NCBI GenBank assembly: GCA_020443425.1
Contig: JAGRIE010000006.1
Coordinates: 84,811 to 148,810 of the forward strand
DNA length: 64,000 nt
Direction of reading: 5' to 3'
Origin: Halioglobus sp.
Lineage (GTDB): Bacteria > Pseudomonadota > Gammaproteobacteria > Pseudomonadales > Halieaceae
Part shown: positions 1 to 64,000 of the stretch, piece after piece
Numbering within the stretch: the stretch's first letter is position 1
How the letters are laid out: each line of letters starts with the position of its first letter
Notes under the pieces: generated by a model
What the model saw: the letters and a program-made list of their open reading frames with translations, nothing else
Databases searched by the model: none
Told to the model about the DNA's origin: nothing
Translations under genes and position numbers: made by a program

Positions 1-618
1 CAGCTGGTGCGGGGCGATGCCAACTATACGCTGGTGCAGGTGTCGATCAATGACCTCATCATGGTGGTTGCCTTTGCGCCGATAGCCGCTTTCCTGTTAG
101 GGGTCACAAATATCGTGGTGCCGTGGGAGACCCTGCTGCTCTCGGTGGTGCTCTATGTGGTTATCCCGCTCGCCGCGGGGTATGTCACCCGCAAGATACT
201 GGACAGCTCGGGTGACAATGACCGCATCGCCGGGTTCACCGACAGGATCAAGCCGATCTCGGTACTGGGCCTGTTGGCCACCGTGATACTGCTGTTCGGG
301 TTCCAGGCCCAGACCATTCTCGATAAACCGCTGGTGATTGCGCTGATTGCGGTGCCGTTGCTGCTGCAGAGTTACGGCATTTTCCTGATCACCTACGCCT
401 GGGCCTACCTGTGGCGGGTGCCGTTCAACACCGCTGCGCCGGCGGCGCTGATCGGCACCTCGAACTTCTTCGAGCTGGCAGTGGCGGTGGCCATCAGCCT
501 GTTCGGTCTCAACTCGGGTGCCGCGCTGGCGACCGTTGTCGGTGTGCTGGTCGAGGTGCCGGTGATGCTGTCACTGGTCGCGGTGGCCAACGCCACCCGC
601 GATCGCTTTCCCGCTTAG
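1..618 (+). CDS. Acr3-type arsenite efflux permease, C-terminal part
   Basis: This is the last 205 codons of a gene that begins before the window; the frame is open from base 1. The polytopic protein matches the C-terminal half of the Acr3 (BASS/ArsB-type) arsenite exporter: the [20 protein letters not shown] stretch near its start is characteristic of the family, and about five hydrophobic segments follow, ending in a short polar tail. Acr3 uses the membrane potential to push arsenite out through the inner membrane. The catalytic cysteine region lies upstream and cannot be seen. It ends convergently with the aminotransferase gene. Family assignment is firm; whether an arsR/arsC operon precedes it is unknown. 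Confidence 0.88.
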
Positions 619-632
619 GCCGCCGCATCCGC

Positions 633-650
633 CGGGCACTCGCTTGCCCG
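633..650. terminator. hairpin between convergent genes
   Basis: CGGCA-type dyad: arms CGGGCA and TGCCCG enclose a 6-nt loop in the 38-bp gap between the two convergent stops. There is no U-tract on either strand, so it may be only a weak or Rho-assisted terminator. Confidence 0.35.
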
Positions 651-656
651 CGTGTG

Positions 657-2024
657 TCAGTGTATACCATAGTGCTGTGCGGTCAGGTCCAGCGCCTGTG
701 CCAGCATCGTCACCAGGTTGTCGATCTCACGGCGATTGCAGATCAGCGGCGGCGCGGTAATCATCGCATCGCCGGTCTGGCGCACCATCAGGCCCGCCGC
801 ATTGGCCTGGTTCCTGCAGTACACGGCAGCCTGGGAGTCGGGCGCCAGTCGCGTCCGTGAGTGTTTGTCGCGCACCAGTTCAACGGCGGCCAGCATGCCG
901 AGGCCGCGCACTTCACCGACGATGGGGTGATCGCGCAGTGTCTGCAGGCGCGCCTGGAAATACGGGGCCAGTTTCTCGGCCGTCTCCTCTACCACACGTT
1001 TTTTTCGCAGCAGTTTCAGGGTGGCAATGCCGGCGGCACAGGCGGCCGGGTGGCCCGAGTACGTGAGGCCATGTGCGAACTCACTGTCATCGCTGAGCAG
1101 TACCCCGGCGACCTTGTCGCCTACCATCACGCCGCCCAGTGGCTGGTAGCCGTTGGTGACCGCCTTGGCGAAGGTCATCAGGTCCGGCTCCAGGTCGTAG
1201 GTCTGGCAGCCAAACCAGCTGCCGGTGCGGCCAAAGCCGCAGATGACCTCGTCCATGACCAGCAGGATATCGTACTGCCGGCAGATACGTTTGATCTCTG
1301 GCCAGTAGGAGTCGGGGGGGATAATTACGCCGCCGGCGCCCTGTACCGGTTCGGCGATAAACGCTGCCACACGCTCCTCACCCAGCGAGTCGATTGCCTG
1401 TTCCAGCTCCTGTGCGATGCGCACTCCGTATGCCTGCGGGTCCTCCTCTCCCCCCTCTGCAAACCAGTACGGCTGGTTGATATGGTGGATGTAGTCCAGG
1501 CCTCTCGCCTGCCGGTGCATCGCGCTCATTCCGCCCAGTGATGACGCCGCTATGGTAGAGCCGTGGTAGGCATTTTTTCGGCTGATCACCAGGTTCTTCT
1601 CCGGTTTCCCGAGCACGCTGTAATACCGTTGCAGCAGGCGCAGGTTGGTGTCATTGGCCTCGGAGCCGGAATTGGTGAAGAACACATGATTGAACTGCGG
1701 CGGTGTCACCGCCACGAGTGCGCTCGCCAGTTCCACGGCGGCCACGTTGGCGCACTGGAAAAAGCTGTTGTAGTAGGGCAGTTCCTGCAACTGCGTATAG
1801 ATCGCTTCCTTGATACTGGTCTGGCTGTAGCCGAGGTTGCAGCACCACAAGCCGGACATGCCGTCCAGCATCCTGTTGCCGTCACTGTCGTAAATGTAGA
1901 CATGCTCGGCATGCGTTATGATGCGCCCCCCATCGCGACTGTATTTGCCGAGATCGGTAAACGGGTGCAGGTAGTGCGCCCTGTCCAGTTGGCGCAACTG
2001 TTCGGTGTCCGCTTTGGTGGTCAT
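657..2024 (-). CDS. class III omega-aminotransferase (putrescine/beta-alanine--pyruvate type)
   Basis: A 455-residue PLP-dependent aminotransferase. Visible family features are the substrate-loop region GLWCCNLGYS, the phosphate-binding SGSEAND, the cofactor-contacting MDEVICGFGRTG and the lysine in TFAKAVTNGYQPLGG that forms the Schiff base. It resembles SpuC, which transfers the amino group of putrescine to pyruvate giving 4-aminobutanal. The divergent neighbour is an agmatinase, which makes putrescine, so the pair fits agmatine/polyamine catabolism. The ATG at 2024 follows a GGAG nine bases upstream. The exact amine donor cannot be read from sequence; beta-alanine or other diamines are alternatives. 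Confidence 0.85.
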   Translation of the reverse strand: MTTKADTEQLRQLDRAHYLHPFTDLGKYSRDGGRIITHAEHVYIYDSDGNRMLDGMSGLWCCNLGYSQTSIKEAIYTQLQELPYYNSFFQCANVAAVELASALVAVTPPQFNHVFFTNSGSEANDTNLRLLQRYYSVLGKPEKNLVISRKNAYHGSTIAASSLGGMSAMHRQARGLDYIHHINQPYWFAEGGEEDPQAYGVRIAQELEQAIDSLGEERVAAFIAEPVQGAGGVIIPPDSYWPEIKRICRQYDILLVMDEVICGFGRTGSWFGCQTYDLEPDLMTFAKAVTNGYQPLGGVMVGDKVAGVLLSDDSEFAHGLTYSGHPAACAAGIATLKLLRKKRVVEETAEKLAPYFQARLQTLRDHPIVGEVRGLGMLAAVELVRDKHSRTRLAPDSQAAVYCRNQANAAGLMVRQTGDAMITAPPLICNRREIDNLVTMLAQALDLTAQHYGIH

Positions 2025-2185
2025 GCAGTGTTACTCCGTGACGGCAGTACCGTGCAGCGTGAGGCAGGTTCGCCCGCCCCGAAAGACAGTGGCTGTTTCC
2101 AGGCGGGTCACTGTCTACAGTAGGCAACGCTCTGTTTATCTGCGCTGTGCGGTGGTGAATTGTGGCATATTAGCGCTGCGAACAG

Positions 2186-2213
2186 ATTACGCCTAAAGTG
2201 CCCTTGGCGTAAT
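2186..2213. promoter_or_regulatory. inverted repeat upstream of agmatinase
   Basis: Perfect 8-bp arms ATTACGCC and GGCGTAAT separated by 12 nt, ending 30 bp before the agmatinase start in the divergent intergenic region. It could be a repressor or activator site, or a leader hairpin. No regulator gene adjoins it. Confidence 0.4.
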
Positions 2214-2243
2214 ACCAGTATTTTCCAGGATCAGGAGACCCCG

Positions 2244-3173
2244 GTGAGTGATGCGATAGACAAGACGGTGAAGTTGGCGGATGACTCCACCTACGCCAAT
2301 ATATTCAGCTACATGGGCCTGCCGCTGAGCCGGGACCTGGACATGGTGGGCCTCGATGCCGTGGTGATGGGTATTCCCTACGATCTGGGCACCAGTGGTC
2401 GCGCCGGTGCCCGCAGCGGCCCCAATGGCATCCGCCAGGCCAGCGCCAACCTGCGCTGGGAAGAGCGGCGCTGGCCCTGGGATTTCTGCCTGAACGAGCG
2501 GCTGCGGGCCATCGACTACGGTGATGTGCAGTTCGCCTCGGGTGACAGTGAGGATATGCTGGCCCAGGTCGAGGCACACGCCGCGCGCATCACGGCGGCG
2601 GGCAAAACCCTCATCAGCCTCGGGGGTGATCACTTTGTGACCCTGCCGCTGTTGCGCGGCCATGCCGCCAGCCACGGCAAGCTGGCGCTGATTCACTTCG
2701 ACGCGCACACCGACACCTATGCGCAACATGAGAAGTACGATCACGGCAGCATGTTTTACCGCGCGCCGCGCGAAGGGCTGGTCGACACCGAGCGCTCGGT
2801 GCAGATCGGCATTCGCACTGAGTACGACCGGCCCGACCACGAGTATCTGGTGATCGATGCCGACCAGGCCCACCAGCAGTCCGTCGCCGATACGGTCGCT
2901 GCGGTCCGCGCGCGGGTCGGCGCTGCGCCGGCCTACCTGACCTTTGATATCGACTGCCTCGACCCTGCCTTTGCCCCGGGCACCGGCACGCCCGTGGTCG
3001 GCGGCCTCAGCACCTCGCTGGCGCTGCGCATACTGCGCGGGCTGGCCGACCTGAACATTGTCGGCTTTGACGTGGTCGAGGTCTCGCCGGCTTACGACCA
3101 GTCACAACTGACAGCACTGGCAGGTGCGTCACTGGCGCTGGAATTCCTCTACATGCGGGCGAGCCGCCTCTGA
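2244..3173 (+). CDS. speB: agmatinase (ureohydrolase family)
   Basis: A 309-residue ureohydrolase that hydrolyses agmatine to putrescine and urea with two Mn ions. The metal ligands are visible in GGDH, in DAHTD and in [20 protein letters not shown] 2244 is chosen as start because CAGGAG lies about 8 bases upstream and the N-terminus then matches the family; an in-frame ATG at 2160 adds 28 unlikely residues. It is divergent from a putrescine-type aminotransferase and 32 bp upstream of glutaryl-CoA dehydrogenase, so both could share its transcript. Related guanidinobutyrase or guanidinopropionase activity is the main alternative. Confidence 0.87.
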
Positions 3174-3205
3174 AAAGACACGCTCGCCAACCGGGATTGA
3201 CGACT

Positions 3206-4390
3206 ATGGTAACACACGGCAAATGGCAGCAACTGGACTGGCAGGACCCGTTCGCGCTGGAGCAGCAGCTGACGCAAGAGCAGCGCATGGTGCGCGATTC
3301 CGCGCGGCAATATGCGCAGGACAGGTTGCTGCCGCGGGCGCGGGATGCCTTTCGCAGCGAACAGACCGACACCACGATTTTCCGCGAGATGGGGGCGCTG
3401 GGGCTGTTGGGTTCGACCATCGACGGCTACGGCTGTCCCGGCGTGGACTATGTGTCCTACGGGCTGATCTCCCGCGAGGTGGAGCGTGTCGATTCCGGCT
3501 ACCGCTCCATGATGAGTGTGCAGTCCTCGCTGGTGATGTACCCTATCCACGCCTATGGCAGCGAGGAACAGCGCGAGCGGTATCTGCCAAAACTCGCCAG
3601 CGGCGAGTGGATCGGCTGTTTCGGCCTGACAGAGCCGGACCACGGCTCTGACCCGGGCGGCATGGTGACGCGGGCAAAACGCGTGGAGGGCGGTTACGAA
3701 CTCCATGGCGCGAAGATGTGGATCACCAACAGCCCGGTTGCGGATGTCTTTGTTGTTTGGGCAAAAACCGATGACGACAGGATTCGCGGGTTTATTTTGG
3801 AGCGCGGCATGGCCGGCCTGAGCACACCGAAAATAGAGGGCAAGCTGGCGCTGCGCACCTCCGTCACCGGTGAGATTGTGATGGACGGTGTGTTGGTCGC
3901 CGAGACGCAACTGTTACCCGGCGTCGAGGGCCTGAAAGGGCCTTTCGGCTGTCTCAACAATGCGCGCTACGGCATCTCCTGGGGAGCACTGGGCGCCGCC
4001 GAAACCTGCTGGCACACGGCGCGCGATTACACCCTGGAGCGCAGCCAGTTCGGTCGCCCGCTGGCCGCCAACCAACTGGTGCAACTGAAGCTGGCGGATA
4101 TGCAGACAGAGATCAGCCTGGGCCTGCAGGGCTGTTTCCGTGCCGGCCAGCTGCTGGACACAGTGGGTATTGCACCGGAACTCATCTCGCTGATCAAACG
4201 CAATTCCTGCGGCAAGGCGCTGGCGATCGCCCGCCAGGCCAGGGATATGCTGGGTGGCAACGGGATTTCCGATGCATACCCGGTGATGCGCCACATGGTG
4301 AATCTTGAGGTGGTGAACACCTACGAGGGTACACACGATATACACGCCCTGATTCTCGGCCGTACGCAAACAGATATACCGGCTTTCTAG
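3206..4390 (+). CDS. gcdH: glutaryl-CoA dehydrogenase
   Basis: A 394-residue acyl-CoA dehydrogenase of the GcdH subgroup, which oxidises and decarboxylates glutaryl-CoA to crotonyl-CoA in lysine/tryptophan breakdown, passing electrons to ETF. Subgroup marks are [15 protein letters not shown], the FAD-binding [31 protein letters not shown] and the C-terminal [16 protein letters not shown], where the glutamate of YEG is the catalytic base. ATG 3206 is preferred over an in-frame TTG at 3197 because a GGGA sequence sits upstream of the ATG. Downstream is a small lipoprotein 13 bp away. Confidence 0.9.
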
Positions 4391-4403
4391 GAGAGTATCT
4401 GCA

Positions 4404-4607
4404 ATGAAATTCCTCTTCGCCGTGGCCTCCGCCTGTCTGTTGCTCGCCTGCACCCACGAGCAGGTTTACAACAGCGTCCAGCAGAACCAGCAGCTCGAGT
4501 GCAGCAAGTTGCCGCAGGTGCAGTACGAGGACTGTATGAAAGGTGTCGATCAGTCCTACCAGGATTACGAGCGCGAGCGCCAGGTGATCCTGGATTCGCA
4601 GGACTGA
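4404..4607 (+). CDS. small lipoprotein of unknown function
   Basis: A 67-residue protein with a lipoprotein signal peptide: MKFLF, a hydrophobic run and the lipobox LLLAC at about residues 12-16. The mature part is short, acidic and glutamine-rich with two more cysteines. TAGGAG lies upstream of the ATG. It follows gcdH closely and ends 3 bp from the convergent M48 protease stop. No function is recognised. Confidence 0.65.
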   Translation: MKFLFAVASACLLLACTHEQVYNSVQQNQQLECSKLPQVQYEDCMKGVDQSYQDYERERQVILDSQD

Positions 4608-4610
4608 GCG

Positions 4611-5420
4611 TTAGCGGACGATCTGTACCGGGTGTACGGCGGCCAGTTTGCCGGTCGGGTTGAGTTTGCGCATCGCCGGGATCATCGCCGCCAGCGCCGT
4701 CTCGCGGTTGCCGGGAGCGGGGTGGGTACTGAGGAATTCCGGCGGCCGCCCACCGCCCTGCGCCGCCATTTTCTCCCACAGCGATACCGCCGCATCCGGG
4801 TCGTAGCCGGCCAGAACGGCCAGCTCCATGCCCATGGTATCGGCCTCAGTTTCCGCCGTCCGGCTGTTGGGCAGGCTGATAGCCACTTTGGCCGCCATGG
4901 CGGCACCGCCCATCGCGATGCCGGGACGGTCCGACATGGCGCCGACCGCCACCACGCCCAGCGTTGTGGCCATGGCCCGGGACATCTGTTCGGCGGTGTG
5001 GTTTGCCAGCGCATGTGAGATCTCGTGCCCCATGATCTGGGCAAACTCGGCATCGGTCAGGTGCAGCTTGTCGAACAGCCCGGTGTACACCGCCATACGC
5101 CCGCCCGCCATACACCAGGCATTCACCACATCGGGCTCATCGACAATGGCGACACTCCACTCCCACTTCGCCGTGTAGGGAAACTTCTCAATGGCCACCG
5201 TCACCAGCCGCCCGGTGATGGTCGCCACCCGCCGCGACAGCGCTGGATCGTTCACCAGCTTGTCGTTCTTGTCCAGCTCACTGACGGTGCTGAGATAGGC
5301 CTTTTTGGATTCGACAATGGCCGATTCCGGAGAGATCAGCATCAACTGCGAGCGCCCGGTCGGGCTGGTCGCGCAGGCGGTCAGCAGGCTGCACAGCAGC
5401 AGTAATACGAGTCGTTTCAT
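4611..5420 (-). CDS. M48-family metalloprotease lipoprotein
   Basis: A 269-residue exported protease. The lipobox LLTAC (residues 12-16) predicts membrane anchoring. The zinc site HEISH is at 132-136, preceded by WCMAGGRMAVYTGL, and the third ligand region ETEADTMGMELAVLAGYDP follows near 200. Domain order matches the LoiP/YcaL/BepA-type M48B peptidases that act in envelope quality control, but without the TPR tail of BepA. The frame is open for a further 140 codons upstream with no signal peptide there, so MKRL at 5420 is taken as start. Confidence 0.82.
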   Translation of the reverse strand: MKRLVLLLLCSLLTACATSPTGRSQLMLISPESAIVESKKAYLSTVSELDKNDKLVNDPALSRRVATITGRLVTVAIEKFPYTAKWEWSVAIVDEPDVVNAWCMAGGRMAVYTGLFDKLHLTDAEFAQIMGHEISHALANHTAEQMSRAMATTLGVVAVGAMSDRPGIAMGGAAMAAKVAISLPNSRTAETEADTMGMELAVLAGYDPDAAVSLWEKMAAQGGGRPPEFLSTHPAPGNRETALAAMIPAMRKLNPTGKLAAVHPVQIVR

Positions 5421-5576
5421 GCGATTGTTCACGTTGAGTGCCGGGACAAGGAATTCAGACAGTAGACAGCACATGTTACTGAAGATTCGCCGTTTTTTCA
5501 TAGGAGGGAGAGAAAACAATGCCCGGCAGCGCTCACCTTCAGTACGCAGTATCGCCCTGAAATCCCGCAATGACGA

Positions 5577-5645
5577 GGGGTGAGGCGCGAGCTCGGCCCC
5601 GGACAATAGGCCACGCTCAGCGGCGGGGCGGCAATCCGGGGCTTT
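5577..5645. repeat. inverted, diverged copy of the 82-bp repeat
   Basis: Bases 5577-5604 are the exact reverse complement of 28 bases in the first direct repeat (5734-5761). Further matches to the inverse of the same unit continue to about 5645 with changes, for example GGCCAC and CAATCCGG. It faces the tandem array across about 55 bases, so the transcript could fold into a long hairpin. Confidence 0.7.
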
Positions 5646-5698
5646 CTGCGAGCACTGTCCGAGTGCCGCATTTTGCGCAGCAAAATCGGTCGAGTTGC

Positions 5699-5940
5699 GC
5701 AGCAGCCGGATTGCGTCCGGTCGCTGTGGCCGTGTCCGGGGCCGAGCTCGCGCCTCACCCCGGTGCCGCAGCCAGTTATAGCAGCAGCCGGATTGAGCCC
5801 GGTCGCTGTGGCCGTGTCCGGGGCCGAGCTCGCGCCTCACCCCGGTGCCGCAGCCAGTTATAGCAGCAGCCGGATTGAGCCCGGTCGCTGTGGCCGTGTC
5901 CGGGGCCGAACTCGCGCGTCACCCCGGTGCCGCAGCGTCA
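5699..5940. repeat. three tandem 82-bp direct repeats
   Basis: Units begin at 5699, 5781 and 5863, each with GCAGCAGCCGGATT, giving a period of 82 bp. Units 2 and 3 are nearly identical over about 74 bp; unit 1 differs by a few bases near its start, and unit 3 loses similarity near 5937, just before the stop codon of the Rieske gene at 5943. No spacers vary between units, so it is not CRISPR. The array fills the gap between two leftward genes, together with an inverted copy. Confidence 0.85.
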
Positions 5941-5942
5941 GT

Positions 5943-7031
5943 CTAAAACGGCAGCCCCGCATCGATATTGTGCTTGGCATCCGCCGGTGTCGGCATCCCC
6001 TCGGTGTGCAGGATACCGTTGAGCTCGGCCTGGATTGCCTTCGCATCCTCGGGGGTGGCAAAGAACTGCGAGTACCACTTGCGCCCGGTGCGGAACGGCC
6101 CGTCGGTTTTCAGCTGCATGATTTTCAGCGCCGGGCGCTTGTGGGCCCAGACGTTGAAATCGGCGCCGAATGCCTCCAGGGCGCCTGCCTGCGCCTGCTT
6201 CGCCGCCGCGCGATCCTCGTCGCTGGCCGGACTGGTGCTGCCTTTGACCAGGCAGCCGTGGAAACACTTGGTGATGCCGTCATCCACCGGTGTATTGGCG
6301 ATCAACTCGTAAATGACATTGTCGGCAAAGACCTGCTTGGACAGCAGTATCCCGGGACCGGTGTACCAGGTGGTGGTGTACAGGTAGGTCTGGTACAACT
6401 GCATCGGGCCGCCCTGGCGCTGTACCAGGATATGGTCGATAAACTCGTTCTCGAAGTACTCGCTGGGCGCACCGTGGGTGGGCCCCAGGTGCCGGACATC
6501 GGCCATATTGTCGAGGATCTCCTGCGAGTGCACAGGCAGTTCCCCGAGGTGATCCAGCTCCCAGCGCACCCACTGCGGGTCATCCCACTCGGGCAGGAAA
6601 GGGGGATCGTAATCGGGAGCGCGGCCGTCCGGGTCGAACCAGGCCATCACACAGCCCATATTGTCCACCACCGGGTAGGAGCGGATATTCGCCGACTTGG
6701 GGCAGGGGCCGTCGTGATAGGGGATGTCGTCGACCTCACCGGCCGAGTTGTAGCGCCAGCCGTGGTAGGGGCAGCGGATGGAATCGCCCTCGATCTGCTG
6801 GCCGTTCTTGACAATCATGGCGCTGGTGCTGGCCGTCAGGTGCGTGCCCATGTGCGCGCAGTAGGCGTCCAGCAGTACCGGCTTGCCACTCTCGCCGCGA
6901 TAGAGGGCCAGATCCTGGCCGAAATACCGCACGGCCATCGGGCCTTTGTCGAGCTCCGAGCTCTCCGCCACGATGAACCAGCCCCGTGGGAATGTGTTGG
7001 GGCCCAAATTGTACTCAGCCGCTGTTGCCAT
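5943..7031 (-). CDS. KshA-like Rieske non-heme iron oxygenase
   Basis: A 362-residue oxygenase subunit. The N-terminal Rieske domain carries the 2Fe-2S ligands Cys58, His60, Cys87 and His90 (CAHMG and CPYHGWRY). The mononuclear iron site is in DNMADVRHLGPTHG (His181, His186). The spacing and the short C-terminal domain resemble 3-ketosteroid 9-alpha-hydroxylase oxygenase (KshA) and related aliphatic-ring hydroxylases rather than the classic aromatic dioxygenases. It needs a separate reductase, which is not in the window. AGGTGA lies just upstream of the ATG. Substrate is inferred only; a steroid is plausible given the acyl-CoA dehydrogenase pair at 18-20 kb. Confidence 0.82.
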   Translation of the reverse strand: MATAAEYNLGPNTFPRGWFIVAESSELDKGPMAVRYFGQDLALYRGESGKPVLLDAYCAHMGTHLTASTSAMIVKNGQQIEGDSIRCPYHGWRYNSAGEVDDIPYHDGPCPKSANIRSYPVVDNMGCVMAWFDPDGRAPDYDPPFLPEWDDPQWVRWELDHLGELPVHSQEILDNMADVRHLGPTHGAPSEYFENEFIDHILVQRQGGPMQLYQTYLYTTTWYTGPGILLSKQVFADNVIYELIANTPVDDGITKCFHGCLVKGSTSPASDEDRAAAKQAQAGALEAFGADFNVWAHKRPALKIMQLKTDGPFRTGRKWYSQFFATPEDAKAIQAELNGILHTEGMPTPADAKHNIDAGLPF

Positions 7032-7138
7032 GACGTCACCTGTTAGATAAATAAATCTGTGTACCGAGTATAAACCGTACGGGTGTCACGGGTATCGCCG
7101 GGGCGGGCCAGCGCCAAAAGGATTGCCCTTTGGCTCAA

Positions 7139-8467
7139 CTATTCAACTGTGGTTGCGTGATCCGGCACCGCGTCAGCGGGATTCATGGTGTTGAACTGCC
7201 GCCCCAGGTAAACCCCGGTGATTGCCCACACCCCGGCTACGGCCGCGCCAACCAGCGCCACTGCGGCCAGGCCCAGCCCCAGTCCCTGCGTGAGGCCGGT
7301 AAACGCCCAGGCGCTCAGCATATCGCCGCCGCGATAGATCACGATGTCGATTACCGGTTTTGCCTTGAAGCGGGTTTCCCGGTCGACCGCCGTGAACAGC
7401 ATTTCGCGGGCGGGTCGCGAGATTGCGTAGTTTCCTGCGCGCCGGATAATCTGCAGTCCCACCACCACCCCGACAATAGGCGCCGCCGCCAGAATCAGCA
7501 GGCCGGCGCCGATGAGCACCGGCACCGACGCCAGTGTGAACGAAATCCCCAGGTGCTTGGCCATGCGGCCAGTGGCAAACAGGGCAACCAGAATGGTCAG
7601 GCTGTTGACGGCCAGGTCCATATTGGCCCATATCTGGGTGCGGCTCTCCTCGTCGTAGATATCGAGCAGGTTTTTCAGCTCGAAGTAGACGAACGCGGAA
7701 ATCGCCGTGTACAGGAAAAGAAACAGCCCGATACCGAGCAGGTAGCGGCTTTGCAGGAACTCCGAGAAGCCGGCCAGCGGGTTGCCGCCGATGGCGAGGT
7801 TGGCGGTGTCCACCGCGACACCCTGGTTGTGCAGGTCGGTCACTTTCAGGCGCTGCAACCAGTGCACCAGCGGCAGGGTCAGCGCCACCATCGCGCTGGC
7901 AATCAGCAGCAGCGCATCGGTACCGAGGTCTCCCACCAGCAGCGAGGCGGTGGCCGGCCCGACGATTCCGCCGGCACTGGCACCGGCGCCGATGAAGGCA
8001 AACAGCCGGGTCGCCTGTTGCTTGGAGAACGTGTCTGCCATGAAACTCCAGAACACCGAGATATGGAACAGGCTGAACAGGCTGACCCAGAGATAGAAGG
8101 CTTTATCCAGCAGTGTGCGCTCCGTGAGTGTCTGTTCGCCGATGTAGAACAGTACAAAACTGACCGCGAACAGACCGTAAACCGATGGCACCAGCCGCTG
8201 GAAGCGGATGCGTGAAATGGCGCCGCCGTAGAGCGATACCGCCACCGCGCTGATGAAGAAGGTGATCGTCCACAGCCAGCTCACTTCCGCATCGGTCCAG
8301 TCGCTGGCGAGTGCGTCGCGCACCGGGCGCAGGATGTAGTAGGAACCCATCAGCAGAAACACCAGCAGGAAAGACACCAGTGTCGCGCGCGTCTCGCTCG
8401 GATAGATTTCGCAGGCGCGTGCCAACAGGCGCTGCAACCAGCCGCCGCTAACCGTGTGTTGGTTCAT
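7139..8467 (-). CDS. NTP/NDP exchange transporter-like (AAA family) membrane protein
   Basis: A 442-residue polytopic membrane protein with about twelve hydrophobic segments. The start YPSETRATLVSFLLVFLLMGSYYILRPVRDAL and the downstream NYAISRPAREMLFTAVDRETRFKAKPVID are typical of the bacterial ATP:ADP-antiporter-like family often annotated as MFS. Free-living bacteria carry such homologues without a proven substrate. ATG 8467 is separated from the stop of the aldo/keto reductase by one base (TAGCATG), so translation is probably coupled. A longer frame upstream overlaps that gene and is rejected. Confidence 0.75.
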   Translation of the reverse strand: MNQHTVSGGWLQRLLARACEIYPSETRATLVSFLLVFLLMGSYYILRPVRDALASDWTDAEVSWLWTITFFISAVAVSLYGGAISRIRFQRLVPSVYGLFAVSFVLFYIGEQTLTERTLLDKAFYLWVSLFSLFHISVFWSFMADTFSKQQATRLFAFIGAGASAGGIVGPATASLLVGDLGTDALLLIASAMVALTLPLVHWLQRLKVTDLHNQGVAVDTANLAIGGNPLAGFSEFLQSRYLLGIGLFLFLYTAISAFVYFELKNLLDIYDEESRTQIWANMDLAVNSLTILVALFATGRMAKHLGISFTLASVPVLIGAGLLILAAAPIVGVVVGLQIIRRAGNYAISRPAREMLFTAVDRETRFKAKPVIDIVIYRGGDMLSAWAFTGLTQGLGLGLAAVALVGAAVAGVWAITGVYLGRQFNTMNPADAVPDHATTVE

Positions 8468-8468
8468 G

Positions 8469-9398
8469 CTATAAGGCCTTGAAGATTCGCAACATCTCCT
8501 CGCGTTGCGCACTGTCCGGTACCCGGCCGAAATTGGCGCGCATATTGTCGGCCATATGCCGCGGCACCGCCGTCGCCGGGATGATACAGGTCACCGCCGG
8601 GTGGCCGAGGATGTATTTCAGGAAGAACTGCGCCCAACTGCTGCAGTCCAGTTCGGCGGCGATTGCCGGCAGCGGTTGGTCATGGGATTTGCCGAACAGC
8701 GCGCCGCGCTGGTAGGGGCGGTTGATCATGGTGGCGATGCCGCGGTCCTGGGCCAGTGGCAGCAGCGCCTGCTCCGCCTCGCGATCCTCGATGTTGTAGC
8801 TGAACTGCACAAAATCCAGCGGCTCGTTGCGCATCACCTCCATCAGTTCCGCGTGATCGCGGCCGTGCGAGGTGGTGATGCCGATATAGCGTACCCGGCC
8901 GTCGGCCTTCCACGCCTTGAGCGTGGCCAGCTGCGTCTTCCAGTCCTTCAGGTTATGCACCGCGATCAGGTCAAATGTCCTGATATCCATCCGTTTTGCG
9001 GACTCCTCCATCTGCGCGATACCGCGGTCTTCGCCCGAGGTCCACACCTTGGTTGCGGCAAACAGTGGCGGTGTGTTTTTCATGGCCCGCAGCACATCAC
9101 CGACGCGGGTTTCGGCGTTTCCGTACATCGGGGAGGAGTCGATGACCTTGCCTTTGCCGGCAAAAAACAGCTGCATCACCTCGGTGAGAGTGGCCAGTGA
9201 CTCGGGGTCGCCGGCAGTATCAAAGGTGCGCGAGGTGCCCATGCCCATCACCGGCAGCAGCTCGCCGGAGCTCGGGATAGCGCGCTGGATCAGCGGCAGC
9301 TCCGCCGCGACAGGAAGGTCCGGTGCAGCATGGGTTCGCAGTGCCGGGTATGCCAGCAGCGCAGCACTGAACTGTAAAGCCTGGCGGCGATTGATCAT
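8469..9398 (-). CDS. Tat-exported aldo/keto reductase
   Basis: A 309-residue protein with a twin-arginine-type leader (INRRQALQF, then a hydrophobic stretch to about residue 25). The aldo/keto reductase barrel follows, with catalytic Asp87, Tyr92, Lys117 and His148 visible in VIDSSPMYG, FAATKVW and AVHNL. AKRs are usually cytoplasmic NADPH enzymes, so a Tat signal implies that the enzyme is folded with bound cofactor before export. GGGAGA sits 5-6 bases before the ATG. It is coupled to the transporter gene downstream. Substrate unknown. Confidence 0.82.
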   Translation of the reverse strand: MINRRQALQFSAALLAYPALRTHAAPDLPVAAELPLIQRAIPSSGELLPVMGMGTSRTFDTAGDPESLATLTEVMQLFFAGKGKVIDSSPMYGNAETRVGDVLRAMKNTPPLFAATKVWTSGEDRGIAQMEESAKRMDIRTFDLIAVHNLKDWKTQLATLKAWKADGRVRYIGITTSHGRDHAELMEVMRNEPLDFVQFSYNIEDREAEQALLPLAQDRGIATMINRPYQRGALFGKSHDQPLPAIAAELDCSSWAQFFLKYILGHPAVTCIIPATAVPRHMADNMRANFGRVPDSAQREEMLRIFKAL

Positions 9399-9487
9399 GC
9401 GAGTCTCCCTTGTGCCTGAGTGTCAGCCCAGTGTTTCAGCCCGCTGGCTGCGGGTCAAGATCCTTGTTGCAGCGCCGGGCGGCGGGC

Positions 9488-10321
9488 TCAGCTGTTCGCC
9501 AGCATCCACTTGCGCAAACGGTTGGAGTCACCGAACGGTGTGAGCTTGCCGAACGAATTGAGCAGTACGATGGAGACAGCCTCGCCATCGATGTTCGCCT
9601 GCATCACCAGGCAGCGGCCCGCTTCATTGATGTATCCGGTCTTGCTCAGCTCGATCTGCCAGCTCTCGTTCTTCAGCAGGCGGTTGGTGTTGATAAACAT
9701 CAGTGTGCCGCTGCGGGAGAAGGGGCGCACCTCGCGTTCCACGGTGGTGGTGGACGCGGTGATCAGCGGGTATCCCTGGGCCGCGTGCAGCATTTTTGCC
9801 AGGTCGGAGGCGGTTGAGACATTGCCTGCGTCAAGGCCGGCGGGGTCGGCGAAGCGGCTGCGCTGCATATCGAGAGCGGCGGCCTTGGCGTTCATCTGTG
9901 CGACAAAGTTCCCGGTGCCGCCCGGATAACTGCGTCCGAGCGCGGCGGCGGCGCGATTCTCCGATGACATCAGCGCCAGCAGCAGCAGGTCGCGACGGCT
10001 CAGTGACGCACCGACACGCAACCGTGAGCCTGTCAGGCGCAGGCGATCCTTGTCCGCTTCTTCAATGGTGATCTGCTCGTCCAGGTCCAGCCCGGCATCC
10101 AGCACCACCATCGCTGTCATCAGTTTGGTGATGGAGGCAATCGGGCGCACTGTGTCGACGTCCTTGCCGTAGATAAGATCGCCCTTTGAGTCCAGCACGA
10201 TGGCCGAGGCGGAGTGCAGGCCGGGGTTGCCCGGGAGTGAGGTGAAGCGGCCGGCATCGGCCTGTGTCGAGGCGGCTGCCAGCAGCAGTAGGGCCAGGCC
10301 TGTTTTCAATATAGCGTTCAT
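9488..10321 (-). CDS. pbpG: D-alanyl-D-alanine endopeptidase (PBP7-like)
   Basis: A 277-residue serine peptidase of the S11 family with a signal peptide (cleavage near the ADA at 21-23). The active-site motifs are SITK (Ser63-Lys66), SEN (about 120-122) and KTG (227-229). PBP7-type enzymes cut D-Ala-meso-DAP cross-links in periplasmic peptidoglycan. Its length lacks the C-terminal anchoring domain of PBP5. The ATG lies one base after the gpsA stop (TGATATG), so it is translated with the phospholipid genes upstream. Confidence 0.86.
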   Translation of the reverse strand: MNAILKTGLALLLLAAASTQADAGRFTSLPGNPGLHSASAIVLDSKGDLIYGKDVDTVRPIASITKLMTAMVVLDAGLDLDEQITIEEADKDRLRLTGSRLRVGASLSRRDLLLLALMSSENRAAAALGRSYPGGTGNFVAQMNAKAAALDMQRSRFADPAGLDAGNVSTASDLAKMLHAAQGYPLITASTTTVEREVRPFSRSGTLMFINTNRLLKNESWQIELSKTGYINEAGRCLVMQANIDGEAVSIVLLNSFGKLTPFGDSNRLRKWMLANS

Positions 10322-10322
10322 A

Positions 10323-11327
10323 TCAACCCGGCTCCGACTCGGCGCCGGCCTCCACCCGCAGCAGGCCGCGGAATGCGCGGCTCGCCGATGCATCGCCGGA
10401 CAGCACGCGGTAGACGTCGCGCGCGATCGGCATTTCCACGCCGTACTGCTCGGCCAGCGCCATCACCGCGGGTGCGCTCTTGGCGCCCTCCGCCACCATC
10501 ACCATTTCGCTGATGATATCCGGCATGTTGCGACCCTGACCCAGCTGTATGCCGACATGGCGATTGCGGCTCTGCGGACTGGTGCAGGTGGCGATCATAT
10601 CGCCCATCCCGGCGAGGCCGGAGAACGTCTCCGCCCGGCCGCCCATGGCCACGCCCAAGCGCGTGATCTCCGCCAGGCCGCGGGTGATGAGCCCGGCGCG
10701 GGTATTGTCGCCGGCGCCCTGGCCATCGCCCATGCCGACGGCGATGGCGATGATGTTTTTCAGTACCCCGCCGAGCTCACAGCCGATGATGTCGGTATTG
10801 GTATAGATACGGAACAGGCCGCTCTTGAACACTTTCTGCAGTTCCTGGACGATGATTTCGTCCTCCATTGCAATCACGCTGGCGGCGGCCTGTCCGGCCA
10901 TGATCTCCCGCGCCAGGTTCGGCCCGGTTAGCACCCCGACCGGGTGTCCCGGCAGCACCTCGTTGATGATCTGCGTCATGCGCATGCGCGTGTCCAGCTC
11001 CAGCCCCTTGGTCAGGCTGATGATGGGCACCCAGGCGCGTATGTGTTTCTTCACTTCGTGCAGTACCGAGCGGAAGTTCTGCGAGGGTATCCCCATGACG
11101 ATGACATCGGCACCGCGCACGGCCTCGCCGATATCGCTGGTGGCGACCAGCTTCTCCGGCAGGGTCGAGTCGGGCAGGTAGACACTGTTGGTGTGCCGGG
11201 TATTGATTTCAGCCACGGTATCCGGGTTTCTCGCCCACAGTGTCACCGGGGCGTTGCGACAGACCAGCGATGCCACTGTTGTGCCCCAGGAACCGCCGCC
11301 GAGAACGGCGACATTCAGTTCTGTCAT
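10323..11327 (-). CDS. gpsA: NAD(P)-dependent glycerol-3-phosphate dehydrogenase
   Basis: A 334-residue GpsA, which reduces dihydroxyacetone phosphate to sn-glycerol-3-phosphate for phospholipid synthesis. The dinucleotide-binding GGGSWGT is at residues 10-16; LTGPNLAREI, the catalytic-lysine segment GGVLKNIIAIAVGMGDG and the GLAGMGDMIATCTSPQSRNR motif all match the family. It lies 36 bp after plsB, which consumes its product, and is followed by pbpG. The length is normal. Confidence 0.95.
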   Translation of the reverse strand: MTELNVAVLGGGSWGTTVASLVCRNAPVTLWARNPDTVAEINTRHTNSVYLPDSTLPEKLVATSDIGEAVRGADVIVMGIPSQNFRSVLHEVKKHIRAWVPIISLTKGLELDTRMRMTQIINEVLPGHPVGVLTGPNLAREIMAGQAAASVIAMEDEIIVQELQKVFKSGLFRIYTNTDIIGCELGGVLKNIIAIAVGMGDGQGAGDNTRAGLITRGLAEITRLGVAMGGRAETFSGLAGMGDMIATCTSPQSRNRHVGIQLGQGRNMPDIISEMVMVAEGAKSAPAVMALAEQYGVEMPIARDVYRVLSGDASASRAFRGLLRVEAGAESEPG

Positions 11328-11363
11328 AGTGCTTACTCCTGTAACCGGGTGTCAGATGCCATC

Positions 11364-13718
11364 CTAGCTGCCCCGGCTGGCCGATCCTATGGCGCGGATA
11401 AGTTCCAGTCGCCGCAGCAGGTCGCGCAGCTGTTGTGACTGTTGCCGGCGCCGTGCGAGCAGGTCGGGCTCACGCGCGTCGGTCAGTCGCCGGCTTTGTA
11501 ACATTTTGAAGCCGTTCTTGAACAGCAGTTTGCCGATTGATGCCTCGCTGCTGATGCGCCGTTGCAAATAGGCCTGGCGCCCGAACTTCAGCGCATCGCT
11601 GATGCACTCCTTCTCCTCCAGGGTCTCGGTATGCTCCATGCGGGCAGCCATCGCGGCGACCACGGAGTACGCCTCGGTGTAGATCAGCAAAGTCATATGC
11701 GCCACCAGTGGCGTCATGCTGTTGAGCAACTGGGTGAAACCCAGCGTCCCCTGGCCCAGCAGCGTCGGCCAGTCCTTGTCGTAGCGGTCCAGCTCATCGC
11801 GTATCTGCTGGTGGAACTCCTCGGTGGGGGCGTAGAAGAACTCGAATTTAAACAGGTCGCGCAGTTGGTCCACTTCGGTCCAGAACACATCCAGCGCGTC
11901 GGCGCCGGCGTTCTCGCTGGCTTTCAGCAGCGCCAGTTCAATAATCGCCTTGTTGACGAAAAAGTGGATCACCGTGTTGCGGTAGTAGCTCGCCACCGCC
12001 TGCTGGTTCAGGCCGATACCGTACACCACCTCCGGACCCTCGTCGTAGCGGGTGACAATGCCGTCGTCGAGCATGATGCCTATAAGGTCCGGCAGCTGGT
12101 CGGCGTAGGCCGGGTTGAAATCCGGGGAGATGCGCAGCTGCCTGTCCTGGGCCCAGCCCAACAGCGCGCGCAGGTCGGCCAGCACCTCGCTCTGGGTCAG
12201 GGCCTTGGGGGAGGCGCCGAGCAGGCTCATGGTCACCAGCGAGGGGAAGGTGATCGCGGTGACGTGATTGGCCTCCACCGCCACTTCAAACGCAATCTTG
12301 GACAGCGCCAGCTTGTCATCGGGTTCCGGCGCGCGGTCCAGCACCACAGGTTCGCCGATATCCACATAGATCTTGCCCATCGGCCTGGCGAGGCTGCGGA
12401 TATAGCCGATAAGCCAGCGCAGGGACTCCGCGCCCTTGCCCTGGCTGGTCTGTTCCGTGGCGTATTCCTCGACGTCGCGGATCAGGTCGTAGCTGATGGA
12501 GATGGGAATGATGTGGATGTTCCTGGCGTCTGTGGCGTGGCAGGCCTCCAGTACATATTTCAGCAGGCCGTAGCGCGGGGGCATCAATTTACCCAGTCGC
12601 GAGCGGGTGCCTTCAAACGCCCAGTTCATTGGGAAGCGCTTCTCCATCAGGTAACCGATGTAGTGGCGCAGCGTGGCTTTGTACAGCTCGTTATCCTGGA
12701 AGCTGCGGCGGATGAAAATAGCGCCCGCGCGGTGCAGCAGGAAACCCAGCCCCGGAAAGTTCAGGTTGGCACCGCCGAACATATGCGGCATCGGGAAATC
12801 ATTGTCGTACAGCAGTTTCGGTACCACCATGCCGTCGAGGTAGGTCTTGTGCGTCCACAACAGCATGGAGGGGTTTTCGCGCACCAGCTGGCGCATTCTC
12901 TCGACATCCGCCTGGTCGCAGACAATCTCCTCCTCGTAGCCGAGACCGAGGCAGAACTTGTTGAACTTGGCGTAGAAGTCCAGCCAGAACGTGCGCGGGC
13001 GTGACACCATCTCGTCCATGTAGCCGGCCGCTTCCTTCACCAGCTCGGCCTTCGGCCTGCCGCTGTCGGCGGCGAGCTTGTCCAGCGCATCGTTGTAGCC
13101 GCGGCTGGCCATCAGGCTGGCTGCGACCTGTCGCGGTACCTTGTAGCGTCCGCCCTGCAGCTGCCGCTCGGCGAGGTCCAGCACCACCACGGCCTGGCGC
13201 GCGACGAAATTGGCGAACGCGCGCTGCTCGTCGCTGTCCTCCATCCGGTGGACGTGGTCGAAACGCGCGCGCAGATTGGCCACGGTGTCCGGCTCGCCGC
13301 GCAGCAGATGCATGCGCTCGGGCGCGTTCTGCAGGATTTTCCGCGCGCGCCGCGCCGTGGGGTGGCGCGGGTCTCCGAAAACCAGGTCACGCAGTCGCGG
13401 TCCGGAATTGATCGCTTCCTGTGACGGCAGCCAGGTGACCCGCAGCGGCGTCACCAGCGTATCGTCGGGCAGGTCCAGTGCCGCCACCAGTGGCGTACTG
13501 TCGATTCCCTGCTGCTCGTTGCGCAGGTCGAGTTCGACCTGCGGCACCTGGGCGGCCTCGCCCTCGCCGTGATGGCGTATCCAGCCGCGCAGTAGGTCCT
13601 GCTCAAAGCTGTTGCGGGTATCGAGCAGGAACAACACATTGGGTTGTACGCCGCCAGGCCAGGGATTTTGTGACTCGTATTTACTGTTTAACGACACGCC
13701 GGTTGGCCCCTTTGTCAT
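11364..13718 (-). CDS. plsB: glycerol-3-phosphate 1-O-acyltransferase
   Basis: A 784-residue membrane acyltransferase of the PlsB type, close to the usual 800 or so. The HX4D catalytic motif is present as HKTYLD (His290, Asp295), where enterobacterial PlsB has HRSHMD, followed by GGANLNFPGLGFLLHRAGAIFIRRSF and the glycerol-3-phosphate-binding FEGTRSR. It makes lysophosphatidate at the inner membrane. Its ATG overlaps the stop of the HAD-PlsC gene (ATGA, 13715-13718), showing tight coupling, and gpsA follows. Confidence 0.92.
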   Translation of the reverse strand: MTKGPTGVSLNSKYESQNPWPGGVQPNVLFLLDTRNSFEQDLLRGWIRHHGEGEAAQVPQVELDLRNEQQGIDSTPLVAALDLPDDTLVTPLRVTWLPSQEAINSGPRLRDLVFGDPRHPTARRARKILQNAPERMHLLRGEPDTVANLRARFDHVHRMEDSDEQRAFANFVARQAVVVLDLAERQLQGGRYKVPRQVAASLMASRGYNDALDKLAADSGRPKAELVKEAAGYMDEMVSRPRTFWLDFYAKFNKFCLGLGYEEEIVCDQADVERMRQLVRENPSMLLWTHKTYLDGMVVPKLLYDNDFPMPHMFGGANLNFPGLGFLLHRAGAIFIRRSFQDNELYKATLRHYIGYLMEKRFPMNWAFEGTRSRLGKLMPPRYGLLKYVLEACHATDARNIHIIPISISYDLIRDVEEYATEQTSQGKGAESLRWLIGYIRSLARPMGKIYVDIGEPVVLDRAPEPDDKLALSKIAFEVAVEANHVTAITFPSLVTMSLLGASPKALTQSEVLADLRALLGWAQDRQLRISPDFNPAYADQLPDLIGIMLDDGIVTRYDEGPEVVYGIGLNQQAVASYYRNTVIHFFVNKAIIELALLKASENAGADALDVFWTEVDQLRDLFKFEFFYAPTEEFHQQIRDELDRYDKDWPTLLGQGTLGFTQLLNSMTPLVAHMTLLIYTEAYSVVAAMAARMEHTETLEEKECISDALKFGRQAYLQRRISSEASIGKLLFKNGFKMLQSRRLTDAREPDLLARRRQQSQQLRDLLRRLELIRAIGSASRGS

Positions 13719-15337
13719 TTGGCTTTTTTCGGGGAGGCAGGTTTAGCGGCAGCTTTCGCCTTCAATTTCGGTTTGACGGCAGCGGCGCTTTTCCTGCGCG
13801 CCGCCGGCTTGCCGGCACGGGCTTTTGGTGACGCCTTGCTGCGGGCCGGCTTTTCTTTCGGCTTGGCTTTACCAGCGGAGGCGCGTTTGGTCGTGCCGGG
13901 TGTCTCCAGCGGCTGGCCCAGTGCGCGGGCGAACATATTGCGGACCTCGCGCACATGCTCATCAATGGTCTCTGCCCGCCATTCGTCGGTGTCGACGGGT
14001 GGCAGGACTTCCACCTGCACGGTCGCGGGGCGGAACACGAAATCGCCCTTGGGTGCGACATCGCCGGCATTGTGGATCACGATCGGCACGATGGGTACGC
14101 CGGCCTGCATGGCCAGGTGAAACGCGCCTTTCTTGAACGGCGCCAGTTTCGGCGACACGGTGCGGGTGCCCTCGGGCGCGATAACCACGGATTTACCGTC
14201 CTTGCGCATCGCATCGACCAGCGGCTTCATGGCGTCGATTGCACCCTTGCCGTCGGCGCGGTCGATCAGCACCACGCCGCCAAACTCCATCACCATGCCG
14301 ATAATGGGGTTCTCTTTCTTGATCTCGCGTTTACCCACACCGGCGATATCGCGGCGCAACAGTTTGGCGGCGATCACCACGTCGGCCTTGCTCTGGTGGT
14401 TGAACACAAACACGGCCGGTCGGTGCGACCACAGGTGCGCCTCTCCCTTGACCTTGATATCCATGCCGATCAGGGCGGTGGCGGTGTCGGCGAACAGCGA
14501 GAAAGAGAAGTTCTGTGACTCGCGCCGCGAGCCTGTCAGCGCATACACCGGCAGGCCGGCCATAAACGAGGTGACCAGTGAACTGGTGGCGGCCACTGAG
14601 CGCACGAACTGGGTCAGGGTCGGCCGCCCCCGGCTGCCGAAGGTCGCGATAGGCCACTGCCGGGCCCGGGCGATGCGATCCAGTTTTGCGCTGGGATTCA
14701 GCGCGGTGGGGTGGCCCACCCGCTCCAGCAGCAGCAGGTCATCCTGGCTGTCGGAGTAGAAAAACCCCTCGTCCAGGTTGGCGCGGTATTTGCGGGCGAG
14801 CTTTTCGGCGGCGTCCACTTTGCCCTGCCCGAAACAGGTGGGGCTGACGACGCTGCCGGTGAACTTGCCGGCCTTTACTTCCAGCTGGGTGCACAGCACA
14901 TGCTCGATCCCGAGATCCGCAGCGGCGGGTTCCACCTGGTAGGGAGTGGCGGAAGAGATGATTGCCACCGTGTGGCCCTTGGCCTGGTGCGCCTCAATCA
15001 ATGCGCGCGACTCGGGGTAGATCAGGCGGGCGATCTGCTTGCTGTAGAGCTGTCGGCCGACCTCGTGATAGGACGCCTCCTCGGTGCCGCGCATGAACTG
15101 TGCGTTGACGGCCATCATGCCGGAGAAGCCCATATTGCCGAGCCCGAAATTGGTCATGGCCCGCATCAGTTCGACAAACTGCCTCGGTGCCAGGTCGCCG
15201 CGCCTGAGTTGTTCACGGATAAACGCCGTAGCGGAATAGCCGGCGATGATAGTGCCGTCGAAGTCAAAGACGGCAACAACGCGCGGGCCGTCAGGCGCCT
15301 GTGCAATGGTGTTAAGCAGTTGTTGTATCGGGGTCAT
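13715..15337 (-). CDS. HAD hydrolase fused to PlsC-type acyltransferase, with basic tail
   Basis: A 540-residue two-domain protein. Residues about 15-230 are an HAD-IB phosphatase domain (nucleophile Asp25 in VFDFDGT, later FYSDSQDD). Residues about 280-470 are an LPLAT/PlsC domain with the HX4D motif HQSKAD (314-319) and PEGTRT (388-393). From about 480 the protein is a lysine/alanine/proline-rich tail resembling histone H1 or AlgP. The PlsC part should acylate lysophosphatidate made by the downstream PlsB; the role of the HAD part is unknown. AGGAAG precedes the ATG. First gene of the glycerolipid block. Confidence 0.88.
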   Translation of the reverse strand: MTPIQQLLNTIAQAPDGPRVVAVFDFDGTIIAGYSATAFIREQLRRGDLAPRQFVELMRAMTNFGLGNMGFSGMMAVNAQFMRGTEEASYHEVGRQLYSKQIARLIYPESRALIEAHQAKGHTVAIISSATPYQVEPAAADLGIEHVLCTQLEVKAGKFTGSVVSPTCFGQGKVDAAEKLARKYRANLDEGFFYSDSQDDLLLLERVGHPTALNPSAKLDRIARARQWPIATFGSRGRPTLTQFVRSVAATSSLVTSFMAGLPVYALTGSRRESQNFSFSLFADTATALIGMDIKVKGEAHLWSHRPAVFVFNHQSKADVVIAAKLLRRDIAGVGKREIKKENPIIGMVMEFGGVVLIDRADGKGAIDAMKPLVDAMRKDGKSVVIAPEGTRTVSPKLAPFKKGAFHLAMQAGVPIVPIVIHNAGDVAPKGDFVFRPATVQVEVLPPVDTDEWRAETIDEHVREVRNMFARALGQPLETPGTTKRASAGKAKPKEKPARSKASPKARAGKPAARRKSAAAVKPKLKAKAAAKPASPKKAK

Positions 15338-15401
15338 CGGGCTTCCTGATTGTTTCGCGGAAGCATAGCGTATTCTGGCCGCCTGCGGACCTTGGAGGCA
15401 T

Positions 15402-15438
15402 AAAAAAAACGCCGTCGCAAGACAGGTAGCGACGGCGT
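15402..15438 (-). terminator. intrinsic terminator of the small RNA gene
   Basis: Read on the minus strand: a 9-bp GC-rich stem (CGCCGTCGC with GCGACGGCG) around a 10-nt loop, followed at once by eight U. This is the clearest Rho-independent terminator in the window, and no protein gene ends just before it. Confidence 0.9.
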
Positions 15439-15602
15439 CTGATGGGTAAAGCCCTATGTTGTGTTAAGCCCGAGTTGTATGTATCCGACCCGCAAAAATC
15501 GGATTTCGTCCCCTGGCGATAAACGTCTCTGACACACGTTTACCAGCTTTCCCTCAAATGTGGCGGTTGCCCTCAACTGGTAGTCATCCAGTTAACAGCC
15601 AC
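15402..15602 (-). ncRNA. unidentified structured small RNA of about 200 nt
   Basis: A leftward transcription unit without a convincing reading frame, bounded by a sigma70-like promoter and a strong intrinsic terminator. Predicted start is near 15602. Helices seen by eye, in order: GTGGC pairing GCCAC around an inner hairpin AACTGG/CCAGTT and GTTG/CAAC with an AGGG loop; a long stem TAAACGT/ACGTTTA closed by CTGG/CCAG; ATCCGA/TCGGAT; and a small GGG/CCC hairpin before the terminator. It does not match 6S RNA, tmRNA, RNase P, SRP RNA or a CsrB-like string of GGA loops. The name and function are unknown. Confidence 0.62.
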
Positions 15603-15608
15603 CGTTGC

Positions 15609-15636
15609 AGTATAGGCAGCATGAACCGATACGCAA
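15609..15636 (-). promoter_or_regulatory. promoter of the small RNA
   Basis: On the minus strand TTGCGT (15636-15631), a 16-bp spacer and TATACT (15614-15609). A 9-bp inverted repeat, GAAATAACC (15637-15645) and GGTTATTTC (15680-15688), abuts the -35 box and could be a regulator site or the weak end hairpin of the next gene. Confidence 0.6.
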
Positions 15637-15706
15637 GAAATAACCGTATGATATGTTTTTATATCTTAAAACAACCATAGGTTATTTCATGGTGGGATTT
15701 TGCGCG

Positions 15707-16576
15707 TCAGGGCGCTTTGCGGAAGAGGAGGGTCATACGGTCCGATTCACCGATGGCACGCATCGCTTCCAGCGTCGCCGGGTCGTCATCGTTGCCGCGC
15801 AGTGACGGCGGCAGGCGCCACACGGTGTCGCTCTCGCCGGGCTGGTCCAGCGGGTTGGCATTGATATCACTGTCGGCCACAAGCTCAAATCCCGCCTCCT
15901 CAAACATCAGGATGACAGCGGCTTCATCGAGGTAGCCGCGGCTGCCGTCGGTCCCGCTCTCCGACGCAGTGGCAGGGGCGCGGTGCTGCACCACGCCGAC
16001 CAGGCCGTCGTCCTTGAGCATCGCATAGACACCTGCGAGTGCGGCTGAGCGTGTATTCGCCTGCTCCTCAAACCGGTTCAGGTTGTGCAGTGCGCGCACC
16101 AGCAGGACCCTGTCGACAGTGCCGACCACCTCGGGCGGCACGGTCTCAAAGGTGAAGCCGCGCGCGGTGATCCCGCTGTCGGTATAGGTGGCCACTTCGC
16201 CAGCGAAGTTACCGGTGGCCGCAATCCGCTGTGCGATCCACTCGGGGTCGCCGGAGCGGATCAGCGGCCACATGCGGTCCGCATAGTTGACGCCGTACAG
16301 CACCCCGTCCTCACCGAGATAGTTGGCCAGTATGCGGGTGTACCAGCCGCCGCCCGGCAGTCCTTCCGCCACTGTCATACCGGGTTCCAGCTGGAAAAAT
16401 TCCAGTGTCTCAACCGGGTGGCGGGCGCTGTCCCGTACTTTGTCCTCGTCGCTGCGCGCGGCGACGACTTCGGCCAGTGTCGGCTGGTTTGCTTCCTTGT
16501 CAGCGGCATTACCCGTCTGGATGAAGCCGGTGAGTAACAGGGTCGTGGCCAGCAGGCAGGGTCTGAGTATTGCCAT
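15707..16576 (-). CDS. exported class I methyltransferase-like protein
   Basis: A 289-residue protein with a signal peptide (MAILRPCLLA to about residue 24). The mature part matches the predicted periplasmic methyltransferases of the COG4798 type: the start ARSDEDKVRDSARHPVETLEFFQLEPGMTVAEGLPGGGWYTRIL replaces the usual GxGxG SAM loop with PGGGWYT, and the fold continues to VQHRAP and an end strand MTLLFRK. A perfect GGAGG lies 7 bases before ATG 16576. The substrate and even SAM use in the periplasm are unproven for this family. Confidence 0.78.
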   Translation of the reverse strand: MAILRPCLLATTLLLTGFIQTGNAADKEANQPTLAEVVAARSDEDKVRDSARHPVETLEFFQLEPGMTVAEGLPGGGWYTRILANYLGEDGVLYGVNYADRMWPLIRSGDPEWIAQRIAATGNFAGEVATYTDSGITARGFTFETVPPEVVGTVDRVLLVRALHNLNRFEEQANTRSAALAGVYAMLKDDGLVGVVQHRAPATASESGTDGSRGYLDEAAVILMFEEAGFELVADSDINANPLDQPGESDTVWRLPPSLRGNDDDPATLEAMRAIGESDRMTLLFRKAP

Positions 16577-16766
16577 CGGGGTATCCTCCGCAAAAGTGTA
16601 AGGGGGTGTTGTCGTGCGCAACTGTCCCGCGCACCCTGCTATTTGTAAAGGCCTTTGTGGCATTTGCGCAGCTACGGTGGCGGGAGAATGACCGATTCAG
16701 CCATGTCGATGCCTGTAATCGCTGCTAAGATAGCGCAAAATAAATCCACACACTGGAGTGAATAAT

Positions 16767-17762
16767 ATGGCCAAAGTGCTGATCACCGGAGCCACCGGCT
16801 TCATCGGAAACCACGTAACCCGCCTGTGCCTGGAAAAGGGCGATGATGTACGTGTGATGGTCATGCCCGGAGAAGACAGGTCGCCGCTGGATGGCATGGA
16901 TGTGGAATTCGTGGAGGGCAACCTGCTCGACCGCGAGTCGCTGGTCAATGCGGTGCAGGGTGTGGAACAGCTCTATCACCTGGCCGCGCTGTTTGCGGTC
17001 TGGACCAAGGATCCGGACCTGCATTTCAAAATCAATGTGGATGGCGCGCGCGCCATGCTGGAAGCAGCCAAGGCGGCGGGTGTCCAGAAAATCGTGTTCA
17101 CCAGCAGTGTCGCCGCTATCGGTATTGTGGGTAACGGCGGCTACGCGACGGAGGAGACCGCCTTCAACTCCTGGCCCTGGGCCAGCGAGTACATCCTGTC
17201 CAAGTTCATCAGCCACCAGATGGTGAAAGGCATGGTCAGCGAGGGCCTGCCGGTGACCATCGTGATGCCCGGGATGCCGTTCGGCCCGGGCGATCGTGCG
17301 CCCACACCCACCGGCACCATGATACTGCGCACCCTGCAGGGGAAAATGAAGAATTACTGGGATGGCGGCGTCTGTGCCGTGGATGTCCGCGATGTCGCCG
17401 CGGGGCACGTACTGGCGATGGAGAAAGGGCGGATCGGCGAGTCCTATATCCTCGCCAATAAAGAGGGCAATATGCCCAACAAGGAACTGCTGACCATGAT
17501 CGGGCGCATCGCCGGCGTCCCCGACGTGGCGAAAAATGAGGTGGCAGGCAGTGTGATGCTGCGGGTGGCCAAATTTGCCGAGTTCTGGTCGAAACTGACA
17601 GGGCGTGCGCCGATCACTACCTACAAGAATACGATGTACGTGCTGCAGCACGGCTATGTCGATCCTGCCAAGGCCATCGCTGAACTGGGCCTGCCACAAA
17701 CGCCGATTGAGACGGCGGTGACAGACTCCATCAAATGGTTCCGCGAGAACGGCTACGTCTAG
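16767..17762 (+). CDS. NAD-dependent epimerase/dehydratase (dihydroflavonol reductase-like SDR)
   Basis: A 331-residue extended short-chain dehydrogenase. GATGFIG (8-14) binds the dinucleotide, FTSSVAAIG supplies the catalytic serine region and EYILSK gives Tyr142 and Lys146. CTGGAG eight bases before ATG 16767 decides the start over an in-frame GTG at 16758. The fold is shared with dihydroflavonol-4-reductases and 3-beta-hydroxysteroid dehydrogenases. It ends convergently with an acyl-CoA dehydrogenase operon of possible steroid function, which makes a hydroxysteroid or hydroxy-lipid substrate conceivable but not shown. Confidence 0.82.
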   Translation: MAKVLITGATGFIGNHVTRLCLEKGDDVRVMVMPGEDRSPLDGMDVEFVEGNLLDRESLVNAVQGVEQLYHLAALFAVWTKDPDLHFKINVDGARAMLEAAKAAGVQKIVFTSSVAAIGIVGNGGYATEETAFNSWPWASEYILSKFISHQMVKGMVSEGLPVTIVMPGMPFGPGDRAPTPTGTMILRTLQGKMKNYWDGGVCAVDVRDVAAGHVLAMEKGRIGESYILANKEGNMPNKELLTMIGRIAGVPDVAKNEVAGSVMLRVAKFAEFWSKLTGRAPITTYKNTMYVLQHGYVDPAKAIAELGLPQTPIETAVTDSIKWFRENGYV

Positions 17763-17789
17763 CGCCCGCCGCTGTTCACTGTGTGGGTA

Positions 17790-18923
17790 CTACCCGGCTT
17801 TTGCCAGGTAGTCCGCGCAGATGTCCTGTCCCAGTTCGCCCACCAGTTGCGCACTGCTGCCGGCGGTCAACTCGATCTGGCGCGCCAGTTCGCAGTAGCG
17901 GAACAGCACGTAATCGCGGTCGACACCGGTGCCGCCGTGGCAGTGCTGAGAGGCCTGGCTGACCCTGTGCGTGACATCGCCGCACCAGATTTTTGCCATC
18001 TTCACGGCCTCTTCCGCCGGTCGCCCCTGGTCGATCAGTGAGGCCGCCTGTTGTGTCACCAGCCGCAGGCACTCGACGTCGATATAGCAGTCCGCGACGC
18101 GGTGGCTGACCGCCTGGAAGGTGGCGATCGCGCGACCGAATTGCTCGCGCTCTGAGGTGTAGCTGCCGGTGATTCGCATCATTTTGTCACACACGCCCAC
18201 TGCCATGGCGGCGAGAGCAGTGCGCGTGGCCTGCAGTGCCCATTCCATTGCCGCCACCGCCTCGCGCCCGACCGCCACGATATCCGCTGTCGGCACCTGT
18301 ACCTTGTCCATCACCAGCTCGTGGCGGGTCTCACCGGTGGTGACCCGCTGTGCATTCAGCGTTACGCCGGCAGCGCGCGGGTCAACCAGCGCCACCACCA
18401 GGTCATCACCCGCCCTGGCCGATACCAGGATGCGCGCGGCCGACTTCGCCAGGCTGACACAGATTTTGGTGCCGCTGATCGAGTAACCGCCATCCATTTT
18501 CTGCGCAGTGCTCGCCGGGGCGGTGGGATCGTCGTTGTTGTACTCCTCGAGGCCGGCTGTCACCAGTGTGCTGCCACTGGCGATGCCGCCAAGCCATTTT
18601 TCGTTATGGGCGCTGCCGCCGAAGCGTTTCAGGGTGCCGGCGGCGGACACCAGCACCGGGATCACCGGCACCGGCGCCACCGTGCGGCCCACCTCCTCGC
18701 ACAGGGTGGTCAGGCTGTAGAAGCCCAGCCCGGTGCCGCCGTTGCCCTCGGGGATGTCCAGGCCCAGCAACCCGGCCTCGGCCAGCGCCTGCCACAGCGC
18801 GGTATCCATGCGCTCTTCCTGCTGCTCGATGGCCTTGAGCTTGTCGACTTCGGTAAAGTCCCCCAGAATTTTCTGGGCCAGCTGTTGCGCGCTTTTTACT
18901 TCTTCAGAAATAGTGAAATCCAC
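17790..18923 (-). CDS. acyl-CoA dehydrogenase, short subunit of a pair
   Basis: A 377-residue acyl-CoA dehydrogenase. The N-terminal helical domain (LLGLDIPEGNGGTGLG), the middle domain and the C-terminal SEREQFGRAIATFQAVSHRVADCYI segment are intact. The usual FAD-contact region near 130 is poorly conserved and the C-terminal YEGT-type glutamate region reads HGGTGVDRDYVLFRY, so it may be the non-catalytic half of a heterotetramer, as in the mycobacterial steroid FadE pairs. GTG 18923 is the start, with AGGAGA 8-9 bases upstream. It lies 12 bp after the second dehydrogenase gene. Confidence 0.85.
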   Translation of the reverse strand: MDFTISEEVKSAQQLAQKILGDFTEVDKLKAIEQQEERMDTALWQALAEAGLLGLDIPEGNGGTGLGFYSLTTLCEEVGRTVAPVPVIPVLVSAAGTLKRFGGSAHNEKWLGGIASGSTLVTAGLEEYNNDDPTAPASTAQKMDGGYSISGTKICVSLAKSAARILVSARAGDDLVVALVDPRAAGVTLNAQRVTTGETRHELVMDKVQVPTADIVAVGREAVAAMEWALQATRTALAAMAVGVCDKMMRITGSYTSEREQFGRAIATFQAVSHRVADCYIDVECLRLVTQQAASLIDQGRPAEEAVKMAKIWCGDVTHRVSQASQHCHGGTGVDRDYVLFRYCELARQIELTAGSSAQLVGELGQDICADYLAKAG

Positions 18924-18935
18924 GGCCTGGTTCTC

Positions 18936-20117
18936 CTAGCGTGTGCGGGGCATCCACAGCCCCGCCATGGCGATAATGTCGCGTTGTACTTCGTTGGTGC
19001 CGCCGCCGAAAGTGAGCACGGCGCCCACCCGCCAGCGGAACTCGAGCTTGCCTTTCAGCACGGCCCCCGGGGAGTGTGTGGCAATGGTGCCGGCCTGCCC
19101 CATCACTTCCAGCAGCATGCGGTACAGCTCGACAAAGAATTCACTGCTGTAGACCTTCGCCACCGATGCATCGGCCATGTCCAGCGGCCCCTGGTCCATC
19201 GCCCAGGCCTGCTTCCAGCAGATGAGCTTGACCACTTCCAGACCGGCTTTGACCTTGGCCAGGTTGTGCTGTACCCACGGCTGCTCGATGATCTTGCCGC
19301 CTTTGGGCGCATCGGTTGCGGCCGCCCATTCGCAGACGCCCTCGTACAGGGAGGCCACCTGGCCGTGGGTAAACAGGGACAGCCGTTCGATATTGAGCTG
19401 GCCGGTGATCAGTTTCCAGCCGCCGTTCACCTCGCCGACGCGGTATTTGTCCGGCAGGCGGATGTCGCTGTAATAGGTGGCGTTGGTGCGCACACCCAGC
19501 GTGTGCACTGGCGTCAGGGAAAAGCCCTCGATATTCGTCGGCACCAGGAACATGGTCAGTCCCTTGTGCTTTTTACTCGCATCGGGGTCGGTGCGTGCGG
19601 CCAGCCATACATAGTCGGCGAAATTGCCGAGGCTGGTCCACATTTTCTGGCCGTTGATGATCCAGTCATCACCGTCGCGCTCGGCGCGCGTGGTGAGGCT
19701 GGCGAGGTCGGTGCCGGCATTGGGCTCGGAATAGCCGATCGCGATGGTCACCTTGCCCTGCTTGACCCCGCCGACAACTTCCTCGCGCACCTCGGCGTTG
19801 GCATTGGCGGCGATCACCGGTGTCACCGCTTCCGTGGTCAGGAAGGGGTAGGCGAAGCCGGAGCGCACCACTTCATCGGTGAAAATATACTGCTCGACAT
19901 GGGACAGCTCCTTGCCGCCCAAGTCCTTGGACCAGCTCAGGCCGATCCACCCGTCGGCACCCATGCGGGCGTACTGCTTGCGAAACTCCGGGCCGCCCCC
20001 TTCCTTGAACTCGGGGATTTTCATTTCCTCCAGCAGCTCCGGTGTCATGACTGTCTTCATGTACTCGCGGACTTCCATCTGGAGTGCTTTTTGCTGTGTG
20101 GTCAACTCTATGTTCAT
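18936..20117 (-). CDS. acyl-CoA dehydrogenase, long subunit of a pair
   Basis: A 393-residue acyl-CoA dehydrogenase with the FAD/substrate motifs GYSEPNAGTDLASL and WIINGQKMWTSLGNFADY and the C-terminal FGGGTNEVQRDIIA. It starts at ATG 20117, preceded by GAGGA. It is transcribed just before the shorter dehydrogenase; adjacent, dissimilar FadE genes of this kind form alpha2beta2 enzymes that oxidise CoA esters of steroid side chains or rings. Electron acceptor would be ETF. Substrate is inferred from the pairing only. Confidence 0.88.
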   Translation of the reverse strand: MNIELTTQQKALQMEVREYMKTVMTPELLEEMKIPEFKEGGGPEFRKQYARMGADGWIGLSWSKDLGGKELSHVEQYIFTDEVVRSGFAYPFLTTEAVTPVIAANANAEVREEVVGGVKQGKVTIAIGYSEPNAGTDLASLTTRAERDGDDWIINGQKMWTSLGNFADYVWLAARTDPDASKKHKGLTMFLVPTNIEGFSLTPVHTLGVRTNATYYSDIRLPDKYRVGEVNGGWKLITGQLNIERLSLFTHGQVASLYEGVCEWAAATDAPKGGKIIEQPWVQHNLAKVKAGLEVVKLICWKQAWAMDQGPLDMADASVAKVYSSEFFVELYRMLLEVMGQAGTIATHSPGAVLKGKLEFRWRVGAVLTFGGGTNEVQRDIIAMAGLWMPRTR

Positions 20118-20195
20118 GGTTCTGGTCCTCTGCCAGTCGTACTGTGTCGTCGCTGTTGCACTGTTTGCTATCAGGCCTGCCGCCATCGGGCGCGT

Positions 20196-21206
20196 TCAGG
20201 CATGTTGTATGTCAGCAATCAATTTGCGTTGTAAGCCACTGTCCCCTGTATCCACGGTGCACATCCAGGTGTCGACCAGCCCACCGTACCGCTGCGTAAG
20301 CAGGGCCGGAACGTCGTCAATGTCTTCGCTGACGATCGCAAAGGTATGCAGGATGTCCTCGCTGATCAGCTCACCCATGTCCTGCCAGCGGCCCGCGCGC
20401 GTCAGCCGGTGTGCCTCAGTTTGCAGGTCGCCCCAGCCGTGCAACTCCAGCACCGGGCGGTAGGCCGGGGTGGAGGCATAGAAGGCCAGCTGGCCCTGCA
20501 CCCTCGAGCGGGACTGCGTGTAGACCTCTTCACTGGCTCCCGTCACCACCATCACCGGGATGCTGATGTCAAACGCCGAGCGGCTGCGCCCCGATGTCGC
20601 CAGGCCGCGCTCCACTGCCGGTAGTGTAACTTGTCGCAGGTATTTTTCAGTGGTGAAGGTATGAGCAATCATCCCATTGGCGACTTCTCCTGCGACTTCT
20701 GACATCAAAGGCCCGACAGCCGCGAGATTCACCCCCGGTGCGCCATAGGTGGCGTCCGCGGGTACGAACATGGGTGTCATCAGGGTGTGTTGGTAGAACT
20801 CGCCCTCAAAGGCCAGTTCCCCCCCTGTCTCCCAGCAGGTCCAGATGGCCTGCATGGCCAGGATGAACTCCCGCATACGCGCTGCCGGTCTTGACCACGG
20901 CATGGAAAAGCGACGCGTGATATGCGGTTTGATCTGCGAACCCAGTCCCAGCGTGAAACGGCCCCTGGCGTACTGGTTCAGGTCCCAGGCCAGGTTGGCC
21001 ATGGTCATTGGGTTGCGGGCAAATGCGACACTGATGGAGGTGGTCAGTGCGATCCTCTTGCTGTGCTCGGCGGCCAGGATCAATGGAAAGAACGGGTCGT
21101 TGTTGATCTCTGCGGAAAAAGCGGCGTCATATCCCACTGCCTCCAGTGCGGCTATCGCCTGTGGCGCCTGGTCGAGGTTGGCGCTGAGCATTCCACTGAC
21201 TCTCAA
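20196..21206 (-). CDS. luciferase-like (LLM) F420-type oxidoreductase
   Basis: A 336-residue TIM-barrel flavin-type oxidoreductase of the LLM class, close to the TIGR03617 F420-dependent group. Family marks are LGLGSQIKPHITRRFSMPW, the GAPGVNLAAVGPLMSEVAGEVANG loop and the C-terminal region. TTG 21206 is the start: a GGAGG lies 7 bases upstream and no ATG fits as well. It is transcribed toward the dehydrogenase pair, 78 bp away. Cofactor may be F420 or FMN; no F420 biosynthesis gene is in the window. Confidence 0.8.
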   Translation of the reverse strand: MRVSGMLSANLDQAPQAIAALEAVGYDAAFSAEINNDPFFPLILAAEHSKRIALTTSISVAFARNPMTMANLAWDLNQYARGRFTLGLGSQIKPHITRRFSMPWSRPAARMREFILAMQAIWTCWETGGELAFEGEFYQHTLMTPMFVPADATYGAPGVNLAAVGPLMSEVAGEVANGMIAHTFTTEKYLRQVTLPAVERGLATSGRSRSAFDISIPVMVVTGASEEVYTQSRSRVQGQLAFYASTPAYRPVLELHGWGDLQTEAHRLTRAGRWQDMGELISEDILHTFAIVSEDIDDVPALLTQRYGGLVDTWMCTVDTGDSGLQRKLIADIQHA

Positions 21207-21433
21207 AGACTCTCCTCCTTATTGTGGTTTGAGCGATACTAGCGGGACAGCGCTGGTCCGGCGGCGCTGTTCGGCCCGTCCCCGGGCATGGGCGCCGCAC
21301 ACGGGCCGGCGGGGAGTGCACGGGCCTTGCAGCGACGCTACCGCACTTTACGCGACCTGCCTGCCGGATCAAGTGTCCCAGTGTGCCGAAGGTAGTGGCA
21401 AAAACGATCATCGGGGCAGATGTGTAAAGGTGG

Positions 21434-21462
21434 TTGAGCAAAAGCCCGCACCCGCATATAAT
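21434..21462 (+). promoter_or_regulatory. tRNA-Val promoter
   Basis: TTGAGC (21434-21439), a 17-bp spacer and a perfect TATAAT (21457-21462), followed by a GC-rich discriminator GCGCCCCC, as expected for a stable RNA promoter under growth-rate control. Confidence 0.8.
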
Positions 21463-21475
21463 GCGCCCCCTCCAC

Positions 21476-21552
<77 letters not shown>

Positions 21553-21671
21553 ATCCCTTCCGCCACGGGTATCCCGGGGCGACACACCACGTAACGACAA
21601 CGCTGCTGGCCGGATTCGAAAGCTCCAGCGAATGAATTCCGATAAGCGCACAGAGATGAACAGGAATGAAC

Positions 21672-21992
21672 ATGAGGAAAGGTGTTGTGCTGTTGGGCTT
21701 TCTGGGCCTGATTAATGCGGGATTGGCGGCAGCCTGTGACATTGATGATAAGCGGGAGATTCAAGTCGGGACCGGCACGGGCGTCGCTGGTGCCTGCTCC
21801 AATAACGGCAGTCCAGTCCAGTGCTTCGGCGAGGGAGAGGAAGCGGATAGTTTGACCTGCAATGGTCCCGAGGGCAGCTACAGCGGCTCGAATTTACAGC
21901 AGTTAGTATCTGCCGCCTGCGGTTGCGGTGCAGGCCAGGGTAACGGAGCAGCCGAGCAGATCAGCCAGGAGTTGGGCGGCGCTTTGCAATAA
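21672..21992 (+). CDS. small secreted cysteine-containing protein
   Basis: A 106-residue protein with a clear signal peptide (MRKGVVLLGFLGLINAGLAAA). The mature part is acidic, rich in glycine, serine and asparagine, and has six cysteines, consistent with disulfide bonds in the periplasm or outside. ATG 21672 is preferred over ATG 21666 because AGGA lies six bases before it. It stands alone between the tRNA gene and a convergent polysaccharide gene. No family is recognised. Confidence 0.6.
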   Translation: MRKGVVLLGFLGLINAGLAAACDIDDKREIQVGTGTGVAGACSNNGSPVQCFGEGEEADSLTCNGPEGSYSGSNLQQLVSAACGCGAGQGNGAAEQISQELGGALQ

Positions 21993-22010
21993 GGTGATGG
22001 TGAACCCCTG

Positions 22011-22027
22011 CCGACGGGATTTGTCGG
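22011..22027. terminator. short hairpin between convergent genes
   Basis: CCGAC and GTCGG pair around a 7-nt loop between the stop codons at 21992 and 22047. No U-tract; weak evidence. Confidence 0.3.
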
Positions 22028-22046
22028 TCGCCCCCGGCGTTAACTA

Positions 22047-23321
22047 TCACTTCAGTGGTTTTGAGTCGCGCATGTAAAGTGTTTCGTCGTTGGGCTGATC
22101 GCCACTTTCAATATAGGTGTCCAGTACTCCGTACTCTTTGAAATATTTGCCCAAGGCTGCTGCCATTATAAGCCCTGATTGATTTCCGAAGTGATGGTTG
22201 CTTTGCATATCCAAATCCTGGTCGACACCCATACGCCCCAGAATGTTGGGGTACACCAGTAAGCATGAACTGCTCCCCCAGTGCAGCCACTCGGCATAGC
22301 GCTGGATCTCATCCTCTATGGTTATTGGAAAGACGGTGCATACCGGCACCCCGATCTTTTCCGTGCTCCACACCGAAAGATTCTTCCTTCTTGTCGGGGC
22401 GTTCAGCACGTCATCGGACACACCTACATCTACTATCGATACAGGCCTATTCTGCCAGGTCTTGAAGTTCTCGCCGAACGGAACCCTAAAGGCTGGGTCC
22501 CACCGGAAAAAATCCGACTGTTTGCGCTTTTTCTTTTCACCTGTGCCGTTCGTTGCGGGCTTCGGCATGACAAAATCGAACAAGCTGATTCTGGCGCTCC
22601 AAAACGGTGATATCGATGCAGCCGAATCGACAAGTTTGTCAAAAACTTGCTGATTGTATTCTTTTCGATCGAGCAAAACTCCAAGCGTGCTCTCGCTGCC
22701 CTCGGTGTTTTCTACAATCTGCGTACCGGGGCCCCGCACTTGTGCTTTTTTTGTACGCCAGAAATTGGCCAGTTTGCCACAGTCATTGCCCAGTTGGGCC
22801 GCGGCTCGAATATTGTTATCCTCTGGTCTTGCCGCCCGTTCCCTGCCGAGTACAGCGTCCGAAAATGAGAGAATAACAACCCCGTTCTTACTCATAAAGC
22901 AGTGAGCTATGCCAGTGACGACCTGTGCCAGTAATTGGTCAGGCACATTCAGGCCGAAAGTCAGGGAGCGAGCGATCAGACCGGAATTAAGCTCAAACTG
23001 GTGATAATCAAACCCGAATGACACTGTGGAATCACCAACAAACAGGACGTCTATCTTCTCTTCCAGGCCCTCCATCATCGCTTGTGTGTCCCTGTAGGGT
23101 CCTTTGTTGCCGACTTCAAGGGTAGCCTTTGCCGGAATATCCAGACGCAGGCCCTCGGGCAAGCTGGAATGATCGGCATTGGGAAACGAGACGGTAACTT
23201 CACCGCCGTCCTCGAATGCCCCTGCGTTCCAGTCCGGATCGATCCAGTCTGCAATACGCTGCTGGAACATGAGGTTCAGGATTAATGTCGAGAGCAGGAT
23301 GACAAAGAATGACAGTTTCAT
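22047..23321 (-). CDS. AlgX/AlgJ-like SGNH acyltransferase partner of MBOAT
   Basis: A 424-residue protein with one N-terminal membrane segment (signal anchor, residues 1-20) and an exported domain. VLFVGDSTVSFGFD has the GDS serine block of SGNH hydrolases, and SNHHFGNQSG near residue 380 likely supplies the catalytic histidine. Such proteins work with MBOAT channels to O-acetylate exopolysaccharides (AlgJ/AlgX with AlgI). The MBOAT gene lies 9 bp upstream in the same operon. The polymer is unknown; no alginate synthesis genes are nearby. Confidence 0.72.
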   Translation of the reverse strand: MKLSFFVILLSTLILNLMFQQRIADWIDPDWNAGAFEDGGEVTVSFPNADHSSLPEGLRLDIPAKATLEVGNKGPYRDTQAMMEGLEEKIDVLFVGDSTVSFGFDYHQFELNSGLIARSLTFGLNVPDQLLAQVVTGIAHCFMSKNGVVILSFSDAVLGRERAARPEDNNIRAAAQLGNDCGKLANFWRTKKAQVRGPGTQIVENTEGSESTLGVLLDRKEYNQQVFDKLVDSAASISPFWSARISLFDFVMPKPATNGTGEKKKRKQSDFFRWDPAFRVPFGENFKTWQNRPVSIVDVGVSDDVLNAPTRRKNLSVWSTEKIGVPVCTVFPITIEDEIQRYAEWLHWGSSSCLLVYPNILGRMGVDQDLDMQSNHHFGNQSGLIMAAALGKYFKEYGVLDTYIESGDQPNDETLYMRDSKPLK

Positions 23322-23330
23322 CTCAGGCCC

Positions 23331-24665
23331 CTAAAAATCGAAATAGATGAAAGGCAGACTTTCACCGGCAAAATAAAATAGCAGTGTCAGCACCACTGGA
23401 GCAAAAATGATCCCGGTCCGTGTCGCCTTGATCTCCTCATTCACGACGCGATAGGGGCGGAAGATGAAATCTACAATCACCAATGCTACAAAAAACAGGA
23501 TCGCGACGTTGTTATACTGCAGCTTGTCACCGGACCCAACGAATGCGCTCATTATGAGTGCAGTGGCTTGTTGAAAATCCAAAAAGAAGAAACACCAGGC
23601 CAGCGAAACGGCCAGAAATGTCAGCGGCCAGCTGATAACCCCCGGAAGACTGATACCCATGGAGCGGCCCAGCCTTTCAACAATAAGAATGCCGCCATGG
23701 ATTGCGCCCCAAATAATGAAGTTCCAGGCAGCGCCATGCCACAGTCCGCTGGTTGTAAAGACGAGCATCAGAACAGCACTACCCACCAGAATACCGTTGC
23801 GGTTGCCGCCCAGGGGAATATACAGGTAATCCCGAAACCAGCTGGATAGACTGATATGCCAGCGACGCCAGAATTCGGTGATAGAGCGAGAGCTGTAGGG
23901 GAAGTTGAAGTTGGCGGGAATAAAAATCCCCATCATAATGGCGAAGCCCAGAGCCATGTCGCTATAGCCGGAAAAATCGCCGTAAATCTGTGCAGAGAAC
24001 CCAAAAATGGTCGACCAGGCGTCCAGCGGCGCCATTGAGCCGACACCCATTTCCAGGTTCTGGTTCACCAGTCCCCCGGCGCTGTCTCCGATCACCAGCT
24101 TTTTGTAAAGGCCGAATACAATCAATACCGCTGCCGTGACGAAATCGCGCTCCATCAGTTTGGGGTAGTTGTCCTTCCGGAAAAATTGGTTGCCTCTCAG
24201 GATGGGGCCGGAAGCGAGGTGTGGCCAATAGGTCAAAATGTTCACGTTGTCGATGAATGAGGGCTTTGGCATCTCGTATTTGCGCAAATAGATGTCAGCC
24301 GCGAAACCCACGACGGTAAAGGTATAAAACGAAATGCCCAGTGGGAGAGTCAGGCCGAAGGACGGCCCGCCTATAGCGTTCGAAAAAAAGTCCGTGTACT
24401 TGAAAGATAAGAGTGGTAGGAAAAACAGTACAATGGCGACTGCCAGTTGAAACCCGCTTTTTTTCTGCGATTTTTGAAACATCAGCAAAACCGCGGACTG
24501 CGCGAGTGGTATCAGCGAAAACAGTGGAAAGTTGATGAAAACGAACAGGAAAGAAACGACCGCGGTAAAGCCCAGGGCGGCTTTTCGGGACTGTTGTTCA
24601 AGCAGCCAGAATGCGGGGAAAAAAACCAGAATGAAAACGATAAAAAGTGGTGAGGTGAAAGGCAT
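23331..24665 (-). CDS. MBOAT-family O-acyltransferase (AlgI-like)
   Basis: A 444-residue polytopic inner-membrane protein. The MBOAT signatures are plain: FWRRWHISLSSWFRDYLYIPLGGNR and, further on, SGLWHGAAWNF with the invariant histidine. AlgI-like MBOATs hand acyl groups from cytoplasmic acyl-CoA to a periplasmic partner, here the SGNH-type protein encoded just downstream. The operon probably decorates a surface polysaccharide. Its codon use is slightly more AT-rich than the flanks. Confidence 0.9.
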   Translation of the reverse strand: MPFTSPLFIVFILVFFPAFWLLEQQSRKAALGFTAVVSFLFVFINFPLFSLIPLAQSAVLLMFQKSQKKSGFQLAVAIVLFFLPLLSFKYTDFFSNAIGGPSFGLTLPLGISFYTFTVVGFAADIYLRKYEMPKPSFIDNVNILTYWPHLASGPILRGNQFFRKDNYPKLMERDFVTAAVLIVFGLYKKLVIGDSAGGLVNQNLEMGVGSMAPLDAWSTIFGFSAQIYGDFSGYSDMALGFAIMMGIFIPANFNFPYSSRSITEFWRRWHISLSSWFRDYLYIPLGGNRNGILVGSAVLMLVFTTSGLWHGAAWNFIIWGAIHGGILIVERLGRSMGISLPGVISWPLTFLAVSLAWCFFFLDFQQATALIMSAFVGSGDKLQYNNVAILFFVALVIVDFIFRPYRVVNEEIKATRTGIIFAPVVLTLLFYFAGESLPFIYFDF

Positions 24666-24920
24666 GTGGAATCAGTCTCGCTCAGCGATGCTTTTAGCAG
24701 CCACCAAACTGGTTGACGGTGGCGGATTATTCACAAATCAGCGCCGGCCACATAGTATCGAGAAGACTCCAAAATAGTGACGGAGCAGGCCGGTGAATGA
24801 AGCCAAGAGTCAAATAGTTAGGGAGGGGCAAAAACCTGAATTATTGTCTCGCGTAATCATGGTATAAAATACGCCCAAACTCAAGCTTCCACGCGCCTCG
24901 GGCGTAATGTTGCGGGTTAT

Positions 24921-25232
24921 ATGAGCCAAACCAGGCCTGAAGTGGCAGGCCATACCCCTGCAGGCCCGAAGGCGGGACGCGGGCAGATAGATTGGAAGTA
25001 TCATCTGAACTACTCCTGTCACCATTTCCTGAATAGCTCGGGCTTGGCCGGAGGCTTCAGGAGCGCGTTAACCAGTCGTTCTCTTGGAATCCGTCATCAT
25101 GTGCCATATACCCGCAAGCAGTCGCCCTGCGTCGGCGACAACGGTATAGTGGCTGACCAACAAATAACACAAGAGTCCGGCCGCCATGCATTCATGCGCA
25201 AGCTGGCTGATCAGGTTCTGAAGGGCGTCTAA
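24921..25232 (+). CDS. uncertain small ORF ahead of the sulfatase
   Basis: A 103-codon open frame whose TAA is one base before the sulfatase ATG (TAACATG), an arrangement typical of coupled genes. The predicted protein is basic, has no recognisable domain, signal or membrane segment, and no strong ribosome site precedes ATG 24921. A weak -10-like TATAAAAT lies at 24863-24870. It may be only the leader of the sulfatase transcript. The rest of the gap from 24666 shows nothing else. Confidence 0.25.
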   Translation: MSQTRPEVAGHTPAGPKAGRGQIDWKYHLNYSCHHFLNSSGLAGGFRSALTSRSLGIRHHVPYTRKQSPCVGDNGIVADQQITQESGRHAFMRKLADQVLKGV

Positions 25233-25233
25233 C

Positions 25234-26757
25234 ATGATGCGTGCAGCTTTATCTGCGTTGGCAGCACTCTGTGCGGTGTTTGCCTGTGCGACTGCCGTCG
25301 CGGCCGTGCCGCGGCCCAATCTTCTGCTGATCACCGTCGATGATATGAACACGGACTCGGTCGGTGTTTTTGGCGCCACCGTAGCCGAAACCACCCCGAA
25401 TATTGATCAGCTGGCGGAAGAGGGGCTGCGGTTTGAGCGCGCGCACGTGCAGGTTGCCAACTGCATGCCCTCGCGCAATGTGATGTGGTCGGGCCGCTAC
25501 CCGCTAAGCAACAAGATTGAGGGGTTTTACCAGGTCAAGGACCCCGGTTACCTCACGCTGGCGGATTACGCAAAGAGCGCGGGGTACTTCACCGCCATTC
25601 GGCACAAGGCCCAGGACTCGACGCCTTACTCACCCTATGGCTGGGACGCCGTGCTCGACAGGCTCGCCGGCGGCGCCAAGCTGAATAAGAAAGACCCCGG
25701 GTCTTACGGCCAGTCCACCGCAGAGGGTATCCGGCTGGCGAAGCAGGCCGGGAAGCCGTTCTGCCTGTTGATCAACATCGCTGACCCGCACCTTCCTTTC
25801 TTCGGCTTCAACCGCAAGGGCAAGGCCATCGTGGACCCGTTTGTGCCCTCGCGGACCTACCGCCCCGAAGAGGTGGCTGTGCCGGGGTTCCTGGTGGATG
25901 ATCCCGTGGTTCGCCAGGAGTTGGCGCACTACTATTCCTCCGTGCGCCGTGCCGATGACGCGGTGGGGCAGGTGCTGCAAGCTCTGCAGGAATCCGGCGA
26001 AGCGAACCGCACGCTGGTGCTGTTCCTGTCTGATCACGGCATGCCATTTCCCTTCGCCAAGACACAGCTTTACCACCACAGTACGAGCACGCCCCTGATA
26101 GTGCGCTGGCCGGATGTCATCAAGCCCGGTTCTGTCGACCGCACACACCTGGTCTCTGCGGTCGATATTCTCCCGACGCTGCTCGATGGGATCGGGGAGG
26201 AGATTCCGGGGGATCTTGAGGGTCGCACGTTCCTGCCGCTGCTGCGGGGCGCGACACAGGACGGCCGCGATCACGTGTTCAAGGTCTACAATGAGAACGC
26301 AGCGGGCGGACGGGAGCCGATGGCCGCCGTGGAAAGTGCGCGGTTTCTGTATATTTTCAACCCGTGGTCAAATGGCAAGCGCACGCTGTTTTCCGCGACT
26401 TATGGCACGGCGACCTATAAGCGCATGCTGCAGTTGGCGGAGAAAGATGCGCAGATCGCCGGCAGGGTGCAACTGCTGAACCACCGGGTGCTGGAGGAGT
26501 TTTACGATGTCCAGAACGATCCCGACTGCCTCGACAACTTGATTGATGACCCTGCGTACAAAGACCAGGTGGCCGAGTACCGCGGGTTGCTGGAGCAGTG
26601 GCTGCGCAAGATGCAGGACCCGATGCTGGAGGTGTTGTTGCAGAGGGACGATCCGGCGGTGCTCGCGGCCTTTATGGCGGAACAACAGCGCCAGACCCGT
26701 GAGCGCAAGGAGTGGTCGCGGGCGATCAGGGAATACCGCAAGACGACGGGTGGTTAG
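25234..26757 (+). CDS. secreted sulfatase (heparan N-sulfatase-like)
   Basis: A 507-residue type I sulfatase with a signal peptide (residues 1 to about 24). The metal-binding TVDDMN (34-39) and the formylglycine signature CMPSR (Cys77-Arg81, followed by GRYP) are intact; LFLSDHG gives the later metal ligands. The domain order resembles S1 sulfamidase-like enzymes. It should remove sulfate from an algal or animal glycan outside the cytoplasm and needs a maturation enzyme to oxidise Cys77. A GAAGG lies 9 bases before the ATG. Confidence 0.88.
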   Translation: MMRAALSALAALCAVFACATAVAAVPRPNLLLITVDDMNTDSVGVFGATVAETTPNIDQLAEEGLRFERAHVQVANCMPSRNVMWSGRYPLSNKIEGFYQVKDPGYLTLADYAKSAGYFTAIRHKAQDSTPYSPYGWDAVLDRLAGGAKLNKKDPGSYGQSTAEGIRLAKQAGKPFCLLINIADPHLPFFGFNRKGKAIVDPFVPSRTYRPEEVAVPGFLVDDPVVRQELAHYYSSVRRADDAVGQVLQALQESGEANRTLVLFLSDHGMPFPFAKTQLYHHSTSTPLIVRWPDVIKPGSVDRTHLVSAVDILPTLLDGIGEEIPGDLEGRTFLPLLRGATQDGRDHVFKVYNENAAGGREPMAAVESARFLYIFNPWSNGKRTLFSATYGTATYKRMLQLAEKDAQIAGRVQLLNHRVLEEFYDVQNDPDCLDNLIDDPAYKDQVAEYRGLLEQWLRKMQDPMLEVLLQRDDPAVLAAFMAEQQRQTRERKEWSRAIREYRKTTGG

Positions 26758-26780
26758 CGCCGTGGGCCTGGCACGCTAAC
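26753..26780. terminator. dyad spanning the stops of sulfatase and nhaA
   Basis: Arms GTTAGCG and CGCTAAC (7 bp) include both convergent stop codons; GCC and GGC inside extend the stem. No U-tract. Probably a shared end-of-gene hairpin. Confidence 0.45.
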
Positions 26781-28149
26781 GCAGGGCCGCTCCCGGTTCC
26801 ACACCGGGCTTTTCTGTATGCAGCATCAACCAGAAGAAGCCGCCGAACCCGGCGATGGCAGAGGCCAGCAGAATGCCGGTTTTCGCCATCAGCAGGTCCT
26901 CGGGGGAATTGGCGAAGCCCAGGTCAGCGATAAAAATCGACATGGTGAAGCCGATACCGCCCAGCAGGCCGACGCCCAGGATATGGTTCATATTCAACCC
27001 GGTCGGCAACTTGGCCCAGCCCAGCTTCACTGTGAGCCAGGTGAGCCCCGCGATCCCGACCGGTTTGCCCAGCAGCAGTCCGGCCAGCACGCCCAGCGTT
27101 ATGGGGTCCTTGAAGTACCCGGAGAATCCGGCGAAGTCCACGGGAATGCCGGCGTTGGCCAGCGCGAAGATCGGGATCACGATATAGGCGACGGGCAGGT
27201 GCAGTGTGTGCTCCAGCCGCTGCGCCGGCGCCTGTACCAGTCGCACCCCGTCGCCCAGAGAGGTCACCAGTGAGCGGAAGCGGTTGTTCTTGATAATATC
27301 CGCCTGGTCGGTGATGGATTTGAGCATTTTCACGGAAGTATCCCTGACCCTGTGAACGAAGACCTCGGGCTCGAACTTGGGCCGGATCGGAATCGTGAAG
27401 GCGACCACAATGCCGGCGATCGTCGCGTGGATCCCACTGCTCAGCATGGCCATCCACAGCAGCGCGCCCACGCCCGCATACGGCAGCGGACGGCGGATGC
27501 CCCCGAGGTTCAGGGCCAGCAGCAGGAAGATGCAGCCGCCGGCATACGCCAGCGCCACCAGATTGAGGTCGTCGGTGTAAAACAGTGCAATCACAGCCAC
27601 GGCGCCGAGGTCATCCACGATCGCCAGTGCGATCAGGAATGTCACCAGGCTCTTGGGTACGCGGCTGCCCAGCAGGCTCAGGGCGCCGATTGCGAAGGCA
27701 ATGTCGGTGGCCATCGGGATTCCCCAGCCGGTGGCGCCCTGGCCGGACAGGTTGAACACCAGATAGAACAGCGCAGGCACCACCATGCCGCCGATGGCGG
27801 CCATAATCGGCAACAGGGCCTGCTTGGGTGATGACAACTCGCCCACCATCAGCTCGCGTTTCAGTTCCAGGCCCATAATGAAGAAAAACATCGCCATCAG
27901 GGCTTCGTTGATCCAGTGGTGGATCGACAGGGAGAATGTCCAGCTGCCGAGGCTGAGGCCGATTTTTGTGTGCAGCAGGTGTTCATACTGGTCGTACAGC
28001 GGGCTGTTGGCGATGAACAACGCGATAACAGCACAGATCATCAACAACACACCGCTGGTGGTCTGGCGGTGTATGAACTCTTCCAGCGGCGTCAGCAGCC
28101 GTTCGAACGACTTTTCCCAAGGCGCGTTATAGATTCCCTTACCTGCCAT
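26776..28149 (-). CDS. nhaA: Na+/H+ antiporter NhaA
   Basis: A 457-residue inner-membrane antiporter. The family's ion-binding aspartates are visible in ALAIVDDLGAVAVIALFYT, and the N-terminal MAMFFFIMGLELKRELMVGEL and GWGIPMATDIAFAIGALSLLG segments are typical. It exchanges external protons for internal sodium, important for salt and pH balance in a marine cell. It is somewhat longer than the E. coli protein at both ends. The gene begins 33 bp after the fused PyrD-PyrK gene, across an A9 run. Confidence 0.95.
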   Translation of the reverse strand: MAGKGIYNAPWEKSFERLLTPLEEFIHRQTTSGVLLMICAVIALFIANSPLYDQYEHLLHTKIGLSLGSWTFSLSIHHWINEALMAMFFFIMGLELKRELMVGELSSPKQALLPIMAAIGGMVVPALFYLVFNLSGQGATGWGIPMATDIAFAIGALSLLGSRVPKSLVTFLIALAIVDDLGAVAVIALFYTDDLNLVALAYAGGCIFLLLALNLGGIRRPLPYAGVGALLWMAMLSSGIHATIAGIVVAFTIPIRPKFEPEVFVHRVRDTSVKMLKSITDQADIIKNNRFRSLVTSLGDGVRLVQAPAQRLEHTLHLPVAYIVIPIFALANAGIPVDFAGFSGYFKDPITLGVLAGLLLGKPVGIAGLTWLTVKLGWAKLPTGLNMNHILGVGLLGGIGFTMSIFIADLGFANSPEDLLMAKTGILLASAIAGFGGFFWLMLHTEKPGVEPGAALR

Positions 28150-28182
28150 CTGGTGTGTAACTCCTCGTTGATTTTTTTTTGC

Positions 28183-29796
28183 TTACAGTGGTGCCATGAA
28201 CGGTCCGTCCACACACAGGCGGCGACCGTCTGGTGTCGCACAGGCGCCGCAGATACCCACTCCGCATTTTGTGAGGTAATCGATAGAGCTGAAAATCTGC
28301 TCTGGTCGACAAAATTCTCGCTGTACCGCGTCGGCGGCGTGCACCATGGGTGCGGGCCCGCAGTTGTAAAATACCAGGCGTTCGCGCTCTGTCGCGCTCA
28401 TCGCCTGCAGTCGTTCACGCAGTAGTTCGGTGACCACTCCGTGGTAGCCGGCGCTGCCGTCGTCGGTGGCGATATGAACATCGGCCACCTGTTGGCACTC
28501 TTCCAGGTAGTACAGGCGCTCCGCTGTCCGCGCCCCGACGAACACCTCTGCATCGCCGAAATCGCGCGCGATCTGGTACACAGCAGCCAGCCCCGTACCA
28601 CCCGCCACGGCGATGATCTTTGCCTCTTCCGGCGGCGCCACGGGGATGCCGTGCGGGCCGCGCACATAGGCCTGTGTGCCGGCCGGCAGGTCCATCAGGG
28701 TGTGCGTGAACTGCCCGAGGTCGATGACTGCCAGCGTGAAGGGATCATCGGTCAGTGCGGAAAATGGCTTCTCGCCCAGCCCCGGTATCCACAGGAACAC
28801 GAACTCGCCGGCCTGTATATTGATCTTGCGGTCAAAGCGCAGCTGGGCGATATCGGCGCAGACTCGGGTATTCTCCACCAGTGTCACGGGGCGGAAGCTC
28901 ATGTCGATATCGTAGCGAATCTGTGTCTCTGCCCGGTTGGTGCCGCGCTCCAGGTCGCCGCTGAGGGTCCGGAAGTAGGTGCCGATCTCTTCTGTGGTCA
29001 ACCCCGTGAGCGCAGAGCCGACCCCGACAACTGTTGCTCCAGCGTCGAAGTAAGCGCTCACATCACCCGCGCTGCTGGCGCCGCCGCAGCCAATGATGGG
29101 GCAGTCTGTGACAGCGGCAATTTCGCGCACGCATTTGAGGCCGATCGGCAGGATACCCTTGCCGGACATGCCGCCGGCACCGTTGCTCAGCACCGGGTGT
29201 CCGTGCGCCGCTGTGTAGCCGGGACCCACGGTGTTGATGGCGCACAGGCCATCGGCACCGCCGGCGATGGCGGCCCTGGCGATCAGCCCGATGTCGGGTG
29301 TGTTCGGTGTGAGTTTGGGGATGACCGGGATATCCACCACCGCCTTGACCGCTGCGGTGATCTCCCGAACCAGTTCCGGGTCCTGGCCCATCGCCATGCC
29401 ATAGCCCTTGGCGTGCGGACAGGACAGGTTGAGTTCCAGCCCGTCGGAAACCGGTGCCAGTATCCTGGCGACGGCGACAAACTCCTCGACGCTGCCGCCA
29501 AAAATTGACGTCAGCAAAAACCGGTCCTCAGGCACCTTCAGGGCCGCCAGTGCGGCCAGCGATTGCTCCGCACCGGGGTTGGTCAGGCCCACGGCATTTA
29601 CGAAACAGCCCGGTGCGTACTGGCTGTAGACGGGTTCGCGATTGCCCTCGCGCGGCTGCAGGCCGATACTCTTGGTGGTGACCACGCCGACTTCCGGCAT
29701 ATGGTCAAAAATGTACTGGATGATGGGTGTGGCTGTGGTGACGATGCCCGAGGGGATGGTGAACGGGCCGGACAGCGTCTTGCCAAAGAATTCCAT
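28183..29796 (-). CDS. fused dihydroorotate dehydrogenase (PyrD-like) and PyrK-like electron transfer protein
   Basis: A 537-residue fusion. Residues 1 to about 305 are a class 1 DHOD barrel with ELNLSCPHAKG (Cys127 at the class 1B base position) and the FMN loops VIPKLTPN and GCGGASS. Residues about 310-537 are a ferredoxin-reductase-like PyrK domain with FAD/NAD motifs (VAGGTGLAAVYQIA) and 2Fe-2S ligands Cys511, Cys516, Cys519 and Cys528. In Gram-positives these are two subunits that oxidise dihydroorotate with NAD+. ATG 29796 is preferred to TTG 29802. A redox role outside pyrimidine synthesis is possible. Confidence 0.82.
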   Translation of the reverse strand: MEFFGKTLSGPFTIPSGIVTTATPIIQYIFDHMPEVGVVTTKSIGLQPREGNREPVYSQYAPGCFVNAVGLTNPGAEQSLAALAALKVPEDRFLLTSIFGGSVEEFVAVARILAPVSDGLELNLSCPHAKGYGMAMGQDPELVREITAAVKAVVDIPVIPKLTPNTPDIGLIARAAIAGGADGLCAINTVGPGYTAAHGHPVLSNGAGGMSGKGILPIGLKCVREIAAVTDCPIIGCGGASSAGDVSAYFDAGATVVGVGSALTGLTTEEIGTYFRTLSGDLERGTNRAETQIRYDIDMSFRPVTLVENTRVCADIAQLRFDRKINIQAGEFVFLWIPGLGEKPFSALTDDPFTLAVIDLGQFTHTLMDLPAGTQAYVRGPHGIPVAPPEEAKIIAVAGGTGLAAVYQIARDFGDAEVFVGARTAERLYYLEECQQVADVHIATDDGSAGYHGVVTELLRERLQAMSATERERLVFYNCGPAPMVHAADAVQREFCRPEQIFSSIDYLTKCGVGICGACATPDGRRLCVDGPFMAPL

Positions 29797-29834
29797 AGTC
29801 AATGTAGCGAGCTCACGCGTCGATGGATGGTAGG

Positions 29835-29870
29835 GTTAACAAGTCGCCAGATTATACGGGTTTGGTTAAC
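29835..29870 (-). promoter_or_regulatory. promoter region of the PyrD-PyrK gene with paired GTTAAC sites
   Basis: On the minus strand a perfect TATAAT (29856-29851) lies about 55 bp before the ATG; the -35 region is poor. Two GTTAAC palindromes (29835-29840 and 29865-29870) are exactly 30 bp apart and straddle the -10 box, which fits a repressor binding on one DNA face. Confidence 0.45.
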
Positions 29871-30076
29871 TTTACACGACCTTACCGCGATGGTTAGCCG
29901 TGTAATCGCGGGACTTTGATTGCGCGGCGACGGACACAGGTGCCGGCATACCGGGCAGTGCCCGTTAAGCCGGTTGGGACTCGGGCGCATTGCGAGGGAT
30001 GCGTGCTGCGCCGGCGTGCCTGTAGGCGCTCAGCAGCCGCAGCGGATTTTACTTCCGGCCCGCGTCTGCCGCCCGA

Positions 30077-30274
30077 TCAGAATGCGTCATTTTCATCGTG
30101 CACGGATACTGATAATTCACCGTTCATGCTCTCGAAGATACTGAAGGTGATGGGCCTGCAGCAGACCTGGCAGTCCTCAATATACTCCTGGCCCGCTTCC
30201 TGTGGATCAAGCAGGACTTCGATAGATTCGCCGCAGTAGGGGCAGCTGACATGTTGCGGGCTGAGTTGCGTCAT
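30077..30274 (-). CDS. CPXCG-motif cysteine-rich protein
   Basis: A 65-residue protein with CPYCGES at residues 11-17 and CQVCCRPI about 20 residues later, the four-cysteine plan of the CPXCG family of small zinc-ribbon-like proteins found in gammaproteobacteria. Function is unknown. ATG 30274 gives the family's normal length; the frame extends upstream without similarity. No clear ribosome site. Confidence 0.78.
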   Translation of the reverse strand: MTQLSPQHVSCPYCGESIEVLLDPQEAGQEYIEDCQVCCRPITFSIFESMNGELSVSVHDENDAF

Positions 30275-30500
30275 TGAATGTGTGTAATCACTCCATGTTT
30301 GGCAGCGGGCGCCTGGCGCTCCAGTGGTTGCGTATCCGCACCCGGGGTGCTGCGGTATGCATATCGGGTGTTGTGCGTCATCGCCTATTCTGCTCCTTCG
30401 CTGCGTGTTCGCCAACTGTCCCGCTTTCAGGGCGGTGGCGCCGGGGTGGTGGTGTCACCCCGCGTCAGCCGGTCTCTGGGCTGCACTGCCAGCTGCCGCG

Positions 30501-30519
30501 CAATATATTACTTATATTG
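30501..30519. promoter_or_regulatory. palindromic operator candidate for the PaaX-type regulator
   Basis: CAATATATTACTTATATTG: perfect 7-bp arms around 5 nt, overlapping the -35 box of the promoter that follows. Its position suggests autoregulation of the PaaX-like gene and the oxygenase behind it. Confidence 0.5.
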
Positions 30520-30546
30520 ACATTTAAAATGCATGACTAGTAATAT
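30517..30546 (+). promoter_or_regulatory. promoter of the PaaX-like/Rieske operon
   Basis: Perfect TTGACA (30517-30522), an 18-bp spacer and TAATAT (30541-30546). The start of transcription would fall near 30552-30554, at or next to an ATG, implying a leaderless message. Confidence 0.5.
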
Positions 30547-30553
30547 GCGGCAC

Positions 30554-31363
30554 ATGCATATTTCGATCGATAACAACGCTGCCGGCCTGACGCCCCGACA
30601 ACTGATCCTGGAGATGCTGGATGCTGACCCGGTGATGATGACGCACGGCCGGCGCCTGATCGCCGCCGGCGGCGTGTTTGGTTTCAGTGAAAACCAGATG
30701 CGCGTCGCGCTGAGTCGTCTGCTGGCCGATGGCCTGTTGATGCAACCGCGCCGGGGTGACTATGCGCTGGATGGCGGCGCTACCAGTATCCAGGCTGAGA
30801 CGCAGCGCTGGCAGAAGCTCGAAAGCCGTCTGCGGCGCTGGCGTGGCGACTGGTGCGCGGTGCTGACCGACAATCTCGCCGCAGAGGGCAGTACCCGGTT
30901 CCGCAAGCAGTCACGGGCGCTGGCCATGCGGGGTATGCAGCGATGGCGCCCCGGTTTGTGGGTGCGACCGAACAACCTGCGCGGCGGGGTGGATGCCCTG
31001 TCCGGGGAATTGCAGGCTCTCGGGCTGGATGCAATACGCGGGCACTGTGTGATTGCCCGGGGCGATGCCGGCTGTGAGGAGAACCTGCGCAGCCTGTGGG
31101 ACTGCTCGCAGTTGCAGGCGACCTACCGGCAGCGCATCGGGGAGCTGCACGCGGCCAGCACCCGGCTGGACAGTCCGCAGTTTCCCGCTGTGCTGGCCGA
31201 ATCGGTAGAACTGGGTGGTCGATGCATCAGGGCCCTGTTGCGTGACCCGCTGCTGCCCGATGAACTGGCCAGCGGTGACAGTCGCCGTGAACTCGCCGGC
31301 CTGCTGAAAGACTACGACAGGAAGGGGCGCCGTCAGTGGCGTCAATTTATTCAACAGCTGTAG
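30554..31363 (+). CDS. PaaX-family transcriptional regulator
   Basis: About 269 residues. The N-terminal winged helix (TPRQLILEMLD, then GGVFGFSENQMRVALSRLLADGLL) and the C-terminal DPLLPDELASGDSRRELAGLL match PaaX, the repressor of phenylacetate degradation that releases DNA on binding an aryl-CoA. The start is uncertain among ATGs at 30533, 30545 and 30554; the last is chosen because the best promoter would start transcription there. No Shine-Dalgarno is visible for any. It lies 11 bp before the Rieske oxygenase gene, whose expression it probably controls; the ligand may be a CoA ester. Confidence 0.8.
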   Translation: MHISIDNNAAGLTPRQLILEMLDADPVMMTHGRRLIAAGGVFGFSENQMRVALSRLLADGLLMQPRRGDYALDGGATSIQAETQRWQKLESRLRRWRGDWCAVLTDNLAAEGSTRFRKQSRALAMRGMQRWRPGLWVRPNNLRGGVDALSGELQALGLDAIRGHCVIARGDAGCEENLRSLWDCSQLQATYRQRIGELHAASTRLDSPQFPAVLAESVELGGRCIRALLRDPLLPDELASGDSRRELAGLLKDYDRKGRRQWRQFIQQL

Positions 31364-31374
31364 GGGGACCTACT

Positions 31375-32541
31375 ATGAATGCGCCCGGATTTACCGACAT
31401 CTTTTCGCGCCTGCTCGATGATTACCGCGAGGGCAGGGGTATGCCGCCTTTTGCGGCGAAAGTGGATACCCGCTTCTACACCGATACTGCGTGGTTCGAA
31501 AGGGAGAAGGCTGCGCTGTTCCGTGATGTGCCGATTCTGGTCGGCCATACCGCCATGCTGAAGCGCAGCGGCGATGCGTTTACGCACGATCACCTCGGCG
31601 TGCCAATCGTGGTGGCGCGGGCCTCTGATGGTGAGATACGCGCCTTTCTCAATGTCTGCCGGCACCGCGGCGTGCGCCTGCTGAACGGCGACGGTGTCGT
31701 CAACAAGACCAGTTTCGTCTGCCCCTATCACAACTGGACCTACGGGCTGGACGGTACGCTCAAGCACATCCCGCTGCACGAGGAGAGCTTCCCGGGGCTG
31801 GATGCGCAGTGCCACAACCTGAAAGCCTTGCCACTGGCGGTCTGTGAGGGCCTGATCTTCGTGAACCCCAACCCTGAGGGCAGTGTCGACATCGATCAGC
31901 ACATGGGCACGATAAAAGCGGACCTCGCTGCTTTCGGTATGGCCGATCACGTGTTTTTCCGGCAGACCGTCACCACACTGAAATCGAATTGGAAGTTGCT
32001 GGTCGATGCCTTCCAGGACGGTTATCACGTCACCCGGCTGCACCGGAAAACCGTGGGACCGCACTTTATCGACGCCGTCTCGCGCAGCGAGCGCAGCGGC
32101 GACCACCTGCTGGCGGTGGTTGCCCGCACCACTTTCGATGACGCCCTGCAGTTGCCGCCCGCGCAATGGGACCTGCGCCGCCAGGCGTCCTGCGCGATGT
32201 ACCTGTTCCCGAATGTGGAGATGATTATCCACCCCGATTACATCAGCTATCTGGCGTTTTTCCCCACCAGGGTCGATGAAACCGTGGTGGTGCACGGCTG
32301 CTTTATCGAGGAGGAGCCCAGGGATGAGAAGGCTGCGGCACACTGGGAGCGCGCCTTCGATATTATCGAGAACGGTGTGTTCCGCCCCGAGGATTACTTT
32401 GTCTGTGAGCAGGCGCAGATCGGCATGGAGTCAGGAGCCAACAGTCACCTGTTGCTGGGCGCGCACGAAACCGGGGTCAAGGCCTTCCACGACCTGCTGG
32501 CCGAAAAAATGGGGCCGTATCAACCCGCAGACGGCACCTGA
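31375..32541 (+). CDS. Rieske ring-hydroxylating oxygenase, alpha subunit
   Basis: A 388-residue oxygenase. The Rieske ligands are Cys95, His97, Cys116 and His119 (CRHRGVRLL and CPYHNWTYGLDG). The catalytic iron motif is in NWKLLVDAFQDGYHVTRLH, with two histidines and a following aspartate region. This is the plan of aromatic ring-hydroxylating dioxygenase alpha subunits and of related amine or carnitine oxygenases. GGGGGA lies before ATG 31375. No beta subunit, ferredoxin or reductase is adjacent; the PaaX-like regulator is cotranscribed. Confidence 0.86.
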   Translation: MNAPGFTDIFSRLLDDYREGRGMPPFAAKVDTRFYTDTAWFEREKAALFRDVPILVGHTAMLKRSGDAFTHDHLGVPIVVARASDGEIRAFLNVCRHRGVRLLNGDGVVNKTSFVCPYHNWTYGLDGTLKHIPLHEESFPGLDAQCHNLKALPLAVCEGLIFVNPNPEGSVDIDQHMGTIKADLAAFGMADHVFFRQTVTTLKSNWKLLVDAFQDGYHVTRLHRKTVGPHFIDAVSRSERSGDHLLAVVARTTFDDALQLPPAQWDLRRQASCAMYLFPNVEMIIHPDYISYLAFFPTRVDETVVVHGCFIEEEPRDEKAAAHWERAFDIIENGVFRPEDYFVCEQAQIGMESGANSHLLLGAHETGVKAFHDLLAEKMGPYQPADGT

Positions 32542-32563
32542 GTCGAGGTGGCCTCAGGTGCCG
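32532..32563. terminator. strong bidirectional hairpin between oxygenase and selO
   Basis: Perfect 11-bp arms CGGCACCTGAG and CTCAGGTGCCG around a 10-nt loop. The stem contains the stop codons of both convergent genes. No U-run, but the stem is the longest perfect one between convergent genes here. Confidence 0.65.
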
Positions 32564-34032
32564 CAGAAGGTCTGCGGCACTACCTGCTCAGGTCGCGGCG
32601 GGGTGGCATACAGCGCGAGCTCCGGGCGGTAGGCATGCGGTGCCTCCAGCACATCCACCAGTTGATGAAACACGGTGAGATCGCCGCGGTCGGTGGCGGC
32701 GGCGATGGCCGCTTCCACCAGGTGGTTGCGCGGAATGAACACCGGGTTCGCCAGGTCCATGCTGCGCTGCCGCTCGGCGGGGGATGAGGGCTCCTGCTCC
32801 AGCCTTGTGTGCCAGCGCGCCAGCCAGGGCTGCAGGGCATCGGGGAACTCGAACAGTGCGGACACCGCCTGCTCGGCGTGCTCGCGCGGGGCCACAAGGT
32901 CGGCCAGGCGGCGGAAGGCCAGCGTGAAATCGAGTTCGTGTTCTGCCATCAGGTGCCACAGTTCCTCTACCAGTGCGGTGTCCTGTTCGCCGATGGCCTG
33001 CAGGCCCAGTTTGCGCGCCATGCCCGCGGTGTTGGCCGCCAGGAAGAGGTCGGGAAAGGCGTCGACCGCCTTTTGTGCCAGTGCCACCGCCTGTTCGGGG
33101 TTGTCGTCCAGTACCGGCAGCAGCGCCTGCGCCAGGCAGGACAGGTTCCAGTGAGCGATGCCCGGCTGGTTGCGATACGCGTAGCGCCCGCCGTGATCAA
33201 TGGAGCTGTACACCTGCTGCGGATTGAAGGCGTCCATAAACGCGCAGGGCCCGTAGTCGATGGTCTCGCCACAGATCAGCATATTGTCAGTGTTCACCAC
33301 GCCGTGGATAAAGCCCAGCAGCTGCCACTGCGCGACCAGTGCGGCCTGCCTCGCTATCACTGCCTGCAACAGGGCCAGTACCGGGTTCTCTGTATCCCTG
33401 GCCTCGGGATAGTGTCGCGCGATGACGTGATCCGCCAATACCTGCAGTGCGTCGGTGTCCTTGCGCGCGGCATAGTACTGGAATGTTCCGATGCGGATAT
33501 GGCTGCTGGCCACGCGCGCCAGTACCGCGCCCGGGAGAAAGCGCTCGCGAGCGACGGTGTCGCCGGTGCTCGCTGCCGCCAGCGATCGCGTTGTCGGAAC
33601 GCCGAGGCGGTGCATCGCCTCGCTGACGATGTACTCGCGCAGCACCGGACCCAGCGGCGAGCGGCCGTCGCCACCGCGTGACCAGGCGGTGGGGCCGCTG
33701 CCTTTGAGTTGCAGGTCGTAGCGCAGCCCGTCGGGCGACACCACTTCACCCAGCAGTACGGCGCGTCCATCACCCAACTGCGGGTTGAAGCCGCCAAACT
33801 GGTGACCCGCATACACGGTGGCGATGGGCTCGGCGCCGGGCGGCAGGGTGTTGCCGGCCACCATGGCGGTGCCGGCGGGGGAGTCCAGCCAGTCGCCGTC
33901 GATACCCAGTGCCGCGGCCAGCGGCCGGTTTACACGGATCGGTCCCGGTGCCGATACCGGTTCCGGTGCCTGTCGGGCGTAGAAGCGCTCTGGAAGGCGT
34001 GCGTAGCTGTTGTCGAAGGCGATGGGCTCCAC
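32554..34032 (-). CDS. selO: protein adenylyltransferase SelO (YdiU)
   Basis: A 492-residue pseudokinase-fold enzyme that transfers AMP from ATP to Ser/Thr/Tyr of redox-related proteins. Typical blocks are YAGHQFGGFNPQLGDGRAVLLGEV, LQLKGSGPTAWSRGGDGRSPLGPVLREYIVSEAMH, GFIHGVVNTDNMLICGETIDYGPCAFMD and the end FCGT. GTG 34032 is the start: GAGGAG lies 8 bases before it and NSYARLPERFYA then falls at the usual place; an upstream extension is not conserved in kind. Convergent with the Rieske gene. Confidence 0.93.
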   Translation of the reverse strand: MEPIAFDNSYARLPERFYARQAPEPVSAPGPIRVNRPLAAALGIDGDWLDSPAGTAMVAGNTLPPGAEPIATVYAGHQFGGFNPQLGDGRAVLLGEVVSPDGLRYDLQLKGSGPTAWSRGGDGRSPLGPVLREYIVSEAMHRLGVPTTRSLAAASTGDTVARERFLPGAVLARVASSHIRIGTFQYYAARKDTDALQVLADHVIARHYPEARDTENPVLALLQAVIARQAALVAQWQLLGFIHGVVNTDNMLICGETIDYGPCAFMDAFNPQQVYSSIDHGGRYAYRNQPGIAHWNLSCLAQALLPVLDDNPEQAVALAQKAVDAFPDLFLAANTAGMARKLGLQAIGEQDTALVEELWHLMAEHELDFTLAFRRLADLVAPREHAEQAVSALFEFPDALQPWLARWHTRLEQEPSSPAERQRSMDLANPVFIPRNHLVEAAIAAATDRGDLTVFHQLVDVLEAPHAYRPELALYATPPRPEQVVPQTFCGT

Positions 34033-34229
34033 CGGACAGACTCCTCTGGCTGATTGGCGATGACAGGGCGCCGCGCTGAGGCGCGATGGCAATCGGGGAT
34101 CATGCCGCAACGGCGCCAGACTATCCAGTCGGAACGCAATCTAGCGGGTTGACGGCAGCGCCCTGTGGTGGCTTGATACGTCGTTCGCAGAGAACCGCAA
34201 TAGCAACCCGCAGTGGGAGGGAACACACC

Positions 34230-36101
34230 ATGGCCGAGACGAGCTGGGACACGCTGATCCAAAACGCACTGGTGTTTGACGGCACTGGCACTGCACCGCA
34301 GCAGGTGGACATCGCCATCAAGGATGGGCGTATCGCCGCCAGGGGCAGCAAGCTGCCGGCCACCCAGGCTTCCCGCGTCATTGACGGCGAGGGCCAGTGG
34401 TTGATGCCGGGCCTGCTGGACATCCACACCCATCTCGACCTGGAGGTTGACCTGGAGCCCGGTCTGCCGGAGGTGGTGCGCCACGGTACGACCACCGTGC
34501 TGGTGGGCAACTGCAGCCTCGGCACCTGTTTTGGCCGCCAGCAAAGCGGCGAACAGAATCCCATCGTCGACTGCTTCACGCGGGTGGAGAACATCCCCAA
34601 ATCCGTGCTGCGACAATGTGTCGAGGCGGTGGAGTGGGACAACACCGGCGACTACCTCGACCATTTTGACAACATCCCGCTGGGGCCCAATATCGGCGCC
34701 TTCATTCCCCACTCCATGCTTCGGGTGGAGGCCATGGGGCTGCGCGACAGTGTCAGCCGCGAGCCCACTGAGGCCGAACTGATCCGCATGGAGCAGTTGC
34801 TGGAGCAGGGCATGCAGCAGGGCTATCTGGGCATGAGCACGGACGGCCTGCCTTTTCACTACCTCGCCACCGAGCCCTTCACCGACAAACGCATTCCCAC
34901 CCAGTTCGCCAGCTTCGGCGAGATGAAGCGGCTGCTCAAGGTGGTGCGTAAGCACGATCGGGTGTGGCAGACGACACCCATCATCGAGAACCGCGCCAAG
35001 GCCTTCCTCTACTTCCTGCTCTCCAGCGGCCGCCTGTTTGGCAAAACACTGAAGACCTCCGCGCTGTCGGCGATGGAATTCGTGCTGATGCCCGGCGCAC
35101 ACAAGGGCTTCCTGGGTTTTGCCGCGCTGGTCAACAGCTGGCTGCTGAAAGGGAACCTGCACTTCCAGGCGCTGGGTACCAATTTCCGCATCTGGTCGGA
35201 CGGTATCGTGTCGCCGCTATACGAGGAACTGGAGTCCACCTGCGAGCTGATAGCCCGTGAGTACGATGATGTCGAGGGGCGCATGGCGCTGCTCAACAAC
35301 CCGGATTTTGAACGCCGCTTCCGCGCGGACTGGCACCACGGTCGCCGCGGGCGCACGCTCGCTCACCTCAAATCCAGGCTGGGTATGCCGGACAACATCG
35401 TGGTGCGCGATCTGCGCCTGATGATTTTTGACGGCGCCCCGGTCGCGGACTGGGACGGAGAGAGCATGCAGGCAGTGTACGATCGCCTGGAGCGCTTCCA
35501 GTACGGCGCTGTCGGCGCGGCGCGGTCGGATGCCGAGCGCGAGGCGTTCGAGAAGTTTCCGCGCCCCATTCGCGACGACGCTGATTTCATGCTGCACATG
35601 ATGCGCACCTACGACAAGTCGTTCCGTTTCTGGGTGGACGTGGGCAACGAGGGTAATCGCAACACCCTGGACATCCTGTTGTACAAGCACGCGATGCCCG
35701 GCTTCAACGACTCCGGTGCGCACATTACCAATATGGCGTTCTTCGATGCCAACCTGATGTCGCTGAAACTGGCACAGCAGCAGTCACTGGCAACGGTGAG
35801 CACCATTGTGAAGCGATTGACGCGAGAGCCGGCGGAGTTCTTCGGCCTGGATGTGGGCACCCTGGAGATCGGTGCGCAGGCGGATATCGTGCTGGTGGAT
35901 CCCGCAGTGTTGAAAACCTGGGATACCAATGATCACCGGGTCTTCGAGTACCGTGAGCTGTTCAAGCACAAACAGATGTTCAACCGCTCTGAAGGGGTGG
36001 TGACATCGGTGCTGATCAACGGTGAGCCGGTGTGGCAGAACGGTGAGGCTACTGCGGCACTGGGCAGCCAGCGTCTCGGCCGGGCGCTGCGCGCGGCCTG
36101 A
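34230..36101 (+). CDS. amidohydrolase of the N-acyl-D-amino-acid deacylase group
   Basis: A 623-residue metal-dependent hydrolase. LMPGLLDIHTHLDLE (HTH at 66-68) supplies two metal ligands, GNCSLGTC the third region, and FNDSGAHITNM the late aspartate/histidine motif; the C-terminal ADIVLVDPAV closes the beta-sandwich. The layout matches D-aminoacylase-type enzymes, but the protein is longer by about 100 residues, with an insertion around 240-330. GGGAGG eight bases before ATG 34230 decides the start. Exact substrate unknown. Confidence 0.84.
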   Translation: MAETSWDTLIQNALVFDGTGTAPQQVDIAIKDGRIAARGSKLPATQASRVIDGEGQWLMPGLLDIHTHLDLEVDLEPGLPEVVRHGTTTVLVGNCSLGTCFGRQQSGEQNPIVDCFTRVENIPKSVLRQCVEAVEWDNTGDYLDHFDNIPLGPNIGAFIPHSMLRVEAMGLRDSVSREPTEAELIRMEQLLEQGMQQGYLGMSTDGLPFHYLATEPFTDKRIPTQFASFGEMKRLLKVVRKHDRVWQTTPIIENRAKAFLYFLLSSGRLFGKTLKTSALSAMEFVLMPGAHKGFLGFAALVNSWLLKGNLHFQALGTNFRIWSDGIVSPLYEELESTCELIAREYDDVEGRMALLNNPDFERRFRADWHHGRRGRTLAHLKSRLGMPDNIVVRDLRLMIFDGAPVADWDGESMQAVYDRLERFQYGAVGAARSDAEREAFEKFPRPIRDDADFMLHMMRTYDKSFRFWVDVGNEGNRNTLDILLYKHAMPGFNDSGAHITNMAFFDANLMSLKLAQQQSLATVSTIVKRLTREPAEFFGLDVGTLEIGAQADIVLVDPAVLKTWDTNDHRVFEYRELFKHKQMFNRSEGVVTSVLINGEPVWQNGEATAALGSQRLGRALRAA

Positions 36102-36125
36102 GCCGGAGGGGCGCGTGCGGCAGGG

Positions 36126-36686
36126 TCAGCTCGCGCGCTTCTTGGTCAACAGGCGGAACAGCCAGAAGCCGAGGCCCACGGCGGCCATGACACCGAATAC
36201 CCCCAGTTCGTAGCGTTTCAGGTTGCCGAGCATGGCCTCGATGGCATAGCCGAAGGAGTAGCCCAGGCTGCCCACAGCCACCGCCCACACGCCCGCGCCG
36301 ATCATGTTCAGCACGAAGAACCGCAGCGGTGGCACTTTTGCCGCCCCCAGCAGGAACGGTGTCACCGAGCGCAGGCCATAGAGAAACCGGAACCCGAGGA
36401 TCAGCGCTGTCTGGTGGCGGTCCAGCAGGGCGAGCACCTTGCCGGCCTTCGCCTGCCAGTGCGGACGCTTCTGTAACATCCTGTCGCCGTTTTTGCGGCC
36501 GATATAGAAAAACGCCTGATCACCGATAAAGCTGCCGAGAAAGGCACAGACAATGACCCACGGCAGTTCGAGATAGCCGCGATGCGCGGCAAAACCACCC
36601 AGTACCAGGATCGTTTCTCCCTCGAGAAAGGTGCCGATCGCGATCGCGACATAGCCGTAGTTGGCTACCAGTTCTTCCAGTGACAT
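36126..36686 (-). CDS. DedA-family membrane protein
   Basis: A 186-residue membrane protein with the DedA marks FLEGETILVLGGFAAHRGYL near the start and GFRFLYGLRSVTPFLLG in the middle, plus about five hydrophobic segments. DedA proteins are linked to lipid scrambling/flipping of carriers and membrane homeostasis. It starts 6 bp after the stop of the small membrane protein gene, so the two are cotranscribed. Confidence 0.88.
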   Translation of the reverse strand: MSLEELVANYGYVAIAIGTFLEGETILVLGGFAAHRGYLELPWVIVCAFLGSFIGDQAFFYIGRKNGDRMLQKRPHWQAKAGKVLALLDRHQTALILGFRFLYGLRSVTPFLLGAAKVPPLRFFVLNMIGAGVWAVAVGSLGYSFGYAIEAMLGNLKRYELGVFGVMAAVGLGFWLFRLLTKKRAS

Positions 36687-36692
36687 AGTCAG

Positions 36693-37043
36693 CTAGCCCA
36701 CCGTATCGTGTTCAGTGTTGCGCCCCTGCCAGTACGACCCGAGAATCCCGGCCAGCCAGCTGACGGCCAATACTACCGTGGCCACGTTAGTGGTGCCCTC
36801 GGTGGCCTCCAGTCGCTCCGTCACCAGTGCCGAGATCACCGCGGCATCGGGGGCTATCGCGCCACTTTCGATCTGGCCGGTGATGTCCAGTGCAGTGCTC
36901 AGCACGACAGAGAAAATCACATACAGAGCCCAGGCCGCGGCGCCTGACAGCAGTGCGGCCTGTAGCCAGTGCTTCAGGTAGGCGTGTCCGGCGCCGGGGA
37001 ATAGCAGTGCGGATAACAGCATGGCCTTGGTGGATTGTTTCAC
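36693..37043 (-). CDS. small inner-membrane protein of unknown function
   Basis: A 116-residue protein with an N-terminal LLFPGAGHAYLKHW motif (as in small TM2-like membrane proteins), two or three hydrophobic segments and a polar middle. GTG 37043 is firmly supported by a GGAGGT five to six bases upstream. It is followed closely by the DedA gene. No function can be assigned. Confidence 0.68.
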   Translation of the reverse strand: MKQSTKAMLLSALLFPGAGHAYLKHWLQAALLSGAAAWALYVIFSVVLSTALDITGQIESGAIAPDAAVISALVTERLEATEGTTNVATVVLAVSWLAGILGSYWQGRNTEHDTVG

Positions 37044-37143
37044 GGGCTACCTCCGATTCGGTGCCGGGTAGAGCCCGGTGCCTGCGCAGTGGGTGGAGTG
37101 CGGCAGGTCGCTCAAGGCTCGCCGTGGGAATCCTGGTTGCGGG

Positions 37144-37416
37144 CTAGGCATTGTACAGTGTGACGACGCCGATACCGATGAAACCGACCCCCGCAATATA
37201 GTGCAGGTACCTGGTGTTGATATATTCTGCGAGCAGGCTGCCCGCGAGCACGCCGATGGCCGAGGCCACTACCAGTGCAGCGGAGGCGGCCAGGAATACC
37301 GTGTATTTGCTCACTTCCTTATCTGTGGCGAACAGCATGGTGGCAAGCTGTGTTTTGTCGCCCAGTTCGGCGATAAAAACAGCGCCGAAAATTGTCAGGA
37401 AAATCTTCCAGTCCAT
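37144..37416 (-). CDS. TMEM165/GDT1 (UPF0016) single-repeat protein
   Basis: A 90-residue, three-segment membrane protein with the family signature ELGDKT (residues 17-22). Full GDT1-type cation (Mn/Ca) transporters have two such repeats; this has only one, as in the half-size bacterial forms thought to dimerise. ATG 37416 is chosen; a TTG at 37422 is also possible. The predicted role is Mn2+ export. The leader shows no yybP-ykoY-type riboswitch sequence. Confidence 0.85.
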   Translation of the reverse strand: MDWKIFLTIFGAVFIAELGDKTQLATMLFATDKEVSKYTVFLAASAALVVASAIGVLAGSLLAEYINTRYLHYIAGVGFIGIGVVTLYNA

Positions 37417-37552
37417 TAACAAGGATTCCTCGGTCAGTTGTCGCTCATGCCCCGCGCTGCGGCGGTCGATGGGCGGGGATACGCTGCCACGAGTTTACGC
37501 ATTCGCGCGCTCAAGCTCTATGCAAATTTTCTGTGTGTACGCGCCGCCGGTA

Positions 37553-38203
37553 TCAGCGCACGAATTTCAGGATATGCCCCTTGAACGCCTGTTCGAGGTA
37601 ATCGGTGTGTGGGGGCTTCAAGTGCACGGAGCTGAAACCGAACTCGATCATCCTGGCACTCAGCTTGTTTTTCCGTCCCCGCCCAGGGTCTACGAGAATG
37701 ACCTCGCATGCGGGGCTGGCATGGCTTTCAATAAAATTCGCCAGCAGGGGCACATGCTCATCCTCGTACAACAGGTCACTGCCGATAATCAGGTCAAACA
37801 GCCCGAGCTTGTCATCGGCGGCGGCCCAGTCTACATGCTCAAATGCGATCGGTTCGCCGCCGTTCAGCCGTGTATTCCGCTGCAGGAACTTGCCGGTTTC
37901 GGGGTGATAGTCGGTGGCCGTGATATCGGCGAGTTGTTTGTTGAGCAGCAAGCTCGACAGCGCCATGCCGCACCCCAGTTCGAGTATCCGCCGGGTGCCG
38001 GTGTCGTAGTCGCAGATGAAATGCGCCAGCACCAGGCTGGACGGCCAGATGACGCCGAACAGGGGCCAGGAAGCGGAGGATATCCCCAGCTGCTCAGCGA
38101 TGCCTGATGGGTCGGAAAACTCCTGCTTGTCGCGCAGTGTGCACAGGTGGATATCAATGCTGCCAAACTCGATGGTCTGGTAGCGCAGGCGGAGTGTTGT
38201 CAT
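37553..38203 (-). CDS. class I SAM methyltransferase (lysine methyltransferase-like)
   Basis: A 216-residue Rossmann methyltransferase. WPSSLVLAHFI, ILELGCGMALSSLLL (motif I, GxG) and DLIIGSDLLYEDEHV (motif post-III, with the acidic-hydrophobic DLLY block) match the Methyltransf_16 proteins, many of which modify lysines of ETF-beta or elongation factors. Several upstream ATG extensions exist; MTTLRL at 38203 fits the family length. The target is unknown; an ETF-beta target would suit the many acyl-CoA dehydrogenases here, but this is conjecture. Confidence 0.76.
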   Translation of the reverse strand: MTTLRLRYQTIEFGSIDIHLCTLRDKQEFSDPSGIAEQLGISSASWPLFGVIWPSSLVLAHFICDYDTGTRRILELGCGMALSSLLLNKQLADITATDYHPETGKFLQRNTRLNGGEPIAFEHVDWAAADDKLGLFDLIIGSDLLYEDEHVPLLANFIESHASPACEVILVDPGRGRKNKLSARMIEFGFSSVHLKPPHTDYLEQAFKGHILKFVR

Positions 38204-38350
38204 CGGGCTGCCCCATCGTCGGGTGCCGGGCCAGCTATCGGGGATAGATGACAAAGCGCGAATGTCGCCCCAGAGTACAGCAGTGCGCTGAAATGGCAAC
38301 GCAATCAGCTGTCACGGTTGCACGCTGCCGGACCGCCGTCCGCGAGGTAG

Positions 38351-38374
38351 AGGGTGACCAGTGGCGATCACCCT
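38351..38374. terminator. hairpin downstream of the large lipoprotein gene
   Basis: AGGGTGA and TCACCCT pair around a 10-nt loop 15 bp beyond the leftward stop at 38389. It lacks a U-tract. Confidence 0.35.
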
Positions 38375-38388
38375 GTTCGTGCCGCGCG

Positions 38389-40830
38389 CTAGTGTGACGG
38401 AAACTTGATCTCAAAGTACTTGTAGTACGGCTTGGGCGTAAAGGGCGTGCCGATTGTGAGTGGGTAGTCCGGTCCCAGCGGGTACGGTGGCGTTCCGGGC
38501 GGCCCCGCCTGTGTCAGCGGGGTCAGGTTGTACTCCAGCCGGTACGGTGCACCCACGTTGAAATTGCCCGTGGTGGCGTCTTCCAGTGTGACAATGTAGG
38601 TGCCCTGGTAAACCGTCTTGCTATCGGCGTCCAGTATGCTGAGATTCAGCGTATTGCTGCCGATAACGCCTGTCACACTGGCATCGTCGCCATAATCGAC
38701 AGCCTGGCCGTTCAGCACATAGCTCATGGTGCTGAAGTTCGGCGTCAGGCCGAGGTTCACCTTGAAGGTCGGCGCAGCTGATGCCGCGGCCGCGGTGTCA
38801 CCCTGTGGCGCAGTGGTATCCGGCTTGGTGACACCCTGGATCGGGAGCACCGAGGATTCGATGGCCTGGCCGCTGTTACTGCCGGTGGCCCGCACCGAGA
38901 CGAGGTAGGACGTGCCCGGGGTCAGGCCGTCGATCGGGTGGGTCTGCACCGCTTTGTCCTGCACGGTGAAAGGTCCCGGGCTGTGTGCCGGGCTGGGGCT
39001 GAGTTCGACGGTGTAACCTGTGGCACCGGCGACCTTCGGCCACGCCAGGTGCAGTTTGTTCTTCTCCGCCGAGACTACCCGCACCAGCGGTGTATCCAGG
39101 CGATAGTCATTCAGCAGGGTGATGCGGACCGTGTCGCCTGCCTGCAGTGAGTAGAGCGGGCTCGCCGCTGCGAGTCGGTCGCTGAAAGGGTGGCCGTAGG
39201 CGTCGGACAGGTAGTAGAACAAGCCGGCGTAGGGGTTGTAGAAGCCGTCATTGCTCACCCGGGCGCCGGCATAGGGATAGGCGTAGGGCAGCAGCACGCT
39301 GGAGTAGTAGGCGTCAATGTCCTGCTCTTTTTTGGGGTGGGCCGTGCTGGCGTCGAAGCGCCCGCCCAGATAGCCGAAGTTCAGCGCCGCCTGTATATCC
39401 CCGACGATGGCGCCGTAGGGGCTGGCATTGGCCAGCACCACCTTGTCCTGCGCCGTGCTGCCTTTGGTATCGACAAACGGGAAGCCCTCGATACTGTAGG
39501 ATGACTTGTTCGCAACGGTCGCGTAAATGAAAAAGTCCAGTTGGTCTTTCGGCAGGTGGAGAGTCACGGTGGCATTCGCCGGCAGCGGCGATGCAGGTGC
39601 CGTGGTGGTCGTGCCGGTGCAGTGCACGAGGTAGCCGCCGTCCTTGTGGCGCTCGAATTTCGCCTTGTACTTGTAGCCGCCATACTGCGTGCCATTGAGG
39701 GCATACGTTTTGCCGACCAGGCTCTCCAGGTAGCCGTGAGCACCGCCGAAGCTGGGATAGGGCGCCGACGAGCCGTCGGTGGCCGCGGCCGCAATGGTGT
39801 TGGGTGACAGCACCCGCGCGAACAGGGACAGGTCGAACGGATCGCGCACAGGGAACTGGAACTCGCCACCCGATAGGTTCATGAACGCGGGGCCCATGCG
39901 GTTCGGGGCCAGCGCCTTCAGCGCTTTGAGAAGTGTGGGCGTGGAGGCGTAGATACTCTTGGTCTGCAGTGGGTCCGGCGTGTCGTCACCCCAGTGTATG
40001 ACTTCCACCTGCAATGGCATCGAGAAAAAGTCGATGGCGGTGAGGTTTCCCCCTCCACTCTGCTTGCTGCTCAGGTAGGTGATCTCCAGCTTTTCATAGC
40101 GATAATTCTCTGCCGCTGTCGGCGCTTTGCCGTCGACAATGGAGGCCGGTGTCTTGTGCGAGAAGGTGAGGCGCCCGGAGTTCACGTCATCAAGCGTGAA
40201 CGAATAGATTGGCAGCACATTGCCGGTATACAGCGATGTCAGGGTCGGCTGGTGACTTTTTCCCTGCGGCCACAGCGAGCTCAGTGCCACACCGGTGGCG
40301 GTGGCGCCGGCACTGCCGGAGTCGGTTAACAGGTCAATCCCGGTGGCGCTGCCCGAATCCTTGGGGGTATCGAAGAGGACGAATATACTCGCATCGCCAC
40401 CGGCGTTGCCGGTGTCGTTCACCAGCTCCACCTGCACGTTATTCGGTGGGCCGGATGCCGCCGCGAGGACCAGTGTGGTCGCGTTCTGCTGAACGTCAAC
40501 CGCAGTTTCCGCGACAGCGATCTGCCGCCCGCTGCCCAGCCGGTATTCGACCCGGATTCGCACCACGTTGAGTGGCACATCCTCCAGTGTGTGCTGGTCC
40601 GCGTACGGCAGCCGCAGCGGGCCGTAGACGATGTCGCCAGCGCTGTCCAGGCCGCTGAGCAGCGAGTACTGAATGGGATTCCCCGCCGGTGCCTCAATAG
40701 CGTCCAGTGTGTGGGCGATTTCCAGTGTGCCCACCTGGGATGAACTGCTGCCGTCGCTGCATCCGGTCGCGATGACCAGCAGTATGAGCAGGGAGGTGGC
40801 GAGGCCGCGTGTCGCGTTTATTGTATTCAA
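38389..40830 (-). CDS. large lipoprotein, GH64-like beta-1,3-glucanase fold with Fn3 domain
   Basis: An 813-residue surface protein. The lipobox LVIATGC ends near residue 24 and a serine-rich linker follows. Around 260-510 the sequence resembles the GH64/thaumatin-like beta-1,3-glucanases: LTAIDFFSMPLQVEV, DPFDLSLFARV and FFIYATVANKSSY-type blocks. A fibronectin type III unit lies near 610-700 (HLAWPKVAGATGYTVELSPSP to SYLVSVRATGS), then a C-terminal beta-rich part. TTG 40830 has GAGGT five bases upstream. A laminarin-type glucan is a plausible substrate; the catalytic pair was not verified. Confidence 0.6.
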   Translation of the reverse strand: MNTINATRGLATSLLILLVIATGCSDGSSSSQVGTLEIAHTLDAIEAPAGNPIQYSLLSGLDSAGDIVYGPLRLPYADQHTLEDVPLNVVRIRVEYRLGSGRQIAVAETAVDVQQNATTLVLAAASGPPNNVQVELVNDTGNAGGDASIFVLFDTPKDSGSATGIDLLTDSGSAGATATGVALSSLWPQGKSHQPTLTSLYTGNVLPIYSFTLDDVNSGRLTFSHKTPASIVDGKAPTAAENYRYEKLEITYLSSKQSGGGNLTAIDFFSMPLQVEVIHWGDDTPDPLQTKSIYASTPTLLKALKALAPNRMGPAFMNLSGGEFQFPVRDPFDLSLFARVLSPNTIAAAATDGSSAPYPSFGGAHGYLESLVGKTYALNGTQYGGYKYKAKFERHKDGGYLVHCTGTTTTAPASPLPANATVTLHLPKDQLDFFIYATVANKSSYSIEGFPFVDTKGSTAQDKVVLANASPYGAIVGDIQAALNFGYLGGRFDASTAHPKKEQDIDAYYSSVLLPYAYPYAGARVSNDGFYNPYAGLFYYLSDAYGHPFSDRLAAASPLYSLQAGDTVRITLLNDYRLDTPLVRVVSAEKNKLHLAWPKVAGATGYTVELSPSPAHSPGPFTVQDKAVQTHPIDGLTPGTSYLVSVRATGSNSGQAIESSVLPIQGVTKPDTTAPQGDTAAAASAAPTFKVNLGLTPNFSTMSYVLNGQAVDYGDDASVTGVIGSNTLNLSILDADSKTVYQGTYIVTLEDATTGNFNVGAPYRLEYNLTPLTQAGPPGTPPYPLGPDYPLTIGTPFTPKPYYKYFEIKFPSH

Positions 40831-41030
40831 GGTAAACCTCTTGCTGGTCTGTAATGTATGCAGCCGGCCGCGAGAGCGCGGTTGGCTGTCGACCTGTGAT
40901 GATAGGGCAGGGTGTCGCTTCCGGGAACGTGTTCGGCGATACTACCAGTGAACTCGCCCACACAATGGTGGAAAAAAGTGCCTGAATCGCTGTCAGGTGT
41001 GCAGTGCAGCGCGGCCGGGAGTCGCGGGCT

Positions 41031-41336
41031 GTGAGAATGGTGTTTACGCACAGCAACCGCTTTATCGTCGCGAATGCGAAGAACATTCTCGAGTCCTACG
41101 ATGTCAAAGTCGTTGTCAAGAACGAGTACGCCTCAAGCGCGATCGGGGAGGTGTCGCCGTTTGATACCTGGCTTGAACTCTGGGTGGTCAGGGATCTCGA
41201 CTACGACAGGGCGTGCCGGATTCTGGAGAGCGCTATCAGTGACGAGAATGCCGCACCCTGGGTCTGCAGGGGCTGTCGCGAGGAAAACGATGAGTCGTTT
41301 GACCTGTGCTGGAACTGCGGCGCGGGGCGTGTCTGA
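41031..41336 (+). CDS. DUF2007 protein with C-terminal zinc ribbon
   Basis: A 101-residue protein. RMVFTHSNRFIVANAKNILES aligns with the start of DUF2007 (putative signal-transducing) proteins, which favours GTG 41031 over ATG 41037; GGGAG lies 9 bases before it. The C-terminus has CRGC and CWNC, a small zinc ribbon common in this group. Function unknown. Confidence 0.78.
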   Translation: MRMVFTHSNRFIVANAKNILESYDVKVVVKNEYASSAIGEVSPFDTWLELWVVRDLDYDRACRILESAISDENAAPWVCRGCREENDESFDLCWNCGAGRV

Positions 41337-41391
41337 CCTGTGACTGAGTCTGCCCTGACACCCGTGAACCGTATACAGGGGTTGCAGTGAG

Positions 41392-41619
41392 ATGCGTTCC
41401 TTCCTGTTCCCGGTGCTATTCTGGCTCGCGGTACTGTTTGCGATCGGCAGCTCCATGCAGTACTGGCTGTCAAGCCAGGAGGACAAGTGCCAGCGCTACT
41501 GCGCCAGCGAAGGCAAGGAGAGCCGTTACCAGCCGCCGAGGGCGCGCAAAGGCGTCAGATTTCCCGGCAGGGGATACTCGCGCCCCGATGACTGCGAGTG
41601 CAGGGGAGCGGCCGGCTGA
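41392..41619 (+). CDS. small single-pass membrane protein, cysteine-containing
   Basis: A 75-residue protein: an N-terminal hydrophobic helix (MRSFLFPVLFWLAVLFAIG), then a basic exported tail with four cysteines in CQRYC and CEC arrangements. It follows the DUF2007 gene by 55 bp on the same strand. Not recognised; the TM helix and cysteine pairs suggest a genuine gene. Confidence 0.5.
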   Translation: MRSFLFPVLFWLAVLFAIGSSMQYWLSSQEDKCQRYCASEGKESRYQPPRARKGVRFPGRGYSRPDDCECRGAAG

Positions 41620-41678
41620 GATGCCCGGATGCATCGGCCGCGTGTGTATCCGGCCGCGCAACGCGCCCGTTGCCCGCC

Positions 41679-43670
41679 CTATTCCGCGACACTGATCTCA
41701 ATCAGCAGGTCGTCGGCGGCGACCTGTGTGCCGGCCAGCGCCATCACTGCGGCCACCTCACCGGCGGCATCGGCGACGATTTCATAGTGCATTTTCATCG
41801 CCTCCAGCACGGCCAGGGTCTGGCCCGGTGCCACCGTATCTCCGGTGGCGACAAGCACTTCCAATAGCAGGCCGTGCATCGGCGCCACAATCCTGCCGCT
41901 GCCGCTGGCCTGATCCTGTATGCCATCAAGGCGGATCATGTCGCGGTACTGCGCCGCGCGCCCGTCGATGGATAAATGCAGCCGCCCCGCCTCGGGCAGG
42001 TGATAGCGGGCTAGATGCTGTACCTCGTCGATGGCCACGTGCGCGGTACCGTCCGCCATGGATACCAGCTCTATCACCGCGGTGTTGTCGCTGTCGCACA
42101 CCCGGTAGTGCGCATCGCCCTGTGGTATCACCGACAGGTCGTGCACTGTGTCGCCGTGGATGTACTGCTTGCGCGAGACCAGTGCGCCGGCACTGCTCCA
42201 GTCGCGCAACGCCGGTGCCACAATCACGGCGCTGTCGCACAGTTCACGGTGCTGCAGCTCCAGTTCCAGCACTGCGGCCACGGCGCTGTCGGAGAATGTC
42301 GGCGGCGTATCGGCGAGCTCGCCGTCGGCAAACTCCTCGGCGATAAACGCGGTGGTGGCCTGGCCGGCGGCAAAACAGTCTTTCTGCAGACAGGCGACCA
42401 GGAAGTCGCGGTTGTGGCGGGGCCCGAACAAGACGGTTTCCCTCAGCGCTTCGATCAAGCGCAGGCGGGCGATATCGCGCGTCGGGCCGCTGGCGATGAT
42501 CTTGGCCACCATCGGGTCGTAGAACGGCGAGATCACCTGGCCACTGCAAATGCCGCTGTCCACCCGGATCGCCGCGCCGCCCGGTTCAGACCAGAGCTCA
42601 ATGGGCCCGGAGGTGGGCAGGAAGTCCTGGCCCGGATCCTCGGTGTAGAGCCGCACCTCGATGGCGTGCCCCGTGAGTGTGACCTCGTCCTGGCCAAAGC
42701 CGAGAGGGTCGCCCTGTGCGACCTGCAACTGCAGTGCCACCAGGTCCCGGCCGGTGATCAATTCCGTGACGGGGTGCTCCACCTGCAGGCGGGTGTTCAT
42801 CTCCAGGAAATAGAATTCGCCGTGCTCATCGAGCAGGAATTCCACCGTGCCGGCGCCGCGATAATCGATGCTGCGTGCAGCGGCGACGGCGGCCGCCCCC
42901 ATCTGTGCGCGCAGCGCCTCGGTCATCACCGGGCACGGTGCCTCCTCCACCACTTTCTGGTGCCTGCGCTGCACCGAGCAGTCGCGCTCGCCGAGGTGTA
43001 CAACGTTGCCATGGCTGTCGCCGAACACCTGCACCTCGACATGGCGCGGGCGCACAATGGCTTTCTCCAGAATCAGCTCATCGCTGCCGAATGCCGAGCT
43101 GGCCTCTGCGCGCGCCAGCTTGATCGCGTTTGCCAGTTCCTGCGCGTTGTCGACCAGGCGCATGCCGCGCCCGCCGCCACCGGCGGCCGCTTTGACCATC
43201 AGCGGCAGGCCGATGTTCCGGGCTTCCCGCAGCAGTGTGGCGTCGCTCTGGTCCTCGCCCTCATACCCCGGCACACAGGGCACACCGGCGGCGATCATGC
43301 GCCGCTTGGCCTCGGCCTTGTTGCCCATCAGGTGGATGGCGTCGGGGCGCGGGCCGATAAACACCAGCCCGGCGTCCTCACAGGCGCGGGCGAAGTCGGC
43401 GTTCTCACTGAGGAAGCCGTAGCCGGGGTGTATCGCCTGCGCGCCGCTGGCGCGGGCGGCGGCGAGTATGTTCTCAACCACCAGGTAGGATTCACTGACC
43501 GGGCTGGGGCCGATGTGAACGGCCTCATCGGCCATCACTGCATGGGGCGCCCTGGCATCGGCGTCGGAGTAGACGGCGATGGTGCGGTAACCCTGTGCAC
43601 GCGCTGTGCGTATCACGCGGCAGGCGATCTCGCCGCGATTGGCGACCAGTATGCTGGTAAATCGTGTCAT
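41679..43670 (-). CDS. atuF: acyl-CoA carboxylase alpha subunit, probable geranyl-CoA carboxylase AtuF
   Basis: A 663-residue biotin-dependent subunit. Biotin carboxylase motifs: GYGFLSENADFA, the glycine loop KAAAGGGGRGM, HVEVQVFGD, ERDCSVQRRHQKVVEEAP and EMNTRLQVEHPVTE. The C-terminal BCCP domain has EAMKMH with Lys626 as biotin site. Alone it could be methylcrotonyl- or geranyl-CoA carboxylase; the order atuA-atuC-atuE-atuF favours the latter, in acyclic terpene breakdown. ATG 43670 is preceded by GGAGA at 5 bases; a longer frame overlaps the hydratase gene. Confidence 0.85.
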   Translation of the reverse strand: MTRFTSILVANRGEIACRVIRTARAQGYRTIAVYSDADARAPHAVMADEAVHIGPSPVSESYLVVENILAAARASGAQAIHPGYGFLSENADFARACEDAGLVFIGPRPDAIHLMGNKAEAKRRMIAAGVPCVPGYEGEDQSDATLLREARNIGLPLMVKAAAGGGGRGMRLVDNAQELANAIKLARAEASSAFGSDELILEKAIVRPRHVEVQVFGDSHGNVVHLGERDCSVQRRHQKVVEEAPCPVMTEALRAQMGAAAVAAARSIDYRGAGTVEFLLDEHGEFYFLEMNTRLQVEHPVTELITGRDLVALQLQVAQGDPLGFGQDEVTLTGHAIEVRLYTEDPGQDFLPTSGPIELWSEPGGAAIRVDSGICSGQVISPFYDPMVAKIIASGPTRDIARLRLIEALRETVLFGPRHNRDFLVACLQKDCFAAGQATTAFIAEEFADGELADTPPTFSDSAVAAVLELELQHRELCDSAVIVAPALRDWSSAGALVSRKQYIHGDTVHDLSVIPQGDAHYRVCDSDNTAVIELVSMADGTAHVAIDEVQHLARYHLPEAGRLHLSIDGRAAQYRDMIRLDGIQDQASGSGRIVAPMHGLLLEVLVATGDTVAPGQTLAVLEAMKMHYEIVADAAGEVAAVMALAGTQVAADDLLIEISVAE

Positions 43671-43684
43671 TGCGTTCTCCGCGC

Positions 43685-44494
43685 TCATTCGCTGGCCCAC
43701 CTTGGTTTGCGCTTCTCAACGAAGGCGGCGACACCCTCGCGGCCCTCGTCGCTGAGCATGCACCGGGCGAAGCCGCGCGCAGCGAAATCCAGCGCGTCCG
43801 GGCGGGGTCGGCGGGTGGCCTCAAACACAATGCTTTTGGTCACGGCATTGGCACCCGGTGCGCACAGCGCAATTTGCGCCAGCACCTCAGCGCACCTGGC
43901 CTCCATGTCAGCGCTGTCCTCGGCCAGGATGTGGCCGATGCCGTACTGCACCGCCTCCGCACCGTTGAAACGCGCCCCGGTCAGCATCAGGCGGCGCGCC
44001 TGCGTCAGGCCGACGCGCTCGGTGACAAACGGTGCAATCTGCGCGGGCGGTATGCCGAGGCTGGTTTCCGAGAGCCGGAAGCGGGTCTCGCGGGTCACCA
44101 GTGTGACATCACCGACGCAGCACAGGCCCAGCCCGCCGCCGATGGCCGCGCCCTCCACCAGCATGATGACGACCTGCGGCTGTTCATTGAGTTTGAGCAT
44201 CAGGTCGCCGAAGACGCGATTGCCGCGCGCGACTTCGTCTTCATCGGGTGCGCCGCCCTGGGCATCGGACTGGAAGCCCTTGATGTCCGCGCCGGCGCAG
44301 AACACGCCGCCCTTGCCGCGCAGGATCAGGGTGCGCAGGGCCGGGTCCGCCGCGGCGCTGTCCAGTGCGGCGTGCAGTTCATCGACCATCGCGGCAGAGA
44401 GGGCGTTTTTCGCCTCGGGCCGGTTGAACCAGATGGTCAGTACGCTGCCCTGTCTGTCGAGTACCAGGTCGCTGGTGTTGGGTAGTGCGCTCAT
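43685..44494 (-). CDS. atuE: enoyl-CoA hydratase, probable isohexenylglutaconyl-CoA hydratase AtuE
   Basis: A 269-residue crotonase-fold protein. The oxyanion-hole segments GVFCAGADIKGF and EGAAIGGGLGLCCVGDVTLV and the catalytic-glutamate region RFRLSETSLGIPPAQIAPFV are present. It lies between the carboxylase beta and alpha genes, as the hydratases AtuE and LiuC do. Hydration of the carboxylated product is therefore its expected step. GGGAGA precedes ATG 44494. Confidence 0.82.
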   Translation of the reverse strand: MSALPNTSDLVLDRQGSVLTIWFNRPEAKNALSAAMVDELHAALDSAAADPALRTLILRGKGGVFCAGADIKGFQSDAQGGAPDEDEVARGNRVFGDLMLKLNEQPQVVIMLVEGAAIGGGLGLCCVGDVTLVTRETRFRLSETSLGIPPAQIAPFVTERVGLTQARRLMLTGARFNGAEAVQYGIGHILAEDSADMEARCAEVLAQIALCAPGANAVTKSIVFEATRRPRPDALDFAARGFARCMLSDEGREGVAAFVEKRKPRWASE

Positions 44495-44526
44495 GGTGCT
44501 GTCTCCCGTTGTGCTGTCTGTTGCGC

Positions 44527-46149
44527 TTACATGCGCGCGATACCAAAGCTGTTCGGCCGCACGCTGCGGTGCCGGGTCTCCCACACGGTTTCCAGCAGGA
44601 AGCCCAGTGTCCTGCGGGTGTCGCGGGGGTCGATCATGCCGTCGTCCAGCATATGGCCGGAGGTATAGAAGGCGCTGGACTGGCTGTCGAAGATATTTGC
44701 CAGGAAGGCCTCCTGTTGCGCCAGCGCCGCCTCATCCGGCTCCTGTCCCAGCGCTGCAGCCTTGCCGCGCGCGACCTCGGACATGGTTTTCGCGGCCTGT
44801 TCGCCGCCCATCACGCCGGTGCGCGCATTGGGAAAGGTGTACAGGAAATCCGGTTCGAAGTGGCGGCCGCACATGCCGTAGTTGCCGGCCCCGAAACTGG
44901 CCCCCGTCATCATCGTGATGCGTGGCACCTCGAGGTTGCGCACCGCCTGTATCATCTTCGAGCCGTGTTTGATCATGCCGGCGCGCTCCGATTTTGTGCC
45001 CACGATGTAACCGGTGGTGTTCTGCAGGAATACCACCGGGATATTGGACTGGTCACACAGCTGCAGGAACTGGGTGGCCTTGGTGGCGCCCTCCGGGTCA
45101 ATGGGGCCGTTGTTGCCGAGAATGCCGCAGGGCAGGCCGAAAATGTCGGCCTGTATGCAGACCGTGGATGCGCCGTAGCGGGACTTGAAGTCCATGAAGT
45201 CGGAGCCGTCCACCACCCGCGCCACCAGCTCGCGCATATCGTAGGGGTTGCGGTAGTCGCAGGGAATGATGCCGGCCAGCTCATCGGCGTCGTACAGGGG
45301 CTCGCGGAAGGCGCGCCGCGCCGGGGTGGCGCAATCCTTGTTCCACTGCAGGCGGTGCATCAGTTCGCGGCACATCTGCACGGCCTGGCCATCGTTCTCG
45401 GCGAGGTATTCCGCCAGGCCGGAAACCGAGGCGTGCATGTCAGCGCCACCCAGTTCCTCCTCCGTGGCGATCTCACCGGTGGCCGCCTTCAGCAGCGGCG
45501 GTCCGGCGAGGAAGGCGCGGCCGTTGTGCTTCACCGCGATTACATAATCGCTGAGCCCCGGCATGTAGGCGCCGCCGGCTGTGGAGGAGCCGTGCAGGAT
45601 GGAGATCACCGGGATGCCCGCCTTGCTCAGTTTGGCGAGGTTGCCGAACAGCATGCCGCCCTGGGAAAAGTTCTCCACGGTATAGTTGATCAGGTCGCCG
45701 CCGGCGCTTTCCACCAGGTGCACGAAGGGCAGCTTTTGCTCCAGCGCGATCTCCTCGCAGCGCCGCACACGATAGCCGGTGGCGGTGGTGAGTGTGCCGG
45801 CCATGATGCCGCTGTCATCCACTACCACCATGCAGCGCACGCCGCTGATGAAGCCGATGCCGGTAATAACGGTGGAGCCGGGAATGGACTTCTCCGGGTC
45901 ACTGCTGTCCACCAGGTAGCCGGCGAGATTGCCCACGGTGAGAAAGGGCATGCCGGGGTCGAGCAGTCGCGCAAGCCGCTCGCGCGGTGTCAGCTGTCCG
46001 CGCGCTTCAAAGCGCGGCTTGCGCTTCTCCGAGATCATCGCGCCGCGCGCGTTCAGGGTCTCCAGCTGGCCGATCAGCTCCAGCATCTCGCGGCGGTTTT
46101 TCGCAAAGCCTTCAGAGTTGACGTTGATCTTTGAATTGAACACTGGCAT
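44527..46149 (-). CDS. atuC: acyl-CoA carboxylase beta (carboxyltransferase) subunit, probable AtuC
   Basis: A 540-residue carboxyltransferase. The N- and C-terminal crotonase-like halves carry GGSSTAGGAYMPGLSDYVI-like acyl-CoA and carboxybiotin-binding regions (HGSSTAGGAYMPG and MTGASFGAGNYGMCGR). This matches the beta subunits of methylcrotonyl-/geranyl-CoA carboxylases. ATG 46149 overlaps the atuA stop by one base (TGATG), with GGAGA 7 bases before. Partner is the biotin subunit two genes on. Confidence 0.87.
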   Translation of the reverse strand: MPVFNSKINVNSEGFAKNRREMLELIGQLETLNARGAMISEKRKPRFEARGQLTPRERLARLLDPGMPFLTVGNLAGYLVDSSDPEKSIPGSTVITGIGFISGVRCMVVVDDSGIMAGTLTTATGYRVRRCEEIALEQKLPFVHLVESAGGDLINYTVENFSQGGMLFGNLAKLSKAGIPVISILHGSSTAGGAYMPGLSDYVIAVKHNGRAFLAGPPLLKAATGEIATEEELGGADMHASVSGLAEYLAENDGQAVQMCRELMHRLQWNKDCATPARRAFREPLYDADELAGIIPCDYRNPYDMRELVARVVDGSDFMDFKSRYGASTVCIQADIFGLPCGILGNNGPIDPEGATKATQFLQLCDQSNIPVVFLQNTTGYIVGTKSERAGMIKHGSKMIQAVRNLEVPRITMMTGASFGAGNYGMCGRHFEPDFLYTFPNARTGVMGGEQAAKTMSEVARGKAAALGQEPDEAALAQQEAFLANIFDSQSSAFYTSGHMLDDGMIDPRDTRRTLGFLLETVWETRHRSVRPNSFGIARM

Positions 46150-47963
46150 CACAGGGTCTCCGCGACAGTGGCCGCAATTGTTGCAGGTACCGGGATGGGG
46201 CAGGACAGTAACAGCTGCGCATATCCCTTGCCCTGGGGGTCGTTGCGCAGGCTGGCGACACCGCCGCCGCCGAGTACATCGTGCAACAGGAAATTGAGCG
46301 CATGGGCGCCGGGCAGGATGAAGCGCTCGACGCTGCCCACTGAACTGTCGGCGAGGAAGTGGGCGAAGCGCGCTCGCACCACGTCCTCGGTCAGCGCCTC
46401 GCAGAGATAGGGCAGGTACTCTGCCCGCCGCGCGATGATGCCGACATTGGCCTTGTCACCCTTGTCGCCGCTGCGCCCCCAGGCCAGGGCGATCAGTGGC
46501 ACCTCGACGCTGTCACTGGCAGCGCTGGGGCGCGGTGTGTCCGGCCGCACAAGCGAGGTGCTGTCCAGCGCTTCACCGTGCGCCTCATCACAGGCCTCAG
46601 TTTCATCGTCCACCGCGATACGCACCTGCACCTGCGCTTTCGGCACAGTGCAGGAGAACAGTCGCACCACCGGCGAGGGACTGGGGCGACTGCCGGCGAA
46701 ACCGGACAGCCCCGGCGGTGTCGCCAGGCCCAGTCCGACCGCTTCCTTCAGCAGGATGCCGATACCGATGCTCTCGGGGTGCTTGGCGGCAATTTTCATT
46801 ACCACCTCGCGGCTGCCGTTGACTTCGCTGAACCGGCCGTACTGGCATTCGGTGCCCATCAGCTCGACACTGGTCTCGCTGAAGTCGGCCAGGCCGAAGG
46901 CGTTGAAGACAGTGCGGGCCGCCTCGAACACGGCGTCGCCGAAGGCGCGGGCCTTGCGATCGGCGTCTATGCCGTAAAAGCTCATATAGGTGCCGCCGCG
47001 AAATTCGTCGGCGTAGGTGGCGCTGACCTTGTAGGTGTCGGGCGCCGGCCTGCCGGTGGCCCCCGACACGGCCACACGGTTCTCACCCACCTGCTCGATA
47101 CGGGCAGTGGAGAAATCACACACCACATCGGGCAGCAGATAGGCCTGTGGATCGCCAATCTCGTACAGCATCTGTTCGCTCACCGTGCCCACGTTCACCA
47201 CGCCGCCGGTACCCTCGGGCTTGGTACAGACGAAGCGGCCATCGGCGGAGATTTCCGCGATGGGATAGCCGATGTTGGCGATACCGGGCACCTGCTCCCA
47301 GTCGGTGAAGTTGCCGCCGGTGGCCTGCGGCCCACACTCCAGGATATGGCCCGCCAGTGAACCCATGGCCAACTGGTCGAGATCGTCGCGACCCCAGCCA
47401 AACGCATGGATACAGGCGCCCAGTGTCACCGCGCTGTCGACACAGCGCCCGGTGATGACGATATCGGCACCCAGTGCCAGCGCGCGGGCGATCGGGAAGG
47501 CCCCCAGATAGGCATTGATGCTGAGGATTTTCTCCAGCCGCGGAAACGCTGCGCCGGAGAACATTTCGGTGACGCCGGCAGCCTGCAGCGCCGCTTGCTG
47601 GTCGAGAAGGTCATCGCCGGTGATACAGGCGACCCTGAGTGGCAGGCCCTGTCCGGCGATCTCGTCCCGCAGCGCCTGCGCACAGGCTTCGGGATTGACG
47701 CCACCGGCATTGGCGATGACCTTGGTGCCGCGCTCCGCAATCAGCGCCAGGTTCGGTTTCATGGCCGCGCTGACAAAATCGGCAGCGTAGCCTTTGAGCG
47801 GGTCTTTCGCCCTGGCGCGCGCCATGATCGACATGGTGATCTCGGCCAGGTAGTCATAGACGATGTAGTCCAGGCCGGGGGAATTCAACAGCTGCGGTGT
47901 GGCCCTGGCGGCATCACCCCAGAAGCCGCTGGCGCCGCCAATACGCAATACCTTGTCTGCCAT
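46149..47963 (-). CDS. atuA: AtuA-like (DUF1446) protein
   Basis: A 604-residue protein with the DUF1446 start IGGASGFWGD and the blocks KVIANAGGVNPEACA and ITGRCVDSAVTLGACIHAFGW; the C-terminal 100 or so residues (LAWGRSGDKGDKANVGIIAR) form the AtuA-associated small domain, which is a separate protein in some bacteria. AtuA is required for acyclic terpene use in Pseudomonas, but its reaction is unknown. It is the first gene of the carboxylase operon; a TATACT (47998-47993) lies 30 bp before the ATG. Confidence 0.87.
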   Translation of the reverse strand: MADKVLRIGGASGFWGDAARATPQLLNSPGLDYIVYDYLAEITMSIMARARAKDPLKGYAADFVSAAMKPNLALIAERGTKVIANAGGVNPEACAQALRDEIAGQGLPLRVACITGDDLLDQQAALQAAGVTEMFSGAAFPRLEKILSINAYLGAFPIARALALGADIVITGRCVDSAVTLGACIHAFGWGRDDLDQLAMGSLAGHILECGPQATGGNFTDWEQVPGIANIGYPIAEISADGRFVCTKPEGTGGVVNVGTVSEQMLYEIGDPQAYLLPDVVCDFSTARIEQVGENRVAVSGATGRPAPDTYKVSATYADEFRGGTYMSFYGIDADRKARAFGDAVFEAARTVFNAFGLADFSETSVELMGTECQYGRFSEVNGSREVVMKIAAKHPESIGIGILLKEAVGLGLATPPGLSGFAGSRPSPSPVVRLFSCTVPKAQVQVRIAVDDETEACDEAHGEALDSTSLVRPDTPRPSAASDSVEVPLIALAWGRSGDKGDKANVGIIARRAEYLPYLCEALTEDVVRARFAHFLADSSVGSVERFILPGAHALNFLLHDVLGGGGVASLRNDPQGKGYAQLLLSCPIPVPATIAATVAETL

Positions 47964-48106
47964 AGTCCTGTTCCCGTCTGCGCGTACGAGGCAGTATAGT
48001 ACTGGATGCATGACCCCGGCACATGCGATTGGATGCCATCCGTGTGGGAGTTGGCGCCATCGGTGGCAGCGCGCATGAGGGGCGCCGTGGGGGGTGGGTG
48101 TGCACC

Positions 48107-49348
48107 CTATGCCTGCGGTGGATCACCCTGCACCGTCGAGGAGACCTGCCGTCCGGCAATCGCCCGCAACAGCAGCAACAGAGCCAGCAGGGTGAACACT
48201 GCCGAGGCGAAAAACGGCGCGCCGGGAAAGTAGACCACCGCGTCATCAGAGCTGAAGTAGGAAAACAGCTGTGTCATGAACGGCGGGCTGAGTATGGCCA
48301 CCAGTCCGCTCATGCTGCCCAGCGCACCCTGCAGTTCGCCCTGCGCGTTGGCCGGGATGCGCGCCGACATAATGCTCTGCAGCGACGGCACCACAAACCC
48401 CTGCAGCGCACCTATCGCGATAATCGGGTACATCATCCAGCCATACGGGACAAAGGCGTAGGCGATAAAGCTCAGCGTGGTGGCGATGAAACCGACGATG
48501 GCGGTTTTTATCGGCCCCCAGATCGGCAGTACCCTGCGGATCAGGAAGGCCTGCACGAAGATCATCGAGACGCCGACAGCGCTCAGTGAGAAGCCGATCT
48601 CGCGTGGCGACCAGTCAAACTTCTCAATCGTGAAGAACGCCCAGGTACTTGGGAGAGAAAAGTGGCCCAGCATGTACCAGAAGTACACCAGCACCAGCGC
48701 GATCACCTCGGGGTAGTGCCAGAGCTGCCTGAAAGCGCCCAGCGGGTTGGCGCGCGCAAGGTTGAACGCGCGGCGGTTTTCGAGCTTGTGCGATTCGGGC
48801 AGTACGAAGTACCCGTAGATCACGTTGATAAATGTCAGGACGCCCGCTGCGTAGAACGGGGTGCGGGGACCGAACTCGCCGAGGAAGCCGCCCACCGCGG
48901 GCCCGATAATGAACCCGGTACCGAAACCCGCGCCCAGCAGTGCGAAATACTGCGCGCGCTTCTCCGGTGGGAAGGTATCGGCGATATAGGCGTTGGCAAT
49001 GCCGTAGGTGGAGGCGGAAATCCCCCCGATGATGCGACCCACAAACAGCCACAACAGCGTCGGTGCCCATCCCATCAACAGGTAGTTGAAGCCCATCGCC
49101 AGTAGCGAGCACAGCAGTACCGGCCTGCGCCCGAAGCGATCAGAGAGATTGCCCAGCAGCGGTGAAGAGACAAACTGCATGCCGGCAAAGGCGAACATCA
49201 GGAAGCCACTGATACGCGCGGCGTGGGTCAGGTCCTCGCCGGAAATATCCATGATCAGCTGCGGCACCACCGGCATGATGATACCGAAGCCGATGGAGTC
49301 CAGCAGTACCGTGACAAAAATAAACGCAAAGGCTAACTGCGGACGCAT
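48107..49348 (-). CDS. MFS transporter of the TetA/TCR type
   Basis: A 413-residue, twelve-segment proton-coupled exporter. The loop 2-3 signature [14 protein letters not shown], the motif B/C region [32 protein letters not shown] and [22 protein letters not shown] are typical of tetracycline-type drug exporters (DHA1). Substrate cannot be told; chromosomal homologues rarely confer tetracycline resistance. GGAGGG lies before ATG 49348. Monocistronic by position. Confidence 0.87.
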
Positions 49349-49433
49349 GGCTCCCTCCAGTAGAGGCGCAGACTAGCATGCGTATTTGGCACAGTTCAAA
49401 CGAACCATGCGCGGGGCGTGGCAGGTGTAAACG

Positions 49434-50570
49434 TTACTGGGGAGGCTGGTAGGGAATATCCAGAAACAGGTCCCACAGTGCGGCCACAGGTTTTGGTGAG
49501 CCGTCGGGATTGAACAGCCCGGCATAGGCCCAGGACAGTGAAATCGGGCTGTTCCCGTAATTCTCTGCGTAATCGACGGTAAAGAAATTGACGGCGAACA
49601 GCACGTCGGACTGGTAGCAGGCTGCCAGCAGGTAGTAGATGGTATTGAGCTGCACTTCCTCCGAGCCCTTCAGCACGACCGGGCCTACATCCACATCGCG
49701 TGACAGGCTGCCCATCTGGTCGATCGCGACCGGGATGTCATGCACGGTGGCGAGGTTGAAGGCGAGATCGTAGTAGCCATCGTAGATCTGGTTGTTGTAG
49801 GAGAGATAGGGGAATGTGCTGATCACGAATGCGTCACTGTAGAACATCAGCTCGTACATTTCCCACCACAATACCGTGGGGTAGAACTCCGCCAGGTAGT
49901 CGGCCAGTTGCCGGGAGGCGTCGTGCAGGCCCAGCATATGCTCGTACTGGATGGTCGGGAACACGTAGAGATCGGGGTAGCGCTGTTTCAGTTCTGTGTA
50001 GAGATACTGGTTCAGTTCCTTGTAGTCATCCCACGCGTCGAAGCGTTTCGCCATCAGGATATTGATCTCCACGCCCAACCCGAAGTACTCGGGCTGGAAG
50101 GCCTCGATAAGGGCGATGGAATAATTGAGCAGCGCGGTTTTCACTTCCGGCGAATTGAATGCCGCAGTATCCCAGGGTGCGCCCAGCGGTTGCCCCGGAC
50201 CATTCTCATTCCACAGTGTGGCCAGGCTGTTGTACTGGATGTTGGTCGGCAGCATGGACACATACCTGGCCATGCCCGGAACATTGTTGGCGTCGGCCTC
50301 GAGCAGGAAATCCCATTCCTGTTGCAGGCTGGCAGGGTAATCCCGGTAACTGGAACTGATCAGGGCGTCATCCCAGGGGATTCCCGCCTGGAACGTGTGA
50401 CTGATCAGGTCGGCGTGCTGCTGGATGATCTGGTAGGACTGGTCGTACCCGGCCTGGTTGAACGTGGGCGGGTAGGGCGTGAACCCCATGCGGAACTCGC
50501 GAACGTAGGTTTCCTGCGCAACAGCTGGCAGGGTGACAAGGGCGAGTAGAACGAGCAAACATCTGAACAT
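49434..50570 (-). CDS. secreted TIM-barrel-like protein, possible glycoside hydrolase
   Basis: A 378-residue protein with a signal peptide ending near TLPAVA. The mature part alternates strands and helices rich in aromatic residues; EYFGLGVEINIL places a glutamate at the end of a strand, and VAIDQMGSLS and VNFFTVDYAENYG could be later barrel strands, as in clan GH-A galactanase-like hydrolases. No family could be fixed by eye. AGGGA lies upstream of ATG 50570. Confidence 0.55.
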   Translation of the reverse strand: MFRCLLVLLALVTLPAVAQETYVREFRMGFTPYPPTFNQAGYDQSYQIIQQHADLISHTFQAGIPWDDALISSSYRDYPASLQQEWDFLLEADANNVPGMARYVSMLPTNIQYNSLATLWNENGPGQPLGAPWDTAAFNSPEVKTALLNYSIALIEAFQPEYFGLGVEINILMAKRFDAWDDYKELNQYLYTELKQRYPDLYVFPTIQYEHMLGLHDASRQLADYLAEFYPTVLWWEMYELMFYSDAFVISTFPYLSYNNQIYDGYYDLAFNLATVHDIPVAIDQMGSLSRDVDVGPVVLKGSEEVQLNTIYYLLAACYQSDVLFAVNFFTVDYAENYGNSPISLSWAYAGLFNPDGSPKPVAALWDLFLDIPYQPPQ

Positions 50571-50737
50571 GGTTAGCATCCCTGCGGCTATTGATATCCG
50601 GAATTCCCGCTGGAGAAGCACGCGCAATTTTTATGCCCAATCCGGTAATTGCTTTACAAAGCAACGGCAAAACGCTCCTGTGTGCCGCCGGGACAGGCAA
50701 ATTATTGCGCAGGTGTAAAAAAAGCTGACAGCTGTGT

Positions 50738-50984
50738 TCATATCGCGCACAGCGCCGCCAACGCGCGCTCGGCATCCTCCTGCGGCACGAAGAGGTGGTC
50801 ATGAAAGAATGCAGCGATGATGTTTGCACTGATATTGTGCGCGGCCAGCGTGCCAGAGACCGCGGCGGTCAATCCCACGGCTATCAGGCTTGAGTGCACC
50901 GTCAGCGTGATGCAGCGAAAAACGGATTCGTAGCGCAGGTGCGAGTGTGGACAACAGTATTTCAGTGTTCGTCTCGCCAGTCAT
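50738..50984 (-). pseudogene. ACT-domain protein, internally deleted and frameshifted
   Basis: The first 16 codons (MTGETNTEILLSTLAP) match the start of a family of about 130-residue ACT-domain proteins. The second half, in another frame, reads RYESVFRCITLTVHSSLIAV and continues through ANIIAAFFHDHLFVPQEDAERALAAL to a normal TGA at 50738. The middle (about 50-60 codons) is missing at the junction near 50935-50945. This looks like a decaying remnant of a small amino-acid-sensing protein. The flanking gap 50571-51158 otherwise holds only a possible promoter. Confidence 0.7.
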
Positions 50985-51018
50985 AGGGGCTTACCGGGCA
51001 AACTTTACACATCAGTAA

Positions 51019-51049
51019 TTGACATGCTTGCAGATGATGACAATATACA
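51019..51049 (+). promoter_or_regulatory. possible promoter of the diguanylate cyclase gene
   Basis: Perfect TTGACA (51019-51024) followed, after 19 bp, by TATACA (51044-51049), about 110 bp before the ATG. Spacer is long, so confidence is modest. Confidence 0.35.
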
Positions 51050-51158
51050 GCCGACTGCCTCGACTGGACACAGGCTTAAGCCAACGCAATTTGTGATGGC
51101 TGTCGGAACGGCAACCGGCGCGTTCAGACACCAGCCGCAGGCGCGCGCATGAGATCCT

Positions 51159-53054
51159 ATGTTCAAAACTATCTTCTTCGCATTGTGTATCACTCTCTGC
51201 ATCAGCGCACCTGTCGCTGCGATTTCGCAGCCAAAGGCAGAGGCGGGTGAGCTCGACCTGCGGCACTGGAGCTTTGAACAGGACGGCACGATTCGACTCG
51301 ATGGTCGCTGGGCGTTCTACTGGGAGAACTTCATACCTCCGCAGCAGCGCGCGCTCGCCAGTGATGAAACCATCATGGTGCCGGGTATCTGGAACGGGCA
51401 TGAGCGCGGTGACACGCAGGTAGTGACAGGCCACGGCTACGCCAGTTACCAGCTGCGCGTGTTACTGCCGCCGGACACCCCGCAACTCGCACTGAAAGTG
51501 GTTGATATCGGCGAGGCGTTCAAACTGTATGTCAATGGAGAACTCCTGCATTCGGCGGGCAAACTGGGCACCAATGCGCAGCACTCCCGGCCGGGCTTTT
51601 CCCGCAGTGTGCTGACATTGCCCGAGGATGTCGGCAGTGAGCTGAACATCGTGATTCACGTGTCGAACTACCACTATCGCAGCGGCGGCGTGTGGAACGT
51701 GATAACGCTGGGTGAGGTGTCGGGAATTCGCACCCTGAACGAACTGGAACTGGGCTATGCGATATTCCTGGTCGGCAGTATTGGATTCATCGCGCTCTAC
51801 CACATCGCCTTGTACCTGCAGCGACGCCAGGACAAATCGCCGCTGTACTTCGGCCTGTTCTGTGTCGCGGTGCTGCTGCGAATCCTTGCCACCGATGACA
51901 GGTATCTGACACTCCTTATTCCGTCCATCTCGTATTCGATGCTGGTGCGACTGGAGTACATTTCATTCCTGTTGGGTATTCCCGCTTTTGCGGGGTTTAT
52001 TTCCCATCTGGTTCCCGGGGCTTACCCGCGCTGGATGTCACAACTGTGCGTGTACATGGGGCTCGTATTTACCGTCTTTGTGATGGTGACGCCGATCGAG
52101 GTGTTCTCGGAATACCTGACGCTATTCCAAATCTACCTGGTAGGGTGTGTCTTGTTTGGTCTGTACGTATTTTCCCGCTGCGTGGTGGAGCAGCGCGAAG
52201 TCGCGAGGGCCTTTCTATTCGGCTTTATCGTGCTTGCGATTGCGATCCTCAATGATGTGTTGATATCGATGGGTGTTATCAGGACGCCTGTCCCTCTTGC
52301 CGGCGCGGGCATGCTCTGCTTTATCATGATCCAGTCCTACTCCCTGTCCCTGCGGTTCGCCAGATCGTTTACCCAGGTCGAGGCGCTGTCGCGGGAGCTG
52401 GAAGGCTATGCCCATACGCTGGAATCCAGGGTGGAGCAGCGCACCAGGGAACTGGAGATTGCCAACACCAAGCTCGAGCAACTGGTCAGCGTGGACGGCC
52501 TCACCGGCATTGCCAACCGACGCGCTTTCGACGACCTGCTCAACCGTGAATGGGTCGGGCATACGCGGCGCTCATCGCAGTTGGCGCTGATCCTGTGCGA
52601 TGTGGACTACTTCAAGCTTTACAACGATTTCTACGGTCACCTGGAGGGCGATGACGCCCTGTGCAAGGTCGCTCGCTGTCTCAGCGACACCCTGCAGCGC
52701 GAAGTGGATACCGTGGCGCGTTATGGCGGCGAGGAGTTTGCAGTTGTGCTGCCCGATACCAGTATTGAAGGTGCGATAAAGATTGCCGAGCGCATCAACC
52801 GGGCGGTGCGCGACCTGCATATCCTGCACCAGGGCTCACCGGTGAGCCATGAGCTGACAATGAGCTGTGGTGTGGCGGCGATGGTTCCAACCGAGAAGCG
52901 CAGGCCGGGAGACCTGGTAGGCCTGGCCGACCGGGCGCTTTACAGCGCCAAGGCGGCGGGGCGGGACCGGGTGGTAGCCGCTGGCAGTGAGCCGGGTACG
53001 GCAGGGAAAAGCCAGCCGGCAAGCGCCGACAGCGAGGTCGCCGAGAATACCTGA
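51159..53054 (+). CDS. membrane diguanylate cyclase with 7TM (DISM) sensor
   Basis: A 631-residue protein: signal peptide (1-22), a periplasmic beta-sandwich (about 30-190, 7TMR-DISMED-like), seven hydrophobic helices (about 195-400), a coiled coil (VEALSRELEGYAHTLESRVEQ) and a GGDEF domain (about 450-600). The active site reads YGGEEF and VDYFKLYNDFYGH is intact, so it should make cyclic di-GMP from two GTP in response to an external ligand. The RxxD inhibitory site five residues before GGEEF is absent (TVAR). Final tail is low-complexity. Confidence 0.88.
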   Translation: MFKTIFFALCITLCISAPVAAISQPKAEAGELDLRHWSFEQDGTIRLDGRWAFYWENFIPPQQRALASDETIMVPGIWNGHERGDTQVVTGHGYASYQLRVLLPPDTPQLALKVVDIGEAFKLYVNGELLHSAGKLGTNAQHSRPGFSRSVLTLPEDVGSELNIVIHVSNYHYRSGGVWNVITLGEVSGIRTLNELELGYAIFLVGSIGFIALYHIALYLQRRQDKSPLYFGLFCVAVLLRILATDDRYLTLLIPSISYSMLVRLEYISFLLGIPAFAGFISHLVPGAYPRWMSQLCVYMGLVFTVFVMVTPIEVFSEYLTLFQIYLVGCVLFGLYVFSRCVVEQREVARAFLFGFIVLAIAILNDVLISMGVIRTPVPLAGAGMLCFIMIQSYSLSLRFARSFTQVEALSRELEGYAHTLESRVEQRTRELEIANTKLEQLVSVDGLTGIANRRAFDDLLNREWVGHTRRSSQLALILCDVDYFKLYNDFYGHLEGDDALCKVARCLSDTLQREVDTVARYGGEEFAVVLPDTSIEGAIKIAERINRAVRDLHILHQGSPVSHELTMSCGVAAMVPTEKRRPGDLVGLADRALYSAKAAGRDRVVAAGSEPGTAGKSQPASADSEVAENT

Positions 53055-53073
53055 CGTGGTCGCAGCGAACCCG

Positions 53074-53472
53074 CTATTCCGGAAGCTCCGGAAAGCGCTT
53101 TGTCGTCGCCAGTTCCTTCTCCCAACCGGCCTGGCTGGCCGTGAAAATATGTGCCTCCGGTTTGACAGGCACCTCATCGTCCAGACAGCCCGCGGGAACG
53201 ATACACATATCATTATCCGCCTCGACAATGGGCATTGCCGAGCCGCAGATGGAGCAAAAACTCTTGGTGTGTCGGCTGTCCTTGAGCAGGAAGTCTGTCA
53301 CTTTGTCCTGACCGGACAGCCATGTTAACGCGCTCTTGTGGGTAAACAGGTTGGCGGCGTGCGCTGAGCCGGAATCCTTGCGACAGTAGGAGCAGTGACA
53401 GATAAAAAAGTGCTCGAAGTCTCCTTCGATGTTAAAGCGGACTTCGCCGCACAGGCAGGATCCTCTCGTCAT
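53074..53472 (-). CDS. GFA-family zinc protein
   Basis: A 132-residue protein of the glutathione-dependent formaldehyde-activating (Gfa/CENP-V) fold. Zinc-ligand cysteines are in GSCLCGEVRF, CHCSYCRK and FCSICGSAM. Most members have no known substrate. ATG 53472 with GAGGG just upstream is chosen over TTG 53490. Convergent with the diguanylate cyclase; a TTCCGG/CCGGAA hairpin lies within its last codons (53077-53093). Confidence 0.87.
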   Translation of the reverse strand: MTRGSCLCGEVRFNIEGDFEHFFICHCSYCRKDSGSAHAANLFTHKSALTWLSGQDKVTDFLLKDSRHTKSFCSICGSAMPIVEADNDMCIVPAGCLDDEVPVKPEAHIFTASQAGWEKELATTKRFPELPE

Positions 53473-53546
53473 TTTTCCCTCTTCGTTCAATGTGTTGTGT
53501 TTGTCGCTTCATAGTTGGTGTTGCTACGCCAGCGCATCGAGAATGG

Positions 53547-53999
53547 TCAGCTATACGAATCGGGCAGGTATTTGCGCATACTTGCCCCTATCTCTCCGGA
53601 TTTCGCGCCCGAAACATCGTACCAGGTCCGGATCTGGAGTGAGCCATCCGGCTCAAACTGGTATGTTTCAATGCTCTTTGCAATGTTAGTTCTGCCGGAG
53701 GAAGTAATGATGTTGTGCATCACCCATGACACCGTGTTGCCCAGGACGAACAGTGTCTCCTCGGGTATTTCAAACTTCACATGGTCCTGAAAAAGGTCAT
53801 AGGAATCTGTGCAGCAGTGTTTGAATCCAGACTTTTCGGGTGTTCCTACGGGATCTAGCATCCTTACGGAATCGCCTTGGAATACCGTGCGATAATTCGC
53901 TATCCAGCCTTCCCGATCGCCGGCATTCCAGAAGCCGGGGTAATTATGTGCCCAATTCAGCAGTTCTTCAGCAGTGGGTGTCGGTATCGGCACTTGCAT
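53547..53999 (-). CDS. SnoaL/NTF2-like protein
   Basis: About 150 residues with the NTF2-like cone plan: an N-terminal helix (LLNWAHNYPGFWNAGDREGWIANY), then strands with IETYQFEPDGSLQIRTWYDVSG. Such proteins are isomerases, cyclases or hydratases, or non-enzymatic. AAGGAG is very close before the ATG. It lies next to the cassette-like region and may be part of it or its chromosomal border. Confidence 0.65.
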   Translation of the reverse strand: MQVPIPTPTAEELLNWAHNYPGFWNAGDREGWIANYRTVFQGDSVRMLDPVGTPEKSGFKHCCTDSYDLFQDHVKFEIPEETLFVLGNTVSWVMHNIITSSGRTNIAKSIETYQFEPDGSLQIRTWYDVSGAKSGEIGASMRKYLPDSYS

Positions 54000-54209
54000 T
54001 CTCCTTTTCAGCGAAAACCGGGGTAATTTCACCAACAAGTACACATGCCGGCAACTGACGGCTGATTGTAACGCAGCCAGGAGCCAACTATTCATACTGA
54101 CAGGCTAAGTCACGCACGTAGCGCCATTGAAAGTCGATACGCTAGTATTCATGTCAGGCCTGAAGGCTTTCTGTCCGTTGGAGTTCGGGTCAGCACCCAA
54201 CCCTGCATA

Positions 54210-54902
54210 TCATGGCCGTTCAGCTCGCCGGCAGTGCACATTTCCAAACAGGCGCCACAATCCAAGCAAGATCAGAAGATGCGTGCCGGGTGCCGGTATG
54301 GGTTCAACGGTATCCTTCTCACGATAGAACCATGCTCCGACGCCTGGCGCGGGAAAGGCGGTCGCAAGTCTCGCCTCGTTTACCCACGCGCTAACGGAAT
54401 GCAATTCGTTGGGGTCGTCTAACCTCACTATCCTTGCACTTGTTCGGGGAGGATTGCCTAGTAGCGTTGATTGCCAACCAATCACCATAGGCCGATTCCC
54501 GTTGACGTTGGAAGTGAGGCGGAAATCTTCAAAAAACAGGCTCGCAAAATCCTGCGAAGCGGGTGATTGATGCACCCGATCTGTATCAGCATCCAACAGC
54601 TCATCGCTACCATATCCAGCGACCGTCAGATACCGATTAAAAAGCTGTTTGAGATCGTCGCCACTGGCCCATACCCAGCCGGCCAGATCATATCCATTAA
54701 GATTGCTGTCGAGCGAACACACCGAGGCATTGGGGGAAAAGGGACACTGCGCCCGGATATCCAGCCAGGATAGCCTGTCAAAAAGATCAGGCTGAGCCCA
54801 CTCCCGCCCATCGATTGTGACAATATCATTGGAACCAATCGGCACGGCCATGAGTGGAGAGGAGAACAGTAAAATTGCAAACAAACACAAATAGCGGCTC
54901 AT
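54210..54902 (-). CDS. PEP-CTERM-like sorted secreted protein
   Basis: A 230-residue exported protein: signal peptide MSRYLCLFAILLFSSPLMAVP, a body with conserved-looking aromatic and acidic residues, and a C-terminal IPAPGTHLLILLGLWRLF followed by arginines, the plan of a PEP-CTERM exosortase signal with a shortened proline motif. Exosortase would cleave near the prolines. GAGGGAGA lies 7 bases before the ATG. It sits directly after an attC-like site, so it may be a cassette gene. The body matches nothing recognised. Confidence 0.62.
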   Translation of the reverse strand: MSRYLCLFAILLFSSPLMAVPIGSNDIVTIDGREWAQPDLFDRLSWLDIRAQCPFSPNASVCSLDSNLNGYDLAGWVWASGDDLKQLFNRYLTVAGYGSDELLDADTDRVHQSPASQDFASLFFEDFRLTSNVNGNRPMVIGWQSTLLGNPPRTSARIVRLDDPNELHSVSAWVNEARLATAFPAPGVGAWFYREKDTVEPIPAPGTHLLILLGLWRLFGNVHCRRAERP

Positions 54903-54932
54903 ATGTGATTCTCCCTCGGCAAAAGCCGTTAT

Positions 54933-54998
54933 TCCTAACGAGTCTAGCCCAAGCTGTCTAAGTTTTTTGTTGCGCACAACTGGCTGGCTTTGTTATGA
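54933..54998 (-). other. degenerate attC-like site after the 166-residue gene
   Basis: On the minus strand it runs from TCATAAC (54998-54992), which contains the gene's TAA, to GTTAGGA (54939-54933). AGCC and GGCT and an inner GTTG/CAAC hairpin give partial arms. Only the core AAC and GTT are good, so this is weaker than the other two sites. Confidence 0.4.
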
Positions 54999-55493
54999 CT
55001 TCTCATCCTGAAATAACTCCGGCCTAAGTTGGCGCAATCCAAAGCTTAGTTTGCAGCCAGAACCGCCTAGAACTGATTGTGACTTTTTGATCGAGTCCAT
55101 AAGCGGCTTTTTGATTTCCGACAAATACGATGCCACATGGTCGCCAGCTTCCCCGGCCAACTCAAAACTTATGCCACCACTCTCCTCGTATTCTATTGCC
55201 TTGCAAAGTGCTTCTTTCGGTGCTGCGGTAAAAGCACTCACATCAGGTTTGATAGTCGATAATATGGAAAGCGCCAACACCAACTGTAATCCCTCTTCCT
55301 TCTTCCTTTCTTCTGAGAGGATTCCGTTCTCATCCATTAAAGTAATGAAACGAATATTGTCGATGATTTGACTTTTCGCGCTCTCGGAAATCAAGCTCTT
55401 TAGCTCATTACTATAGAGCTGATTAAGGTAAGCACTAACTAAAAACCCACTTACAATAGACCCAACAATTCCACCCAAAATCAAATTTTTCAT
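54993..55493 (-). CDS. unknown membrane-anchored protein (cassette gene)
   Basis: A 166-residue protein with a single N-terminal hydrophobic helix (NLILGGIVGSIVSGFLVSAYL) and a helical, charged remainder with coiled-coil character (KSLISESAKSQIIDNI, EERKKEEGLQLVLALS). AT-rich codons set it apart from the host genes. The stop TAA lies in the R'' core of the attC-like site, typical of integron cassettes. No relative is recognised. Confidence 0.65.
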   Translation of the reverse strand: MKNLILGGIVGSIVSGFLVSAYLNQLYSNELKSLISESAKSQIIDNIRFITLMDENGILSEERKKEEGLQLVLALSILSTIKPDVSAFTAAPKEALCKAIEYEESGGISFELAGEAGDHVASYLSEIKKPLMDSIKKSQSVLGGSGCKLSFGLRQLRPELFQDEKS

Positions 55494-55514
55494 ACGATAT
55501 TCAGCACTTATAGG

Positions 55515-55587
55515 TCATACCGCCGCAAGCAAAGGCGCGCGTTAGCGCGTCCAGCCCGTAGGGCGATTTTGCCTTGCCTTGTTAAGT
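55515..55587 (-). other. attC site (73 bp)
   Basis: Minus strand: R'' ACTTAAC (55587-55581), AAG, arm GCAAG-G-CAAA, a variable middle with GCGC palindromes, arm TTTG-CTTGC, GGC, then R' GGTATGA (55521-55515; canonical would be GTTATGA). The arms pair with one unpaired G, the extrahelical base known to set strand choice in attC recombination. One base in R' is changed, which may weaken recombination. Confidence 0.7.
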
Positions 55588-55623
55588 TGCGCTGGCACAT
55601 TGGTTTTTGGGGTATTTGTGACC

Positions 55624-56067
55624 CTACCGGAAGACGTCCATCGTACCAACTGTTGCCCGATTATCTTTTACCCGACGCTTTAGGAGCCAGCTGCCGTCCA
55701 GGCGTACCCATTCGTCAAAGTACTCCCCTAATGTTCTGAAAGTTAGATTGGATTTCTTTTCTTTGCCTAAGTGCATATCACTAACATAGGACTGACTTGT
55801 AGCTGTATCACCATCGACATATATGACAACATTACCAATGAGATGCTGGGTTGTGCCACAAGCTTCTAGAAACGGTCGAATAAAATCGACTATTTCTCTT
55901 TTCCCTACAATCTCACCCTTGCCAAGATTGGCTCTGGCATCATCCGCTAGTAATTTCTCTAGGGTTTCCCAATCACGTTGATCCATTGCTCGAGCGAACG
56001 ACATTATCTTTCGATAGATTTCGCGCTCTGCAAACAGTATTTCTAGATTCAATGCACTGAACTCCAT
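55624..56067 (-). CDS. SnoaL/NTF2-like protein (cassette gene)
   Basis: A 147-residue protein of the SnoaL-like polyketide-cyclase/NTF2 fold: LEILFAEREIYRKIMSFARAMDQRDWETLEKLLADDA at the start and WVRLDGSWLLKRR near the end are typical. ATG 56067 lies just after the attC R' core; the frame's upstream part runs through the attC and is not coding. Its stop precedes the next attC by about 36 bases. Substrate unknown. Confidence 0.75.
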   Translation of the reverse strand: MEFSALNLEILFAEREIYRKIMSFARAMDQRDWETLEKLLADDARANLGKGEIVGKREIVDFIRPFLEACGTTQHLIGNVVIYVDGDTATSQSYVSDMHLGKEKKSNLTFRTLGEYFDEWVRLDGSWLLKRRVKDNRATVGTMDVFR

Positions 56068-56073
56068 TAAGTA

Positions 56074-56133
56074 ACTTAACGCCTCAAACACCGGCGCAGC
56101 TCTGCTGCGTCCGAGTGCTTTGACTTGTTAACC
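56074..56133 (-). other. attC site (60 bp)
   Basis: Minus strand: GGTTAAC (56133-56127), AAG, arm TCAAA-G-CAC, then CGG and CGCAGC/GCTGCG, arm GTG-TTTGA, GGC, and R' GTTAAGT (56080-56074), a perfect GTTRRRY. One unpaired G in the first arm and the same AAG and GGC flanks as the 73-bp site. The stop codon of the acetyltransferase is inside the R'' core. Length equals the classic 59-base element. Confidence 0.8.
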
Positions 56134-56634
56134 CTTTGCTGAAAAAGACTCATGGTAAGTAACGCTTCCTTGAGGTAAATCACCGTGAAATACCATAGCT
56201 TGGAAATACTCAGGCGGCACACCAGGAAGTACTAAACATTCTCTAGGTTTAAAGCCAAAACGATGATAATAGTTTGGGTCTCCAAGTAACACGCAACCTT
56301 TTGCTTTTATATTCTTTAGCTCTTGGATAGCGGCATTCATAAGCTTGGAACCAATACCTTTACCCTGCTTGTTGGGAAGAACTGAGATTGGGCCGAGACC
56401 ATACCAACTATCTGTACTGTCAGAAATAGTAACCGGAGAAAGCGCCACATGCCCAACGACACTACCTTCATCTTCGGCAACTAGTGAAATTGATAATGCG
56501 CCTGATTCACGAAGCGCTTTAACAATATACTGCTCCGTATTGTCCGTGTGTGGTGCATCAAGAAAAGCGGCAACAGTAACCTCATGGATGTTTTGAGCAT
56601 CCCTTGGTTGTTCTTTTCGAATGCTAATACTCAA
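56128..56634 (-). CDS. GNAT N-acetyltransferase (cassette gene)
   Basis: A 168-residue YhbS-like acetyltransferase. SIRKEQPRDAQNIHEV begins the fold; LGPISVLPNKQGKGIGSKLMNAAIQEL carries the acetyl-CoA loop (QGKGIG) and YYHRFGFKP the end. TTG 56634 is chosen as start: a full AAGGAG lies 8 bases upstream and the N-terminus then matches the family, while an ATG at 56691 is in poor context. AT-rich; GNATs are common in integron cassettes. Acceptor molecule unknown. Confidence 0.82.
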   Translation of the reverse strand: MSISIRKEQPRDAQNIHEVTVAAFLDAPHTDNTEQYIVKALRESGALSISLVAEDEGSVVGHVALSPVTISDSTDSWYGLGPISVLPNKQGKGIGSKLMNAAIQELKNIKAKGCVLLGDPNYYHRFGFKPRECLVLPGVPPEYFQAMVFHGDLPQGSVTYHESFSAKG

Positions 56635-56698
56635 TCGGATATCTCCTTGAGGGTTAACAGTAAAGTATATGCCGTAGCCAAGTGTAGACATTCTGCCT

Positions 56699-56759
56699 AT
56701 ATCTGGACAGGTGTAGGCTCATATAGCCACAGGTGTCTACTAGACATGTGCATATCTGG
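56699..56759. repeat. nested direct repeats around a hairpin
   Basis: ATATCTGG at 56699-56706 and 56752-56759, and ACAGGTGT at 56707-56714 and 56729-56736, the latter enclosing the hairpin GGCT/AGCC (56716-56728). It lies upstream of the acetyltransferase gene, where a cassette border or recombination scar would be expected. Confidence 0.5.
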
Positions 56760-56762
56760 ATA

Positions 56763-56945
56763 TCAGAAGTGCAACGGCTGAACATCAGTACACTTCCCCA
56801 CCAGCCCTTCAATTACTCTATTCTCCAGGCCAAGCGAAACAGCGGGGTTGTAGGGCATTCCCCCAACCTGCTGTTTCGCACTCCAGATGGCGTGGTTCTG
56901 TTTTTCCGCCGCTCGCTGTGTCACTGCTTCAAACGCAATAGCCAT
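56763..56945 (-). CDS. uncertain 60-residue ORF
   Basis: A short frame starting MAIAFEAVTQRAAEKQ and ending at TGA 56763, with codon use like a coding sequence but no visible ribosome site and no recognised domain. It lies between the crotonase gene and the cassette cluster and might be a remnant. Confidence 0.25.
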   Translation of the reverse strand: MAIAFEAVTQRAAEKQNHAIWSAKQQVGGMPYNPAVSLGLENRVIEGLVGKCTDVQPLHF

Positions 56946-56994
56946 GGTGACGAACTGCCTGCGTCGATGCGCGTGAATTGGGCTCAGGCGGTCG

Positions 56995-57867
56995 TTACCA
57001 CCAGGGGTAAAAGTCGGGCATATCGGTAGAGGTTCGGTCCTCAAATACCGGGGCGCGTTTTTCCAGGAATGAGCGCACGCCTTCCTTGCCGCTTTTCAGG
57101 CTGGCGTAGTAGATCGCCAGTGAGTCCACCTTGTGCGCTTCAATCGGGTGCGGCTGCGCTGAGCAGCGGTACATCATCTGCCGGGTCATGGCGATGGCTA
57201 CCGGGCTGTGCTGGGCGATCCGGCGGGCGATCTTATAGGCCTCCTCCAGCAGTTCATCGGCGGGTACAACGGCACTGACGAAGCGGCCTGCCAGCGCCTG
57301 CTCGGCCTTCAGTATCTCGGCGGTGTACACCCATTCAAGCGCCTGCGAGATACCCACGATGCGTGGCAGGAACCAGCTGGAGCAGGCCTCCGGTGTGATG
57401 CCGATTTTGTTGAACACAAAACCGATGCGCGCGTGCTCGGAGGCGAGGCGGATATCCATGGCGCAGGTCATGGTGGCGCCGATACCGACGGCCGCGCCAT
57501 TGATGGCGGCGATCACCGGTTTGTTGCAGTCGTAGATCGCGAGAGTCACACGGCCACCCGTGTCGCGAACGCCGGCGATAATCTCGGGATCGTCCAGGCG
57601 GTTTTCCATATCATCCATGGTCGGGTTCAGGCTCTCGTTGAGGCCGAAGACATTACCCTCCACCGAGAGGTCCATGCCGGCACAAAAGGCGCGGCCTTCG
57701 CCGGTCACTACCACCGCGCGCACCTCGTCGTCATCGCTGGCCCGATTGAAGGCGTCTATCAGTTCGTGGGCCATCTCTACAGTGAATGAATTGAGGTGGT
57801 CAGGACGGTTGAGCGTCAGGGTCAGGATGTTGTCGGCGACTTCATAGCGCAGAGTGTTGTAGGACAT
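56995..57867 (-). CDS. enoyl-CoA hydratase/isomerase family protein
   Basis: A 290-residue crotonase-fold protein. GRAFCAGMDLSVEGN and NGAAVGIGATMTCAMDIRLAS form the oxyanion hole; FVFNKIGITPEACSSWFLPRIVG places a glutamate in the usual second catalytic position. The C-terminal SFLEKRAPVFEDR is typical of hydratases acting on larger substrates. GGAGA lies before the ATG. It begins 36 bp after the DGAT gene and is read in the same direction. Confidence 0.87.
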   Translation of the reverse strand: MSYNTLRYEVADNILTLTLNRPDHLNSFTVEMAHELIDAFNRASDDDEVRAVVVTGEGRAFCAGMDLSVEGNVFGLNESLNPTMDDMENRLDDPEIIAGVRDTGGRVTLAIYDCNKPVIAAINGAAVGIGATMTCAMDIRLASEHARIGFVFNKIGITPEACSSWFLPRIVGISQALEWVYTAEILKAEQALAGRFVSAVVPADELLEEAYKIARRIAQHSPVAIAMTRQMMYRCSAQPHPIEAHKVDSLAIYYASLKSGKEGVRSFLEKRAPVFEDRTSTDMPDFYPWW

Positions 57868-57903
57868 GGCTGTCTCCTGTTGTCGATGGGGATGGTCGCA
57901 CAC

Positions 57904-59397
57904 TCACGCTGCACTCCTGGCCTTGCGGGCTTTGGTCTTGCGGGCGGGTGTGCGCGCTTTCCTTTTCTTTGCCGGTGCCGGACTGGACGCCGCGTTGGCG
58001 GCAGCCAGCAGTTCGTCAAAACTTGCCTGCAGGCACTCGCGGTAGAACGCCGGGTCCGGCATTATCACGCGGCAGCTGGTGGCGCTGATCACAAACTGGC
58101 CACAGTAGCTGCTGATGACGTGGAACAGGCCGAGCCCGTCCTGTACCGGGCCGGTGCCGTAGTTGGCGACCATCTTGGCGCCCGTGTTGTACAGCGGAAT
58201 CGGCGGCCCCGGCACGTTGGTGATCACACAGTTGAACTGTGGGCTCATACGGTTCATCAGGCCCCAGCGGCTGGCCAGCCGCGCCGCCTGCGCGGTCAGC
58301 GTAGCGGGTATGAACTGTGAGTAGTCCGTCATGGTCTTGGCGCCGATGGCGTTGGTCAGCTCCTTGGCCTTGCTACTGCTCTCATGCACGGCCTGCAGGC
58401 GCTGCAGCGGGTCTTCGACGTCGCTGCGCACCTGCACCGTCATGCTGGCGACGATATTGCCGCCGGTCTTGTCCTTGTCCGAGCGCACGTTGACCGGCGC
58501 CATGGCGGCGAGTGACTGTTCGGGCAGTTCATCGTGCGCCTGCAGGTATTTGCGCAGCGCGCCGCCGACGATGGTGATGGCGGCGTCGTTGACGGTGGCG
58601 CCGGGCACGGAGTTCTTGATTTTTTTCACATCGTCCAGCGGCACATTGATGGCGTCAAATACCCGGTGTGGCGACACGCTGTCGTTGAACCGGGTGCGCG
58701 GGATGTCCTTGATCCTGCTGAGCTGCCCCTTGGACAGGCCGGCCACCACCTTGGCCAGCCCGGGAACGGTGTTCCTGGCCACACTCAGCAGGTGGAAGGG
58801 CTTGCGAATACTGTTGTACTGCGAGCGGATGACCATCTCCAGCGCCGAGGGCTGGCTGTCGACACTGACGGTGGCGGCGGTATGCGCGCGTTGGTAATCC
58901 GGCGACAGGTCGTGAGTCGCCGCCGTCAACTCCATGCCCGAGGTGCCGTCGATGGCCGCGTGGTGTGTCTTGGAGAACATGGCGAAGCTGCCTTTGGGCA
59001 CGCCCTTGACGTTGTCCAGGCCCTCGATGATGTACAGCTCCCACAGCGGGTGGGCGCGGTCCAGCGGGCGCGCGTGCAGGCGGGAGATGACGATGCACAG
59101 CTGCCGCCAGTCACCCGGTTTGGGCAGCGCGATGTGGCGGATATGGAACTCGGGGTCGAAGGCGCCATCGGTCACCCAGTAGGGGTGGTCCAGGTTCATC
59201 GGCACGGTGACCAGCTTTTGTGTCATCACCGGCATGCTCATCAGGCGGTTGTTGGTGTTCTCGATAATGTCCTTGAACCGCACCTTGCCGCCCGGGGCCG
59301 TGGACTGGTCATAAATGGACAGGCCCGAGATATGCATCGGCGCGTTGGGCGTTTCCAGGTACAGGAAGGAGGCGTCTAGCCCGGTCAGTTGTTTCAT
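57904..59397 (-). CDS. wax ester synthase/diacylglycerol acyltransferase with basic tail
   Basis: A 497-residue WS/DGAT. The catalytic HHAAIDG is at 145-151, and PVNVRSDKD, NCVITNVPGPPIPLY and later blocks fit the family that makes storage wax esters or triacylglycerol from acyl-CoA. From about 470 the protein ends in a lysine/arginine/alanine-rich tail like that of the HAD-PlsC protein. The ATG follows no strong ribosome site. The crotonase gene follows. Confidence 0.9.
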   Translation of the reverse strand: MKQLTGLDASFLYLETPNAPMHISGLSIYDQSTAPGGKVRFKDIIENTNNRLMSMPVMTQKLVTVPMNLDHPYWVTDGAFDPEFHIRHIALPKPGDWRQLCIVISRLHARPLDRAHPLWELYIIEGLDNVKGVPKGSFAMFSKTHHAAIDGTSGMELTAATHDLSPDYQRAHTAATVSVDSQPSALEMVIRSQYNSIRKPFHLLSVARNTVPGLAKVVAGLSKGQLSRIKDIPRTRFNDSVSPHRVFDAINVPLDDVKKIKNSVPGATVNDAAITIVGGALRKYLQAHDELPEQSLAAMAPVNVRSDKDKTGGNIVASMTVQVRSDVEDPLQRLQAVHESSSKAKELTNAIGAKTMTDYSQFIPATLTAQAARLASRWGLMNRMSPQFNCVITNVPGPPIPLYNTGAKMVANYGTGPVQDGLGLFHVISSYCGQFVISATSCRVIMPDPAFYRECLQASFDELLAAANAASSPAPAKKRKARTPARKTKARKARSAA

Positions 59398-59646
59398 GGC
59401 AGTGGCGTTCCGGCTGAGGCCCGCAGGTGGAGGTGCACCCCCGGGTGGTGAGTGAATGGTTCGTTGGTGGCGCCAGATCAAAATCGGCGTCGAACTCGTT
59501 TATGGCATGCAGGCTGACCCAAGAACCCGTTCTGGTCAAGCTTTACGCAGCAGGAAATGCGCGGATACCCCGGCCCGCGTGCCTTCGTTTTTCACTGCCA
59601 GACATGCTAGCCTAGGCCGCTAATGGGAACAGCGGAGCTCTCGAGT

Positions 59647-60006
59647 ATGAAATACCGGATCACTGCGCTCGCGGCACTGTTGGCACTGTCCGGGTGTACC
59701 ACCACCGACGAAATCATCATTGACCAGAAGGGTGTCAACATGGCGGCCTACCAGCAGGATCTGGCCGAGTGCAAGACCTACTCTGAATCGGTCAAGACGG
59801 GTGAGAAAGCCGGTGTCGGCGCGGCCTCCGGGGCTGTGGTGGGCGGCCTGATCGGGGCCATCACCGGGGGTAGCGAAGGCGCGGTCAAGGGCGCGGGTGT
59901 CGGCGCTGTCGGCGGCGGCGCCAAGGGCGTGAGCCAGGGTGCGCAGGAGGAGGTCCAGGTCGTCAAGAACTGCCTCCGTGGCAGAGGCTACCGCGTCCTC
60001 AACTGA
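59647..60006 (+). CDS. glycine-zipper lipoprotein
   Basis: A 119-residue lipoprotein: lipobox LSGC near residue 17, a central glycine zipper (VGAASGAVVGGLIGAITGG and repeats) that could insert in or across a membrane, and a cysteine near the end. Similar small proteins lie in the outer membrane as structural or stress-related factors. GGAG lies about 9 bases before ATG 59647. Confidence 0.75.
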   Translation: MKYRITALAALLALSGCTTTDEIIIDQKGVNMAAYQQDLAECKTYSESVKTGEKAGVGAASGAVVGGLIGAITGGSEGAVKGAGVGAVGGGAKGVSQGAQEEVQVVKNCLRGRGYRVLN

Positions 60007-60136
60007 CGGGTCCGCCCCCCTTCCTCGTCGGCGCGGTCAGGCGCCATTTTCACCGGGGCTGGTAACTGTGTTATGTTTTGGCCGAGGCAATGCCAATTGT
60101 CAGCGCTAAAATTCTAAGAACCAGTTGGAGCCCGCC

Positions 60137-61417
60137 ATGGCGAAACGATGTTTCCGTGCTAGCAAAATACATCTCGACGGTCGAATTCACCCCGATTTTG
60201 CGCCTGTGGAGGCCACCCTGCGCGATATGTTGCGCAATTATCGCGGTGGTGCGGCCGTCAGTGTCTATCACCGCGGCGAGTGTGTGGTGGATCTGTGGGG
60301 AGGCTACAAGGACGATCAGGGCACCCTGTGGTGCCGCGACACCATGGCACCGAGCTTCTCCACCACCAAGGGCGTGGCGGCGACCCTGCTGCATATCTAT
60401 GCCGATCGCGGGCTGATCGACTACGACGCCCGGGTGGCAGAGTACTGGCCGGAGTTCGGGCAGGCGGGCAAGGAGGACATCACGGTGCGACAGGTGCTGG
60501 CGCACCAATCCGGCCTCTACCATATTCGCCAGATGATCGATCACGTGGATCGCATGCTGGACTGGAAGTATATGATCCGGGTGATCGAGCAGGCCGAACC
60601 GGCGCATGCGCCGGGCACACGCACCGGCTACCACGGCCTGACCTTCGGGTTTCTGGTGGGGGAGATCATCCAGCGTGTCACTGGTAAGAAGTTTTCCGAC
60701 CTGGTGCAGAAAGAGATCGCCCGGCCGCTGAAGCTGGACGGCTTGTATATCGGCACGCCGGCGCGGGAGATACCGCGCGCGGCCCAGCTGATCTTCCCCG
60801 ACTCCACGCGGCGGCTGGCGCAGACCTCGCTCGGCAGCAGGATTGAGATCAGTGCCAGTCGTGTCAGCTCGCTGTTGCGGCGGGTCGGTATCGACTCTGA
60901 TCTGTCCAGTATTTTCGATGCGCTTGCGCCGCGCGGGGTGAGCGACTTTGATTTCGGCTCGCCGGAGTCGCTGCGGGTCGCAATTCCGGCGGCCAACGGG
61001 CTGTTTACCGCGCGTTCGCTGGCCAGGCTCTACGCCCTGCTCGGCAACGGCGGCGAGATGGACGGGGTGCGCCTGATGTCGCAGGAGACACTGGAGCGCG
61101 CCACCACACAGCAGAAACCCACCGGCAAGCTGTCGGTGATTCCCTTTGATATGCGCTGGCGCCTGGGCTACCACGGGGTCGCGACAACACGGGGCTTCCC
61201 GCGCCAGGCCTTCGGCCACTTCGGTTTCGGCGGCTCGGGTGCCTGGGCCGATCCGGAGCGCGGCCTGTCGGTGGCGCTGATCGTCAACAGCGGCCTCGGC
61301 TCGCCCTTCGGGGACCTGCGCACGGCGCGTATCGGCGGGGCCGCACTGGGTTGCGCCAATGCGCGCTCCAGGCCGGCGGGTTTGTTAAAGGAGAAAATCG
61401 CCGCCAAGGCCGCCTGA
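60137..61417 (+). CDS. serine hydrolase of the beta-lactamase/esterase (EstB) group
   Basis: A 426-residue protein with the class C beta-lactamase fold. STTK (Ser75-Lys78) is the nucleophile motif, YHG near 162 the tyrosine motif, and HFGFGGSG the third. There is no signal peptide, so it is an esterase or lipid hydrolase in the cytoplasm rather than an antibiotic-resistance enzyme. GGAG six bases before ATG 60137 decides the start. Confidence 0.83.
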   Translation: MAKRCFRASKIHLDGRIHPDFAPVEATLRDMLRNYRGGAAVSVYHRGECVVDLWGGYKDDQGTLWCRDTMAPSFSTTKGVAATLLHIYADRGLIDYDARVAEYWPEFGQAGKEDITVRQVLAHQSGLYHIRQMIDHVDRMLDWKYMIRVIEQAEPAHAPGTRTGYHGLTFGFLVGEIIQRVTGKKFSDLVQKEIARPLKLDGLYIGTPAREIPRAAQLIFPDSTRRLAQTSLGSRIEISASRVSSLLRRVGIDSDLSSIFDALAPRGVSDFDFGSPESLRVAIPAANGLFTARSLARLYALLGNGGEMDGVRLMSQETLERATTQQKPTGKLSVIPFDMRWRLGYHGVATTRGFPRQAFGHFGFGGSGAWADPERGLSVALIVNSGLGSPFGDLRTARIGGAALGCANARSRPAGLLKEKIAAKAA

Positions 61418-61529
61418 TCCGCCGCCGCGGCGGTGGCCGCGGAGTGCAATTTCTACACAAAATCGCGGCTGTTGCGGTATTTGGGCGCGCCGTATACTCG
61501 CGATTTTTACAGGTAGAGATTTGATAGCC

Positions 61530-62279
61530 ATGAAACCTTATCTCAATACCGCCGTACTGGATGCCATTGATCCACAGGAGTTTCGGGCAAAATCGCCGTT
61601 TCCGTGGGTGAACCCGCAGAATTTTATCGCGCCCGAGCGCTACGATGAGCTGCTGCGCAGCATGCCGGAACTGGAGCGTTTCAGCGCCTTTTTCGGCAAG
61701 CAGCGCAAGCACGGGCAGGCCAGCCACGACCGCTACATACTCGATTACGAGCGCGGCATGGACCTGGCCCCCGCGTGGCGTGATTTCATCGAGGAACTGT
61801 GCAGCGACAGCTACCGCAAATTTGTCTGCCGGCTGCTGGGTGTCTCCAGCGTGCGGTTTCGCTTTCACTGGCACTTCACGCCCAACGGCGGCGAGGTCTC
61901 CCCCCACTGCGATTCAAAGGGGAAAATCGGTTCGCAGATTTTCTACCTGAACACGGAGCAGGATTGGGACTGGAGTTGGGGCGGCGAGACGGTCATCCTC
62001 GACGACGGCGGTCGCTTCCCGTCCAACACGGCGCCGTCATTTGACGATTTCGACGCGGCCTATCCGGCCGAGACCAGGGACAACCGCTGTATCCTGTTCG
62101 GCCGCCGCGGCAATTCCTGGCACGGGGTGAAGCGCATCAACTGCCCGGAAAACTACTACCGCAAGGTGTTTATTGTGGTTTTCGAGGAGCACCGCAAGCT
62201 GCGCATGGTGGTCAAGAAGACACGGCGCCTGGTCACCGGCGCCCCGCTGGTGACGGAAAAAGAGCGCCTGATGTACTGA
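61530..62279 (+). CDS. 2-oxoglutarate/Fe(II) oxygenase-like protein
   Basis: A 249-residue protein with a double-stranded beta-helix motif set: SPHCDSKGK (His126, Asp128) and NSWHGVKRI (His198, then a basic residue for 2-oxoglutarate). It resembles prolyl-hydroxylase-like oxygenases found near polysaccharide genes. ATG 61530 is chosen. A weak -10 TATACT is at 61492-61497. Substrate unknown; the glycosyltransferases that follow suggest cell-surface work, but this is inference. Confidence 0.7.
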   Translation: MKPYLNTAVLDAIDPQEFRAKSPFPWVNPQNFIAPERYDELLRSMPELERFSAFFGKQRKHGQASHDRYILDYERGMDLAPAWRDFIEELCSDSYRKFVCRLLGVSSVRFRFHWHFTPNGGEVSPHCDSKGKIGSQIFYLNTEQDWDWSWGGETVILDDGGRFPSNTAPSFDDFDAAYPAETRDNRCILFGRRGNSWHGVKRINCPENYYRKVFIVVFEEHRKLRMVVKKTRRLVTGAPLVTEKERLMY

Positions 62280-62305
62280 GCGGCCCCGCGTCGGACCGCC
62301 CCTGC

Positions 62306-63631
62306 CTAGCGCCGCTGCGCGGCGAGTTCGCCGAGTTCCAGGTAGAGCGCAGCGTAGCGGTCGAGACTGTGTTGCTGGTCGACATTCTCCACCACGTAGC
62401 GCTGCCCGCGCTCGCCAAAGCCCTGCGCCCGTCCCTCATCCCGCAGCATGCCTGCGAGCGCATCGGCGATAGCGCCGGGCTCGCGCGCCACCAGTTGATA
62501 GTGCTCGTCGGCCGTGCCGATACCGGCAGAGATACCCAGGAACGGCGTCACCAGGCAGGGCAGCCCGGTGGCCATGGCTTCCAGCACCGAGTTGGGCGTG
62601 CCCTCGCGACTCGAGGCGAGCACGAACAGGTCGGCGGCGCGCAGGTAGTTGTCGACATCGTCCACAATGCCGGTGAAATGCACCCGCTCCGGGGCCCCGG
62701 AGCCCGCCACCAGCGCCTCGACGTCGGCGCCGAACTGTTGCAGCTTCGGGTCATGGGTATCGGCGCGCGGCCCGACAAACATGACATGGGTGTCGGGCCA
62801 GTCCTGCAGCAGCTGGCGCCAGGCCTGTAGCAGGATATCGGGCCCCTTGCGCGGCATGATGGCGCCCACCGACACGATGACCTTATGCCCCTCGGGTATG
62901 CCGAAGCGGGCCCGCAGGGCGGCCCTGGCCTGCTGCTCCGCGGCGGACTGCGGCGGGTGGAAACGCTGCAGGTTGACACCGTTGGGAATGTATTCGATGC
63001 GTGTGGTGACACCGATCTCGCGCAGGAAGACTTCTATCGCCTGGCTGTTGGTGACCAGGGCGTCGAAACTGTTGTACACACGCTGGTAGCCGCGTTTGCG
63101 GAAGATGCGCTTGAACGGCTTCTGCTGCCAGGTCGGGAATTGTGACACCGAGTAGACGGTGGCGACGCCGCTGGCTTTCAAGCGGCGCAGCCAGGGCAGG
63201 GCCTGCGGGCGCATATTGGTCAGGAGCTGGGCGACGATCGGCCCCTCGGCGGGCTGTTGGCACACTTCGAGCAGGGCGTCGTAGTAGATCTGTGTGCGGG
63301 TGCGGCTCTTGCTGTCGGGCAGGCGGATGCGCTCAAGCGGGGCCCCGTCCAGCGTGATGGGTGACAGCCACGTGCCGGGTGCCGCCTCGTACCAGCTTTT
63401 GTCGGCGTCGGCCTCGCTGCGCTCCTGGATCTGCGGTGTGCCCGTCATTACACGCACATCCAGGCCGCGCTCCAGCAGGCCCGGGATATAGCTGCGGTAG
63501 CGGTTCTGGGCGCCGCCGTACGTGGGGTAGAAATGGGGTGACGTCAGCCACAGTCTCGTGCGCTTTGGTTGGATTGACGAGATAGGACGTCCCCCTGCAG
63601 GTTGTTTGGCGTGATGGTGAAGTCCGCGCAT
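62306..63631 (-). CDS. GT4-family glycosyltransferase
   Basis: A 441-residue GT-B enzyme. The N-terminal FYPTYGGAQNRYRS forms the acceptor side; IPNGVNLQRFHPP, SVGAIMPRKGPDILLQAWRQL and the donor-binding EGTPNSVLEAMATGLPCLVT (near 350) are standard. It should move a sugar from a nucleotide donor to a surface glycan or lipid carrier. It is divergent from a second glycosyltransferase, suggesting a polysaccharide locus continuing to the right. Confidence 0.9.
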   Translation of the reverse strand: MRGLHHHAKQPAGGRPISSIQPKRTRLWLTSPHFYPTYGGAQNRYRSYIPGLLERGLDVRVMTGTPQIQERSEADADKSWYEAAPGTWLSPITLDGAPLERIRLPDSKSRTRTQIYYDALLEVCQQPAEGPIVAQLLTNMRPQALPWLRRLKASGVATVYSVSQFPTWQQKPFKRIFRKRGYQRVYNSFDALVTNSQAIEVFLREIGVTTRIEYIPNGVNLQRFHPPQSAAEQQARAALRARFGIPEGHKVIVSVGAIMPRKGPDILLQAWRQLLQDWPDTHVMFVGPRADTHDPKLQQFGADVEALVAGSGAPERVHFTGIVDDVDNYLRAADLFVLASSREGTPNSVLEAMATGLPCLVTPFLGISAGIGTADEHYQLVAREPGAIADALAGMLRDEGRAQGFGERGQRYVVENVDQQHSLDRYAALYLELGELAAQRR

Positions 63632-63709
63632 TCTATCTGAATGCGGGGGTTCCGAAAACTGTGTCGGAGCGTCGAAAGGCAGGCAACACCGGTCTGGCGA
63701 TGGCCAAGC

Positions 63710-63737
63710 TGGACAGGCGATATAGCTGACATATAAT
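63710..63737 (+). promoter_or_regulatory. promoter of the right-end glycosyltransferase
   Basis: TGGACA (63710-63715), 16-bp spacer, perfect TATAAT (63732-63737); the start would leave a leader of about 65 nt to ATG 63809. Confidence 0.6.
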
Positions 63738-63808
63738 GGCTTGCACTCACCAGTGCGTATTAGAGCGATAGCCCCATCCGCAGTGGATCATAATACGGGA
63801 TTCATCTG

Positions 63809-64000
63809 ATGTCGCTTCAGGTAAAACAGGTTGGGTCGCAGCAGGCCAATCCGCAACGGGTCGCATTCCTGCTGGATAACCTCAATGGCGGTGGTGCCGA
63901 ACGGGTAGTGCTGTCCATGGCCTCGGGATTTGCATCGCTGGGCTATGAGGTCGACCTGCTGGTGTGCGAGTTGCAGGGGGAGCTGTGCGGCAGTGTGCCG
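63809..64000 (+). CDS. glycosyltransferase, N-terminal part (cut by window)
   Basis: The first 64 codons of a GT4-like enzyme: after a short variable start, VAFLLDNLNGGGAERVVLSM and the following helix match the acceptor-domain start of sugar transferases. The reading frame is open to the end. GGGA precedes the ATG. The rest lies outside. Confidence 0.8.
   Translation, partial: MSLQVKQVGSQQANPQRVAFLLDNLNGGGAERVVLSMASGFASLGYEVDLLVCELQGELCGSVP

Follow-up and report, generated by a model that had tools for sequence, protein, structure and literature searches.

A cassette array without a neighbouring integrase at an attI-like site in Halioglobus sp., headed by the remnant of a recurring small gene

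Introduction

How does an array of gene cassettes come to stand at a chromosomal place that has no integrase beside it? The question is raised by a block of small leftward genes in Halioglobus sp., studied here within a stretch of 64,000 nucleotides (the window). Arrays of this kind, the CALINs, are usually defined by at least two attC sites; 2961 of them are known against 2760 complete integrons, and beyond class 1 the description of attI sites is considered poor (PMC9024848, sections cited). For Xanthomonas, CALINs at preferred loci have been set against scattered insertions with attG (PMC12444791, sections cited), and in Vibrio cholerae insertion at the attI has been proposed to involve missing host factors (PMC8191803, sections cited).

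Gene content and attC sites

All four leftward genes proposed by the first-pass annotation were found in place on the minus strand. Two of them encode a GNAT acetyltransferase (56128-56691; PF13508, 1.3e-12) and a SnoaL/NTF2-like protein (55624-56091; PF13577, 4.9e-25), and for these the suggested cargo is borne out by Pfam. The anchored and PEP-CTERM-like features of the other two are recognized by eye only, namely a hydrophobic N-terminus in a 166-residue product (54993-55493) that has no family above cut-off, and a PEP-CTERM-like tail in the product of 54210-54902, for which Pfam and NCBIfam gave no match at E ≤ 1. The block is indeed AT-rich within a GC-rich chromosome, with a GC content of 0.43-0.48 across windows 54750 to 56750 against 0.58-0.65 on its right and 0.50-0.57 on its left in most windows back to about 53250.

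The attC sites were analyzed with two models. Model R1 was built from 16 of 18 first-aligned sites from our own scan of 5 of 10 intI loci of the genus; it represents intI-linked arrays of relatives only and contains no window sequence. Model R2 was built from 76 R1 matches in the 52 named loci of the MEVIRT gene described below. Site A (56074-56133, minus strand) scored 55.5 bits with R1 (E 6.9e-12) and 56.0 bits with R2, and site B (about 55514-55587, minus strand) 49.5 bits (E 2.6e-10) and 53.4 bits, respectively. These two are the sole R1 matches up to E 10 in the 64 kb, and R2 retrieves the same pair. Their single-strand folds have z-scores of -5.28 and -2.78, with 0 of 200 shuffles as good for site A and 3 of 200 for site B, in which the R' core is GGT versus the consensus GTT. 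An attC-like site C (about 54934-55000, minus strand) was placed by position and by the complementarity of its R'' given below; it has no R1 or R2 match, and its fold (z +0.65) is no better than those of shuffles. A fourth candidate near 54066-54183 was rejected, with no match to either model and a fold z of +0.32. From the expected set of two strong and one to two weak sites the strong pair stands, the third is tentative and the fourth is dropped. We give hardly any credence to accidental attC-like hairpins or misjoined contigs. The assembly is still in draft form (222 contigs) and arrays do break assemblies, but the attC E-values lie between 1e-10 and 1e-12, the window contig carries both flanks, and the same kind of array is found inside contigs of 274,784 and 325,806 bases in genomes G014 and G008.

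In a gene cassette, the R'' of its attC is complementary to the R' of the site before it. Read from the sequence, this complementarity amounts to 7/7, 7/7 and 6/7 bases for three successive units on the minus strand: cassette 1 with the GNAT gene (56080..56657; R' GTTAACC against R'' GGTTAAC of site A), cassette 2 with the SnoaL/NTF2-like gene (55521..56079), and a probable cassette 3 with the gene for the 166-residue protein (54939..55520). We read the block as an integrase-less array of two certain cassettes and probably a third. The PEP-CTERM-like frame, with no supported attC on its left, is at most a candidate cassette.

Cassettes and flanks in related genomes

The GNAT and SnoaL cassettes recur as units in arrays of sister species. 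Cassette 1 has a counterpart in the MEVIRT array G008:C8 that matches 56109-56658 with 87.3% DNA identity, the right end of the match falling 1 base from the start point and the left end inside site A. Cassette 2 is 91.6% identical over 55522-56082 to L066:15732-16290 in the array of G014, and here both ends lie at most 3 bases from the predicted cassette ends. No such unit was found elsewhere for cassette 3: of 140 family genomes only its own contains it, and plasmids gave no match.

The crotonase/enoyl-CoA hydratase gene on the right flank (56995..57867, minus strand; NF006109, 1.5e-136) was found in 11 of 18 genomes of the genus at E ≤ 1e-80, and ten genomes with a crotonase locus were compared. 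On the left, the leftward genes are bounded by a gene for a GGDEF protein (51159..53054, plus strand). This placement between GGDEF gene and crotonase is common to the window genome and G014, where a 69% identical GGDEF homologue (L066:5611-7380) lies left of the array; the simple presence or absence between a GFA gene and the crotonase that the first-pass annotation had envisaged does not describe the locus. A precise empty site at the crotonase was found in none of the relatives examined: G016 and G004 are without the whole stretch from the GGDEF gene to MEVIRT, crotonase and an MFS gene adjoining, while about 4.5 kb of unrelated sequence is inserted there in G012. The outcome named beforehand as fatal to the cassette reading, an unchanged gene order and composition in all relatives and no match to an attC model, did not materialize, as 0 of 10 relatives show that order and the models do match. 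The flank and the start point of the array are shared by the window genome (G000), G014 and G006, closely related species whose first cassettes at that point differ.

The head of the array

The array starts at 56657/56658 within an attI-like CATATACTTTACTG/TT, the stroke marking the start point. The core CATATACTTTACTG (56658-56671, minus strand) forms the left end of a head segment (56658..56762, minus strand) that contains two CCATATCTGG/CCAGATATGG-type iterons with one mismatch each, and both flank and start point have homologous counterparts in G006 and G014. Adjacent to the head segment lies a remnant of the MEVIRT gene (56778..57008, minus strand; G000:C189:141588-141818) that covers residues 50-126 of a protein of 130 residues and misses the N-terminal part. 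It is 51% identical to the intact MEVIRT of G006 (E 1.6e-20), and the six-frame view agrees. The limits originally assigned to the block, 54150-56660, fit the start point at their right edge, but the head, which reaches to about 57008, falls outside them. Note that CATATACTTTACTG/TT shares 11 of 14 bases with TATATACTTAGCTG/TT upstream of the intI of G014; the genome's own attI lies outside the assembly, the own intI running off its contig.

With its shortened MEVIRT and the non-consensus R' core of site B, the window copy may be inert or closing down. The same two features would suit a relic, a once ordinary MEVIRT-type integron that is now without its intI and whose leftover cassettes no longer move, and so would the intI that still stands beside MEVIRT in some loci elsewhere (see below). 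Nevertheless, the differing first cassettes at one start point in three species and the cassettes common to other arrays require activity after the species split, and the core resemblance and intI enrichment presented below speak against a relic as well.

The MEVIRT gene across bacteria

MEVIRT is a gene product of 130 residues that belongs to no named family. It occurs in 5 of 140 family genomes, with attC downstream in four of the five; in the fifth carrier, G006, the sequence ends inside the first cassette. For a wider view we used 52 named loci obtained with one peptide pattern, a set that is not exhaustive, and the unnamed loci of the L071-L108 set, which overlaps with it in part and from which 35 of 38 loci were taken; omitted were the window's locus and, in two cases, a second piece.

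Among the 41 named loci that could be tested, having at least 600 bases downstream, 23 carry arrays of attC directly downstream of MEVIRT and on the same strand (14/41 with R1 and 23/41 with R2; per-locus counts sum to 117 versus 112 R2 matches, and only presence or absence was used). In the 52 loci 75 of 76 R1 matches (E ≤ 0.1) and 110 of 112 R2 matches (E ≤ 0.05) are downstream of the gene, the latter partly by construction since R2 was built from R1 matches there, and the downstream matches are all on the MEVIRT strand, despite 464 kb of sequence upstream versus 218 kb downstream. Neither model found attC in 18 of the 41 loci; ten of these are Betaproteobacteria by title, and attC of Betaproteobacteria can be of another type (L179). 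A match to intI of about 300 residues or more is located 86-234 bp upstream of MEVIRT in 9 of the 52 loci, with MEVIRT between intI and start point, and the other 43 have no intI in the sequence examined; the same two queries recover 27 of 27 known intI loci. That MEVIRT is itself a cassette was rejected, because an attI-type junction and not an attC hairpin follows the gene in the heads read, and because of the intI just upstream in those nine loci.

The iteron CCATATCTGG was counted 49 times in the 52 heads from which the motif was itself derived, against a shuffle mean of 0.56; it is present in 22 heads and absent from 30. In 26 unnamed heads there were 11 matches in 6 heads, and in 27 intI upstream regions a single one. 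We propose the MEVIRT-headed array as a class, defined by MEVIRT and an attI-type core upstream of co-directional attC, often with iterons. The array in the window belongs to it, its gene being truncated and its iterons two in number. Such recurrence of the same gene and core upstream of attC at unrelated loci disfavors off-target insertion, which would put the cassettes at an attG-like site by chance and make the head a coincidence. Although this is one published proposal for CALINs (PMC8618304, section cited), the start point kept in three species also argues against it, and we regard it as very unlikely here.

A short C-terminal part of MEVIRT resembles DUF5710 (PF18974) in 7 of 18 members, with a best E of 1.3e-6; the one member fully shown scores 20.7 of 26.5 bits, below the Pfam cut-off, and the N-terminal part is not covered by the domain match. 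The structure, predicted with confidence (pLDDT 92, pTM 0.58), has no significant match in the PDB (best E 0.79), the best E against sequences of solved structures is 0.53, nothing below E 0.03 emerged from NCBIfam and PHROGs, and two queries found no relatives on plasmids. A DNA-binding or recombination-helper role of MEVIRT is putative.

A distant integrase

The search of the own genome with TIGR02249 yielded matches on contigs C11, C99 and C158 and no intI on the window contig C189, hence none next to the attI-like site. On C99 a C-terminal fragment of IntI (46.6 bits) is cut by the contig end and adjoins a gene read as dnaE2, the same neighbor as in 7 of 10 intI loci examined in the genus. 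A second cassette array is present on contig C160; in the whole-genome attC search, 150 of 2403 candidates were scored. The designation as CALIN is thus correct locally, because sites A and B provide at least two attC and no integrase is nearby, but the C99 fragment and the C160 array do not allow it to be extended to an integrase-less genome.

IntI was found in 34 of 38 MEVIRT-bearing genomes. The exceptions at E ≤ 1e-40 are G156, G166, G314 and G379, the last of which has a large array despite this. In genome samples of the order (390) and the class (369), with repeat draws taken as identical, IntI is present in 19/24 MEVIRT carriers versus 169/366 others (p 0.0014) and in 11/12 versus 135/357 (p 0.0002), respectively. 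Six single-contig genomes place the gene 0.5-3.1 Mb along the contig from the nearest intI.

The head cores moreover resemble the attI of their own, distant intI locus. For 17 pairs, with cores picked by eye and one of them lengthened by 2 bases before the run, the summed score was 228, while permutation gave a mean of 200.3 (sd 5.0) and a maximum of 227, so that 0 of 20,000 permutations were as high; an eighteenth core, the second of G014, was dropped as coming from the same genome. The own intI locus ranks first for just 6 of the 17 cores, and in the six best pairs the similarity consists of a core of 15-23 bp.

Discussion

We consider it probable that the array occupies an attI-like site far from intI, within a recurring head module, and is served by the host IntI in trans. 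This module consists of MEVIRT, in many cases iterons, and a core of the attI type. Since in other genomes with the module the head core resembles the attI belonging to the integron of that genome, the host IntI from its separate locus would most likely act in trans to insert and shuffle cassettes at the head, and in this genome the serving intI may be the copy beside the dnaE2-like gene. That IntI acts in trans at MEVIRT heads is what we infer from these sequence comparisons. The GNAT match is exact at one side only, and the window core is compared with the attI of G014 in place of its own; for these reasons our preference stays short of firm and the relic, although rather unlikely, keeps some weight.

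The array shares with CALINs the co-oriented small genes, at least two attC and the lack of a nearby intI, but differs in its recurring head of MEVIRT gene or remnant, frequent iterons and attI-type core. With sedentary chromosomal integrons it has in common attC cassettes at a fixed chromosomal place and an attI-like G/TT start, but the locus is without intI and has a small co-directional gene beside the start point. The Xanthomonas CALINs at conserved loci away from ilvD are likewise integrase-less arrays at few preferred loci with intI elsewhere, but no head module is named for them in the sections cited (PMC12444791). A head gene of this sort did not come up in the literature searched, which left most subscription journals and preprints outside, and an account of it may be in print.

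An array at an attI-like site by a recurring head gene suggests that cells maintain remote sites dedicated to the docking of cassettes. As a more tentative extension, which we rate as possible but doubtful, many integrase-less arrays might be remote stations at which MEVIRT, bound to the iterons by a second attI, recruits or licenses a distant IntI. Because the head combines a core of the attI type with a candidate helper gene, the questions of CALIN origin and of host factors become testable, and the recurring MEVIRT head helps to predict attI sites. If the extension is true, one integrase would serve several chromosomal arrays, many integrase-less arrays would not be debris, and MEVIRT would have the dedicated task of assisting attI x attC insertion, like the host factors suspected to be missing for sedentary integrons.

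The cassette array and its attC sites

In this draft assembly (4.33 Mb, 222 contigs), the first-pass annotation had placed an integrase-less cassette cluster (CALIN) at 54150-56660. Its four leftward genes were recovered as four leftward ORFs at 54210-56691, and its AT-rich block as a GC content of 0.43-0.48 across 54750-56750 versus 0.58-0.65 on the right. A covariance model, R1, built from 16 attC of the relatives' intI-linked arrays with the window sequence excluded, gave two matches in the window up to E 10, both in the orientation of the genes: site A at 56074-56133 (E 6.9e-12, fold z -5.28) and site B at 55515-55587 (E 2.6e-10, fold z -2.78). A second model, R2, found the same two. The two strong sites claimed are thereby retained, while of the one to two weak ones site C (54934-55000) gained no support from the fold test (z +0.65). 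Rfam at gathering scores yielded nothing at the array, the single match in the window being a tRNA at 21476.

The R' of each site and the R'' of the next are complementary in 7/7, 7/7 and 6/7 bases, with the single mismatch falling within the core of R' in site B. This complementarity delimits a GNAT cassette (56657-56080), a SnoaL cassette (56079-55521) and probably a third cassette for a 166-aa protein (55520-54939), all leftward. The PEP-CTERM-like gene, also claimed as cargo, is present, but its status as a cassette is unproven. Among 140 family genomes the 166-aa protein occurs solely in the own genome, and a plasmid search gave no match to it. Note that its gene (54993-55493) weakly matches the PADLOC effector model PDLC00752 (E 1.7e-4, residues 59-136), possibly by chance.

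Such cassettes move. Over 55522-56082, the SnoaL cassette shares 91.6% identity with a cassette within the array of genome G014, each end of the match lying at most 3 bases from the predicted cassette end. The GNAT cassette matches one in an array on contig C8 of genome G008 at 87.3% identity over 56109-56658; here the right end is 1 base off the start point and the left end falls within site A, leaving the last 29 bases of the cassette uncovered.

Genomic context

The crotonase gene, right neighbour of the array, is present in 11/18 genomes of the genus, counting the own genome. It is directly followed by the MFS gene of window 48107-49348 in G016 and G004, and by the gene of window 46149-48011 in G008, G002 and G011. 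In G014, leftward genes of mostly low GC fill some 18 kb between a GGDEF gene and the crotonase gene, with attC matches in the right-hand ~10 kb; by eye, this array contains a transposase-like ORF (L028:2748-4319). The array starts at the same nucleotide of the common flank in the window, G014 and G006, and no attC was seen in G006 because its contig ends within the first cassette. The crotonase-side place takes up more than cassettes. At the same place G012 carries an unrelated insert of ~4.5 kb (L030:7486-11750) without attC matches, its genes by eye FAD monooxygenase-like, GFA-like and methyltransferase-like.

An integron is present in the genome: the last ~96 bases of contig C99 encode an IntI C-terminus (TIGR02249 positions 283-314, 46.6 bits). 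The adjoining gene, which we take to be dnaE2, has a like counterpart at 7 of the 10 intI loci read from the genus, where 10/18 genomes have an intI match above cut-off. The proposed search for further attC revealed an additional array on contig C160, where the genome-wide search (150 of 2403 candidates scored) gave at least 8 matches at E 1 or better and a reading as a separate locus (L065, G000:C160:8000-26245) gave 12 at E 0.11 or better. By eye, this locus has an IS3-like transposase close to where the contig ends and a HigA-like ORF nearly identical to one in an array on G014:C1 that belongs to the MEVIRT gene described below (L069:8185-8478). In G002, eight near-identical 60-base attC spaced about 280-400 bases lie behind intI (L040:2490-4880), and their cassettes resemble repeated copies.

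A recurrent head gene

The flank right of the array start holds a truncated remnant (56778-57008) of a gene for a 130-aa protein, MEVIRT (MEVIRTIRPG...), which is intact in G006 and broken in G014. An inverted repeat, GCGAAACAGC...GCTGTTTCGC, was seen by eye within the remnant (56834-56879). Pfam gave no family for the G006 protein; the C-terminal part shows DUF5710 likeness in 7/18 relatives. The structure predicted from 46 sequences (pLDDT 92, pTM 0.58) mixes helices with strands and had no significant match in the PDB. MEVIRT occurs in 5/140 family genomes, with attC downstream in 4 of them, and its profile matches wholly or partially in 24/390 genomes of the order and 12/369 of the class, both counts including the own genome. 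Scanning named genomes yielded 52 loci. By title almost all belong to the Gamma- or Betaproteobacteria or to genera within them, alongside two Acidobacteriota, a Riflebacteria and a Kouleothrix bin.

Of 35 of these order and class loci, several of which stop at a contig edge, 14 carry a total of 19 attC by R1 (E<0.01), every one of them downstream of MEVIRT and on its strand. In the 52 named loci, from whose 76 R1 matches R2 was built, 75/76 R1 matches (E<=0.1) and 110/112 R2 matches (E<=0.05) lie downstream. The exceptions are in L137, a contig ending 94 bases past MEVIRT; there, two attC stand upstream on the MEVIRT strand (L137:3769-7281), perhaps as two tandem arrays. Where at least 600 bases follow MEVIRT (41 loci), R1 found attC there in 14 and R2 in 23, the latter partly by construction; 18 had none by either model.

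Many heads contain repeats, CCATATCTGG/CCAGATATGG, in the stretch from the MEVIRT stop codon to the first cassette. We counted 49 such iterons in the 52 named heads versus a mean of 0.56 in shuffled sequence (maximum 3 over 200 shuffles), none in the 20.7 kb immediately upstream of MEVIRT, one in 18 kb of other controls and one in 27 intI upstream regions. At least one is found in 22/52 named and 6/26 unnamed heads, so that other clades have different repeats or lack them; two occur in the head of the window array. As the iterons adjoin the gene, one might guess at MEVIRT as a putative DNA-binding helper or regulator, but a plain leader gene whose promoter serves the cassettes is an equally simple reading. 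Many heads terminate in a core that precedes G|TT, such as GTCTACATCACGTTAGGC (Sulfurisoma, L180) and TATACTTGGCTGTTATG (G008).

Relation of the heads to intI

In 9/52 loci MEVIRT has an intI match 86-234 bp upstream; eight of these matches are divergent and the one in L175 is co-directional. The remaining 43 loci show none over the at most 10 kb available per side. Elsewhere in the genome or nearby, IntI at E<=1e-40 is found in 34 of 38 MEVIRT genomes (33 above the curated cut-off), and in six single-contig genomes the two are 0.5-3.1 Mb apart along the contig. Carriers of MEVIRT have intI more often than others, both in the order (19/24 versus 169/366, p 0.0014) and in the class (11/12 versus 135/357, p 0.0002), the own genome being scored as a miss in both despite its IntI fragment.

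The likeness of head cores to the attI of their own intI locus sums to 228 over 17 pairs, a value reached by 0/20,000 permutations (mean 200.3, sd 5.0, maximum 227), although the own locus ranked first for 6 cores and not for 11. The best pairs, G843 (18/18) and G236 and G008 (16/18), are alike in just 16-23 bases around the crossover, which suggests that a shared recombinase constrains them and that the locus was not simply copied. The window core matches 11/14 bases of the attI of G014, another genome.

The attC sites, shared cassettes, recurrent head and core resemblance are directly supported, and IntI would act in trans at the MEVIRT head. A large array in G379, where no IntI was found at E<=1e-40, speaks against this. 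With its truncated MEVIRT and a site B that deviates from the attC consensus, the window copy itself may be inert. In the literature we searched, we came across no description of a head gene that carries an attI-type core of its own. CALINs as such are known, and the portion of PMC8618304 consulted proposes off-target insertion by an IntI elsewhere, intI loss or rearrangement as their origins. According to passages of PMC12444791, conserved CALIN loci lie distant from intI in Xanthomonas, and arrays without integrase are reportedly mobilisable in trans.
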